From contig VCJN01000537.1 in assembly GCA_006384855.1 (NCBI GenBank), positions 1-64,000 on the forward strand: a stretch of 64,000 nucleotides of DNA, written 5' to 3'. Position 1 is the stretch's first letter. Every line of letters starts with the position of its first letter. The DNA comes from Tetraselmis striata (Eukaryota > Chlorophyta > Chlorodendrophyceae > Chlorodendrales > Chlorodendraceae). Both the position numbers and the translations under genes were made by a program. Positions 1 through 64,000 of the stretch are shown here, in pieces. The notes beneath the pieces were generated by a model. It was given only the letters and a program-made list of their open reading frames with translations. It did not search any database and had not been told where the DNA came from.

Positions 1-85
1 CCCCCCCCCCCTCCTCGCACACACCGCTGACTGCCCGATGTGGTTGTGGTTTCTTCTCTTCTCCTTTGGTATGGCTGTTCTGTAG

Positions 86-3000
86 CTACCGGACATTGAT
101 TCCTGGGATGAAGCGGATGATCCGTGGGAGCGCTGCCTTCAAATGGTGAGAGCATGACCCCATTCTCAATATACCAAGCCGCATACACCTTCCTCTTCAA
201 TACCACGTTGTGGGATCACACAGCATCATATCTTCTGATATTGGTGATGGTGAAAATTTACAGTGCATGCTATACACATGCTTCGGTGGGATGCGCCTAA
301 ATTGACATGGCATGTCATCTGAGTATGCCCCTGTGTGTGTGTGTGTGTGCGTGTACGCGCGCGTGTGTGCGTTTCACCTAGCTGCCAGGGCTTGCATCCA
401 GTGAGCTGGATTACTCCAGCACATCCGATGTGGAAGAAATTGCCGTAAACTGCCATTCAGTCGAGCTCGATGAGCAGGGTCATCATTGCGCGGACAGGCC
501 TTTTCAGGTCAGCAACAGTCCGACAGACGCCACGCAGATCTACAAAGATAAAGTCATCCCAGCTCTCTCCTGGCTCGACACACTCCGCTGCGACTTGTGC
601 CATGCGGAAGAGGAAGGCGACATTCAGCCCGAGGTGGCGCAGCTACTTTGTGCATGGACGGAAGTTTGCTTAGATCCTGGGCCGGCCTCAGGACCAAACT
701 ATGCTCTGCATCAGGAATGGGGGCGCCTCTTCCACGATGCCATGGCGGCAGAGGACGGCCTCTTGCTGGAGCAGGACCTGGTCCGGGACACGCTGCTGAC
801 CATGATGGAAGATCCGGGGTTGCAATGTGAGGACAAAACTGCCCTGGCAGGATCCTTACTGCAGTGCTCCCTGCTCAGCAATGTGGCACTGTTCCAGCTG
901 GCTGGTGGCCAACAGGTGGTGTCAGCTATGTGTTCCGCCAAGCTGCGCGCTGCCTGCGAGGGACTGTACGCTCGGGCTCAGATGGTGGGCCACCCTGCCT
1001 CCTTTTGTGCGTCCATGTGTGTTTGCCGGGCTTGCAGCCACATGGTGTGATGTTGGAGGAATGTTCCTCTAATCCTGAGCCATCTGCTTACCATTGACCC
1101 TTCCCTCTTCCCTTAACTTCCACGCCCCGCATTCCGTTCGTATCTCAAGATGCTCGAAGCGGTGGAGCCCTGGGAGCGGTGCCTTCACATGGTGCGCAGT
1201 TGCGACCGCACGAACGACCTACATCTCGTGCAGTGGGTGGCACTGAATGTGAATTAATGGGTGGGCGAGTGGCAGCGCGTGTGGTACTTCCTGGGATATA
1301 GGCCCTGCGCGGCGGAATATGGCTAGTGGATATGGGGGGTGGGGGGAGGGAAATACATGTTCGTTCAGTATGGCAGCTGACTCACCTTCTGTGCATCTGT
1401 GTGTGCGTGTCCCCGTTAGCTGCCAGTGCTTGCGTCTGTGCCGCCGGCAGACGTCTGGCCGTCTTATGTGGAAGAGAGCGAGGAGAGCTCAGACGAAGCA
1501 TGCGAGGCGCAAGAGGATGAGGAGAGCTCAGACGAAGCATGCGAGGCGCAAGAGGATGAGGAGGGCTCAGATGAAGCATGCGAGGCGCAAGAGGATGAGG
1601 AGAGCTCAGACGAAGCATGCGAGGCGCAAGAGGATGAGGAGGGCTCAGAGGAAGCATGCGAGGCGCAAGAGGATGAGGAGAGCTCACAGGAAGACTTTGA
1701 GGCTCAATGGATGCGCCACGACCGCACCTCAATGCCACAAGCTATCCATCAATTGCTTGATGTCTGGGAAGGTCTCTACGACAAAGCGCTGCTCTTCAGC
1801 GACGAGGCAGATGATGCGTTGCAGCAGCTCCTTGGCCTGTGTGCATCCTCCGCCGCCCCTCTGACACATGCCGCCATGAGCGTGGAGGGCGGTCTGCTGG
1901 GCTTTAGCATTGTGGTGACAGCGATCGAAGAGATGCTGGAGTGCGGCGACCTGCCCTTGCCAGTCAAAGAGGAGCTCGTCAGGACACTGCTTGGATGCGA
2001 TGCGCTCAGCTTCTCGCACGTCTTTTGCTCTGACGGCGGGGTGAAGGTGGTCTCTGCCATTCTGTCATGTTATGCAGCAAATAAGACGTCTGAGCTGATG
2101 TCAAAGGCCGCGTTCCAACTCTACAAGTGGGCTGAGCTGGTGCGGCCGCGTCCCTGATTTGACGTGGCAGATAGAGAAGCATCACACTTCCACATCTTGC
2201 TATACCCCACAAATTTATTTCGCATTTTCGATGTGAGAACCATGAACCTGGATCTATTTATATATGTCTCCTGCTGGATGTACCGCCCCAGGTCCAGAAT
2301 GAAGCACAGAGTATTGCAGATAGAGCATGGAACGAGTGGCTCAAGCATCTCAAGAAAGCCAGTGGCAACCGTGGCATTCACTGCACGGTGAGGCAATTTC
2401 AGAACTCATCACACTGATAGAGGCTCGGAGCTGATGCATTGCATTTCAGCGTTTGGCAGGAACCGGTGCTTTGTTCACCTGATTGCCAATATCATGATTG
2501 TGTCCTCCCGTCAGACTGGCGCTGTACTACCCACAGGGCGAAAGAGCGGGAAGTGCGATTTCTATATGAGAACTGGATGGTGCGAGAGGAAAACGTGCAG
2601 GTGATCATGATAAGCAACCTGAACATCGCTCTTGCGTTACTGTCGCGTGCCTGGGGGGATAGGTGGAGAATTCTTGTGCTCATTGCGCCCATGTGCGCTG
2701 CTTCAAGGGGTACCGCATCTGCACCCCGTCACCTTCGGGCAATGCTGATCACTCTGGCCAACTGACTCTCCCATTGCTGACCCACACATAGTTTCAACCA
2801 CCCGTTTCTTGAGGAGCACCTGGAAAATGTCTGGACAAGAGGAGGAAGACAGTGGTTGGCTTTGGAGCGCGCTCTTCAACATCTCAACGTCTCGCCCTCC
2901 AGGCCAAATGTATCCAAGGAGTGGAGGGAGGCGTTGAAGAGTGCAGGCTGCTTGCGGGGCGGTATAGACAGCCAAAAGGACGTGTACAGCAATCCGACCC

Positions 3001-6000
3001 TTGCTCGCGAGTTCTGCTGCGGACTGAAAGTGTTCCAGGCCTGCCCGGAGTTTCCCTGTCTGGAGGCACGACTCATGCCGGACATCGGCGCGCAACCTGT
3101 CTCCACCCCACCTCCTTCGGCGCTTCCCCCTGCTGGGGCACTAGCACCAGTCACATCAGCGGAGTTTCTGGAACTTTTGGCTATGTCGCAGAGTGGAGGC
3201 GACAGCGTACCCTCGGTAAGTGTCTCCTGGCCAGCTGGCATGCTCCCGCTGGCTACTTTCCATTGCCATGAGCTGCGTGGCTGGCGCAATTAGTTCTAAT
3301 GAAATGCAATGACCATGACTGCTGCAGCCATCATGCAAGGAATCCGCCGGAGGCAGGGGGGAGCCGAAGCCAGAGTTGGAGACATCGTCACCATCAGCCA
3401 CCCCGTCTTCCGCAGTTTTGTCCTCATCAAGTGGTGGCAGCAGCACCGACGAGACCGGCGCAGCATCCGAGTCATGTGCCGCGGAAAGACCTGAGATGCC
3501 CGACATGGGGGCCCCCATGCATGCGCTGTGGTCCGTCGTGCACGGCGCAGAGGATCAGAGCAGTAACTATGTGTGGGAGGTGAAGCATCCCATCATATGG
3601 TTGAAATAGAGAGGAGGGGCCTGGTAGCTCGGTTTTGTGATGGATGCGTTGCCATGGCTGTGGAAGGAGTAGCCAGAGCCAGGCAGCAACCGTGCGGAGC
3701 TGTGTCCTAACGCGCATCCTCGCGCCCCTCCCTCGATGCAATTCTCTGTTATGTATCGTGCATTGCAGGCCATCATTTCTCAAAGAGCAGTCCAGGACTT
3801 TCGCAGCCTGGAGAAGGCGCGGAACGAGCTGGCCCCTGTCATGCAGAAGTTGGAGGATCTGCTTTGTGGCAACTGGTCCAACAGCAACGCCAAGATGCTG
3901 GCAAACCATGATGGCAAGGGAAGCGGTTCGGCTGTGCCCGTTTATGAGATCCAGGTGGGTGCGCATTCGTAGCATGACAGAGACAGGGAACGCATTCCAG
4001 TGTGCTGTGGCAGTGCGGCATGTTTCAACCTGAGCAATCTACAGTTCTTCCTGCCCTCACTGGCTAAAATGTGCTGGGTAAAACGACTGCTCGATGGCGT
4101 GTATCAGGTACTCAGCAACCTACGCCTGATCTGGCAAGTGGAGTTCTGCTACCTGCCCCAGGTGAGGCCGGTCTGATTGCAGCGGTTTGGATGATGTTCC
4201 TGCAAAGTGAAACTCGTGGAATTCGGCTGACATTAGATAGGGCTGATTGGGTATTCACACCCGAATGCCATTAGTTGGCTCTGCGTTACAAGTTGGTGCG
4301 AGCCTCATGGCACATTTGGACACATTGTTTTGATAAGCGGGCAGAGGTAAGTGAGGAGGAGGCAAACAGAGCGCCGGTGTGCTGACTGTGCCGCTTTGCC
4401 ATAGCTGAACACCTGGTCGCAGTGCATCTTGGTGTGGAGCATCGTCAAGCACAAAGCGATTGACATCGAGCTGAAGCGCATCTCGCGAATGCACCGGAAC
4501 TACACCGCGGAACACGCCAAGATGTGCCGGTAGGTGGCCGTCCCCTATGCAATTCATAGTATTCAATTCGTTCATTGGGCTTCAGGCGTCATTGCACGGC
4601 AGCGCGGTTGTGGATTTCTCAACCAGCAAACCTGAGCTCAGGCAACACCCCCTCGGTGCACTGTGATTATCAGCCTCAAGGACGTTTGCGCGGAGAGAAC
4701 GTTTGTGCAGCCCATCAGCTTGCCCCCAGACGACAACAAACGCACACAGCAGCAACACCGCCAGCAGCTGCGGGAGCCGCAGGCACTGCACCAGTCCGGC
4801 GAGGCAAGGGCTGCGGATGATGAGGCAGAAGCTCATGAAAGGTTTCACCGGGTCTCTGTGTCGGTAGGCCATTCCCAAGAGAGCCGTGCTGCATCAGTTG
4901 CCGTCCATGTTGATCCTACACGCTGTGAAGACATTCAACGTTATATCGTGCGTGGGCGCAGATGTTGGACCACCTGCTTCATGGCCCCACATGCTCTGCG
5001 GGCAGTGCAGAGATCGAGTTTCCATTGCATCCCTCGGAGGAGGAGTATGACGCCATGATGCATCAGGGCAGGTATGGTCAGGCTGAATCACTGTACAATT
5101 GCGCACATACATTCAGTGGAAATCAATTGATGCCCTCCCCCCCCCCCCCCCTTTTCACTCCAAACACACAAACCCGGGTTCATATGGCATCATCAATGAG
5201 ATGCCAATTGACAATGCATATCTCACTGCCCCTGCCCCCCCCCCCCCCCCTCCCCCCATCCAAATGCAGCGCGCTTATCATTGGGCGGAGTGGGACCGGC
5301 AAAACCTCTTGCCAGACGGCCCGGCTTCTTTGCCGGCACAGTATTGCTGCCAAGTACCAGCTCCCTACTACATGCGGGGCTGAGGCAGAAGAGGCTAAGG
5401 GTCGCGACGGAGCGAAGCAAGAGGAGAACAGCCTTGCTCCGCCCAGGGCTCCTCCTCCCAGGAGGCAGTTGTTCGTCACCGCTGCCCCGGAGCTCTGCAT
5501 TCGTGTCAAGAACCAATTTTCGCGGCTGAGGGTAAGCACCCACTGATGCATCAGAGCTGGTGCATCATGCTGTGGCAATGTCTACTATAGACGTGTACAT
5601 TATAAACAGTTCGATGTGTATCAGTGTTGGTTCATTCACATCGTTCCTGGTGCATCTGGCTGGTCTCCAGCAAGCGGACACACTTACTTGCGAAAGGTAA
5701 CATATGACGTCGTCGCGCTATCTCGACATGCAACAGAAAGGTGTTGAGGAGCTGCAGGCCACACAGAAGCTGCGCAACATGGGGCGCAAGCTCCGCAGTG
5801 TGCAGCACACGCCTCCGGATGAGACGCAGCAGCTCGGCGATGGGGACCTGCGCGGGGTGGATGACGTCCTGGAGGATCTGGTGAACGATGTTGTGGAGGG
5901 GGAGGGCGGCGATGACGAGGACGATGAAGAGGAAGATGCTGAGGAACACACTGAAAATGAGGATGACGCCGTGGACGACATGCTCAATGAGCTGCCAGAT

Positions 6001-8264
6001 AATCTGGCGGAAGTTGAAGACTCCCAGTGGCCTCTGTTTGTCACTTTTGACAAGCTGGCCGTAATGGTAGAGGGAATGCTCAGGAGCCGAGGTGAGCCGC
6101 CAATGCCCATAGTGAATTCACAAAGGTGTCCCCATCACAAAAAGCCTGGTTGTCTTCGCACACCCTTCCACACTATGCGCCTTCACCATATCCCAGCTGC
6201 CTGCTGCCTGCTGCAAGAGGCTGACTCTCATCCCATTGCGCCCTGCCTATCCTTAAATGACAGGCATTATTGCTCAGGAGGCCTCCTCACGCGGCTCGCA
6301 GCATGCCGTGGCAAGGAGGCGCGGCGACGGCGAGGACAGGGCGCGAAGCAGCGGGATCATGGAGTTCCTAGATTTTGAGGCCATGTGGTCCAGCTTTGAT
6401 ACTGCCCTCACCAAGCGACGAGACACGTCACTGGTGCGCACAAGCTGATGCCCCAGAGAAGGCTGGGTGGATATCTGATGGCTGACTCCGTTGCCATTGA
6501 GTGGCTGCCGCCGCTTTTTGCGACCTGCGGATGCCAAGAAGAGGGAAGGGGAGGGGAGTGTGTGTGTTTGGGGGGGGGAAGGCGGGGGGGGGGGGGTGTG
6601 CAGCCAGGCTTGGCCGGCACCGACCCAGAGCTGAAATGATAACGGCTTCCATCAGGTGTGGACCGAAATCTGCAGCGTGATCAAGGGCAGCGGACACCGC
6701 GGCAAGGATGGCAGATTTGCACCGCTGTCACGGCAGGAATACAAGAAGGTCAGCGAGCGCATGTACCCGGAGTTCAAGGTAATTCATTGTCGGCCGGGCA
6801 GAGGGGGGGGGGGGGGGGGGGTAACTGATGCCGGGCTGATGCCATGTGAGCATCCAGGGGATGATTGACAGGGCCAGTGACCATGATGCGGCATGTTAAC
6901 AGCAACGCTGTACGACGGCAACGCCTGACTCAGCACGCCTTTTGTGTATCTTGCAGGAGTCAAGGGATGATGTATACACTATTTACGAAATTTACGAGCG
7001 CCGGAAGGCGCAGGAAAGCATGCGAGACCTCATGGACCGCCTCGCTCTTTGCGCCAACGGCATGGACCGCCTCCTTGACCGGGACGGGAGTTGCGCAACG
7101 CGGCTGCTGCTCCATGAGGTCTACTGCGATGAGGTGCAGGACCTGGTTCAGCTCCAGGTACAAATCGAGCTGCCTCGCCATGCTATGCTAGCATGCACCG
7201 GACCTGATGACACAGTGGTGTGTCTTTCCGGCCAAGCTGGAGAATTTGAAGCCTGCCGATGTCTCGTAGCTCAAGCCGCCCTGTACACGTGTGCGCGCAC
7301 AGATCAAGCTTCTCCTACAGCTCTGCAGCAACGCTCATGGGCTATACTTGTCTGGGGACACCGCGCAGACCATCGCCAATGGCGCAGCATTCCGGTTTGA
7401 GCACACCAAGTGTACCTTTCACAAGCACGCCGAGGAACAATACAATGCTTGGAGGAATCAACTGGCAGGTGGGTCGTTTGTATGCCCCCATCGAGCTGCC
7501 CAACCCGGAAAAGAGAGTCATAACGGCAGTGGGTCTCCTGGCCCCTACGGACAATGTTGCTGATATTGTCATGGTTTGCTTCCCAAGCGGGAGGCAGCAA
7601 GGTGCAACGCCAAGAGGCCTGTAGCAGCGATGCAGACAGCGTGGCTGTCGTGAGCTGGGCCCGCAGCTTCCCTGCCGCCTGCAAGCCTGCCATTCTGCAG
7701 CTCACGAAGAACTACCGCTCCCACCGGGGCATCCTCAAGGCCGCTGGCGTGGTGTTAGACCTATTGACGCACTTTTTCAAGGGTACGCAGACGGCCATTC
7801 CCGAAGTGCCGACCTGCGCACTCGACACCCACTGCCGGCACAGCAACCCGCCCTCTTGCCTCTGCTGTGCGTTCGCCCTGCCTCTGTCTTGAAGCACCGC
7901 CTGTCGCGGATGCCATGCCAGGGTCCGTGGACTCGCTGCAGAAGGACTGGAGTGACAAGGACGGCCACCCGCCGCTGTTTTTTCATGAGACGTCCGTGGA
8001 GGCGCTGGACATGCACCTGTTCTCCAGGGGAGTGGATAATGACGAGTGCGAGCTGGGCGCCGACCAGGTCATCCTGGTTCGCGACATGGAGACCAAGAGG
8101 GCGGTAGGACGCCGAGTCCCCCTGACCCCTGCCTGCCGTGTGCTTCTATCCATCTCATTTGCCACACTCGCCACCGCCCCGGGACATGGCCGCAGTGCAT
8201 GTTGCGCAGGCGGCTGCGCTGGGCTGATTGCATGCACGTGATGGATTCACGCTACTGATGTCCC

Positions 8265-8302
<38 letters not shown>

Positions 8303-11300
8303 TGTGGGTGTGCTGCCCTGTCAGATTGAGAAGCGCCTCCCAACCGCACTTGTGCTCACCATATACGAGGCAAAGGGGAGGGAGTTCAATGATGTCCTGG
8401 TACGGCCGCAAAGGCAGAGGGAGGGGCGGTCCGCAGAGGGGGTGGCACACAAACCATTGAGGTGGCTGTGCTGGCCCAACGGTGGCAGATTGTTGATGGT
8501 TGTCCGCTTGTATTCAGATCTACAACTTCTTCTCAAGCAGCCCCGCCCAGTCCCGGCAGCTGTGGCACGCCCTTCGGAACTTCGCTCCGGACGCCGCACC
8601 AAGCCGGAAGGCACTCGCCCAGACCGCCAGTGGCGCACGGCAGGCGCCAAAGGGGAAGGACGGCATCCCCACCTTTGTGCCTGGAAGCCACAACCGCCTG
8701 TGTAGCGAGCTCAAGCACCTCTACACCGCGGTCACGCGCGCGCGCAAGCAGCTGTGGTTCTTTGATGACAACAAGGAGCTCAGAGAGCCGATGTTGCGGA
8801 TCTGGCTTGCCAAGCAATGCATTAAGGTAAGGCAACACTGCAGCGCCCCCATCCCTCGCGTCAGGCCAGGCATGCTGGACCCTCCCGCCAGCCCCCGTGC
8901 TTGCCGGTGCGCCCGCCTCCATCCATCCGCTGTATCCCGGCGAGCATCCGACGGGATGGTCATCCCCTGCCGACGGCAATGCAACCGATTGCGCATGCAG
9001 ATTGAGTCGTGTGACGCGCCAAGTCAGCAGAAGGAGCAGCTGGCGCGGAAGAGCAGCCCGCAGCAGTGGGCAGCACAGGTGCGCCGGGCATTGAAGCCAC
9101 CGACGGTTGCACCAAAATCCTTGTGTCTAGACCCCGAACAATTATCCATAGCGCACTGCAAGACACCAGCGAGGGCGGTGTCGCACCGATGCTTCAGAAC
9201 ACAGACTGACACCAAACGCTCGTGACTTGTTTCCCGGTGCTATTCGCCGTGCAGGGGCAGTCCTTCTTCAGAGAGGGCCGCTACGACCAGGCGGCCGCAT
9301 GCTTCCGGACGTCGCTGAACAAGCTGGAGGACGCGCGTGTCAGGCGGCAGCTGCATGCCGCAGATGCCTACGTCACAAAGGGTGCGCTGCGCTGCCTCTC
9401 GTCGACCTGGCCCGGGGGGCGCAGGTTGGCGAGGGAAGCTGAGTTGCTCCCATCCCTCCGTGCAGGTGAGGCAGAGAAGCTTGCCAGGGGGGAGAAGTAT
9501 GACAAAGTCAAGCCGCGCAAGGTGGAGGTGCAGGTGCGCGCTCAGGCAAGCAGGCATTGCGCTGCTTTGAGCGGCTGACATGCTGCTGATAATGGGTGAT
9601 ACTTTTGTTATCGTGACCGGATGACCATTCCGGCAGAGTGGGGCGCGCTCAATGGAACGCAGAGGGGCCGTGCAGTGCCGCCTCCGGACGGCCAGCTGCT
9701 GACGCGATATTGTTGCTGCCGGCGTGGTGTGCTCGCGGCGACTAGGACAAGTTCCTGGCGGCCGCCCGCCTGTTTGAGTCCCTGCCGGGGAAGTCGCGGC
9801 GCGAGACAAGCATGGCGGCGCGGTGCTTTGAGGGGTCTGGGCGGCTGAGGGAGGCCGCCGAGCTGCTGTACGCCATGGGGCGGAAGGAGGACATAGAAAG
9901 GTGAGAAGCCGCGGACGTGCCCGCGCGTGTGCGCATGCGCATGTACATGGGCATTTGCATGGGCTGTATGATCTGCGCTGTAGCGCGCCCCATCCACCCA
10001 ACTCTACAGTCTGACGCGCACGTGTGCTCCCCCCCGCCCCCCCCACACACGCCCCGCAGCGCTGTCGAGCTGTTCATTACGGCACGGGCCACGGAGCGAG
10101 CTGCGGACGCGTATGAGGCGCTGGGGCAGCACGGGGCCGCCATCAGCGTGCTCCTGAGGAAGCGCCTTGTGGATGCAGCGCTGACCCGGATTGGCAGCAA
10201 CGCCTTTACAGCCGCCTTGAGAGCCGGCCCAGAACTTGTGATGCTCAAGCAGCGCGCTGCCCGACTTGGCGTGCAGCAAGCCCAGAGGCAGCTGAGGGAG
10301 GGCGCTAGCCCGGCGTCCCGGCTGGCCGGGGAGCGCACCATGGCGCTGGTGCTGGGGATCACAGACTCGTACGAGGAGCAGGTCGCGCTGCTGGAGGAGA
10401 GCCACTGCACCGTGCAGCTGGTGGCCAAACTGGCAGAGCATGGGGAGCACTCCCGCGCGGCCGGGGTGCTAATGCGCGACGGGGAATACGTACAAGCCGC
10501 CGAGCAGCTCCGCCTTGCCGGCGACGCCGCACACAGCCCTTCCGAACAGGTGCCGCCGCCACCCCCCCCCCCCTCCCCCCCCCCACCGCTCTCCCGCTCC
10601 CGGCCACTTCATCCAGCGCCCTAATGCTGGGTGGATGTTATCCACCCAGCATGTAGACAACATCCACATGCTATGGATGTTATGATTGTGGATGTTATGA
10701 ATGAGAGGCATGAGAATGTTGCTGTCTGTCGGTGCCATCGCCCTAACCCCGTCTGTGGCTTTCTGTTGCGGCCGCTGCGGCAGGCCGCCATCGCTACCAG
10801 CCGGGGACGCTGCCTTCTGACAGCTGCCCACCTCGCGGTAGCTCCGCGCCCCCGTCCGCACCACCAGCAGCCGGCGCTCATCCCCATTGCTGGTGGGGCT
10901 CCAATTGTGGAGCTGGCCTGCCCTGGTGAGAGGCTCTCTGAGGGGATGGAGTGTCCCCTCAATGACGTTACCTGCGGAGGGGAGGGCATACACACGTAGT
11001 ACATGCATGCACATGTAAATTGTGCATTAATACCGCGATTCGATGTACGCACACCCACATGTGTGTGTGCGTGGGGGGGGGGGGGGGGTGCGTGTGCATG
11101 TAGAGTCATGTTTATAGAGTGACCTTGCATGGAGCTGTGGGTAGGGGAAGATCCAAACATACACATCTCATCAGTAGGATTTGGTAGACAGCAAGGCATG
11201 GATGCCAGAGGCAGCATAGTGTTACAGCGCCCACTTGCTCAGTACTTGAAGTCTTCCGCGCCGCGCCACGCCCAGTCATCACGCCCCAGCGTTCTTGCCC

Positions 11301-12312
11301 TTCCGCCGCATCCCGCTACTACCAATACTTCCCTCCTCCACTACGGATGCGAATCCCTTGATGCAACTTGTGTGCATGCATCAATGATGTGTGCATGCAT
11401 GCCCCCCCCCCCCCCCCCTGCTCCTTGCCCGCTGCGCCCGCTTGACGCCGCACTCCCCGCCGGTGATGTTGTCCCCGTTGTTGTTGTGTAGATGGCGCTA
11501 TTGCGGAGGCGGTGGGGCTAGTCGAGCAGGCGGCGGTGGCCCTGGAGGCGTCGCTGGCGGTCGAGAGCCGCGCGCTGGCGCAGGAGGCGCTCACCCTGGG
11601 CGCAGTCTGCCGCCGGAACGTGCCCGCGGCCCTGGAGCATGTCCGCCTGCTGGAGCAGATGCCAGGGGGCCGCGAAGCGTGGGCCCGGGCGCTGCTGTCC
11701 GTGCTTAGCCTGGCGCTGTCTCGCGAGCCCGGGTCGGCGGCGGCGCTGTTTGGCGGCGAGAACTCTACGGCGTGGCAGGTCGCGACGACGGGCCTGCAGG
11801 CCTTTGCGGCCGCGGTGCGCCGTGTGTTGCCCTGCTGCGCCTCCTCGGGCCGCTCAGTCAGCGCCAAGGAGCTGCGCCGCCGCCGCCGGGGAGCGATGGA
11901 GGACATCCGCCTCCTGCAGCCCCTGTGCGGGGTTGTCGCTGTGGGAGGAGGCCAGCCGGGTTTCCCCCGCACGGCTGCAGTCATGGCCATTCCATCCGCC
12001 CCGGCTGAGACGGGGCCTGACGAGGACAACGATGCGTGGGAGACGCTGGCCCGGGTGCTGGCGCAGGGTCTCATGGCGCTGGTGCGCGGATGGGACGCCC
12101 TGGCGGATAACCACCGCGCCCACAAGCTCTGCCTCAGACCCGTGTGCACAGGCATCCGGTGAGCCCCCTGCCATTGACCCCTGCGAGGGTCCCGCAACAT
12201 GTGTAATGATAACCTGTGAAGAAAGAGGGTCTTTGCGGGAAGGGGATTTGAGAGCAGCAAGCAAGTTGATCGAAGAAGTGGGGAAAGAGAGGGTGAGAGA
12301 GAGAGGAAGAGG

Positions 12313-12367
<55 letters not shown>

Positions 12368-14895
12368 GCCAGCTCCCATGGTCGTCTGAGCTCCCCCCCC
12401 CCCCCCCCCCTGGGGGGACCTATGGCCTCTGCCCTTTGCGGATGTCCTGGCTGCAGGCTGTATGGCCAGTGCTTCAAGCACCCGACCGAGCAGCCCGGGG
12501 GCGACCCCGCCTACCAGGAGCGCTGGCGGGTGTCCATCGCGCGGCAGGCGGCGATGGTGGACCTGATGGGCTGGGGGGGGCTGCAGTGGCTCACGGACAC
12601 CCCGCACGCGGGCCGGCATCTCGAGAAAGGTGCCCCGCACTACGTCCTGCGCCGGCTGCGCCACTGGGTGGAGCGCCTTGCCGAGTGCCTCATCGTGAAG
12701 GGCTCCGACCTGGCCCTGGCGCCCGCCGAGCTGCAGGCCGCGATGGCGCAGCTGCCTCGCAGCGTGCGCGCGTCCCTCGGCGAGCTTGTCACGCGAGTGT
12801 GGCTGCGGCGTGAGTGCACCACCGCGGCGTGCGTCCCGGGCAAGGTGCTCCACGGCGCCTTGCTGCTGCTGCAGCTGCGGGAGATAGGGAGCCTGGCGTA
12901 CTGGAAGCCGCAGCAGAAGGCGCGCCGCGGCAACGACCTGCACAGCCTGCTGGTCACGTCGCTCCAGGCGCTGGACTACTCCGGCGCCTGGGACTGGGCC
13001 CTGCATGCCGGGCTGCAGTTTGCGGAGCGGGTCCTGCGCGAGACGGAGGCTGCGCAGCAGCAGCAGCAGCAGCAGCAGGGCGGCCGCAGCCGTTCCGGGG
13101 GGTTCCTCTACTCCCGGGCCCGGGATGGCGCACAGCAGGCTGCTCTGGACCCGGTGGCGCTGGCAGGCCTGCTGGAGATTCTGGTCGCCGTTGCCGCTGT
13201 GGCTGCCAAAGGCGCGGAACAGGTGCTTCTCCCGGAGGGCTACGTACGCATGTGGCTTGCGCCCAGGCCGCGCCTTGTGGCCGGGGCTGCATCAGTGCTG
13301 GAGGTCGAGCAGCGGAGGGGCGTGGCTGCGCAGTATCTCGAGCGCTGCGTGGCGGCTGTGGGCTGCCTCATGTTCCAGCTGGACTCCCCTTCCTGGGCGC
13401 ACTGGGAAGTGGCCCCTGGCTGCGCTCCCCGGACAGGCGGGCATCTTCGGCGGACCTGGTCCCAGGCAGAGGTGGCGCTGCGCCTCGCAACGGCGGCGGC
13501 CGTGGGCGTTGTGAACTCGTCGAGGAAGGTGCAGCCCAGGCTGATGCACAGCCTCCGGGCTGCCCACCATGCAGCCAACTTGGGGCAGCTGTCTTGCAGG
13601 GCGATGTCCTCTGACACCACCCGTGTCACGGCTGGATGGCAACGGGAGGGGGTGGCCGCCTTCCTGCACGCGCTGGCCGGCGGTGAGCAGCAGCTCAAGG
13701 ACGCACTGCACGGCCTGTGCTCCGCCGAGACGGGCGGCGCAATGCTCCTCTCCAGAGCCGGCCGGCTGCCGGCCGGCGTGCCAGCCTGGACTCGGTACCA
13801 GTGCGTTGCTGTGGACGCAACAAACGGAGTGTTAACGCTCAAGGCTCGAGCCAACAAGGTGAGAGCGGCAGGCGACCATTCCTCCAGACCAGCCTGGGCT
13901 CGGATTTACTGCACACACTAAAGCGTTCTCGTGCGCAATTTTTCACTTCGTTCCTTTGCGCTGATTCAACTCGTCAACAGCCACCTGCCGCTGATAGTTT
14001 GCCCTTTTCGCGTCTGTTTGTTGTTTCTTCTCAACGCTCGCAGCAGTGTGCTGACGAGCAGCTGACTCTAGCCGGCGGCGCGGCAGCTATGCGAACGCTG
14101 AGGGGGGCGCCACAGCCTGCGGCAGCGACCGGGGAGGACTGGGACGGCGGTGTCAACCAGGAGGAGGACGCCGGCAGTCAGCATCAGGTGGCCGCCATCG
14201 CCAAGATCATTGCCTGGATCCGGAACATCTGGAGCGAGAGGGCCAAGCGCGTTATGGAGGACCGCCACCTGACGGTGCGTGTGCCTCTGCCATGCGCGTC
14301 ATGCTCGCCACAGCCCGGGCCACGAGACGCGAAGCTATCTGTGTGATCATCGGGCAGGCGGTAGCCCCGATGGTCACACAAGAGCACATGGGCGGTGCAG
14401 TGGGCGATTCGGACTGAAACGCACGCGTCCTGTGTCTGCGTTGCTGCGCAGGAGATAAAGATGGCTGTCGTGGAATGGCAACAGTGTGGTCTACGTGGCG
14501 CTCGTGCATATGGGGGGACGCTTCGCAAGCACGGGGCGCCCCTACCAAAGCGGCTGCTCCAAGCCAGGAGGGATTGGATCCAGCAGAGAGACAGCATGAA
14601 TCTGTACGAGGACGAGGAGTACGAGATGTGGCAGGAGATCAATGAGCGCTGGCTGCCTGCCATCCAAGACGTCCTCCTCAAGCTTAACCACCGGCAACCG
14701 CTGCTCTCCGCGGGCGGGCGCATCCTGGATGTGTTTGGCTTGGCGCAGGCTTGCCTGGAGGCTGCGCGTCTTCTGGAGGATGCTACTCTGGAGCGGGAGC
14801 TCGAGCCACGGGTTGAGTGGGCCCGGCGGAAGGCGGCATGCCTGCGGATCGAGGCCTGCTGGGAAAGGTTCAGGCTGCGAGGCAAAAAGGACTAG
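86..14895 (+). CDS. TRANK1-like (TPR/ankyrin-repeat-protein-1-like) giant SF1 helicase, 5'-partial
   Basis: 3' part of a very large multi-exon gene for a UvrD/TRANK1-like superfamily 1 P-loop ATPase. Exons that keep phase include 86-145, 382-984, 1150-1191, 1420-2139, 2292-2387, 2460-2600, 4405-4529, 5270-5531, 6656-6778, 6957-7157, 7303-7468, 7594-7782, 8325-8399, 8518-8826, 9001-9078, 9255-9381, 9466-9533, 9746-9900, 10060-10549, 10784-10925, 11492-12158, 12457-13858, 14044-14274 and 14452-14895 (TAG). Helicase motifs appear in order: Walker A GRSGTGKTS (near 5285), VWTEI signature (6656), Walker B DEVQD (near 7130), SGDTAQTI (near 7350), LTKNYRSH (near 7710), TIYEAKGREFNDVL (near 8365) and LYTAVTRARKQLW (near 8720). 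After the helicase come TPR-like helices (GQSFFREGRYDQAAACF, 9255) and a helical C-terminal region. An acidic insert lies at about 5830-6000. The start codon is upstream of the window. Exons at about 4586-4850, 5671-6091 and 7870-8103 have less certain edges. The family is well supported; the biological role in algae is not established. Confidence 0.88.
331..370 (+). repeat. GT/GC microsatellite in intron
   Basis: Dinucleotide run of mostly GT, then GC and GT, in the intron just before the 382 exon. It also makes short spurious open frames. Confidence 0.85.
1480..1707 (+). repeat. Coding minisatellite, 39-bp unit (13 residues)
   Basis: Five complete units and a partial sixth encode EESSDEACEAQED or close variants (GS for SS, E for D). 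The period is a multiple of three and lies in frame within the second long exon of the duplicated pair. The paralogous exon at 382-984 has only a short acidic patch here, so the array expanded after the duplication. Acidic, serine-rich repeats with SSDE could be casein-kinase-2 sites, which is inference. Confidence 0.9.
8267..8310 (+). repeat. (GT)n microsatellite in intron
   Basis: About 20 GT units immediately upstream of the exon that carries helicase motif V. Confidence 0.9.
10624..10652. repeat. Perfect palindrome, 13-bp stem, 3-nt loop, in intron
   Basis: ATGCTGGGTGGAT, GTT, then its exact reverse complement, in the intron between exons 10060-10549 and 10784-10925. It is followed by direct copies of a GTGGATGTTATGA-like motif. 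It could form a stable hairpin in the pre-mRNA. No function can be assigned. Confidence 0.9.
12291..12413 (+). repeat. (GA)n microsatellite followed by poly(C) in intron
   Basis: Around 35 GA units followed by roughly 18 consecutive C before the acceptor at 12456. The intron (12159-12456) happens to stay open in one frame, giving a false Arg/Glu-rich stretch between two real exons. The R codon split across 12158/12457 shows that it is spliced out. Confidence 0.85.
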
Positions 14896-14966
14896 CATTG
14901 CATAATCTGCCTGGTGGCTCGCGCTGCTGCGCATGGCTGTGGGCTTGCACATCGCCATTGCCACCA

Positions 14967-15023
14967 TGTATTCTGGGCGACCCCCCCCCCCCCCCCCCCC
15001 ACTCACCCCGCGCCCAGAATACA
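14967..15023. repeat. Inverted repeat with poly(C) loop just 3' of the helicase gene
   Basis: A 13-bp perfect arm (14967-14979 and 15011-15023, TGTATTCTGGGCG and its complement) surrounds a loop made mostly of about 21 C. It begins 72 nt after the TAG stop of the helicase gene. It could act in 3'-end formation or be a foldback element remnant; neither is shown. Confidence 0.8.
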
Positions 15024-16419
15024 TTATGGCATTTGATTTTGCATTTAATGCTTGTAGCCCGATCCTGAATTCCTGCGAAGGATGATATCATCAAAACACA
15101 TAGTCATCCATGAATGCTTATGTGCTGGTGAGCTAAGGCATCTACATATATTGCTATCTTATATTGCCAGCTGGACTAAGCGCGTGCTCCCTCAGCGTAG
15201 ATATTATGGTACATATAATGACTACTAACGCCTTCCCAGCCGCCATAGTGCGGCGGCAGCCTGACCTCAAGTAGCGTGGAGCATCCATCATCCAGACCCG
15301 AGCCCTGGTAAGGCTATGCTAAGCTGAGCATGCTGGTTTCAGAGCACCAAGGCCTTTGATTTAGGATAGCGCACGTCGGACTGAAGGCGCTGTATAAGGA
15401 ACGCACTGTTGGACACATGGTTTCGGAGCATACATGGTTATAAGCGCCGGCTGTGTTGATACATCTACCCCCCCTAGCATTAAGGAATAGAAATCTGTTC
15501 CTGCAATCTCCTCCAATCGCCGCTGATTCAGTGTCTTGTTGCACTGATGCGCTGCTCACTCCATTTGGGCGGGCGGCGTAGTGGCTGTTTATTATACGCT
15601 GAGTGTTGCGGAGCTGGTGGCGGAATGCGCTGGTTACAATCGAAAGTTATGCCGCCGCCTCAATGCTGAAGCCGCAATGAACGCCACCGCGCAATACATG
15701 AATAAAACCCTACCAAGTACCGAGCACCGCCTGGCGGTCGTCCTGTAACTATACGCTGCTCGCTAAAAGGTGAGCGAGTGGGCGACTACGGTGCGTGGTG
15801 TGCCACAGTTGGGATGCCGGATGCCAGGCCCGTGCGGCGTCGCTTGCCGCGCTGGGCTCCAAAACCAACCCGCATGCCCCGTTCTGCAGCGCGCAGCGGC
15901 AGTGAGCTGCTGACAGTGCCGGGATGGCAATACGCGGGCGGTGTCACAGATAGGTTGCTCATGACTCCACATCGGCGGGCGTAGGCTGCGCGGGTGGCAG
16001 CATTGCTTGCTTCGCTGTCATGGATCAGATACGACAACGCAGAAGGAAAAGGCACTGTACTATCATTCCGCCTGTGGACATGGCCTGAGCATTCCCGTAT
16101 CTGCATGTGCGTGGCTGAGGCACCTAATAGTCGCTGCATGGAAGCTGCATGGATACCTCGTGCTCGCAAGAGAAACCTCTGATGCTAGCCATGCCATGCC
16201 ATGCAGAGAGAGATGAACGCTTGGACAGGGTGTCTTAGATTTCAACGCAATGATTACGCCTCATTGCTCAATGATAATGATCTACCCATACGGAACAACG
16301 CACATTGCAAGCGTTGAAATGACACGACGCAACGGGTAATTTGGAAAGGGGCAGGGAGTCGGGACTGCTTCTTTATAATATCTCTTAGAAGACCGCATTT
16401 GTAGGGCATGGCGTGGGCT
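15024..16419. other. Intergenic, no gene recognised
   Basis: Only short open frames on either strand, none with a recognisable motif or consistent splice signals. A TGTAA motif near 15744 is too far from any gene to assign. Convergent genes lie on either side. Confidence 0.5.
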
Positions 16420-18430
16420 TCACCGGGCCGGATACTGCCCGTATGCCAGCGCAGGGGTGAGGTGGTCGTCTCCCCCGGGTGACACCTCCGCAGCAGCTCC
16501 GAAACGTATGTGCACCGGCACATCAAGGTCGCGATACGTGGGAGCGGCGCGTGAGAGCCATCCAGCGGTGCTGGCATGGTTCCATTTCGGCATGCTGAAA
16601 TCCGCCGCGGAAGCACGGCCCGCTCGGCGTGTGACCATTGGGGTCCTGTGCTTCCACGTGCCGGTGCTGTGGGATGGCGGAAAAGACTTGCTTGGGATCC
16701 AGCTGGTGAGGGGTGTCGGGCGCGTGCCTCCTGGCGTCGCATGACCTGAGCATGACACGCGCACAGAGCGTCACAGCGTCAATCCATGCCAGCTTTCGAA
16801 CAGGCGTTGCTGCGAGAGAATTGAGGCGCACCCCGCGGTCCCGTCGCCGCCGACAACTTCCACTGCATGTAGGACTGCATGTAGGACGTGCGCGCAGTTT
16901 CCAGCTCGGAGCGGCGGGGAAGGCTGCCGCTCCTGTGAGCGTCTGCCATCTCCGAGTGCGGAAAGGGCACGGGCTTCCTGTCCCAGGAGGATGCGCTGCT
17001 TCGGGGAGTGTCCCAATGGTGCTGCGGGTGGCGCTGGGTGGCCGATTCGGGGGGAGCAGCCGCCCCGGGATTCGCATGCGCATAGGCGTTGTCTGTCTGC
17101 ACTGCGACGTCCGCCGTCGTTCGTGACGTGCGGACATGGCCGCGCCCCGTGTCTTTGGCGTCGTTGCCAGGAGCAGGCGGGTGGGCAGGTGGCCCGCCTG
17201 ATGCAGCCAGTGGGGCAGCAGACCCCCTGCGATTCCGCCGCCGCGAGGATAAAATGGAGCTTATCTCCTGGGCGACATTGCTGGCCTCTGACTGAGAGTG
17301 CCACCGGTCACCTGGGCCACCAAAGCCGCCAGCATCCCAGCTGCTCTCCCATGTGATATCGTCAAATAAGTCTGGATGCGGATTGTTCCTGGTCTGCGGG
17401 GGCGGCACTCGGCCTGCCCCTCCCTCCGGCACTTCACCTGCACCACCCAGGTGACGGCCGTCACTGCATGTGCCTTCCCGGTTCAAGTGAGAACGCTGCA
17501 TGTATCATGCTGCTAGCTGGTGCATGTCCGCGCACCTATCAGTTGGCTGGATGATTGCGAAGGGCTGTGCTGCGAGCTGGCGGATGCTTCCGTCGGCGGC
17601 GTTTGGCACTGCCACAGCGCGCAGGAACTCAGTCGCCGGAACAAGGGGCAGGAAGGGGTGCATCCTGGGCAGAAGGGGGCGCAGGCCTATGGACGCACCT
17701 TGATGCCAGTGGATGAGGTCCGCCCCGCGAAAAAGCGGTGAATATCCTGCTGCACGCGCTGCTCGAACTCGGAACTGGGGTCGCCGTCCGCCAGTGGTAA
17801 GACCGTCAGGTCGAAGTTGTTTGTCAGAGACTGCACGGATTCCGCTTCATCGGGGCTCTCCCTCAGCCTGAGCGCCTCGTCGAAGTCCGGAAAATGCAAC
17901 CGCAGGTGGTGCCCCTGGCGGTCCGGGTCGAACGGGTTGTAACACGTGAGCGTATCGCCGGCGGCCGAGCGCCCCGGGGCGTTTTGCCCGCCCGCGGACG
18001 ATCCAATCGCCGCTCTGGCGCGTGGGGCCGCTGCTGATACAACGCGGGTGCCGGCATCTGTTGAGTATTGCTCCCCTGAACTGGAGGTATACCTTGACGA
18101 ACTAACTGCTTCATCCTGCAACGCTTGGAGCCGCTGGGGGCTCTGGGCGTTGGGCGGGCTACTCGAGCTGCTACCGCTGTCGTTCGACGACCGCGATTCT
18201 GTGCTCGAGGGCGTGTCGCTGTCACTGTCCATCCCAGCCCCGCGAGCGGCAGGTTCCGCCTCCCCCCCTTCCGAGGCTGCTGCTGCGAGTACACGGGTAT
18301 TAACTGGCTGCGCTGCCGCCCCGGATGTCGCCCGCGTGTCATCCCCCGACGAGTCAGCCGCCCGGGGCGTCTCACTCGCTTCCTTGCCGCCCCGCCGCGG
18401 CCGCGCCAGCCCGCGAAAAAACTTCCTCAT
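16420..18430 (-). CDS. Unrecognised low-complexity multi-exon gene
   Basis: First coding exon starts at ATG 18430 (MRKFFRGLARP) and runs to 17699, where AAG|GTGCGT is a good donor. A GTG further upstream that could look like a start is better read as a splice donor. The second exon probably begins at 17495 after ATGCAG and includes DLFDDITWESSWD; it ends near 16832. A further exon begins at about 16702 after CACCAG; its phase, and so its C-terminus (16420 or 16523), is unresolved. The protein is Ser/Pro/Arg-rich with poly-Ser. The most ordered part is TCYNPFDPDRQGHHLRL...QQDIHRFF in exon 1. No known domain is recognised. It is convergent with the helicase gene. Confidence 0.4.
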
Positions 18431-18892
18431 CTCGTGCCGAAGGAAGGCGCAGAATAGCGGTTGCGAAGCGTTGGCGATGAGCCCCAAGACGCACAGACCC
18501 CCACTCACTACTTGCTGCGAGCTCGCGTCGCTCCGCCTGGATTGATGTCAGTCAGCTGTCAGTGTGGGATCGGTCGTCGCTTAGTAGTGCAAAGATTACA
18601 GGGTAATCCTTACTATCCCTGCCCGGGGATTTTTTAAGTTGCGCCGCGACCCCGCGCGCGGGCGGGCGGGGGGACCAGGGATAAGAGGGCGTCGTAGAGA
18701 TGCAAGCACCAAGGTTTCATCATTGTTGCGCCAGTCCTGTCCAGTCACGTGGGCGGGGAAACAAAAAGGCTGGCACGGACGAGGGTGAGGTCGCGCGCGT
18801 CGCGCGCGAAATTCAGCGGCACGAATAATGTCTTGCGCGCGAGGCGAAGCAGGCGCCCGCGCGTTGGTTGTGACCAGGGTTGCCCTGAAGGG

Positions 18893-18996
18893 GCTTCAGT
18901 TCAGGCCACTTCAGGCTGAAGTCCCGACTTCAGCTGAATTCAGTTCAGGCTGAATACCTAGCGAAAATGGCCTGAATACCCCCTACCTGAAGTCCC
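18893..18996. repeat. Left subterminal repeats of the hAT element
   Basis: Repeated TTCAGGCTGAA, CAGCTGAATTCAG and CCTGAA(T) words directly inside the left TIR. In hAT elements such arrays are transposase-binding sites (family knowledge); binding here is inferred. Confidence 0.75.
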
Positions 18997-19751
18997 TCTA
19001 AATGTACGAGTTTTGAGTTTAGCGGCTAGCGGTAGAATCCATTCGCTCTGATATGTCCGAATCCGCAGAGAAATTGTACTATAATCGCCCTAGGTGTCGC
19101 ACATGGCCGCATCCGTACCAGGCCCACATATACGGCATATAGTACATGATTGTGCGCCAATAGTATATTGCGCAGTGTTAAACGGTGTTTTCAGTTTCTG
19201 TAAGGATTAATGCGCCATCCTGCACTTGCTGTATTCCTTGGTGGGGCGGCAACGCAGGCTGGCGCCCGCCGCCAAGAAATACGCAACGCAGGCTGGCGCC
19301 CGCCGCCAAGAAATACGGAATACAGGATCACCAAATGGCGCGCGATCACAGCACTACACTCTCCACTCTCAAGTCTCCAGTCTCAACCCTACGCCCAGTC
19401 CCCCCCCCCTCCCCCCCCCCCCCCCCCCCCCCCCAAGCTGATTATGGAAGCCGCGCAGGTTGCCTCGGAGGCCGCCGAACCTTATGCCGGCGCTGCGGAG
19501 GCCGAAGTCGACATGCAGGCCGCCGGCAACGAAGAGAGCATGCCGCCGCCGCCACCAGGTTCGCGCCCCGGCCCATCTCGGTATACGAACCGCCGTAACG
19601 TTGGCGCCTCGTCGCAGTGCACTTTGCCCCGGCCCGACAGTGCCAGCGCTGAACCACCGATAGAACTTTACAGTGACGATGAGCAAGCAGCCGGCATCCC
19701 ATGTGATGTTGTCGACATGCCCAGCTCCACTATCTACTGACTGCCACATGT

Positions 19752-20415
19752 GTGTTGGATATATATGTGCGGCAGAGTTTCACATTGAGCAAGATTCAGA
19801 ATAAACTTAAATCTTGCATCACCTGGACCAAGAAGTCCTCCAAGGGCTGGCACGCGCTGGTCCTCGCATGCCGTGAGATGCGGGTGAAGGCTGTCAAGTT
19901 CATCACACCAGTGAAGACGCGCTTCACCAGCGTAAGTTTACACAACATGCCGTGCTGTTTTGTATTACTCCTGAGCTGATGTGCATGCCCTGTCGTGCTG
20001 CAATACAACACACTGACATGTATATTGCTTGCATGTGCACGTCAGACATGGAGCATGCTGCGGAGCCTTATCACGGCACGTGATGTGGTGGACCACCTGT
20101 ATGGCACAATGCCGCAGACCGCCAGCACAAACTTGCGAGAGCGGCAGCCCACCCACGCGGAATGGTCTCTGGCAACGGCCATGGAGGATGTGCTGTCCCA
20201 CCCCTGCAAACTCGGAATTGGAATTGGCACGTATGTTGCTTGCGATCCCTGCTAGTCAGATAGAGTGTGAGCGTGTGTGCTCTCTCGCTGGCATGGTCAC
20301 GCAGAGCCTGCGGAATACGATGGGTGTGGGGAATATGGCCACTGAAGTATTCATACACAAGAATGTAGACCTGGTTGCACAGGTGGACGCTGCTCTCTCG
20401 TACAGCTTTGGCTAG
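19752..20415 (+). pseudogene. hAT transposase C-terminal remnant
   Basis: An exon to 19931 encodes KSSKGWHALVLACRE...PVKTRFTS and splices (GTAAGT ... CAG 20045) to TWSMLRSLITARDVVDHLYG, which matches the hAT 'TRWNSTYxML' region. The reading then shifts by one frame near 20235 to LLAIPASQIECERVCSLAG and NTMGVGNMATEVFIHKN, the hAT C-terminal dimerisation (LSIPASSxxSERVFS) signature. The catalytic DDE domain and any zinc finger are absent. An upstream frame (19440-19740, PPPPPGSRPGPSRY) may be an old N-terminal exon. Not a functional transposase. Confidence 0.85.
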
Positions 20416-20787
20416 GAGTGTCAAGCCGGATATCAAGGCCACCAAATCGTAAGGAAGTCATCAAGACACAAGTAGCCTGGTCGGGGTTTTTCATCAAAGT
20501 TATGTAACAATTTCTTTACAAGCACTAAATAATTTATTGGCCACTGTCTGTTGGGGGGGGTGGGGGGGGGGGGGGGGGGGGCGGGGGTGAGGGGGCGCAA
20601 AGCCACGCCGGCCCGCCGACCTTCTCTTGCTCAGCGGAACGGCATGAGCACACGTATATACATATATGTATCACTCCATATGCATGTTCGGAGGTCCATG
20701 TGTTCACATGCTTGCCGCTAGGTAGTAGTGACTCAATAGGCGCTGCTATGCCCACCCCATATCCAGTATATCTAGTGCCTTGAGGGG

Positions 20788-20969
20788 GGTTCAGGCGCGG
20801 TGTTCAGCCTGAATACCTGAATACCTGAACTGAAGCGTCTTCAGGCTGAATTCAGGCCTGAATTCAGGTCTGAATTCAGGCCTGAATTCAGCCTGAAGAC
20901 CCTTCAGCTGAATTCAGCCTGAAGTGCCTGAATTCAGTTCAGGCTGAACTGAATACCTCTGGGGGGGGG
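20788..20969. repeat. Right subterminal repeats of the hAT element
   Basis: Dense array of CCTGAATTCAGG-type palindromic words over about 180 bp, ending at the right TIR. It is longer and more regular than the left array, the usual asymmetry of hAT ends. Confidence 0.8.
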
Positions 20970-21262
20970 TTCAGGGCAACCCTGGTTGTGACCCGGCGAG
21001 GGACAATGTCTCCCCGCGCCGCCGCCCGCCCTCCCGCGCCAACCACAACAACGTTCACTGCAGTGCTGCGGACAACCGCCACTGTTTCCCTGCTGCCACC
21101 GGGTGAGCGTCCATCGATTTGGCGGATACCTGTAGCACGAGCAACGGGGCGTGGGCCGACAGTGGGGCCACGTGGGGTCCCAGACAGCCCTCCCTTTGCC
21201 CGCCCCAAGCCTCCTCCGTCCGCCCCCATCGCTTTACCTCATCTCGACTGCGCATCTTGGCA

Positions 21263-22426
21263 ATGGCGCTCCGCTGCCGTCTGGCCAGACTCGCGGCCGG
21301 CGCGCACGGGCCTGTGGCTGCCCGTGCGCTTGGCGGGTGGGGCCTGCCCGGGGCCGAACTCCCGCAGTCCGCGCCCACCCACAGGGGCTTTACCCTGCTA
21401 GCAGCAGTGGCGGGATGGGGCGGCCCCAACACGGCGGACGTCGCGCGCGGCTCTGCGGCCAGTCCAGGGTTGTCTGCTGGCTCAGTGCAGCTTGAAGGGA
21501 GGACACAGCTGGCGGCTGCGAACACGCTAGGCGGGCTGATGCTCCGCGGGTTGAGCACACAGGCAGCAGCAGACTTCACGGATTACTCCGTGATCGGCAA
21601 GATTCAGGAGAGCTATGAGGAACCGGCGGCGCCCACGGTGTTTGCGGTGGTGGAGGTAGGGGCACACCAGTTCAAGGTGGCTGCTGGGGACATCATCACC
21701 ACGGAAAAGCTGATCGGGCTGGATGTGAACGATAAAGTGACGCTCAACAAGGTGCTGATGCTCGGGACGGCAGAGGAGACGGTCATAGGTAAGCCGCCCA
21801 TCGTGCAGGATGTGCTCTCATTAGATGCCTGCTCTGCCCGCCGGGTGCTTCCATCTCCTAGTCATTCAGCACCGGAGCAAGCTGAACTGCTTTGCTGTGT
21901 GGACTATTCAGGCCGCCCGCTGATTCCCAATGCGCACGTGGTCGCGGCTGTGGAGGTGCCCCCTCCCCCCCACCCCCTCCCCCCTCCCATCCATCTCCTG
22001 CCTCCCCTCCCCACCCTCCTTGCAACCACCGCCGCCGCCATGGAACTCCCACGCGTTTCTGTATGTCCCACCCCCTGCGCTCCTTCAGCATGAGACGCCT
22101 GCATGCCATGTTCACATCATCCCCCTCCATGCCATGAGCTCACAGTCTCACCGCTTGATGCAGGAAAACTTCCTTGACGCCAAGAAGACCATATTCAAGT
22201 TTCGGCGCCGAAAGAACTCGAAGACGTTGAAGGGACATCGCCAGGTACCGTCTGCTGCTGCCCTTGCCTTCCCAAACTGTAGATGCCCTACACACCAGAG
22301 TGGAAGACTAAACCCGTGGTTGCAATCACACACCGCTGATCATGTTGCGTCCCCTTGCAGTCCCTGACGAATCTCCGAATTCTGGAGGTATCTAGCGCCG
22401 AGGTGGAGCAAGATGTCGCCGCTTAG
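21263..22426 (+). CDS. Organellar ribosomal protein bL21 (mitochondrial likely)
   Basis: Four exons in consistent phase: 21263-21788, 21912-21955, 22164-22244 and 22361-22426 (TAG), about 238 residues. Residues 1 to about 110 form an Ala/Arg/Gly-rich presequence with few acidic residues, typical of organelle targeting. The L21 domain follows: VFAVVEVGAHQFKV near the start, DKVTLNKVLMLG, then GRPLIPNAHVVAAVE, FRRRKNSKTLKGHRQ and the final LTNLRILEV, all hallmark bL21 segments that bind 23S rRNA in the large subunit. The start ATG 21263 precedes the presequence. Mitochondrial (NFD1-like) rather than plastid targeting is a guess. A TGTAA motif lies 72 nt after the stop. The hAT element sits about 280 bp upstream and may affect the promoter. 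Confidence 0.92.
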
Positions 22427-22497
22427 CAGCCATAAACTCTGCTGTGGCTGAGAGGTCGATGGATCATTCATTTGGAGTTCAAATGCCGTCTCCGCAG

Positions 22498-22502
22498 TGT
22501 AA
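22498..22502 (+). terminator. TGTAA poly(A) signal of the bL21 gene
   Basis: TGTAA, the usual green-algal polyadenylation signal, 72 nt downstream of the bL21 stop codon. Confidence 0.6.
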
Positions 22503-24325
22503 CAGCACCCGCACGACAGTATTCCATGCTCGCGCCTGGCATTTCGCACGCTCTGGAGCTGAGACTGTAGTCGACAAGACAGTTTGAAGACGGCCGCAGA
22601 CCCCCGTCTGAGTAATGAAATAGCAAGCAAACGCACGAGACACCGATATCTTTGGGCGTTCACACGAGCGGGAGACATCATTGGCAGATGTGTCAGGCAT
22701 GCCCAGTACATGACGCGGCACTTACGTAAACCCTAAACACCATACTTAGGGGTCGTCAAGATTCTGCTGTATTTTTGTATCGCGGAGACGGGCGCAGGTA
22801 ACTTTATTCGCCTGATTGTTGTCATAATAATTCCCTAAATATTGAAATTCATCGATGTTCCCAAGGGAGCTCGGGTCCGTATGCAGACGCTATCTGGTCG
22901 CTACTATCAAATATCTGTCACATGCGGAAGAAGATATCTGATTTTGTGGTTTGATATGTGGATATCCTCGATCGCAGATATTGCTTTTGATTTTGTGGTT
23001 TCGGGGTACACATCTAAGCGCACGAATAAGAGGTTTTTCATCAGGGCAATTTCGAACCCAATACCGTTAACCCTCGTCGTCTTGTCGGTGTAGTCTCTCT
23101 GCCGGGTGGACGAGAAGGGTCTGCTACTAGTAGCACGATGCCGGTTTGGGTGCTCTGTTGTGCTGATTTATCGCGGTGATGGGAGTGTTCGTATCGAGAT
23201 TGTGGTGCTGTAATCGCTATATTGACTTAGCGCGGGCTGGGGACTGCTGAGAGACGTGCATCTGAAGGGTAACAACTACGTGACAGTAGGATTTATACGA
23301 ACCGGGTGAATTGATCCAACCGCTTGTCCTGTTGAACCTTCAGTGGTCTGTGGCGCAACTACCCTGGCTAAGACGGGAGCTGCCATAGCTTTATTTCTTG
23401 GGAGTGCTGGGCCACAGTATCCCACGACCATCGGCGTACTGTCCACAGTGGCTGGCCCGCTTCCTGGACAAGAAACCTAATAATAATAATAATAAAACAT
23501 TCCGCCCGCCCGCCGCCCCCTTGTCTATACATTGTACATGTACAAGTTTTACATTCCTAGCATCGTACAGCAGTACTTGATATTAATAATATAAAGCAGT
23601 ACAGCAGTACTTGATGCATCCCTGATTTACTGTACCCGTATTATTACATTACGTTTTTATTTTATTACATGAGCTAGCAACATAAGGCGATATCAGGAAA
23701 TAATCACCAAAATAAAAAGGACAATCAGAACGATATCAGGATAGTTACCCGTATAAACTATATACTATTACTATGGTGAACTTGCGTGCACTACGTGACA
23801 AGAAGTCCGCTTTAGCGACTTTTAGCCGTATGTTTTAAATATGGAAGCGCTGAATACGGTATACGAGACGACGCAAATAAATATAATGGATGACTGGATA
23901 TAAATGAGCCGCAGCACGATCGATGGCACATCATCTACCTATTAATACTACATTATTGCCGATTATTATTTTCTCGTACGAAGAGCAGTAGCGCAGTCGT
24001 TCGGCGGAGCTCTCGCGTATCCTGCGCCCGATCTTCGTCTAGATGGCGGCTGCCGCGAATACAACCACAGTCGATACATACATCATCGTCGCCTACGTCG
24101 GACGAGTCGTCGCGAGCGGTCGCCGTGCACCTACGAAGCAGGCGGCAGCTGGATGGTAATCAGCTTATTGTCCACTGCAGCCAACTCGACGCCCGCACTG
24201 CTTAGTCGACATCTCTCCAGCACACCGCAGCGAGGTCGAAGCCGTCGCTGTTGTTGGCTTCCTCTCGGACGCTTGCGGTTGAAGGCTCAGGCTTTGCTCC
24301 GTGCGCACGTGCGAGGTAGCGCACC
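22503..24325. other. AT-richer intergenic region
   Basis: No convincing gene. Contains a CCCTAAAC telomere-like remnant (near 22732), an (AAT)n run (near 23480), and one copy of the dispersed TTACATGAGCTAGC motif (23665-23690). The last ~300 bp become GC-rich before the ARF-GAP start and probably hold its promoter and 5' UTR. Confidence 0.5.
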
Positions 24326-27300
24326 ATGGCGACCGCGAAGGCCCTGGAGGCCAAGCACGAGAAGATCCTGCGTGCGCTCAGCAGGCAGCCAGAGAACAAG
24401 CGCTGCATTAACTGCGAAACCTTGGTAGGGATTCCGGCCCGGCAGCGCTGCTAGCGACTTGTACTGCGCGGGGGGCTTCCACCTTTCGCAGTCACCGCGA
24501 CCGTTGTCTCTGCGGGTGCAGCGCCTAGTCACGTGCCAGAGCGCTCTATCATTTTTTGTTCGGCAGTACTTCGCTGGCTGCCCACCTAATATCCGGATTC
24601 AATTCCGAGTAGCAAGACTTGGCCTTCCCGCTCCTCGCATGTGCGCGTAGACTTCACAGAGTAGGTCCGCAGTCTCCTCGCGGAACATGAGGGCACGGGT
24701 GCCCCGACCTCCATGCCGCTCACTGCCGCGGGTTTGTCGCGCAGGGACCCGGGTACGTGGTGATGGACCTTCGCATCTTCGTGTGCACCTCCTGCGCCGG
24801 CATCCAGTGAGCGCCAGCGCCAGCGCCAGCCGCGCCGCAGTGCCGCCCCTCCCGCGATAGCACCCTGCCAGCGCCTCCCGCTGCATGCTGATACTTCACG
24901 CCTGGAGGGCCTCGCCGCCGGAGCGGGGCTCCTCCCACTGACTGACCGGCTGTGCTTCGACCTGCGCAGCCGCAACTATGGGCACCGGGTGAAGTCAATC
25001 TCAATGGCCACCTTCACGCCGCAGGAAATCACCAACATGCAAAACGGCGGCAATCTGGTGCGTCACGTGACCCACTCCCCCACCTGTCCCAACTTTTTCA
25101 TATTGCCCTGGTTGTTTCACTACTCTATGCGGTGTAACAGTGGCGCTTGCTGTGCAGCTTGCGGAGGCGACGTATTTGGCACGATGGAACCCGTCGAGTC
25201 ATGCGAAGCCAACGGACAGGTAGCCAGCCCAGCGCGCAACCCGTGCTGCCAACTGCCACGCGAACGTGCGCTCGCTGCTGGTGTGTTGATAGCGGTGCGC
25301 CATGCCCAGGAGCGATGCAAGCTTGAAAAAGTGGATTGCGTCGGTGTTCCAAGAGAAGCGCTACTACACCGAGCACCCGGAGATAACACAGGTGCGCATG
25401 CGGTGTTCGATGCCAATGCGAGCATACTTGAGCTTCCCAGCTTGGCCACATCACGTGCTCAGGCCCCTCAACCCCCCTTTCCCCCCCAACCACTTCAACG
25501 CCATGCCGCCGATCCTCACCCGTCCGACAGGATCCCGCTCGTGCCTCTGACTTGCATGCCTCGGACAGCGGGCAGCACATTGCCGGCCTGGCGGAAGAGA
25601 AGGCGGAGCCGGCAGCAAGCAGGTGCGGGGCAACATGGCCACCCGCGGGGCCGCCGCCGTAAGCCTTGCCTGCCTGCCGTGGACGGGGTGCTCAGTGGCT
25701 CAGTGCTGTGGGACGGCGCTCCGCGCAGGATGGCGCAGCTGTCCCTCATCAGCATTGACGACGACCCGGCCCCGCCAGCACGTACCGAGCCGGTTGCTGC
25801 CGACGCGGGGGATGATTGGGCCAGCTTTGGAAACGACAACTCCGACTTTGCCGCCACGGCGGCCTCCAACCACAGCCAGCTGGACTCCTCCCACGACGCC
25901 TCCCTTGACGTGGGTCAGTATAATTTCGACGCGCCCCCCACCGCCGCGCCCGCTCCCCCGCCGGCCGAGCAAGGCTGGGCTGCTTTTGGCGACGCGGCGC
26001 CGGTTGGTGCGCCAGCCACCGCGCCTGCCTCGTCCGCGCCGGCTTCGGGCGGAGGAGGCTGGGCCTCGTTCGACTCCCAGCCCCCTTCGCACCCCGGGAC
26101 GGCCCTGCAGCCTCCGGCCGTCACGTCGCCGGTAAACAGCGGCAGGAAGGAGCTCCCAAGCGACCTCTTTGCGGACCTGGGACTCTCCGCTCCTGCGTTC
26201 TACGGCCAGGGCCCGTACGGCGGCGCACCGCCGGGCGGCAGCTCGGCTCCCATGCCGCCTGGGTATGGGTACGGCGCGAATCCTGGCTACAGAGCAGCGG
26301 GGCCACCGGGAGGTTATGGCTTTGGGGGTGCGGCGCTGGCTCCGCCCCGCCAGATGGGCGGCCAGATGCCGCCCGCCGGAGGCAACCCGTTCGACACCGC
26401 GTTCGGAGGCCCGCAGGCGGCCCCCGGCCTGGGCATGACGCTGCAGCCGGCCGCAGCCGCACCGCCGCCCGGCGCGGGCCAGAACCCCTTCGCGCTTATT
26501 CAGGAGGAAACAAGCTCGGCGCCGTCGACCAACCAGGACCTCTTCACCGACCTGATGTCGGGGGTAGGGGGCGCCAAGGCTGCCGGGGCGGCATCGCTGC
26601 CGCCTGCGGCGCATTTCGGCCTGAGCGCGGCGCCACTGAGCTCATCGATGGGGTGGGGGGGCAGCCCGGCGAGCAGCGCCCCGCCCCCGTGGAGCCCCAG
26701 CGCCGCATCGGGTGGCATGCAGCCACCCGCCGCTTCGTGGGGCGCTGCCCCCCAGCCATCCCAGCCTCTCCAGCAGCCATTCTTCGCTCCGGGCGCCGGT
26801 ACCACAGCTGCGCCCGCGGGCTACGGCGGGTTCGCTCTCGGACAGTTCACGGCCTCGCCCTCCAGCTCCGCGCCGAGCCCGCCGCAGTACGGCATGCCCC
26901 CGAGCACCCAGCCCCCCTTCCAGCAGCCTCTAGGCGCCGACTGGTGAGGCCCGCCTGACCCCTCGTGCGCAGTACTGACTGCTACGCAGTGTGGCACGCT
27001 CGTGCCACATGCCATCACGCTGCCCTGACACTCACTGTCTATGGCTGTCGCATCCCCACAGGACGGCTGGCTGGCAGGGAATGGGCGCGACACCGGTTCA
27101 GGTGCGCCCTCACCCCCCCCCCCCCCCCCCTCCCCCCTCTTTTCCATTCCACTGCACTGATGCCTCTATGCGCGAGAAAGTGGGGTACATATTCCTACTG
27201 GTAGCCAGCAGCCCCGCGATTGACACCAGGATGAAGAACGTTTTTGCACATGACCTGGGAATCCACATGGCCAGGGCAAATACGACCACCCTCCGCTCTG

Positions 27301-27433
27301 ACATGCCTTTTGACCCCAGGGTTACACACAGTCTGATGTGTGGGGAAATCGCATAAATCGTGGCGGTGGGCTAACACCTTTGGATTGTGTCAACACGCAG
27401 GATCACGCCGGCAATGGAAATCCGTTTGCGTGA
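24326..27433 (+). CDS. ARF GTPase-activating protein, AGD14/ZIGA-like
   Basis: Nine exons that keep phase: 24326-24424, 24745-24806, 24970-25057, 25158-25219, 25310-25391, 25576-25622, 25729-26943, 27062-27101 and 27401-27433 (TGA), about 575 residues. The N-terminal ArfGAP zinc finger is intact: CINC, 16 residues, CTSC, then the catalytic-loop arginine in GIHRNYGHRVKS. It stimulates GTP hydrolysis on ARF in vesicle coats. The long Gly/Pro/Ala-rich tail carries WASF/WAAF repeats, DLFADL and DLFTDL (clathrin/adaptor-type) and NPFD, NPFAL and the terminal GNPFA (EH-domain ligands), as in plant AGD14-type proteins. The tail exon could look like it ends at a TGA at 26945, but splicing at GACTG|GTGAGG restores ADWTAGWQG and the expected NPF terminus. 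A TGTAA motif lies 53 nt downstream. Confidence 0.93.
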
Positions 27434-27485
27434 TTGGCGCATTCGCTGCATTCATTGGCAGCGCCGCCCCTGCCCGCGTGCGAGA

Positions 27486-27490
27486 TGTAA
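27486..27490 (+). terminator. TGTAA poly(A) signal of the ARF-GAP gene
   Basis: TGTAA 53 nt after the TGA stop; the spacing resembles that of the bL21 gene. Confidence 0.6.
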
Positions 27491-28229
27491 TGGTTACAAG
27501 CACTGTCTCTGTATGAGTCTCGTCCCCAGTGGCTGCCTACGTGCCTGGCGTACACATGGGCAGTTGTGCCATCTCAAGTCATGGAAGGGGGCGGGACCCA
27601 CAAGGGAAAAAATGGAATTGATTTCACGGGCTTCTTTGTGAAAGTTTAAGCAAAACGTATTACTATGGGTAGTAATACTTGATAACGAAAAAACACACGA
27701 TGATTCTCAAGTTTTACCCGTACTTGGTGATGCGATCTGGATATGTGTCTAGGTTTGAACCAACCCTAAACCGCAAACCCCTAAACCCAACCCTTTCTGG
27801 ATAACAAATTTATCCTTATTGCGATCGACGAATGATACAGAATTTTATTATATACATCCCTCCACATCCCTCCTAGGTAAGGTCCATTTTCTGCCGAATC
27901 TGAGTTTGTGAAAGATAGGGCAACTGAATCTAGGGTTTGTGACCTGAAACCCGGGAATGTTGCATATATTCATAGTCAGCCTTTACCATCATAGGGTCAA
28001 ATAAGACATTGCTACCCTAACAACTGTGCTACACAAGTCGATTTGGCGCCACATGGGCGTTTCCAGTAGTAAAGATTATCATGTTGCATCTGCATTTTCG
28101 CGCGGGGCGCTGTCACCGGCTCTAAGTGGTACTCGCCCTAGTGCCTCGTCCGGATATGTTGTATGGCACGAGTATACAACACAAGTATACAACACAGGTC
28201 GCGTCGGCATTATTAACGGATTGTAAGTA
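27491..28229. other. Intergenic with telomere-like remnant
   Basis: AT-richer. Degenerate CCCTAAA units (ACCCTAAACCGCAAACCCC, near 27763-27795). No gene seen. Confidence 0.5.
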
Positions 28230-28232
28230 TAG

Positions 28233-28279
28233 TTACATGAGCTAGCTGCAAAAGGCGATCAGGAAACGCCTTTTGCAGC
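28233..28279. repeat. Dispersed-motif copy plus perfect 13-bp hairpin at the element end
   Basis: TTACATGAGCTAGC is followed by GCTGCAAAAGGCG (28245-28257), a 9-nt loop, and the exact complement (28267-28279). In copy B the right arm is missing. Confidence 0.85.
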
Positions 28280-28557
28280 AATTGTGCGTTAGGCAGTATG
28301 CTGGCCTCTTCTATGTAGCGCTCCAGGACCATGATCGATGCACTCCGGCCGCGTTGCTGCAGCTCCATTCCATTTATCCGATTGTAAGTTTCACGAGACT
28401 TGACGTTGAACTCGTCGCACACATATAAGGCAAAGAAAACGTCCACTACAGCAATTGCGCAGTGGAAGCAACACCAAAAGAAGGTGCGAAATGAGCACGG
28501 GCAGACGCATCAGACTTGGCCGTCTGCACTTTGACAGAGAGAATACCACCCAAGGTA

Positions 28558-29939
28558 TGAAGTAACTTGACAGTTGAATCAGCGATGCGTCGATTTTTCA
28601 GAAAATTTTAAAAGAACGGGTTCTTTATCACTGGCCTACAGTTCCATGAATTGCATTGCCAGTGCTTTGAAGTGCCAGCAGCGAGCGTTTGCATTGCCAG
28701 CGCTTTGCAGTACCAGTTTTTTTTTCCATTACCAGCAACGGGTAGCGAGTACCAGTACCAGTGCCAGCAGTACCAGCAGTACGAGCAGCGAGTAGCGAGT
28801 ACCTATACCAGTACAGTAGCGAGCGTAATTCACACCAGTAGCGAGCGTTCGCATTACAGTGACTATACCGATATAATAAACATTGCGTCCCCCCCCCCCC
28901 CCCCCGTTCACTATATCGGTATGTTCACTATATCGGTGTTCATTATAAGCAGGCCCACCCGACCGCTATAGTAAACGGTTTACTAAATCGGTTCTATTGT
29001 TTATTGTAACGGTGACCCCGTTCACTGTAGCAGTCTGTGCCCATGCAAGGCAACATGTGACTCTGGATTAAGGCAACGCTTGTTCAACTCGCCAGGATCG
29101 AGCTCCGTGTGGGCAGCCTCGTACTCCGCCTGGCAGAGATGGTGCAGGAAGTTGCTGCACCCTTGCGCGCCACAGCGCTCTAGGCTGGGTTGAGGCCCTC
29201 CAGGCCTTATCCTGCAGTTGTCTAGATAGGAACAGCGCTGCTCGGTGGGCGTCGCCATGGCGCGATGGCGACAGACGCGGTGGGGCAGTTGAGTGGCGGT
29301 GGGCGCAATGTGCCGCAGTGTGCCGCCGCCGCCGCCGCCGAGTGGCTGTAGAGGCCTCTGCGCCCGTACTGGAACGGTACCGGCTATCGGAACACGCCAA
29401 CGGCCGGGTTCGGCGTCGGCAACACTGCCGTTATGTAGAGAAGTTTACTATATCGGTATAGTTTGGGGCATTGTGTCCCCCCCCCCCCCGTTCACTATAG
29501 CGGTAAGTTTATTATATTGGTAAGTTTATTATAGGGGTATACATAGGGATTTTTCCCGGTGTTAAGAATCCGTCCCCCCCCCCCCCCCCGTTCACTATAT
29601 CGGTATGTTCACTATATCGGTATTCATTATATCGGTATAGTCACTTGTACCAGCGCTTTGAAGTACCAGAGTTTTTTTTTCCATTACCAGCAACGAGTAG
29701 CGAGTACTAGTACCATTACCTCCCAACCGTGAGATCGTAATCGGACGGCTGTGTAATTAAGGACCGTGGGTGGGTGGGCGGGTGGGCGGGTGGGTAGGTG
29801 GATTATAGTACTTAGTAGTACATGCCAGTAGATAAGCGCTTTAGTCATGCACCTATAGGCCCGATCCGCTGCACTATACGGGTACCCGTACGTACGGCCA
29901 TAAAGCTCACCGCCGAAAAATCGACGCTTCGCTGGATTA
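28558..29939. other. 1.38-kb insertion inside copy A
   Basis: Copy B is continuous across this point (GGTA|CCATGCACG). In copy A the two halves are separated, with a TA on each side (28556-28557 and 29938-29939), which suggests TA target duplication. No clear terminal inverted repeat. Inside are CCAGTACCAG-rich microsatellites, poly(C) runs, repeated TTCACTATATCGGT words on both sides of a small Cys-rich ORF, and GGGTGGGC repeats near 29770. Confidence 0.6.
29022..29258 (-). CDS. Small Cys/His-rich (zinc-finger-like) ORF
   Basis: ATG at 29258, 78 residues. Pattern: RCSYLDNC, then ERCGAQGCSNFLHHLCQAEYE, then KRCLNPESHVALHGH. Spacing of Cys and His suggests a small zinc-binding module; I recall similar HHLCQxE(Y/W)E modules in protist and oomycete genomes next to transposase genes (memory only). 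It lies inside the insertion in copy A and is flanked on both sides by poly(C)/TTCACTATATCGGT blocks, so it may be cargo or a remnant of a mobile element. No partner exon identified. Confidence 0.45.
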   Translation of the reverse strand: MATPTEQRCSYLDNCRIRPGGPQPSLERCGAQGCSNFLHHLCQAEYEAAHTELDPGELNKRCLNPESHVALHGHRLLQ

Positions 29940-32471
29940 CCATGCACGCAAGCAGAGACTCGCTGCAACAACTAACCCCCGCCGCGTGCGCGACAGGTGA
30001 TGGTGGAACTCAGCGGGCTGACTGGCGACAAAGTTCCGGAGAGGCTGGACGGACTGACCACGAAGGAAGCATGAAGTCAAAGCGGAAGGATCGCCAGGGA
30101 AATTGCGCACAGCTAGTACCACCGCAAAGATGTAGACCACCGTCAAAGCGGATTTTCCGAGGCGGCCGCAGTCCTCAACCACAAAAGGGTAGTACCGCGG
30201 TGAACACCCCTGCAGTGGGACGGAAGACGCCCGGTCCGCCGCGAGCTTGTTGTGCTCCGCCTCGCGGTCGCCGCAATCCTCGGGAAACACCAGCGGGGGT
30301 CGTTGCCCCAAGTGCGGGGTGTATACGCACGCGAGATCGATCATGTGATCGCACGCCGCCCCCCCCCCCCCCCCACGCCGCCAGCGTCAAATCTGACGAC
30401 CGCGAGCGGTCCGTTGGGCGCAGCCCGCTCGTCTCAAGGGCCAAGTCGCCGACTCATGAGCGGTCCCCGTCGAGCACCGCCCTCGCTTCAATCGCCACGG
30501 AAGCCCACAGATTATGCGAAGCGGTATGCATGCATGCGATGCTTGTAGTTCGCAACGGGGCAGATGGGCAGGTGATCCACGACGAACTCCGTAGCGTTCC
30601 GGTTCGAGCCATCCGTAGAGCGAAGCCATAAGGGGTCAACACCACACGTGGGGCCAGGGCATGTGACAAGCGTGGAACCCCCGCGCATGCGAAGGCCCAG
30701 CACCCGCGCAGCGGCGGCCGAATAAGCAGCATGGGGAATCTTGCGGGCTGACTCGTGATCCGACAGGAAAAGTGATAGGGATCCCGCCTTGCGCGGTAGT
30801 GTACAAGCGCAGGGGTATTAAGTCGTGAAGCCGCGGCACCTGTACGCTTGAAGCCAAGAGCGAGTAGGGCCACGAAGTCACGCAAGCGAATCGCACGGCG
30901 GAGGTGGCGTTGGACGACCATGGTCGTCGTGGGTTGATCATCGGAGCAGCACCCGTACCCGTACCCGAGGGCGGAGGTATCGTACCGCATGGCTGCAGTT
31001 TTGATAGGGAAGGAGTTGCCACTGGCGGCGGGGGGAGGGGGGGGGGGCACTAATTGAGGGGGCGTATATTGAGAGCTGCAGAAGCGCATATAGTAACGGT
31101 ATTGGCAGTACTCGTACCACCGATAGGAATAAGCGATTGCTGGGCAGCGCAGGCGGCCTAACCAGTTTCAACTCCATGAGGAGTGGCCGTAAAATATGTG
31201 GTGACGCGCAGTCCTCCGGTAGTGCTCGCACCCGTACGAGCCGTGATGGATCCGGTGCAGCGGTGGTCGCAGCATTACCGACCGTAAGTAACTCGAAGAT
31301 CTCGTCGTGGGCGTGCCCGTACGCGGCGCGTGCGCGCCGCACATCTGCTTGCAGTAACGTGGTGAGGGCACGTACAGTCTCGTATACGCGGCGCGTCTCG
31401 TGCACCCATGGCAACGCACTTTTAGCCACGGACGACACCTCGGCGCGAGCCGCCTCGTACAAGGGGCCGATGGCGGGCCCGTACTCCCGTACCGGCTTTG
31501 GCAGGCCAACCGATTGCGCGAAATAATATAAACGCCGCGGGGACCTCAGATTGCAGCAAGGCCATATTCAAACCGCCAAAATCTGCGGGCATACTCATCT
31601 GGACGATCGCCAACCTCCATTCGCGGTGTAGACTGGTCGCAATAGGCGTCCGAACCAAAATGCAACCAACGTCCAAGCAACGAAAATGCAGCCGAAATGT
31701 TGGCGGCGTCCACGGCCTCCAAGAAAGGGTCCAGCTCCGACTCGCGCCGGCATCAGCATGCGGCTGAGCAAGCCGGTCTGCCGCACCGCGCATACGACCA
31801 GCATGGCCCCATGGTGGCAGCCGTATCCCGACGTGCCAAAGGAGGCGATGCGCTCCAACATCAGTGCGGCGTGGACATCAGTACAGGGAGCGCCGCAGCG
31901 GCGTCGGACACCATACCTGGCGAGCGCGGCGCAGCTCCTGCGCATCGGCGAGTTTCGCCGCCCGGCAGTGAGCATCTACCACCGCCGGCGGCATCACATC
32001 CGCCGCAGCATCGGCGCCCCCCTCCGCAGCCTCTTCATAAGCCGCCCGCGCCCTCGCAGACGTGCCCGCCGGCAGCTCCGCCGCCTCCATCGGATAATTG
32101 TGTAACTCGCTGCCATCCCGCGACTCGCGCCACAATTCCTGCATCCCACACACCGAGAAGCCGGCGCGCACAGCATCCCCCTCCTCCCACAGCTGCACTC
32201 GCCGCTCTGCCAATTCCGCACAACTGCGGGGCTGCGGGATGAGTAGGGTCGCAGTAGCAGCCCGCAAATAAGCAGAAAGCGCCTTCGGCCCCGTACGACC
32301 GGTCGTCGGTAGGAGGGAAGCGGTCAGCATAGCGTACGGTCTAGCATGGGGAAGAGGACAGGCTGAGCCGCGGGACGGACGCCGAAAGCCGTACCCCGCA
32401 GCGGCATACGGGCCATCATGCGGTAGACGTCGTGGGTAGCGCACCACCGAGCGGTGGACGCGAAGGCCGCA

Positions 32472-32990
32472 TCATCTGAGGCAGCAGCCGGCGCGCCGTG
32501 CTGGCTGGAGTTGCAGCGCCCGCACGCCAGCTGTTGACGCTGGGAGAACCACACCGGGGGGCGGAGCCGTGGGAAGAGGGGGGGGGGGGGGGGGGGGGGG
32601 GCTGCAGAACTCGCAGATGGCGGCATGGGCCGCCGCTCGCGCGCCATGGAAAACGTGGTGGCCCGAGCGTGGGCAGCCGGGTCGTGGGGCGCACCGCACA
32701 TACACAGAGGGGTCAAAAGTGGCAGCGTAGGCGAGGTGCATGGCAGCTACCGCCGGGACGTCGAGCTCCATCCCGTGGTTCACGTGTGTGCACAAGGGGC
32801 CGGGCCGCTGGTAGGTGCGTCCGCAGCTGCCATTGCAACACCGGAACTGCCAGTCAATGCTCCCGCCGGGCGTGGACGACTGCACCCGCGCCATCGCAGC
32901 CTCGCGCGCCCACCACCACCACCATTGCCCCCGCCGGAACCGCGACCCCCACGGCAGACGCCCTAGCAAAGGGGCCGGGGGATGCCCCAC
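32472..32990 (-). pseudogene. N-terminal Cys/His region of the RT element, copy A
   Basis: Minus-strand open frame with CCNGSCGRTYQRPGPLCTHVNHG, a C2H2-like finger, and VRCAPRPGCPRSGHHVFHG plus ICEFC downstream. It is conserved in copy B (46258-46563). C2H2-type fingers upstream of RT are known from R2/NeSL-type elements. A poly(G) run at 32579-32600 interrupts the frame with proline repeats. No firm start codon. Confidence 0.5.
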
Positions 32991-33199
32991 GGTGCTGAAC
33001 CCCCACCGGCCACGCCACAGCCATAAACCGGGGGTCGATGGGGGCCGGATGGGTTTTCGGCTATCGGGTAGCGGATTTTAATTACATACTTCTGATACTA
33101 CGCGAGCCCCGCTCCTAACAAAAGCGTCGCCCTCTAAGATGGTGCAGCTCGCTGAATACCAACACCATACCAGCGGTTCCGGCCGGGGCAACTGCGGGG

Positions 33200-33756
33200 G
33201 GGGGGCAATCATCAGCCGGCAGCCGACCGGGGAAGGAAGGTCTTCAGGTACGGGGCTCGAGTACGGGAGGGGGGGGGGGGGGGTTGCCCGGTGGCGGCCA
33301 AGTCCGTGTAGCGGTTGACGCCGTAAACCGCGAGGTCTTGGGTTGTCATGTGGCGGTGCCGGGTCCAACAGGCGACGCCCTTGCGCCTCTTCTCGGGATG
33401 CAAAGAGGGATGCTGCAGTCCGGACACATGTACGAGGTCCAGCCCACCTTTTCGTCGTCAACACGGCACATAGTGCAGCGGGTGGACTTGGTGGCGTTTG
33501 TCGTTGCCGGGGTGTTTGCCGAGGTGCGTGATGCTATGTGGCAACGGGGGCGGTTCGTGGATGCCGTCGTCCCACCCGATGCGGAATGTGTTGTTTGTGA
33601 CAGACTCCATATCTTCACCAAACGGCATGGCCCTCCGTTGCCGTAATCTGCCGGGGGCAGGGGCTTGATATAGGCGGCCATGCGGCTCTTGAGCTGGATA
33701 GGCTGCCGCCTAGTGAATCGGTGGGTTGGGAATGGTGGCCGCATTGCACTGATCAA
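33200..33756 (-). pseudogene. Zinc-ribbon-like fragment, possibly piggyBac C-terminus
   Basis: STRCTMCRV, spacer, YMCPDCSIPLCIP gives CxxC...CxxC...C spacing like the C-terminal zinc ribbon of piggyBac transposases. Upstream QLKSRMAAYIKPLPPADYG is open. The frame then shifts by one near 33385. No DDD catalytic region is present. The assignment rests only on Cys spacing. Confidence 0.3.
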
Positions 33757-36700
33757 TCTGCCGAGTGACCCGACCGGTCCCCAACCAACTTAGTTATCCT
33801 ATTTGGGGCCCTCTGGACGTCCCCTGACGATTTGGTAGTCATCGTGACATTTCTGCCTATAGTATTGGGCGCCTACTTTCTGCAGTACATATACAACATT
33901 TGTTGTGTATATATAACACTCTTGGACGAGGCACTAAGGAAGGTAAACGCGGAACACAAACCTAGGTCTCTATAAAGACGTCTTAGACACCTACAGGGGG
34001 TTAGCTCAGACGAGCTATGCCGGTCTTGCCCGCACTCCGTGAGTATTGGTCAGTGTTTGGATGCTTGACCTTTGCCCGCCGCCACGCTGCCCGATACATA
34101 CGTCACGCAGTATTGACCATTGCCATCCGCCGTTACTACATAGTTACTACGTCACGCACGCGCACGCACGGGTGAACAAGCACGCGTATATGTTTCTGCC
34201 CCTCCAGCATGCAAGGTACAGTGCTCACCTGCTGCAATCCCCGCCTCACGCCGATTTTCGTCTTTTACACCGTCACTCGTATTTTGCACAGGCTCGGCAT
34301 ATGCGCGCGTTTCACATGCGAAACAAGGGGGATGAGGGGCGCCCCGAAGCCCCCCCCCCCCCCCCCCCCCCCCCCCCCGCCTTCCCCGGTAGTCGCACGC
34401 ACTGTAAGTGCTAGGCCGCGCCATCTGTGTTAGGTGTTGTCCTTGTCTAATTCTCATATGATGCTACTTAGTTGCGGCTACAGAGTTAGTCATGCGCCCC
34501 GTACCGCCATCAGAACAATACTCATATTCGTCTTTAGTCGGTAGTCCTCCTTACACGTCCGTGTTGCGGGTCCCACTTGGGGGTCCCACCTAGGTGGACT
34601 ATGATCTCGCCGCTTTCTGTGCAAAACACCCCGCTGAGTGGGAAGCTGTGGGGCACCGCAATTTTATATATTGCGATTATGTATATGTTGTGCGCACCTC
34701 GCCAGTGACGATACACTTCGCCACACAATCCAGCGCTGCCAAAGGAAGCAGGCGTACACCTCGCCACAGATGAGTTTAACTTATTACTGTAGCAGCTGCC
34801 CCAAAAAAGGATATGTACACTTCGCCACGAAGTCCACACGACGCCCAAAGGGAGTAGCTGTATACTTCGCCACGAAGTCTTATGCTTAACCAAAAACTTC
34901 CGCAACGGCTTATCGGTAGATCTCCTCGTGCCCTGCCTAGGGCTGTGACTAGGGTATGAGACCCCATTTCACGAGATGCCCTATCATAGTGGAAGCCATG
35001 GTATGATACCCTATATTAAATCGCATCCTAGGGTAGGTCTTGGGATGTGTTCGTGTCTCTTGTTGTGCGCAACTTCACTAGCTGTCCCTCAGCCCCGACG
35101 TCATGCTTCCTTCGTGGTCGATCCGTCCAGGCTCTTCGCATGTTTGTCGCCGGCCAGCCTGCTGAGCTCCGCCAGCATCACCTGTCGCGCACACAGCGGG
35201 GGTTGTTGCTTATGTTGCCTTCGTGACATTATTGGGTTTTCAAATTCATTACTAACTAACCCTATATAGTGACACGCACACGTATGGCTCTTACTAACGA
35301 CAATACAACAAACTCCATTTATTAGGGCTGCCCCCGCGCATGCATGATGTCGTATTCACGTATGGCACGTGCCATACGTGAAAGAGCGCGGGCCGAAACG
35401 AACGAGCCCTGACAATGGGCCAATCTACAGTTGATGCTTGGCAAGGGGGCAAGAATTTTGTGGGAAGGGTGTATCATCCCCCGGAATATAAGTCGCAGCA
35501 GGCTGCTCCAGCGCTGCGCTCCACCGGCCACGGCCAAGTGGCTAGACCGCTTGACCGTCGCGCTGCTGAGATCAGCCCCCGGCTTAAGTTGTTGCCAGCG
35601 GTGCCCCCGGATGTCCTCAGAGTTAAGAGGTGAAGGCGGGGAAAACACCCCCGTGCATCGCTGGCGTTATGTTCGCTGATCTTGTGCAGCACACCAATGC
35701 CGGATCGCCCGATGCGCTATTGGCAAACAGTCACCTGCCCACGCTCGTGGCCAAGGTCACCGCCCAAGGACGGCTTCATAGGACCCGTGCACGGTTGAAT
35801 TTATTAAAGCTGCCACCGTGCAAGGCTTTGCAGAGAATCGTAACGCTTTCCGTACTGTTCGGGTCGCACCGAAGCACGAAAACACGATTTTATTTCGAAC
35901 AGCCCTCGCGAGTAGGCCGCCCCCGGCCGAGTCGTGCACACCCTCTTACCCACCCGTAGGTGGATCTCGGGTCGGGGCCAACGCATGGCCGAGATCGTAC
36001 AAGCACGTACATGGCTGCTGCCCGGCGGCGACAGCAGGCGCTACCGGTACTGCGAGTATGATTTGAAAAGCCCCCCGTGGGCTCCCCGGTCGTCTCGAGA
36101 TCCGAGGACCCGCCACAACCGGCCACCCCGCTAAGCCCCTACCGCACCCAGCCAGGCACGGATCCTACGTGTGGGTTACTAGCGCCCACCGCGTGGATGT
36201 GGGGGGTGGTGCCGCCATGCATAAATGAAATTGTTGATGGCAATGCGGCTACAACGCGGCACTATTGGCTCTACCGCGCTTTATCACAGCATTCGAGCCA
36301 GGGCGTACAATCCTTAGCACCATGCATGCACGCGCACAGCCTCCATGCAACCACCTAATATTATAGGCACTTATCACAGGCATGTCAATTGAATCCGTTG
36401 ACCCCATTCTTATGTGGAGCGGTGTACATGTAAGGCACCAATCTGAACATATACAAGATGCACATTTATTATGAAATAGCGGCAGCGAGGCGAGTAACTA
36501 CATGCAGCAGCAGTCGCAAATCTTCCTCCAGCACGCACTATATTTCAGTTCTCTGCGCTGCCTGCGTGTCTGCAAACATGACATAGATATGACGAGGGTA
36601 TAGGCTGGCCTAAATGGTTTATGGAAACAAACATCATGGCGCATCATGGGACTCCGGCGAGTCTCGAATGAAACCGCGATGAATCCGCACACTGGATATA

Positions 36701-37545
36701 GACCAGGATGGGCGGTAGTAAGTGCTGCAGGGCGGGATACAGTTCAGGTACGTCCCCCAAAACGGGTAGTTGCGCCGTAGAAACGTGTGCCGCGCAACCC
36801 GCACATGGTCACAGAGCGTTCGCTTGTTGCCAGGCAGAAATGGCGGTATCACACGACACGGCGTCGTGGTACTTTCCAATAGAAGATCATTGCCTAGAGT
36901 GCTTACTACTCACCACGCTGTACTCCCGGCGCGCTACATCGGTGCCAGTTGTCACCTAATGCCCCTGGCATGCGCCATCGCTAATGTATAACTGCAATAA
37001 CGATGTCAAATATACAAATACATTAACAAAATATTGTGTAATCTAATACGTAAAACATCATGACAGATATCCATGTAAACATGTTTATAATATCCACGAT
37101 AGCGATGCTGTTGCCGGGGGAGGAAGGGGGAGGGGGGGGGGGGGGGGCATGCCGGGTGTGGTTGGAGCTGCGGGGGACTGAATTGCTGCAGGACAGGAAT
37201 TCTGACTGCAGCTGGTGTGGACCTGGTCGGCTCGGTCGGGGCGGGCCCTTCCCCGGGGTCGAATGGCCAAGATAGCGTGCTTTGTTTCAACTGTGGCCCG
37301 CCTCTCGTTTCCATCTTGTCACCGCGCACAACTCAACAGCGCGCGCCCGCCATGCGTGCTTCCCGCGAGGAGCTTTCCTTAAAGACGTGGTGCAGCCGCA
37401 GCGCAACCGGCACCGCCACCGAAGTAACGTTGCACTGGGGCTTGGCTGCTCGTGATTTTCAAGATGGGCAGTGTCGACGTGGGCATGATGGCTCGGTAGA
37501 GCTCCGCTGCCCGGCTGTGCGCGCCGGGTTGAGGGAGCCGCATTC
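33757..37545. other. Long intergenic region without recognised genes
   Basis: Only scattered short frames on both strands. Contains a run of about 30 C (34350-34379), a cluster of CTTCGCCAC repeats (34695-34882), a G run near 37134-37147, and stretches of moderate GC. No domain, splice pattern or structured RNA recognised. Confidence 0.45.
34695..34882. repeat. Cluster of five TACACTTCGCCAC-type repeats
   Basis: Five copies of (A/T)(C/A)AC(T/C)TCGCCAC at irregular 18-65 bp spacing. The last two extend to ACTTCGCCACGAAGT, itself an inverted repeat with a 3-nt loop. Unknown role. Confidence 0.7.
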
Positions 37546-40500
37546 TTACGACCCCGGCGCACACGAGTCGGCGCTCAGCTCCACGTCGGTGTCTCGCCCC
37601 AAAATGTCCAGGCGCACAAACAGCGCCCTTTTGGGGCGCAGCTGCAGGCGGCAGCACATCAACCCACATCACATCAGGAAGAGCATTGGTAGGGCGCACA
37701 TGCCAGCTACATGTCTCGATCAACCACGCCAACTTCCTCCAATGAGATGCCACAGTCGCTAACATTTCCTCACTGGGGCTTCGGTCGCAAGAGTGATATT
37801 CGGACCATAAATTCGGGGATTTTGTGCTCTACTTAATGTTCTCCTTATGTAATTCTGACATATGTTTCCATACAATTATTAATATTCTGCTTTGTGAGGG
37901 GTTAAATAAAACAGGAACATGTCAATATGTACGCAACATCACACCCAAACGCATGATTACAGCTTTGGTGGGGGGGGGGGGGGGGACATCGCTCACCTCG
38001 AGCACGGTCCCCCGCAGTGTCTTGAAGGGGCCGTCCACGACTTCGACGGGCGCGCCCGGCGCCAAGGACGACGGCGCCTGCCTTGAGCGCGCCGGCGCGG
38101 TGCTGCCGCTTTCCCAATCGTCAGCATCCCCATTCGAGTCGGCCCAGCCGCGCCCCGCGTTGCCTCCTTTCGCGGCGCCTGAAAAAAGCACGACTTGGCA
38201 TCAGCGACCGCCATTGCGCCACTCCGAGATCAGAGTGCATCTCAGGCGGCCATCGCATCTCGACACGCGTCCACGCTCACCGTTAGCGAACGGCACGTCC
38301 TCTTCCTCGAAGAGACCCAGGTCCTCTGTCTCAGTCTCCTCGAGCCAGGACAGGAAGTCTCCGGCCTCAGAGCTCGCGGCGCCCTTTGCCGGGCTATCGG
38401 CGTCATTTCTCAGCCCGCCGCCCTGGCTCCCAAACTCGTCGTCGAAGAGGTCGTCGTCCAGCCATTCGTCCTTCCCCGGGGCCCAGGTGTTGCCCTTGCT
38501 GACGTAGACGTTGCGCCCGTCGTTCGTCATGCCGCCCAAGCGGACGTTCTCGCTGACCTCCTGGTCCTGCACGATGTCGCCCCCGCTGTACCAGCCGCCA
38601 TCGTCCGCCTCCCAGAAGTCCTGCTCGTCGTACTTCCGGCTCCCGCGGCCCGGCTTCTCCTTGGGGCGGGACTCGCTACCCGGCGCAGCGCCGGAGGCGC
38701 GCTGGGAGAACCCATCTGCGCCATCCAGGGCGCCGGCGTACGCTGCCTTCTGCCGGCTCATGGCGTCCTTCTGCAGCAAGTACTGGGCGCCGTGGATCTG
38801 ATACGGGCTGGTGTACTTGGCAGGCCGCCCCATGGCCACTTCGATCTTGGCCTCCAACTGCACGGCAAATGGGGGCGTCAGGCAGAAGGCCGCAAAACTA
38901 TGCAAGCGGGTGCCACGAAGTTTGCCAATGATGGCCGGCATGAGAGGTGGGCATCACGCCCAATGGCACACATTACGCACCACATCCCTCTTGGCGATTT
39001 GCAAAAGCATCCGTCTCATGCGCTCATTCTCAAAGTCCTCGTCAGTTACCAGGATTGGCTCGTCGTCATCCGTCATCTCATTCTCCGCGTCGCTGCCTAT
39101 GTCTTGTATGAAGAACTGTCGACATCGCAGCAACGGGTCAATACACGCCATCACGCATCGCCCGATGTCATTGTCAACTTGACGCAGCTGTGTGCCGCTG
39201 CGCGTCGGCAGCCGCGCGCACCTGCTGGGCGTCGGTGTACTGCTCAATGGATAGCGGCTGCGGGAGATCGCCAGACTCGGGGGCCCACGCGGGCTTGCCC
39301 TTGATGGCCTGCATACCATGGCGCAACAGAGGGCATGCGCTAAGCAACACGACTCCAAGCACATTTACATAAGAACCGGCCTTAGACGGGAGCCTCACCT
39401 TGCCGGTGGTGAACGTGGCCGGAATAGAGTAGATCATCTGTGGCACATGGCGGCATCGGGCCTGAGTCATTGCGCCAGGGCAACCGGCGCAGCGCAATTC
39501 ACGCTACTCTCCGCACCAGTGGGCCGCACCTCAGCAATGTCACGCGTCATGTAGCAGGACACCAGCAAGTCGCCGTGCTCGTAGTGCACTTGCTCTGTCT
39601 TCACGTTTCCAGTGACCTCGTTCCTGATGAAGCGCGTCCTCTGCAGCGCTCGGACGTCCACATGCCGAATCTTCTCCTGTATCGCCCGCGTCTGCAAGTG
39701 GCGATGGGCGGCCGGTTGCGTTTGGTGAGCGGCAGGGCAGGCATGCGTGCCCTGGGGTGCCGAGGCAAGCGCGGCAACGCCACACTACTCACATCTTGGT
39801 CTTTGCTGTCGGCCTCGTCTCCTCCCTGCTTCATGCTGTTCTTGATGTAGTTCAGCACGATAGTGGCAACCTGCAGGCAGCAGTGATGCACTTTAGCCCC
39901 AACAGGGAAGGCAGACTCGATGAGCAGGCCTGTAAGCAACGCACAGGGTGGCGGTTGTGATGGATGTGGGCAGGCCGAAGGAGGAAGAGGGGGAGGCACC
40001 GTTTTCTTGGTCGCCTTGTCCATCGTCGTTACCAGGTAGTGGGTCAGAGTGTCCGGGATCTTGAAGTCCCCCCTACTCAAACACATCCACACGGCCCATT
40101 TAGCAGCAAACGCACTCCAGCAATGTGAATATCATAACAGACTGAACAAGTATGGGGCGCAGCGATGGAAGGCGCACCGCTTCTTCGGAACAGCAGGGAG
40201 TTGCGGCGCCGCAACCTCTTGCTCCTTCCTGCGCTCCGCCTGCTTCGCGACCGACTCGGCACTCGGCTGATTGACGGTCACCCGCTCACTTTCCTGTGCG
40301 TGTGGCAAGCACACACAGGGGTCCTTCTCATGCTCCGCTGGTGGACAGCCCATCTGGGCCGTTCAGCTCAGGATTGAGGAGCCCCGAACATGGGCCGGTC
40401 CTTCTGACCATAACACACCCAAAGCGTAGCCGGAGACAGAGCGAGGCAGCGCATGTTCGCTGAAAGTGTGATGCATGAATGTATTCGTAATCAAAAGATG

Positions 40501-41723
40501 CTGTACGATTGGGGCATACAGCGTATGATTCCTGTCAGACTGATGTACCCCGTGGTTGGCTATGTCCTCGACCGGGCTAACGATACATGCCGCAATGTAG
40601 GGTGCGCTGCAGGTCGGGTATCCCTCCCTCTGATGTCCAGAGTCAAGCGCTGCCCCCCGCCCCCCTTCCTGTACTCTCCCCCTGGCCCACCCCTGGTAAC
40701 CTATGTACTCCCAGCAGCTGTACCCCTTGTGCACACAAACATGTGCATGCCGGGTGGGTGGGGTGGGGGGGGTAACTTGCCTCCAACGCATTGCCCCAGT
40801 CCTCCTGCGCCTTCTCGTACTCTTTGAGCTGAGCACGCGTGAATTTGGACGTGTCGCGCGTCTTTGATGACTGCATGCCGGCGCATGAGCAGGAGGTTTG
40901 GGGGGGGGGGGGGGGGGCAGTGAGTGAATGGCCTGGAGGCACACCGTTGGCCCATGCGATACAGGGGTGATGGGTGGGGGCAGGACGGACCAACAGGACG
41001 CGCCCCTCGGTGTTGCTCAGGATGGATTCCGAGTCCGCTGTCTTCTTCCGCCTGCCTCTCTTCTTGCGTGGCTGTGCCTCTGGAACGTGCGCCTCCCCTG
41101 CGTCATCCGCCTGCAGCATGGCAATGACGTCTGCCTTCTTCGCTGCCACCGGCAGCCCCCGCTCCTTGGCGAGCTTCTTCAGCTCCGCCACCCTCATGGA
41201 GGAGTACTCCGCAGCGGGGCTGTCAGTCTGCAGGGGAGTGGGATCGGGGACAGCACTGCTGCTGCTGCCGGTATCCGACTCAAGTATGCGGGCAATCATG
41301 TCTTGCTTCCTGGTTGGTACCGGTAAACCGCGAGCTTGCAGGACGGATCTCAGCTGCTTCACGGTCAGAGTAGCGTATTGCTCAGACGCGCCGGAGGTGT
41401 CGGGGGAGACGGAGGCGTCCGCTGCCGGTTGCTGGGCCGATGTCGCAGTGGAGATACGCTCAATCAGGTCAGCCTTCTTCCCCCTGGAATCCAGCTGAAG
41501 CTGCGAGCACAGCTCTTTGAGCTGGGCGACGGTCTTTGATGCCAACGCGTCAGCCCTAAATACATAGGGGAGGGAGCATAGCTGGCGGCTCAGGAGCTGC
41601 GCGCACTGCCTTTGCCGTGACGAAACGCACACGCATGTAGATGCATAGGATGCCCCTCCCCCCCATATCCACTCTTCCATTGGTTGCCATGTTTGACATC
41701 TCTCCGGGGGCGAAAGTGGAGTG

Positions 41724-41761
<38 letters not shown>

Positions 41762-41965
41762 AACAGGGTCCGCTATGAGCAGGTACCTGTATTCGTTCGT
41801 CGCGGAACAAAGCACGCCCCGAGAGACGGAAGCGCCGAAGGGCAGCCGCGGCTGTCCGTGGCCAAGCACCAAGCCAGGGCGGCGGCGGGCTGGGGGGGCG
41901 CCACTCCCGTGCCGTCTCGCAGCTAGCAGAGCGGGCGACATCCGCATGGCGTGAGAGAGCATCAT
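37546..41965 (-). CDS. Triple-SAP, KOW-domain protein, probably plastid nucleoid/transcription factor
   Basis: Thirteen exons in consistent phase, about 790 residues: 41965-41787, 41555-about 41000, 40870-40781, 40293-40178, 40072-40000, 39870-39793, 39691-39530, 39437-39399, 39308-39222, 39115-38981, 38857-38281, 38178-37997 and 37641-37546 (TAA). The first 55 or so residues are Arg/Ala/Ser-rich without acids, like a transit peptide. Three SAP modules follow (VAQLKELCSQLQLDSRGKK; VKQLRSVLQARGLPVPTRK; VAELKKLAKERGLPVAAKK), which bind DNA. The C-terminus has a KOW motif (PVEVVDGPFKTLRGTVLE) continuing into RALFVRLDILGRDTDVEL as in NusG/Spt5. The middle (IPDTLTHYLVTTMDKATKK, RNEVTGNVKTEQVHYEHGD) is not recognised. 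SAP and KOW domains occur in different plant pTAC proteins; a relation is inference. Exon 3 appears to use a GC donor (GAG|GCAAGT). Confidence 0.8.
41726..41760. repeat. (GA)n microsatellite in intron 1 of the SAP/KOW gene
   Basis: About 17 GA units between exon 1 and exon 2. Confidence 0.85.
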
Positions 41966-42433
41966 GCTGGCGACGACGGATAGCCTGGCGCGAGGCGACC
42001 TACTGCGGAGCCGTCGCCGGTAGTCTGGGCTACGGTTATTCGCCTGTGGTAAGGCTCCAGGCCGTCTTGGCAAAGTCAGTGCCCGTCCGCACCTACCCAC
42101 CCGCTGCCGCGCCGTACGTCAATGCTTTGGGTTCAGGCATCATCTGACGAGAACTACAGATAGCGACTATTACCTGTACCAGTACCGACGAAGCGACGAT
42201 GGCGGCCAACCTCACGCGCAACGGCGCGCCGAGGCGCCGACATTCTGACGAGGCTTCCTCCCCCCTCGCCGGCTTCCAGCCCGGATTATAATAAAGAATA
42301 ATGTAGTTACATGAGCTCCCTGCAGAGGGCGATCAGGAAACCACCCGAAAAGGCAATAGGAAACGTCCACTACAGCAATTGCGCGGTGGAAGCAGCACCA
42401 GAAGATTGTGCGGAATGAGCACGGGCAGACGCA

Positions 42434-42934
42434 TCAGACTTGGCCGTATGCACTCCGGCAGACGACAGAATGCCGCCCCAGGTACCATGCACGCAAGCTG
42501 AGACTCGCCGCAGCAACTAACCCCCGCCGCGTGCGCGACATGAGATGGCGGTACTCAGCGGGCTGGTTGGCAACAAAGTTTCGAAGAGCCTGGACGGACT
42601 GACCACGAAGGAAGCTTAAAGTCGGGGTGGAAGGACCGCCCGGGAAGTTGCGCACAGCAAGTAACACCGCGAAGATGTAGATCACCGTTAAAGCGGATTT
42701 TCCCAGGCGGCTGCGGTCCTCAACCACAAAAGGGTAGTACGGGTGAACACCCTGCACCGGGGCGGAAGATGCCCGGTCCGCCGCGAGCTTGTTGCGCTCC
42801 GCCTCGGTCGCCGCGATCCCCGGGGTGCACCATGGGGGTTGTTGCCCCAAGTGGGGGTCGTCGAGGACACGCACTACGCGAAATCGACCATGTAATCGCG
42901 CGCCTCCCCCCCCCCCCCCCCCCCCGCCCCACAC
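42434..42934 (-). pseudogene. C-terminal nuclease-like tail of the RT element, copy B
   Basis: VRVLDDPHLG, AATEAERNKLAADR and YPFVVEDRSRLGKSALTVIY are conserved between copies A and B despite decay, which indicates past selection. The arrangement recalls RLE-type endonuclease tails; no structure-based proof. A poly(C) run (42906-42925) interrupts the N-terminal side. Confidence 0.4.
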
Positions 42935-44310
42935 CCCGCCAGCGTCAAATATGACGGCCGCGAGCGATCTGATGGGCGCAGCCCACTCGTCTCAAGGGTC
43001 AAGTCGTCGGCTCCCGAGCGGTCCCGGTCGAGCACCGCCCCCGCTTCAATCGCCACGGAAACCCGCAGATTTTTCAAAGCGGCATGCATACTGTGCTGGT
43101 AGTTCGCGACGGGGCAACTGGGCAGATGATCCACGACGAAATCCCTAGCGTTCTTGTTCGAGCGCCATCCGGACAGCGAAGCCATAAGGGATCAATACCA
43201 CACATGGGGCCAGGGCAAGTGACAGGCGTGGAACCCCCGCGCCGGCGAAGGCCCATCCCCCGCGCAGCGGCGGCGGAATAAGCAGCACGGGGAATCTTGC
43301 GGGCTGACTCGTGATCCGACTGGTAAAGCGATAGGGAGCCCGCCCTACACGCATTGTACAAGCGCAGAGTATCAAGTCGCGAGGCCGCGGCACTTGAAGC
43401 CAAGAGCGAGGGCCACGAAGTCACGCAAGCGAATTGCACGGCTGAGGTGGCGTTGGACAACCATGGTCTTCGTGGGTTGATCATCGGAGGCAACACCCGT
43501 ACCCGTACCCGAGGGCGGAGCTGTAGTACCGTCTGGCTGCGGTTCTAGTAGGGAAGGAGTTGCCATTGACGGAAAGGGTGCCACTAATTGGCGGGGCGAC
43601 GGTATCTCGAGAGCTACATAAGCGCATGTAGTATCGGTATTGGCAGTACTCGTACCACCGATAGGAAGCGATTGCGGGGCAGCGGAGGCGGCCTCACTAG
43701 TACCAACTCCATGTATGGGGAGTGGCCGTACAAGGAGATGTGGTGACACGCAGTCCTCGGCTAGTGCTCGTACCCGTACGAGCCGTAGTACCAGCTGATG
43801 GATCCGGTGCGGCGGTGGTCGTAGCATTACCGACCGTAAGTAACTCGAAGATCTCGTGGGCGCGCCCGTAGTACGCGCGCGGCGCGTGCACGCTGCACAT
43901 CTGCTTGCGGTAACGTGGTGAGGGCCCGTACAGTCTCGTATACGCGGCGCGTCTCCCGCGCCCATGGCAAAGCACTCGTAGCCACGGACGACACCTCGGC
44001 GCGAACCGCCTCGTACAAGGGGTCGAGGGCGGGCCCGTACCCCCGTACCAGCTTTGACAGGACAACCGATTCAGCGGAATAAAACGCCGCGGGGGCCTCA
44101 TACTGCATCACGGCCGCATCATTCAAACCACCAAATCTGTGGGCATACGCATATATATGGACGATCGCAGCCTCCATGCGCGGTGTAGACTGGTCGCAAG
44201 GGTCCGAACTAAGCAACGAAAATGCAGCCGAAATGTTGGCGGCCTCCACGGCCTCCAAGAAAGGGTCCAGCTCCGACTCACAGCGGCATCATGCGGCTGA
44301 GGAAGCCGGT

Positions 44311-45498
44311 CTACCGCACCGCGCATACGACCTGCAGCCGCATGGTCTCGTGGTGGCAGCCGTATCCCGACATGCCAAAAGAGGCGATGCGCTCCAACAG
44401 TGCGGCGTGGGCCACCCGGCGCCGCCCCAACGCACCGGTCATCCACCAGGGGTAATGGCTAATAGGAGCACCCAGGTACACGGCGCCATCATGGACAGGG
44501 TCGCCGCCCGGGGTACGAAACCCTCCCGGGGCCAACTTCGCCCTAACTGTCCGCAACGCGGCCTCGCTGTCACCGGGGTGACGAACGTACCGCGTCTTAC
44601 AGCCATGAACCAGCACCAATCCGACTTTGAAAAGCTCCGTACCATACTCGTCAAAAACACGCGGAACGTGAGCCGCGGCAGTACCCGCGCCGCAATCATC
44701 CGCGAAACTCTGGCAGAAAGTATCAGCGGCGGTATGAGCCACAACCGCTTGCACCGGGCCGGCGATAGCGAGGCAGAAATATAGCGGGGCCAATACATCA
44801 CCATCGCGCACACCTATACGAGATTGTAGGGTGGCGCGCAAAGTACCGGGATCATCCGGCGCGTAGTAGTACATGTCGCTAGGGCGATCGTACAACATCC
44901 GGAAAAAAAGGGATAAGGCCATGTAGACGCGGGTCTTGAGCCATCCGTCAAGTATCGCACCCCGGGATACCTCATTGAAGGCATTTCGAATATCCATGAT
45001 GAGTAGTAGCATGCTCCCTTTGCCGCCGGTACCACGCCCGCCGAAAAGCTGGTACCACGCCACCCGCATGCTCATATAAAAGCCGTGTCGGAGCCAACTC
45101 CAGACTGAAATCTGCGTTGTACCGGGCCCATGGCATCCCGCGCATCGGCACCCGGCTGCACGAGAGCGTGGGCGGAGGCAAGGCGCACCAGCACGGAGCC
45201 GACGCCAAGCGGGCGCGCGTACTCGCAGCGGCTCGCCGGTCTTCGCCCGCTCCTCGCGCGCGGCGGTATGGTCCTTGTGGAGCGCAAACACGGTGCCACT
45301 CGCCAAGAAAGCCGCAGTGCGCGAGTGGCACCGCCCCGCTAGGCAGCGGTTTACCCACATGCGCCATAAAGGTACGTCTAGGTCCCTGATGTGCTCCCAA
45401 CGCCACCAACTCATATGCCCAACGGAAAGGCGGGGAGCACGCGCAGAACCCGCCGATGGTCCTCCCCCAGCACCGCCGAACCTCATCCACATTGCCAC
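44311..45498 (-). pseudogene. Reverse transcriptase domain (RVT_1-like), frameshifted
   Basis: Motif A MDIRNAFNEVSRGAIL (near 44998-44950), motif B GVRDGDVLAPLYFCLA (near 44810-44765) and the catalytic FADD in CQSFADDCGAG (near 44715-44690) occur in order. Upstream, the conserved RPLGVGSVLVRLASAHAL block sits in another frame (near 45225), so at least one frameshift lies between 45250 and 45080. The N-terminal part (HMSWWRWEHIRDLDVPLWRMW...FALHK) is also typical of this RT type. The FADD aspartates are preserved although the gene is broken. Copy A lacks this whole segment. Confidence 0.8.
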
Positions 45499-46826
45499 CC
45501 CATGACACCGGCGCCCGCCGCAGGTCCGGCGGCTCCTCGGGAGGGGAGTACTCCGGGTCGGTGGGATCAGGAGGTGGATGGAGGGCTTCGAGGACAGTCA
45601 GGGTGCGCCGCAGCGGCGTCGGACACCATATTACCGAGGTCGGCCGTGTCCATTGCATGTCAAGCGCGGCGCAGCTCCTGCACAACAGCGAGTTTCGCTG
45701 CCCGGCGGTGAGCATCTACCACCGCCGGCGGCACCCCATCCGCCGCAGCATCGGCGCCCCCCTCCGCACCCTCTTCAGAAGCAGCCCGCGCCCTCGCAGA
45801 CCGCCGGCGCTTCCGCCGGCGGGCACTCCGAGACGTGCCCGCCGGCAGCTCCCCCGCCTCCATATGGTAATTGTGTAACTCGCCGCCATCCCACGACTCG
45901 CGCCACAATTGCTGCATCCCGCACACCGAGAAGCCGGCGCGCACAGCATCCCCCGCCTCCCACAGCCGCACTCGCCGCTCCGGCTAATTTCCGCACAACT
46001 GCGGGGCTGCTAGATGGGTAGGGTCGTAGTAGCAGCCCCGCAAATACGCAGACAGCGCCTTCGGCCCCGTACGACCGGTCGTCGTTAGGAGGGAAGCGGT
46101 CACCGTAGGCCATCTTACGGTCTAGCAGGGGGAAAAGGACATGGCGCGCCGCGCCGCGGGACAGGCGCCGACAGCCGTACCCCGCAGCGGCGTACATGGC
46201 ATCATGCGGTACACGTTGCGGGTACCGCACCACCGAGCGGTGGCCGCGAGGGCGGCATCATATGGGCGGCTGAGGCAGCAGCCGGCGCGTGTTGGCGTTG
46301 TAGCGCCCGCACGCTAGCTGCCGACGCCGGGAGAGCCACACCGGGGGGGCGGAGCCGTGGGAGGGGGGGGGTGCAGAACTCGCAGGTGGCGGCATGGGCC
46401 ACCGCTCGCGCGCCATGGAACACGTGGTGGCCCAAGCGGCGCGGGCAGCTGGCGCTCGTGGGGCGCACCGCACATACACAGAGGGGTCAAAAGTCGCAGC
46501 GTAGGCGAAATGCATGGCAGCTACCGCCGGGACGTCGAACTCCATCCCGTGGTTCACGTGCATGCACGGGGGGGCGGGCCGCGGCTAGGTGCGTCCGCAG
46601 CTGCCATCGCAACACCGGAGTTGTCATTCAACGCCCCCGCCGGGCGTCGACGACTGCATCTGCGCCATCGCAGCGCCGCGCGCCCACCACCACCACCGCC
46701 CCCGCCGGGACCGCGACCTCCACGGCAGACACCCTAGCTAGCAGAGGGGCTTGGAGGGGCCGGAGGACGCCCCACGGTGCTGATTCCCCACCGGCCACGC
46801 CACAGCTAGAAGCCGGGGGTCGGGGG

Positions 46827-47136
46827 GGATCTTTGCTGTATCTAAAGAAAAATATATGTTTAGCGTTGTGTTCTTAGGGTTTCCTCCCCTATCCATAGGG
46901 TATGCGAGTGTCGTCGACATCGGTTGCCCGCGCTCCGCACGCCACTCCAATTTTACGTCGCGGCCACAGAGCAATATACACGCCTGCACGGCAGGCCTGG
47001 TGCTACTTGTAACATTAATACCAAACTTCTCACTTTCCAGCCGGACCTTAACACCGGGCGAAGTACTGCGTATGTACTAAATCCGGGCGACCCGGCGCGG
47101 CTACTGGCACTGGTAGCGTGATCCTCCTGCGAAACG
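46827..47136. other. Spacer between copy B and the decayed ORF
   Basis: Contains a TTAGGGTTT word near 46873 and an open stretch (46924-47121, YVAATEQYTRLHGRPGA) that may be a further out-of-frame N-terminal part of the following ORF. Confidence 0.4.
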
Positions 47137-49837
47137 GTGGACCGTCCGAGGACCGGACGACCCACCGCCATGCCAACTGCCGGCATGCGCCCACAGTGGC
47201 GTGAAGAGCATGCCCTCCAGGAGGACACCACCACATCCAGCATGGACACAGACATATCTGAAGAGCAACGGGACGCCGGGGTGGGCACCTTCCTGGCCGC
47301 GCTACGAGGCGGCAGAGTGCAACAGCCAGCGATCCGCACGGTCGTAACTGCAAAAAAATTCGCAGGCACCCAATTCCCACTAGCAACCCGCCGCCACATA
47401 CGCGTGCTACACCGCCCATCCCACCTACTTCTAACCGGCCTCCCCGCCGGCACGGACGATGCCACCCATGTGGCCCTACTGTTCGGCGATCTGGTAGCCC
47501 AACACCAAGCTATGGACGAGGAGTCGCGCGGCCGGACTGTGACAAACCTGATCCGCACCCTCAGCCCCAAAATCGGCGTTCAAATACTATCAGCAGACGT
47601 CAGAGTGTGACTCGCCGCCCCCCCAAGCCCACCGCTGCCGACCCCACCGCACCGAGTGGCACTAGGCTCCCCACCCCCACCGGGTCCGTCATCCTACGAC
47701 TGGCCCGCAGAGAAACAACCGTGAGCGTTCTACAGACCCAATGGACAGGAGAGGGCACCGCGATCCTCGACCGCCAGGGCCACCGCTACTCCACTCGCCT
47801 GCTCGGAGCGCCGCATCTCGACGACATCCAGCGACCAGTACACCAGGTGTGGCTTCGCTCCCCTTCGTTCAGAGGCCTCACGGAGGCCGACATGTGGCTG
47901 CGCCTGGCGGAGGGCCTCCTCCCAGCGTACGACCAACCCCAGCCAAGCGAAGCGGCGACAGACCAACATGCGGCGACACCAGCAGACGTCCTGGCACTCG
48001 CCGGAGTGCGAGCCTGGGCCGAGTACGAGGCCGACACAGACGCGGACGAGGCCGTCATCTGCCCCCCGACCCGCACTCTACTGACCATCCTGGAGGTCCG
48101 AGAGGTATGAAAAGCCCGCCGCTCAGCCGACTCGGTGCGCCTCGAACTCCTCGATCCTAAAGCGGCGCGTCTACTCCATGACGTGTGCCGAGACGCGGTA
48201 CTGGCGCTGCCGTTTGGCGACCAGCCGCATGGCCGAGCAGTGATCCAAGTCACAGTGGAACACAGCGAGGACCGCGAGGACCAGCCAACCACCCCGCTCC
48301 CAGGAGTACTGCCCCCGGCACTATATATCCAAACAGTTCTTCCGATGCGCACTGACGGCCAGAGCGATCTGCACCGGCCCCCTGGCCCACCTGGAGCTGC
48401 CGACGGTGGAGCAGATGGCGGAGGCCATCGCAGCCACCATCAGCCAGCGCATCAACACACCTCCGGAGCTACAACACGCGCAGTGGCTGACGGACACCAT
48501 GACAGCCGCCGGCGTCGAGATGTACCACCACCACACCGAGCCGACACTACTGCGTGTGGGAGACGACAACCTCTGCGCCATCTCCCTCGGCCAAGAACGA
48601 GGAGTTCGCGGACACCATGCGCCTAGCAGTGGCCCTCACTTCCCCTGTCGCACCACTGCGGGCGATACGCCTCCGCACCATCGTCATCTACCTCACGGAG
48701 TCCGAGTTCGACCCCTCGGAGCTGCTCATCCACCCCTTGAGCCAGACGATCCGGGAGGCGGGAGAACTGGGAGGCAACACTGGCCACAACCAGATCCAAC
48801 GCGCAGCGCTAGGCATGCGAAAGAAGGCCCGGAACACCGCCCCAACGTCCCTCGCCCTGCGAGTCACCGGACACCCGATCTACACCCTCACCATGCAGCT
48901 GACCGCCCACCACCACAGCATCATCGGTGGCACCCGCAGCACCGACAGAATAGAACAATGGCGCAAGACAGTGTCGACAGCGTGCGGGAAGATCAAGGCC
49001 GCGCCAGCTCCAGCCCCAACCGAGCGGCGCCTTGCCGACACATCGCCAGCAGGCTCGATCCAACAGCCACTTCCAGCGACCCCAACAGCCCCGACCGAAC
49101 CCGGGTCCGCGACGCTCCCCCCCTGGGTTTGAGCACGTACCGCCGAGGCGGAGAGCGGTTGCATTGGCAGCCATCAATCAGTGCGGAGCAGCAACGGAGC
49201 GCGCCTCCGGAGCAGCCCACCCAGCCTCTGCCCTGCGCCTACAGCCACAGCCCCAACGGCAACTGCTGCCATGCCTGGAGTACATGCGGACGATGAGGAG
49301 GAACTCGAACTCAACTACGAGGAGAACGACAGCGCCATGGAGGTGGACACTACCAAGGGTGCGGCATCAGAGACACCAGGTCTGGCAGACGTATCCCACA
49401 ATTTCCCCCAGCGCTCAACAATGCCCCGCACATTCAAAGAGGGCACACCCAACGGCAACACAGAAAGACTGGCAGAACTTCACCATCTCACCACCACAAC
49501 CACAGAGTTGATGGCACAGTCCTCTCCTGCCAGTCAACCCGCAATAGCCGCCGAACTAGCTAGCCAGCCTCGCAGCGGAGTCACAGCAGCTTCGCAACCC
49601 ACAGCGCCTCTCTGTCCAGCTGGACCGGCAACCCAGCCAGCCAACCTAGCAGGCAAGGGCAAGGCAGCCACAACAACCAAACTCAAGAAGAAGCAGCCAA
49701 GGGGGCGTAGCCGCTCGGATGGAGCCACCCGCAACCGCACCAAGAGCAAGCCACGCCTCTCTGGCACCCGCGACTCGGACAGCGAATGGGTAACAAACGA
49801 TGATGCAACCCACCCGTCTAGCAGCTCACACCAGTAA
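47137..49837 (+). pseudogene. Decayed long ORF of unknown type, possible retroelement ORF1
   Basis: A chain of plus-strand open segments: 47137-47610, 47607-48110, 48135-48626 (same frame as the previous, across TGA 48108-48110), a segment around 48350-48590 (VEQMAEAIAATISQRINTP), then 48554-49132 and 49181-49837, which share one frame across TGA 49130-49132. Read together they give a single protein-like sequence of about 880 residues with a basic tail (TKLKKKQPRGRSRS), as in Gag/ORF1-type nucleic-acid-binding proteins. At least two frameshifts and two stops break it. No catalytic motif recognised. Strand composition is C/A-rich, unlike its neighbours. Confidence 0.5.
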
Positions 49838-50918
49838 GTTGCTGAGCGAGCCACCACGGCAACACCCAAGCTAGCTGACTCAAGAACACCGCCCACCACT
49901 AACCATGTGCCCGGTGCAGCTCACACACCAACACACACCCAGAAACTTACCACACACACAGAACACACCCAGCGGACTCCCACAACCACCACTGACACCA
50001 CCTACCCAATTACATGACGGAGGGCATCGCAGCCCCCACCAATCATACTAGCCGGCTCACCGGTGGACAAATACTGAGCACTACATAGCTATTCCGGTCA
50101 GCCCACTTCCCCCATCTCACCTTGGTAGCTGCAGACGGGACGCTTCGGCTGCCTAAGCTTGCCTGCTGAGCTCTGAATGGGATAGGCCTGACTTAGGTAT
50201 GGACAGCAGGGGGGGGGGGGCTGCTGTCCTAGCTTCAACCCACTGGAAGGAGGAGGGGCTTGGGCACACTGGAGGAAGGCCGTTAGCTGGAGCTGTAATT
50301 ACACCTAGTGTTCCCTACCATGGTCAGCAGAGATAGCAGGTCCTAAGAACAACTCAGTATTGGCCAGTGGATGCAGGAGACTAGCAGTTGTAATCAATTT
50401 CAATTTCAATTTTAACATTAATTAATACCATACATTACCGCAGTAGTGCGGTACTTTGCGTACCGCCCTCGGCAGATGAAAAAATCGGTCTACTCAGTAC
50501 TCGTCGAATCTTATAAAACCACCGTCGTCATAGATGGGACCACTCTCATTTTTTGTGCCCTTGACTCGTCATGCACGCCCCAACACCAATTGGTTGGGTT
50601 AGCTAACTCGCGGTTTCGGACCGTGCAGAGTGCTAAGGCCCTCGGAAACGGTATAAAACCTTCCACCCATGCGCTCATGACCAACTACATGACCATGCGA
50701 AGCCGGGCGAGGCTCATCTTCAATCTCATCTCTCCGCAACTTCCTCTCGGACGATCCGTTCGATATGTCCGGCAGCGGCTCATCCACCGACCCCGAGATG
50801 GTCGGCGGCGTCGACTCGACGCCGGCAAGGCGGCGGCTGTCAAGGGCGTCGAGACGCCGGCCACTGCTCAAGAGCGCATATCGAGGCGGGTCAACGTGCG
50901 GCGGAAGGTAGTGTAAGG
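49838..50918. other. Spacer, no gene recognised
   Basis: A/C-rich then mixed composition, a G run at 50210-50220, and an AT-rich patch near 50400-50430. One 156-codon open frame (50446-50916) has no recognisable features. Confidence 0.4.
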
Positions 50919-51103
50919 ATGAAGCAGCTCATCCAAGAGACACTTTCCAAATTCTTCGCTACCCAAGAGACTCCTATGCCGCCGGCGAAGAGGACGCCAT
51001 TCCGGGCGGGAACAAGCGCCGGTGGTAAGGACCAAAACGTGCGTGCGACGACCTTCGCTCAGCACCCTTCGAGCCCTAAACCCCTAAAACCCCACTGTCT
51101 TGA

Positions 51104-51622
51104 TTGGAAAACCGACCTCGCTATTGCTGTGCCGATTTCGACAACCGGCGGGTGCCTCTCGACAGCGAGCGACGCCCGAGGCTCTTCCCCATCCCCCTCG
51201 ACAGCGTGCTCGAGTACATGATTGGCAACTCTCGTCTTCAGCCGGTAGCGGACGAGTACGCCGCGTGCTGCGGGACCTTCATCGCCGGCATGGCCATCGA
51301 GTTGCGCAAGCTGCGGCGTGCGGCACCGACGGGATTGGCTGGCGTTCGGACGGCGGCTCGAGGACGTCGTCTACAGCATGGAGGGCGTCGACGACGGTCA
51401 TCCATTCCGGTGTCATGCCTTCGCAAGCGCTACCAGGACACGCAGATGCACAACGGCGACACCTTCGCCCTCGACGTCGAGCGTGAGCGCTACCTCCGTG
51501 CCGGCACCGAGAACATGCGGTCGCTCGAGATCACCGAGTTGCTGGGGCTCTACAAGGACCACGTCTACGACGCGAACATCGCAAGCGTCGAGAAGTCACG
51601 AGGCACCCGCGCGGTTTTTTAA
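51104..51622 (+). pseudogene. Unrecognised ORF with compensating frameshifts
   Basis: DFDNRRVPLDSERRPR...CGTFIAGMAIELRKLRRAA is protein-like, then the better frame moves to RRDWLAFGRRLEDVVYSMEG (51318 frame) and back to KRYQDTQMHNGDTFALDVER...LGLYKDHVYDAN, ending 51622. An upstream small exon may be MKQLIQETLSKFF (ATG 50919) with a donor near 51025. A telomere-like CCCTAAACCCCTAAAACCCC lies in between. Either a decaying gene or two sequencing indels. Confidence 0.4.
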
Positions 51623-52225
51623 ATCGGCGATATAGCGCGCGTACGGTGTCCCATGTACCCGTACAAGGACCACCCCCATCCCACCCCCGAATCGGCCACT
51701 ATATATAGCAGTGCACACTACGTGAACGAGGACCTCTAGACCACCACCCATGGGCCCTTATGGGATAGGGTGGGATATGGGCCGAGGCGTTATTTGGGAT
51801 TTGGTGAGGCCCGGGTGAAGAATCTTGCGATTCAGCCTCCGCCTCGGTGTCTCACCTCCGCCTGGTAGCCATACTTCCGCTATTTTTAAAGATTATCACA
51901 GCTACCCGTCAATCCATCGGCTCCCAGTGCACCTACAAGCAGACGAATCGACCCAGCATTTCGGTCTTTTTCACAAGCATATGGGTATAGTGGCCTTCGG
52001 TAGGCGTAGGTAGATGGGTGGCGCGTCGATCACTCCTCTACATGTGGCGGTGGTTGACCATGCCCCTCATTCAGCCCGTTTATTTAAAACGAGGGTAGAT
52101 GTGGCACCGCGCACCCACCACCTCATGGGCCACTCATGGGCTCTACCGCACCCCTAGGAGCTAGGCCATGGACGGTACATGTGCTGCGGCGGGCTAAATA
52201 GTAAGATGCAGGTGGCAGAGGATGC
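51623..52225. other. Spacer
   Basis: No gene seen. An imperfect palindromic CCCATGGGCCCTTATGGG patch lies near 51748-51765. Confidence 0.4.
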
Positions 52226-55200
52226 CTATGCGGGACGAGGGGGTCGAGAGCTCGGAAAATCCGGGTCGGTTGCAATAGTAGCGCAACCTATTTTGCACCG
52301 AGGCACGCGGTGCATTGTGGTTAGGTCTAAATTAGGGTTTGGGGCAGCAGTGGGATTGATAGCTAATATGAATGCCGGTTGGTTCATTTTGTGCCAAGTC
52401 GGGAAACCAATTCCGTCCAAACAGGGACAAATCAAACGAGTGAAGGAAACGTGATGGTTTGCGCCGTCGGGGGCTGAAACTCTGTCAAAGCCGGGACAAA
52501 ACATATGAGCGGCTAATTTTGCGGAATTGTAATACATATCATCATCTTCGATCACATAATCCCCTCGACGCTCTGCCGCCTCTTGTCTCCTCTTCTCCGC
52601 CGCTGCACGCTCTGCCCGCTCCTCTTCCTCGGTCATTGGAAGGGGTAGACCCGGCCACTTCTCGAAGTCATCTGGACGCAGTCTTTGATTCTCGTCCCAT
52701 GGCTTCTCTTTGAACCATGAGGTCATCCTGGACTTCATCCCAACGATTTGCGTCTTCTGGTTGTCAATGAGGATCGTCTTCAAGTTCCTGTGTGTGAACG
52801 AGTAGCTCGGATGCATATGGTCCCACCACACGGAAAAGGCCGCAGCGACCTAAAAGGCGTAGCAAACCGCACACGGCGTTAATTTTTTATGTTGATCCCA
52901 TTAAGTCACTCACCCGGGTTGCACCACTCACGCACCGCGGTTGTCCCGGTTCCGGTTGTGACGTCGACGATTGTTGTCCCGTATGTTGCCGCCATCTTTA
53001 GGTGCTTGGCGAAGAGAGCGATAGGCTTTTGGTACTTGTTCACCGTCTGTCTATTCTCGTCCTTCAATTTTCGCAGTGTCTTTGAAGTGACCCAGCATAA
53101 TGGATGTAAAGAACATGGAAAGGCACAAACGGCTCAAGGAGTGATGATAAATACAAGCCGGCTACTTTACACGAATCAAATCTCACCGTCGGGGATCATC
53201 GAAACGGATGTTGTTAGCTATGATGCTTGGCGGGGGCTTCCTGCCGTAGAGGTAGTGCTCAGCGTCGTGACGCAGAGAACTGGCCATCTTCATCTCGCAA
53301 TCCTTAGCCCAACTCAGGACGTGATAGGTGAGGTCCTCAGCTTGTTTTTGTACGGCTGTGATTGCGGATCCAAGCTGCTGGTCCGAGAGGTGAATGAAGA
53401 AATGGCACCCATCAATTGCAGTGTGTACGTTAGAAGATCCAGTCACGATATTCAGCTGCCTGCGGGGAAAATCGGAAATCAGGTGAATGAAAACACAGCC
53501 ATCTACGCACCCGGGTTGTGCGGGGTATCTTGCATGGCAAAAGCAAACACGTCGTTGAAGTCGTCCGTGCCCCACGCAGCATCCTTCGAGTCCCATGTGT
53601 GCGAACCAGCTCCGAAAAGCGCGTCGGCAATGTAGACTGTGGCCTTTCTGGCACGAACTGCCGACATGGCGTCCGCGATGGCTTGTTTTGTCGCGGGAGC
53701 CTTGAAGTCCCACTCCACAATGCAAGTCTTGCAAAGCTCCGTGTTCAACCATACCTTATCATCCTTGTCGACCTCTTCGCCCTTGGGCATCACCGGAAGT
53801 TCCTCAGCCTGTGCTTATTAGAACACAGATTCGGGTTAATAGCTCACAATGAAAATTCAGAAGAGCATTTGTGGTTGCACAAGATCTTAGTTACCTTCAT
53901 CGATATCCATAGCTTATTAGAAACATTCGGAGCGGAAACCGCGATAAGCTCCGGAGCACATGCCAGAGGAGCAAACTCTGTGAAGAAGGAGATCACCAAG
54001 TCCGGCATCTGATTCTTGCCTGATGCGATACGCCTCACTCCTGATGTTGGTGTTGGTGGCCGCGATATGCTCTCGAACCGGTAGTGGTGTGAGACAATCG
54101 GCGGATTTCATGTCCCCCCATCTGGCAGGAGGGGTCAGCAAGACCATCAAAGGACCGGAGCGATGAGCACCTTTGAACAAATCATGGAACTTTCTGGGGA
54201 AGCCTGTTGGGCCGAGGTCATCAACCTTGGCTCGAAACTTGGTGATGGCGTCAAGGCGAGCGGCCGCTTGCTGGTCTGACACTTTATCTTCCACATCCTA
54301 ATCGATGATGTGGTCCGAGAGAGATTTCCCCCAGTTCCTGGCCGGTTCGTCTGGCGTCAGCAATCGGATTGCCTCCCTGCGCTTTGCCGTATCAATGGCA
54401 TGCATGACCCTGATGCTTGCTCGGCGTAAGAGATCGCGAAACCTCCATGTCTCATTCATCGCGAGCCACTCCGCGTTGGTGTGCGTAACAACCATGGGGC
54501 CTTTGTCGCCAGCATGCTTTATGCCATCCACCAACTTGTAGAGGCTCGAGGTCACATTGTGCTAGCCTTGGATAAGCAGTCCAACAACCAAGTACATCTG
54601 GCCCACATGAAGATCCGCGATGTCGCTCTGCTTGGCAAGAGACGGCTCGTCAAGCCAAGGCGCACCGGGGCCAAAGCCAACATCCTGGGTCGGAAAACAA
54701 CTTCAGTACGGAGAAAGGAATGATAGTATTCCATGTGATTAATAGACACTGGGGTATGACAACTTACCTCTATGAGGGCGACTCGGAAGTGAGCTCTGTC
54801 ATTGCCGAAGCCGTACTTCTTGTTATCGAGGATAGCATTGATAGGCTTCCGAATTGCTTCGTAAACCTTTCTCACTTCCTTCGGGGAACGTTGCCTGCCG
54901 TAATTGAGACGCTCGAGTCTATCGAGTTCTTGCCGGTAGTACACGAACATGTCCCTGAGTTTGTTTCTGGCTTCGTCCCATCCTCGAACCCCGAGGTCCA
55001 CATGCCGGTAGGCTTCAGAAATCTGCTCAAGGGGCTCAAAAACACTGCGCAAATCAATTGTCAGAATCTAGCAGCAGTAACAACAAGATAAATTTTCATC
55101 ATGTAGGCATCTTACCGTTGTGGGCGCGAGCAGAGGTCAATCAAATTCGAGAACTCGCTGCTCTTCTCATCTTTGATGCCGATCTTTTCAAGTTCAACTT

Positions 55201-58200
55201 GAAGAACTTCAGACTTCTTGAACTCCTTCACGACTCTAATTTGCGGGAGTGCCCTAAAGCCCGGGCGAGTTGCAGCCTGTTGGGCATACCTGCTCTCGAA
55301 ACATCTGCGAAGGTTCTGCACAAACAATTGCACCGATTTCAAATTTCCGAACGATTGTACCTCTGATGACCTAATTCGTGCCACTGATGACAAACCGTTT
55401 CGTCCCGCTGATGACATACCGTTTCGTCCCACTGATGACATACCGTTTCGTCCCACTGATGACAGACGACCATTTCGTCCCGCTGATGACAGACGACCAT
55501 TTCGTCCCGCTGATGACAGACCGTTTCGTCCCGCTGATGACAAACCGTTTCGTCCCACTGATGACAAACCGTTTCGTCCCGCTGATGACAAACCGTTTCG
55601 TCCCGCTGATGACAAACCGTTTCGCCCCAATGATGACAAACCGTTTCGTCCAACTGATGACAAACCGTTTCGGCCCACTGATGACAAACCGTTTCGTCCC
55701 ACGGATGACAGACTTGTTTTAACCCACTAACGATAGAACGACTTTTGTCACACTTTACGCCTATTTGGTCCCACGGTCAGGTTAGTAATAATGTGGGAGA
55801 TTTGGTCGCTCACCAGGAGTTTGTGCATGGACGTGTCTCCCACGACGGTGTGACCCGCCTCGTTGAGCTTCATAGACATGTAGCGGCAGACTTCCGGCGA
55901 GAGGCCGATGTACATCTTGTCCGACGTGAAGCGGATGCCTTTGTTGGCTTCGTAGATTTCCGGATAGTTTTCCTTCACCATGCGCTTCGCCTCCCGTCTG
56001 TGACTGCCGTCGATGTTGGCTTGAAGCGCGCCATGGGAGCCCCAAAACTTGATGATGACGTCGATCTCTGGCTTGTAGGAACTTGCATCCGCCAATCTCG
56101 GCTTCTCCCCGCCTTCGAATGTTGCGACTAGCTCCTTGAAGTTGGCCATGGTCAGAGCGAGGGGCTCATACTCTCCGGAGGACACTCCGTACACCGGAAA
56201 GGACACTGAGAAATTCTCGGCGGATAGGGAAGGATTCCTCTGAATAACAAATGCAAAAGGCGTGTCAGTAAGTTTCTTTGTGTATTGATTTGAATTTGTC
56301 TGCGCATTTGATCCGGATAGATACAACATGTCAAGTTAGGCATTTACCTTGTAGCTTTGCGCCACCATATTACAGTCTTGTAGCTTTGGGGAACGGAATT
56401 CAAATTCCGGCGGCGGAGCGTCGAACTTATCGGATGGGAAGCTGAACATGTATGGTAGCCCCGTACCCTTGTCGGTGACGACGTTGACTGTGTCGGCGTA
56501 TAACGTGTTGATGTCGCCACCGTGAGATGTCTTCACCTCTGGATAAGCAATCTCGACTCTGAGGTGGCCGTAAGAGATCCAGTCGACGCCACCGGTGTTG
56601 CTGAAGCCATTCAAGGCCGGCGGAACGGCGAACGTATCGACGTATGGAAGCGCGTTCTCAAAATCCTTGTTAATGTTGGCCAAGTCATCGATGTTGATCG
56701 TACCATCCGCGAAACCTCTCAGCGCCTGCGCCAGCACATTGCGCTCGACCAAAGTCCATGCGTAGTAAGACTGGAACCGCGGCTGGAAGGAGAGTGGCGG
56801 CTGGATCGCGTGGAGTAGCAACCTCTCAAAGACGACTTCGATCCTGATCTCCTTGTACAATCCCAAGCGATGAGGTTCCAGACAGACCTGCGGAAACAAG
56901 CATGGGAATATGAACACTTATTACTAACACATATTGACAAACATAATTCAGATACCTCAACTGTGTTACTCACCGAGAAGCGTCCACTCTCAGTGTATCC
57001 GACGTCCTTGATCTTTCCGACGCACGCGAAAAGTGGCCCCTTCGGATCATCGAAAAAGTCCTTGCCAGTCAGCATTCTCGCCTTGTGCAATTCGATGTAC
57101 AAATAGATCTGTACCTCAGCACTTGTGTCCTTGAACCAGTGCGTGGATAGTCCAGCTCCGCGAAGTGAAGTCGGTGTAGCCCCCATCATGTGCTTGGGAG
57201 TCGTCGCGGTCGTCAAAGAAATCGCTGAAAGAGGCGATTGTCATCAGCTTTTTCTGCCTCTCGGGTCCAGGAGTGCCGGTGATGACGAGAGCTTACTTAC
57301 GCTTCTCTGCCGCCCGTTGCCTCCGTTCTACCTCTGTGCCTAAGACCTCTTCATCCGTGCAAATACTGAGAAATTCAGGAACCCTTCTTCTCGGAGCCTC
57401 GGCAAGAGATGCTCGAGAACCGGAGGCTTTAGAACCGGACGCTTGCCCGGTAGTCGGCGCCGTAGTCTCGAGCTTGGGCTCCGGCTCCGGTTCAGGCTCC
57501 GGCTCGGGCTCCAGCCGAGTGGGCTCAGGCTCAGGCTCAGGCTCGGGCTCCGGCTCGGGCTCAAGCTCCGGTTCAGGCTCCGGCTCTGGCTCCAGCCGAG
57601 TGGGCTCAGTTTCAGGCTCATGCTCAGGCTCGGGCTCGGGCTCAGTGGGCTCTGTTTCAGGCTCGGGCTCTGGCTCGGGCTCCGGCTCGAGCTCATGCTC
57701 CGGTTCAGTCTCCGGCTCTGGTTCCGGTACTTGAGGCGGCCCTTTAGACAAAGAAGAGCCTTGAGTCGGGGAACCTGTAAAGAATGAGTAGAGAGTACGC
57801 AACACACCTGCAGTGGGCGTCACGATTAACTACTGAACGGTATCGCCATGCACCATCAAAGCCAATCGTGATTTTCTTACCTGGGCATCCCGATTTATTT
57901 TACCAGCTGCTTCCGACGCGGTTGCCTGCGCCAATTGACGACCTGTTGGAGCGTCGGATAACTCAATTACGAGAAATTAATCGAAGGGATTGGGAAGGCA
58001 GGGATTGATACTTTCAGTCACAATTACCTGGAGTCACAATCGTCTCGGAAACCTTTTCTTTTCCCTTGGATTCCTTTGGATCTTGAGGCGCTATTGGCTC
58101 ATGTGCGCGTCCTTTCGAACCTGTCAACACACAAAATTCCAATCTATTCAGATAATAGTGCACACACGAAAATCATATGACTGGAGAGGCAAGGACCTGA

Positions 58201-58567
58201 TTGATAGTAATAAGCTTGCGTCATCAGGGTCCACGGTGCGCAGCAAAATACAAGTGCCGCGGCGTGGGAGTAGCCATGTCCGCCAGTGGGCGCTTGGTTG
58301 GCCACTGGCAGTGTAGTGTCACTTTGTACTCGCATGTGCACTAGCCCAAGGGCATGCGCCGGCATGCGCTCCAATCGGAGCACATCGCGGCATCCACGCC
58401 GAGTAGGGGCTAGTACACTGAATTGTGCAGATCGAGCCACGCCCACAGGGGAAGCCACGGGTTGTTGTTGCCTGGTCGACACTGGTCGAAGGGCTTTTAC
58501 CTTGTTCCGCTGAGTAGGGAAGCGTTGCGGCTTCGTCCTCTCCTCGCCTTGGGCGAGCAAGTAGCAT
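52226..58567 (-). CDS. Multi-exon locus ending in a DNA adenine methyltransferase-like domain
   Basis: ATG 58567; phase-consistent exons 58567-58501, 58120-58028, 57774-57301, 57224-56974, 56887-56348, 56239-55814, 55315-55116, 55044-54768 and 54684 onward; later exons 53808-53511, 53455-53187, 53079-52936 and 52849-52226. The C-terminal part reads [13 protein letters not shown]...[12 protein letters not shown] (53079-52936) joined to VAAAFSVWW: this matches the KP...D-F-G-G-T-T core (motifs X/I) of N6-adenine or N4-cytosine MTases. A possible DPPY counterpart is IADALFGAG (near 53630), with the PP lost. The N-terminal half (EP repeats, then exons with [12 protein letters not shown] and [15 protein letters not shown]) is unrecognised. 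Two in-frame TAGs (54564-54562, 54300-54298) and phase breaks near 54010, 53511 and 53187 suggest decay, sequencing error, or more than one gene. Composition is visibly less GC-rich than host genes. Confidence 0.5.
55375..55715. repeat. 24-bp tandem repeat, about 13 units
   Basis: Unit CTGATGACAAACCGTTTCGTCC plus two variable bases; two units are 27 bp. Because the unit is a multiple of three, several frames on both strands stay open (GRNGLSSV on the minus strand, PFRPADDK on the plus). The minus-strand frame joins directly to the following coding exon (55315-55116), so it is either a coding repeat or an intronic satellite between 55814 and 55315. Confidence 0.9.
57478..57735 (-). repeat. (Glu-Pro)n coding repeat
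   Basis: Hexamer-based array encoding alternating EP with occasional TEPTRLEP breaks, inside exon 57774-57301 of the methyltransferase-like locus. Such EP linkers form extended spacers. Other frames give false Ser-Gly or Arg-Ser repeats. Confidence 0.85.
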
Positions 58568-58930
58568 TTCGTTTGCTGGTACATTAGTTAGCGCGTCGCA
58601 AGCGGCGCGCGTCTATAAACCACACAGACCCGCGCGCGGGGTACTTGACGAGGTAACGGGTTTCTCCCATGGCGGGGGGGGGGGGGGGGGGGGGGGGCGC
58701 GAAAGGCTACGCTCAACGTACATGGTAAGATGGCGGAAGACCGGCACCCTGCGCGGCAAAATTGCCGCGCCTTTGCTGTGGTGCGCTCGATGGAGTGTGC
58801 CACGCCAAAGGAGAGTGGACCGGTCAGCGCCGTGGAGGCAGGTGCCGGAACTAGTTCAGCACATAGCGCCGGCTACATCGGGTAAGGTATATATTCCTGG
58901 TTCACGCCCAGGTTCACGTTAGTAATTTAA
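58568..58930. other. Upstream region of the methyltransferase-like locus
   Basis: Holds a G run of about 25 nt (58674-58697) and otherwise no feature; probably promoter and 5' UTR. Confidence 0.35.
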
Positions 58931-58954
58931 TTACATGAGCTAGCAGCAGAAGGC
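58931..58954 (+). repeat. Left inverted copy of the TTACATGAGCTAGC motif
   Basis: Exactly 24 bp identical, in inverse orientation, to 62959-62982. The pair encloses about 4.05 kb, including the whole Gag-YR element, so it may be the TIR pair of an older host element. Confidence 0.85.
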
Positions 58955-59354
58955 ACGTTAGTAATGGTACTAGTACGTACGGCACGAACGGCACCCGTCG
59001 TCAGTAGTAGTGCATCAGCACGAGAGTACTACGGATACAGGTACTGGTACCAGCCCAGTAGGTACCTGTACTGGCGCGCTACTCGGGCTACCCCTGGTAT
59101 GACGATGAGTAGCGACTTCCCGTGCCCGTACTGCCTGTACGAAAAAGTCGTGGTTTACCCCACCGCCTGTGTGCTGATGTCTATATACGAACTTTGACCG
59201 ATGATCGAATGCTTGTTGGGAAGTTATGTCCAAGCAAACCCTATTATTTAAGAAAAGTAAAGATATTAGCTCCGCCTCCTCGATCTCGTCAAATAAATAA
59301 GGATCATATCCGTCACGTGATACATGGCAACTGCTAGCAGACGCGATATCGCAT

Positions 59355-59381
59355 ATTTCAAAGTTGAGTCTGGTTTTGCCA
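59355..59381 (-). repeat. B2 split direct repeat (27 bp), outer 3' end of the element
   Basis: Identical to B1. The outer flank is GCGATATCGC-AT, a perfect palindrome next to the insertion point. Confidence 0.85.
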
Positions 59382-59474
59382 AAAAGGTCGCGCAGGCTGT
59401 TTTACACGGTCAAGAGCCGAAATTGGCAGGAAGGTTTAGCGAAAAGCGTGGAGGGAAAACGGAGTCAGGGCGGG

Positions 59475-59661
59475 CGCTGCGTGGAACGCAGCGAAAACTG
59501 GAAGATGGCAGGCTCAGCTGTTCTGGCTGCTTTTATGTCTACTCGTGCTGCACCCAACAAGGGCGCAACAACAGTTACTAGTTCCCGTACCACTGCGCAG
59601 CACTTGTAGCTGAAAAGCGGTTAGGTCAAGGATGGAAACCCCATAAACTAGTTTAGATCAT
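59475..59661 (-). repeat. A2 split direct repeat (187 bp)
   Basis: Copy of A1. It overlaps B1 by the dinucleotide AT at 59660-59661, the probable recombination core. Confidence 0.9.
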
Positions 59662-59686
59662 TTCAAAGTTGAGTCTGGTTTTGCCA
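59660..59686 (-). repeat. B1 split direct repeat (27 bp)
   Basis: Plus-strand ATTTCAAAGTTGAGTCTGG followed by TTTTGCCA; directly adjoins A2 and lies 53 nt after the recombinase stop codon. Confidence 0.85.
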
Positions 59687-59739
59687 GTCTTGAGCGAACG
59701 TAGAGAGCGGTGGATTGACGGAGAAGGGGTAGCGCCAAG

Positions 59740-61365
59740 TCATGAAGGAGGCACTGGGAAGGCCACCGCTGCGGAGTCCTGTTGGACTTGGAAGTGGCGG
59801 AGGGGGGCGATGTGTCCAAAGAAGAACCACGCGCCAGGAGAAGGAAGAACGTTGGGGTCGATGTAGTCCAGAACGACATCGGAGTTAGTGGCCCAACCGC
59901 CTTGGTAGCGGATGTGGGACAGTGGCGCTCCGATGGCGTTTGCTGCAGAGGCTGCGCCCTTACGTAGACTGTGTGAAGTCCAGGAAGTGCCAGCAGGAGG
60001 GGCAGCGTTGACTAGGTTGACCGCTGTAGACAACCAGTCTGACATCGTAGCTGCAGTCCAAGGTTTTGACTGCTCAGCCACATCGACAGCCCAGAAGTTG
60101 GAGGCAGCCAAGCCAACAGTAACCAGGGGGACAGACTGGACGTTGTCGATGAAGTAGCGCAAGAGTCGTGCCACTCGAGGGTGCTCGGACACTGGAAGGA
60201 GAAGTACGCGCAGGTCGTCGGGTCCCCGACGGCCAGCGCGACCCTTCTCGCGGTAGATCTGCAAGGTGATGTTGTAGGTGTCGACATGCACATCTTGCGC
60301 TCGACAGGAGACGCCAGTAAGGCCCCTGGCAAAGAACAGGAAGTTGACAACCGTGGCCAAGAGGGCTCGGTAGTCGAGGTGGGACTCTGGGTAAGGAGCA
60401 GACACAATTAGCTCGGCCTTTGAGACGAAGCGGTAAGCTACATCCGCAGGCAGAGGGACACGCAAGGGGGCAGCGTCCAGTCGGCGCTGCCGCAACATTA
60501 ACCCACGCCTTGCCGAAGTGAGGTGTAGGCTGTCCTTGGCGATCGGGACGAGGTTGTGCAGCTCGAAGAAGGTGTTGATGGCAGACAGGTAGGGCTGCAG
60601 CGACTTAGCTGCGATGTGCCCTCGCTCCCCGATCCATGCAACGTACCGAACAACAGTAGCAGTAGTCGCCTCTAGAGGGCTGATGTTCTCGGAGTCGTGG
60701 CAGAACTCAGCGAACTGAGACAGTCTGCCGGCGTAGCTCTTGAGGGTCTGAGCGCTGAGGGAGCTGGAGAGCAGGTCGAGCGTCCGCTGGCCTAGCTCGT
60801 CTGAGCCGAACGCGTCCTGTAGTCGGGATCGCAGTGACGCAGCCCACGGAGCGATAGCTGCGGGCTCGTCGATTACGTAAGTGCGTCGTTTTACTGACAG
60901 AGTGCCACCGGCACGGCCACTGTTCGCAAAGTACTCGGCAGCAGCGGTTAGGTTCCCGGCGGTTGGCCGGTAGTTGCTGGACGGGTTTGCAGTAGCTTCA
61001 GTACGGGTTTGCGGGGCTAGGTTCAGGTAGGAGGGCCGCCCCGCGCGCCCTTCGCGCTCGTAGCGCCTGTCCCGTGCGTAACGTACACGCGCGAAACTTG
61101 GTCGTTGCGAACCGGTTGTAACTCGTAGCGTAACAACCGACGAACGCAGAGATGGTGTTGTACGAAAAGCGGTTGGTTGAGCCGCCATGTGCAGGTGTGC
61201 GGATGGTTGAGCCGCACTCGGCTGTAGCTGTAAGAAGCGCCGCACCGAGGAAGGTCTAAATGAAGTCTGTAAGGTGGGGGGGTCAGGTCCTGACACAGGG
61301 CGCTCATCCCGCCGTTGAGCTGCAAGGGTGCGTTTTGCGGCGGTCACCGAAAGGTGGCCTCGCAA
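59740..61365 (-). CDS. Tyrosine recombinase (DIRS/Ngaro/Crypton-type)
   Basis: About 540 residues; no ATG near the start (first codon shown is TTG), consistent with expression as a fusion with Gag. The N-terminal 150 residues are Arg/Ser-rich. A SAM-like core-binding region follows (SLSAQTLKSYAGRLSQFAEFC...VVRYVAWIGERGHIAAKSLQPYLSAI). Catalytic residues in order: Arg in LTGVSCRAQDV, H-x-x-R in SHSLRKGAAS (about residues 465-468), Trp in YQGGWATNSD (about 491) and the nucleophile Tyr in VLDYIDP (about 501). The HSLRKGA and GGW...YI form is typical of eukaryotic YR retroelements. The domain looks intact. It would join a circular DNA to the genome at the AT core. Confidence 0.88.
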   Translation of the reverse strand: MRGHLSVTAAKRTLAAQRRDERPVSGPDPPTLQTSFRPSSVRRFLQLQPSAAQPSAHLHMAAQPTAFRTTPSLRSSVVTLRVTTGSQRPSFARVRYARDRRYEREGRAGRPSYLNLAPQTRTEATANPSSNYRPTAGNLTAAAEYFANSGRAGGTLSVKRRTYVIDEPAAIAPWAASLRSRLQDAFGSDELGQRTLDLLSSSLSAQTLKSYAGRLSQFAEFCHDSENISPLEATTATVVRYVAWIGERGHIAAKSLQPYLSAINTFFELHNLVPIAKDSLHLTSARRGLMLRQRRLDAAPLRVPLPADVAYRFVSKAELIVSAPYPESHLDYRALLATVVNFLFFARGLTGVSCRAQDVHVDTYNITLQIYREKGRAGRRGPDDLRVLLLPVSEHPRVARLLRYFIDNVQSVPLVTVGLAASNFWAVDVAEQSKPWTAATMSDWLSTAVNLVNAAPPAGTSWTSHSLRKGAASAANAIGAPLSHIRYQGGWATNSDVVLDYIDPNVLPSPGAWFFFGHIAPLRHFQVQQDSAAVAFPVPPS

Positions 61366-61401
61366 GGCTCCTGCAGCTCCGACGAACGGCGCCCCACACC
61401 G

Positions 61402-62277
61402 TCACTCGTGCTCACCTTCGCGGCCACGTCCACGTCCGCCGCCACGTCCTCGCCCACGCCCGCGACCTGCAACTGCAGCCGCCACTCGAGAAGTAGCGGT
61501 CGCCTTGGCGCTGCTGGCAACGGTCGCCTCGAAGACACGACGCTCGTAGTCCCGCATGAGGTCCCCAAAAATCGCGGAACCCAGATGCTCCGAAGCAGGC
61601 TGAAAATGCTGGGCTCGCAGCACGTCCAGAACACCTTGGTCACCGTGCACACGCTTGATCTCATTGAGCTTCCGTAGGAAGGCCAAACGAAACCGAAACG
61701 CCTTGTCGATGGCCTCGGCGTGGTTCCGGGCTCTCGCGAGGTAGGGGGTGAAGTCCTGGTTGCTGGAAGGGACGTAGGGCAGTAGCTCGTCGAGCGCCAC
61801 GAAAAGGGCGGCCATGTGAGCCCCGAAACACGACATCCACAAGTACTCCTCCTGGGCCGGCAGACGCCGGTCATCCTGCTTGAGGTACTCGTTCGTTAGG
61901 TCGGTGCTCAAAGGGAAAAGTCCAGGCACTCGGCTGACCGGTCGAACGGCCTCGTAACCAGACTCTGCTCTCTGCAGTAGCTCTGGCACCGCGAGGTAAT
62001 CATCCTCGGCACTCACGGATTTTGCTCCGACACGGCCGCTCTGGGCTAGCTCTAGCAAGTCGGGGCGCTCTGCGGCTCCCCCGCTGCCTGTCGGCTGTCT
62101 CGCGAAGCGCTGCCCTGAGCCGGAGCCATGTGCCCCTTCTCCATCAACAACGCGATCACGAACCGTCAATTGTGCCACAGTTGTAGCCAGCTCTCGCAGT
62201 AATGAAGACTGGGCCCTCATATCTGCGTTCAGCGACTGCAACGTCGGCTCAGCGACGGGTTCTTCTCCATCTGACAT
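61402..62277 (-). CDS. Gag-like protein of the YR element
   Basis: ATG 62277 (MSDGEEPVAEPT), 291 residues to TGA 61402-61404. The N-terminal 40 residues are predicted coiled-coil-like (ADMRAQSSLLRELATTVAQL); the middle is helical (EYLWMSCFGAHMAALFVALDELL, ARARNHAEAIDKAFRFRLAFL); the tail is an RG-rich box (GRGRGRGRGGGRGRGRE), which would bind nucleic acid in place of a CCHC knuckle. Position and architecture fit Gag of DIRS-order elements; no direct domain match is claimed. The same frame continues past the TGA into the recombinase, so Gag-YR fusion by readthrough or splicing is possible. Confidence 0.65.
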   Translation of the reverse strand: MSDGEEPVAEPTLQSLNADMRAQSSLLRELATTVAQLTVRDRVVDGEGAHGSGSGQRFARQPTGSGGAAERPDLLELAQSGRVGAKSVSAEDDYLAVPELLQRAESGYEAVRPVSRVPGLFPLSTDLTNEYLKQDDRRLPAQEEYLWMSCFGAHMAALFVALDELLPYVPSSNQDFTPYLARARNHAEAIDKAFRFRLAFLRKLNEIKRVHGDQGVLDVLRAQHFQPASEHLGSAIFGDLMRDYERRVFEATVASSAKATATSRVAAAVAGRGRGRGRGGGRGRGREGEHE

Positions 62278-62390
62278 AGTAACGCACGGACGTACGGACG
62301 AGAATATCACACTCGGGTGGCGAGCCGGGTGTGGTCTTGAACAACCTGGGGTGACCTTGCTCGCAACGGGTTACGAGACAGTTTTTACAT

Positions 62391-62577
62391 CGCTGCGTGG
62401 AACGCAGCGAAAACTGGAAGATGGCAGGCTCAGCTGTTCTGGCTGCTTTTATGTCTACTCGTGCTGCACCCAACAAGGGCGCAACAACAGTTACTAGTTC
62501 CCGTACCACTGCGCAGCACTTGTAGCTGAAAAGCGGTTAGGTCAAGGATGGAAACCCCATAAACTAGTTTAGATCAT
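62391..62577 (-). repeat. A1 split direct repeat (187 bp)
   Basis: Same sequence as A2 by eye over its whole length. Its inner end is a hairpin, CGCTGCGT-GGA-ACGCAGCG. Confidence 0.9.
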
Positions 62578-62958
62578 ATCTAGCGAGCGTGATATGGTGA
62601 TAACCGATGAGTCGTACATTTTGATAGCAAGCCTGAAATAAGGACGATTACTGTAGTAATTCCGTATATAATAAAAGTACGGATGGTTGCACGGCTCCTT
62701 ATCTGAGGAGCGCGGCGCCCGCCTCCTGCTGAATATTTCTGGTGATGTGGCGGTACTACTGGGAGGTGGCGGTATGAGTACGAGGATATCGCGCCTGGAT
62801 GGTATATGTCCCCGTAGCAGGGTAAACAAATAAAGAGACGCGGTCGTTAAGGATTAGTCGTCACTAAGGATTATATCGCTGCGCGCCCAAATCCTGGACA
62901 AAATCCTCAGCACAGGATTTTCGTCCAGGATTTATCTCCGGCTTATCCAGGATTTATC

Positions 62959-62982
62959 GCCTTCTGCTGCTAGCTCATGTAA
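62959..62982 (-). repeat. Right inverted copy of the TTACATGAGCTAGC motif
   Basis: Exact 24-bp inverse complement of 58931-58954. On its left lie direct repeats of CCAGGATTTAT and ATTTATCTCCGGCT (62890-62997). Confidence 0.85.
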
Positions 62983-63257
62983 ATAATTTATCTCCGGCTG
63001 CTCGTCTCCTGCCACCATCTGCCATCGCTTGGCCGGCCCCTGTCACAGGCCCCTAGGGCCTGAGAGCACACTAGGACAGCCAGAGGTATTCCTGCTTGTT
63101 CTCGCCTACGCTGTGTACCACACCGCCGCGTGCGCAACAGCTTCGGGGACGTGCAGACCGGGGACGCTGCACGGTCGGTGGTTTCCCCGCGGTCTGCGGG
63201 CATTGCCGCCCCACGTGCCGTACCGCAACGACCGAGCAGCTGCCACGCCGCGGCTTC
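62983..63257. other. Spacer before the right-edge gene
   Basis: Composition switches to host-like GC. It may hold the promoter, 5' UTR or an upstream exon of the gene at 63258. Confidence 0.35.
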
Positions 63258-64000
63258 ATGGCAGCCACCGCGGGCTGGGTCAGCCTCGAGGAGGCGCAGA
63301 AGCGTGTGCTCGGCACGCCTATCATAGAGCGCACTCCGGAGTACTTTGCTGGTCTGTTTAAGGCGCTCAAGGAGCTCCTGCCCGATGAGTTCCCCACCGA
63401 GCGCTGCCACACATACCGCAGCTTGCCGCGGCTGCTGTCTGCGGGTACGGGGGTGAAGATCGCGCCCAACGTGTCACGAGACGATGGCCTTGCCTTTGCC
63501 CGGGAGGCCATGGCAGGGCCGTATGCCCCCCCGGAGCAGGTGCTGCAGATGACCAAGTCGGGGCGCTACATATGCGCCGTCTACCTGAGCGCGCGCTTCG
63601 GGCAGCTGATCACGCCGCGGATGGTCCGTGACCTCTGCTTCGAGCAGCCCAGCAATAGCATCCAGATAGCACCCTTCTTGCGGAACCTCCTCGCACCGTA
63701 CCCAAATCTCCTGCAGAAGCCTCTTGATGGTGAGCCAGCTGGACCCCAGCAGCCGACGTTCAACCAGAATGTCGAGCAGTTCTCCGGCACTCTGGTCTCC
63801 AGCTCACTGAAGGGCCTCTTTGAGAAGATGGACAGCCTGGTCGAGTGGCTGGAGACCGAGGGAGCAGGCGGTGCGATGGACACCGACCCCGATTTTCAGG
63901 CGGATGCGGCGCCGATGCCGTCGTATGCATGGCACTCCCAGTACCTCCCCCCGCAGCCTCCTGTAGCGGACTGGAGCCAGGGCTCGCAGAGTGGCGCGGG
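63258..64000 (+). CDS. Unrecognised protein, 3'-truncated by the window edge
   Basis: Open without a stop from ATG 63258 to the end of the window (over 245 codons, MAATAGWVSLEEAQKRVLG). Host-like GC and codon use, and no frameshift. Segments: TPEYFAGLFKALKELLPDEFP, RYICAVYLSARFGQLITPRM, FLRNLLAPYPNLLQKP, then a low-complexity Pro/Gln/Ser stretch. I do not recognise a domain. Because it has no stop in the window it is easily missed; minus-strand frames opposite it are shadows. A short intron starting GTGAGCC at 63730 is possible but not needed. Confidence 0.6.
   Translation, partial: MAATAGWVSLEEAQKRVLGTPIIERTPEYFAGLFKALKELLPDEFPTERCHTYRSLPRLLSAGTGVKIAPNVSRDDGLAFAREAMAGPYAPPEQVLQMTKSGRYICAVYLSARFGQLITPRMVRDLCFEQPSNSIQIAPFLRNLLAPYPNLLQKPLDGEPAGPQQPTFNQNVEQFSGTLVSSSLKGLFEKMDSLVEWLETEGAGGAMDTDPDFQADAAPMPSYAWHSQYLPPQPPVADWSQGSQSGA

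Follow-up and report, generated by a model that had tools for sequence, protein, structure and literature searches.

A 3.2 kb element (59355-62577, coding strand minus) in the window analysed here, which comprises 64,000 nucleotides of Tetraselmis striata contig VCJN01000537.1, raises the question of how a mobile element that encodes a Gag-like protein and a tyrosine recombinase (YR), and lacks a reverse transcriptase (RT), is able to multiply. Few retroelements are as poorly understood as the YR retrotransposons, for which the way in which the recombinase is produced, circles are built and ends are restored is largely model-based. A sequence-only reading of this locus had reported split direct repeats, a Gag-like ORF with an RG-rich tail and an apparently intact YR, and had suggested a parasite of an autonomous element or a lineage replicating as a DNA circle. 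We consider it likely that the element belongs to a non-autonomous DIRS-order (PAT/Toc-like) lineage that has its own Gag and YR and receives RT in trans.

Organisation and abundance of the element

The structural features listed in the sequence-only reading were all recovered. On the coding (minus) strand the order is A1-Gag-YR-B1A2-93 bp-B2, and on the plus strand B2-93 bp-A2-B1-interior-A1. Repeat comparison showed that the two 187-bp direct repeats, A1 at the 5' end of the coding strand (62391-62577) and its internal copy A2 (59475-59661), are identical, as are the 27-bp repeats B1 (59660-59686), which overlaps A2 by 2 bp, and B2 (59355-59381), which forms the 3' end of the coding strand. 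The 93-bp spacer between A2 and B2 (59382-59474) has a 91-bp counterpart at the same place in an RT-bearing relative. The Gag-like ORF (61402-62277, minus strand) runs from an ATG at 62277 to a TGA stop at 61404-61402 and encodes 291 aa, ending in the RG-rich C-terminal tail. The YR frame (59740-61401, minus strand, 553 aa) is open directly from the Gag stop, from 61401 to 59743, with a stop at 59742-59740 and its first Met at 61188. Gag and YR thus occupy one reading frame, separated by a single UGA stop codon; this same-frame arrangement, with its putative readthrough, is absent from the earlier reading.

Pfam assigns Phage_int_SAM_1 to the recombinase (E 6.3e-8); a second match, to Phage_integrase (E 0.0019), falls below the curated cut-off. 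Its R, H-x-x-R, W and Y residues align with those of three relatives. Over 153 aa, Gag is 30% identical to the N-terminal portion of P0263, a protein record from another organism (E 4e-13, in a single comparison). Pfam detected neither RT nor a Dam-like methyltransferase in the two ORFs of the element, and no zinc finger in Gag. DIRS-type RTs used in tblastn against the element gave short, chance-like matches only (best E 0.5 for the RT taken from the T. striata family and 0.036 for a piece of P0271), with no RT remnant. Gag directly adjoins YR in all 48 copies in which the junction was read (79-100% identity). A weak RVT_1 ORF at 44314-45597 was rejected as DIRS-type, being not DIRS-like by eye.

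The element is present in T. striata at high copy number, amounting to many hundreds of copies. The B repeat occurs with at most one mismatch at 1,889 places in the genome, 892 of them in B1 context, against none for the reversed control, and the repeats recur on many contigs. In a DNA search of the genome, 39 of 41 among the matches listed were near-full-length copies at 96-100% identity. Internal stops are lacking from Gag in 133 of 134 scored copies and from YR in 77 of 80. The B-repeat count relative to its control, the near-full-length copies and the intact genes argue against both chance and an assembly artefact; nor is this a single copy bearing the scar of a deletion, as the family is numerous and tblastn revealed no RT remnant in the element.

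Both Gag and YR look to be under purifying selection, as judged from crude ratios of nonsynonymous to synonymous change per site (N/S) across copies. These range from 0.14 to 0.40 for Gag and YR proper, with values of 0.32 for Gag aa 1-252, 0.14 for the Gag tail and 0.26 for the YR core. The 71 codons from the UGA to the first Met of YR appear weakly constrained (N/S 0.61); a third-position excess in this stretch is seen for changes common to at least two copies (p 0.0016), the value for all changes being p 0.15.

The UGA codon at the Gag-YR junction

The junction between Gag and YR (61402-61404, minus strand) is TGA in 48 of 48 informative copies (49 rows), and the following codon is CGG in 47 of these and CGA in one. 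An extended stem-loop is predicted immediately downstream (61290-61401, minus strand), its stem starting about 7 nt 3' of the UGA. This fold has an energy of -57.8 kcal/mol (z -3.2), equalled in stability by 1 of 200 shuffled sequences, and the post-stop window has both the lowest z and the lowest energy among 122 folded windows of the coding region. The stem is predicted in 19 of 21 copies folded, the remaining two (L047 and L048) being a near-duplicate pair without excess stability. Covariation inside the stem, sought within the family, was nil. The sequence at the stop, TGACGGTGTGG, is identical in this family and in the RT-bearing family described below, where it was seen in four of four copies, and a fold is predicted directly after TGACGGTGTGG in both families.

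Type II readthrough signals, as described in PMC3542737, consist of a UGA followed by CGG or CUA, with an extended stem-loop about 8 nt downstream. By its UGA-CGG and predicted extended stem-loop the element carries what is, on modelling, a textbook signal of this type; the signals described there are known from RNA viruses, whereas readthrough in the element is a prediction. The coincidence of UGA-CGG with the most stable fold at the Gag-YR junction suggests that YR is probably made as a Gag-YR fusion by UGA readthrough. Such a fusion is plausible because P0263 joins a Gag-like part and YR in one protein, with W at the position of the stop, although the single frame of P0263, which is known as a protein record alone, could be that of a spliced gene model.

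Gene models of T. striata include several that fuse Gag with YR in various ways, apparently through introns, as inferred from the proteins. The alternative frame that gene models give to the Gag tail is unsupported, since shared changes fall at third positions of the Gag frame (4, 2, 24).

RT-bearing relatives and other mobile elements

RT-less plant LTR elements such as TR-GAG resemble the present element in having kept Gag and lost Pol, and in a putative dependence on external RT for their movement; they differ in being LTR elements, with neither YR nor split repeats. Kinship to relatives was judged by pairwise identities. In PMC4157794, the PAT/Toc group has A1-ORFs-B1A2-B2 split direct repeats and YR, as found here, and the Gag of Toc and Kangaroo is described without a zinc finger; Pfam gave none in the element's putative Gag. 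The element differs from this group in lacking RT, RNase H and methyltransferase. Ngaro elements (e.g. of Cafeteria burkhardae) similarly possess A1-[ORFs]-B1A2B2 repeats, a Gag-like ORF1 and YR according to PMC8547959, but have RT and RNase H, whereas the element has Gag and YR adjacent in one frame. Cryptons share with the element a YR without RT; they are described in PMC4157794 as containing the YR domain alone, in contrast to the apparently constrained Gag-like ORF and split repeats observed here.

Closer candidates for comparison are found in the same genome, where at least 131 DIRS-type RT matches were scored and, among those listed, 113 lack a stop within the match. One RT-bearing copy (C2236:7394-12308, 4.9 kb, with an 849-aa RT frame) was laid out and shows the A1-ORFs-B1A2-spacer-B2 order of the element, with an A1 of 181 bp (99.4% identical to A2), B1 and B2 repeats of 32 bp (97%) and a spacer of 91 bp. 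An overlapping frame of this copy encodes RVT_1 (E 1.5e-11) and a weakly matched RNase H; methyltransferase is represented only by a match to PF05869 (E 0.0052) below its cut-off. This family resembles the element in repeat layout, in spacer size, in a B repeat of the form TGGCAAA...AAAT, in UGA-CGGUGUGG followed by a stem, and in having YR in frame with a Gag-like sequence. It differs in possessing RT-RNase H, in its length, in a YR about 40% identical to that of the element, and in terminal DNA that is not alignable. BLAST of its Gag against the element's Gag gave no match (E 7.6), and none of the RT-bearing elements found has the B repeat of the present element. In view of these differences, co-packaging with this family is a conjecture.

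A second RT family of 763 aa (e.g. C292) has no YR within 1.6 kb downstream, and the YR upstream of the C292 RT was rejected as its own, since it belongs to an ordinary RT-less copy. P0080 was similarly rejected as an RT-YR fusion, its RT part reading by eye as Ty3/Gypsy and having been joined by a gene model. Family searches with RVT_1 and Phage_integrase were either dominated by other RTs or did not include the element's YR among the matches listed, and no relatives emerged from scans of IMG/VR, each of which tested six short peptide patterns.

Mode of transposition and origin of the reverse transcriptase

In 11 copies A1 and A2 differ by a mean of 3.5 positions within a copy, compared with 10-12 between copies; none of 20,000 re-pairings of A1 and A2 gave an equally low value, and no fixed A1/A2 difference exists in 18 copies. 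For three of the 11 (L043, L051 and L052), one A repeat or both resemble a repeat of another copy more closely than the partner repeat; in L054 another copy's repeat is as close as the partner. A1 and A2 therefore evolve in concert within copies. This fits the prediction of reverse-transcription models and so favours an RT step; gene conversion could also homogenise the two repeats.

An RT-independent DNA element, in which YR excises a circle that is copied by host replication or gap repair and then reinserted by YR, Gag being otherwise employed, would account for the absence of RT from the 48 copies with a junction read, for the intact YR of 77 of the 80 scored and for a B1/A2 junction identical to the one predicted for a circle. 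In C2249 and C348 the element forms tandem arrays that repeat about every 2,916 bp, and the sole array junction read, in C2249, is an exact A-B1 junction, as circle integration there would give; identical arrays are, however, expected from unequal recombination between A repeats, and the arrays do not discriminate between the two. We regard this explanation as unlikely: DNA circles alone leave the upkeep of the split repeats, the presumed excess of Gag over Gag-YR and the concerted evolution of A1 and A2 unexplained, and the two RT-type relatives examined have RT or RNase H together with YR. Less probable again is a recent internal deletion of one RT-bearing element, amplified passively with its ORFs intact through youth. 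Many copies are indeed 98-100% identical and the layout matches the RT-bearing family, but a YR just 40% or so identical to that family's, and equally far from P0263, indicates an old lineage rather than a fresh deletion; moreover, tblastn revealed no RT remnant, Gag adjoins YR even in copies down to 79% identity, and both genes appear constrained.

The RT itself is probably borrowed from larger relatives in the genome, because the element has none. Abundant Ty3/Gypsy elements would be an alternative source, with at least 150 RVT_1 genes scored, called Gypsy-like by eye from P0080 and frame length, and numerous long open frames among them. We think this very improbable, as DIRS-type RT genes are themselves numerous, the RT-bearing copy that was laid out shares the repeat layout seen here, and LTR elements are expected to prime differently. 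The RT-bearing DIRS-type elements and their shared layout make the earlier proposal of a parasite with its own Gag and YR plausible.

Under the preferred explanation, a non-autonomous DIRS-order element with RT in trans, the element would retain in cis its Gag and YR together with the split direct repeats and lack RT-RNase H. An A1-driven transcript would be translated into Gag, a few ribosomes passing the UGA-CGG and stem-loop to produce a Gag-YR fusion that may carry YR into the Gag particle. The RNA would then be copied by RT-RNase H of RT-bearing DIRS-type elements in the same alga, both ends being restored from the internal B1-A2 copy, and YR would insert the putative circle at the B|A core with no target duplication. 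An empty-site search for L043 revealed no long target duplication in the joined flanks. Across the junction these flanks resemble another repeat family, for the most part at 75-78%; indels are frequent in the junction region, so that the target is located only approximately.

More tentatively, and at somewhat short of an even chance, this may be a long-lived RT-less YR lineage, either a satellite that packages and integrates itself and captures foreign RT in its own particles or an RT-free circle replicator within Gag particles, in which subfamilies of hundreds of copies have kept a complete Gag and a readthrough-made Gag-YR module. If true, either mode would be a form of transposition undescribed for YR elements in the literature searched. 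Compact, numerous and near-identical copies isolate Gag and YR from RT, so that the production of YR, the building of circles and the restoration of ends become separately testable. Confirmation of UGA readthrough would mean that these DIRS-type elements share the viral device for setting the dosage of Gag to Gag-enzyme, and the element would be a clear example of a retroelement satellite with its own particle and integrase and not its own polymerase.

Structure and copies of the element

The sequence-only reading had set out the anatomy of the element (window 59355-62577, minus strand), and this holds to the base: the two 187-bp A repeats are identical to each other, as are the two 27-bp B repeats. 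On the minus (coding) strand the order is A1, Gag, tyrosine recombinase (YR), B1/A2 with a 2-bp overlap, a 93-bp spacer and B2. A short hairpin, CGCTGCG-TGGAA-CGCAGCG, is located at the inner end of the A repeats (window 62391-62409 and 59475-59493). The Gag open reading frame is 291 aa long, ends in an RG-rich tail and gives no significant Pfam match, while the YR gives a SAM-like match and a weak phage-integrase match and, when aligned with three relatives, contains R, H-x-x-R, W and Y in the usual places. Almost all the protein relatives listed are gene models of T. striata, with identities up to 99%; one relative at 90% identity (P0002) comes from a metagenome contig.

Further copies, for which the same reading had proposed a genome search, are numerous. 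A genome pattern search that allows one mismatch finds the B repeat at 1,889 places and the reversed pattern at none; 892 of these have the B1 context and 845 the B2 context, so the copies are on the order of 900, truncated ones included. In the DNA search, 39 of the 41 best matches listed are near-full-length copies at 96-100%, and the coding-region identity of fetched copies extends down to 79%. Internal stops are absent from Gag in 133 of 134 scored copies and from YR in 77 of 80, although these are the best-scoring copies and older broken ones are therefore under-represented.

Other features are present in the window. An ORF at 44314-45597 (minus strand) with a weak RVT_1 match (E 0.0035) and an FADD motif is, by eye, probably a separate LINE-like retroelement remnant. 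A second ORF (40646-42118, minus strand) contains three SAP-domain stretches (E 2.4e-28), and a third (21107-22090, plus strand) matches ribosomal protein L21p (E 3.2e-11) and is perhaps an exon of an organellar-type L21 gene.

The junction between Gag and YR

Gag directly adjoins YR in all 48 copies in which the junction was read, and the window element gives only short, chance-like matches to DIRS-type reverse transcriptase (RT; best E 0.036 with a piece of the protein P0271, 0.5 with T. striata RT). About 152 B sites, a rough figure obtained by subtraction, lie outside both standard contexts. At ten such loci inspected (L040, L045, L047, L048, L054 and L055-L059) Gag stands beside YR in seven; L040 (truncated), L056 (rearranged) and L058 (interrupted, about 68-72% identity, read short of Gag) retain repeats and parts of YR only. 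L057 also contains part of a further copy in head-to-tail orientation. Inserted DNA within the old interrupted copy carries a DIRS-type RT fragment on the opposite strand (L058:3896-4081, contig C221).

Gag and YR share one frame, divided by a single TGA. In an alignment of 49 rows, 48 of them informative, neither the TGA nor the C after it varies, and the triplet that this C begins is CGG in 47 copies and CGA in one; since 29 of the 48 (window included) are >97% identical and 19 are <97%, the independent evidence for a kept TGA-CGG is smaller than these counts. The 112 nt 3' of the stop are predicted to fold at -57.8 kcal/mol (z -3.2) into a stem that starts about 7 nt past the stop, and of 122 segments scanned across the coding region, the one starting 4 nt past it ranks lowest in energy as well as in z. 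The z value is below -1.7 in 19 of 21 copies folded, the exceptions being L047 and L048. Within the family 98% of pairing cells are kept, compared with 25-46% when the pairing is slid; compensatory changes are absent, and the pairing survives no better than in column shuffles. The review PMC3542737 describes type II readthrough as UGA followed by CGG or CUA, often with an extended stem-loop some 8 nt further on, and the UGA-CGG and predicted extended stem of the window element match that description. In Tca2, a known retrotransposon of Candida, gag and pol are likewise divided by UGA.

In the 71 codons from the UGA after the element's Gag to the first Met of YR (61188), changes common to at least two copies show a third-position excess (8, 13, 26; p 0.0016), a pattern which suggests that the region is translated; all changes taken together show no such excess (26, 34, 38; p 0.15; N/S 0.61). 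The 32 codons past the stem show little of this pattern (N/S 0.94), the 111 YR codons that come next resemble the 71-codon region (shared changes p 0.00035, all changes p 0.094, N/S 0.40), and Gag and the YR core show a strong third-position excess.

Relatives with a reverse transcriptase

A YR search among long proteins gave 56 matches, two of them from outside T. striata. P0271 has an RNase H match just under the cut-off (PF17917, E 8.8e-5), what looks by inspection like the end of an RT, and a YR with 36% identity to that of the window. P0263, a single protein from another organism, combines a Gag-like N-terminal part (30% over 153 aa) with a YR at 41% identity. The RT piece of P0271 finds at least 131 scored matches in the T. 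striata genome (of 2,565 candidates) at 46-49% identity, of which 113 lack a stop inside the match and many have open frames of 849 or 763 aa. The sequence-only reading had advised looking for RT-bearing relatives, and DIRS-type RT is indeed present in the genome, in one copy examined closely together with a Gag-like frame and YR.

This copy, of the family with the 849-aa RT frame (C2236:7394-12308; L069, L066, L068), has an A1 181 bp long that is 99.4% identical to its A2, B repeats of 32 bp and a spacer of 91 bp, and gives an RVT_1 match (E 1.5e-11) and weak RNase H and Dam matches. Its RT-RNase H lies in an overlapping frame, and its YR frame runs on in phase past UGA-CGG and has no stop for 1,096 aa, the RT overlap included. 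The 5' part of its Gag is not open in the frame of the rest, for which a C run is possibly responsible. In all four family copies seen the Gag-like frame ends TGACGGTGTGG, the same 11 bases as in the window element; the 112 nt past the stop differ in sequence, yet are predicted to form an extended stem (z -3.9), and none of 200 shuffled versions reaches its stability. P0263, from its protein record alone, aligns over this entire frame, with W where the stop stands. The B repeats of the window element and of this family have TGGCAAA...AAAT in common; at the B|A core the former reads AAATGATC and the latter AAATGGTC. A second DIRS-type RT family, with the 763-aa frame, occurs at C292:25886-26791 and elsewhere; no YR is found in the 1.6 kb fetched downstream of it on C292.

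Copying route and classification

The accepted reason for split repeats is that the ends are regenerated from the internal B1-A2 copy, which predicts that A1 and A2 change in concert, and DNA-only copying would leave them to diverge. No column shows a fixed difference between A1 and A2 in the 18 copies with both. In 11 of these they differ by a mean of 3.5 within a copy and by 10-12 between copies, averages that leave out the seven copies whose A repeats match those of the window exactly. None of 20,000 random re-pairings of A1 with A2 is as low as observed, a count that is not a strict probability because the copies are related. In L043, L051 and L052 at least one A repeat is closer to that of another copy than to its own partner. 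Gene conversion is an alternative explanation for the concerted change. Match coordinates indicate that the RT-less element also stands in tandem arrays, with a period close to 2,916 bp on C348 and C2249 and to 3,203 bp on C764. The single junction read, in C2249, is an exact A-B1 junction; such arrays can arise by circle integration or by unequal recombination. At the ends, A or G precedes TTTCAAAG and A, T or G follows TAGATCA; in the 16 copies with both ends, any target duplication is by eye a few bases long at most.

Chlamydomonas TOC1 is an example of an RT-less algal element. In the open literature searched (among it PMC4157794, PMC8547959, PMC3266345, PMC8226300 and PMC12440569), neither an RT-less Gag-YR element nor readthrough in YR retrotransposons is described. 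Because the window YR shows nearly the same identity to the RT-bearing T. striata family (39.6%) as to P0263 (40.2%), the RT-less lineage is, judged by these identities, no recent deletion of the RT-bearing family seen, and there may be nearer RT-bearing families beyond the matches listed. RT-RNase H is a criterion for the DIRS order of PAT/Toc type and the window element lacks it, so we file the element as an RT-less variant rather than a full member of that order, one which appears to work like PAT/Toc-type elements and to descend from the same stock.
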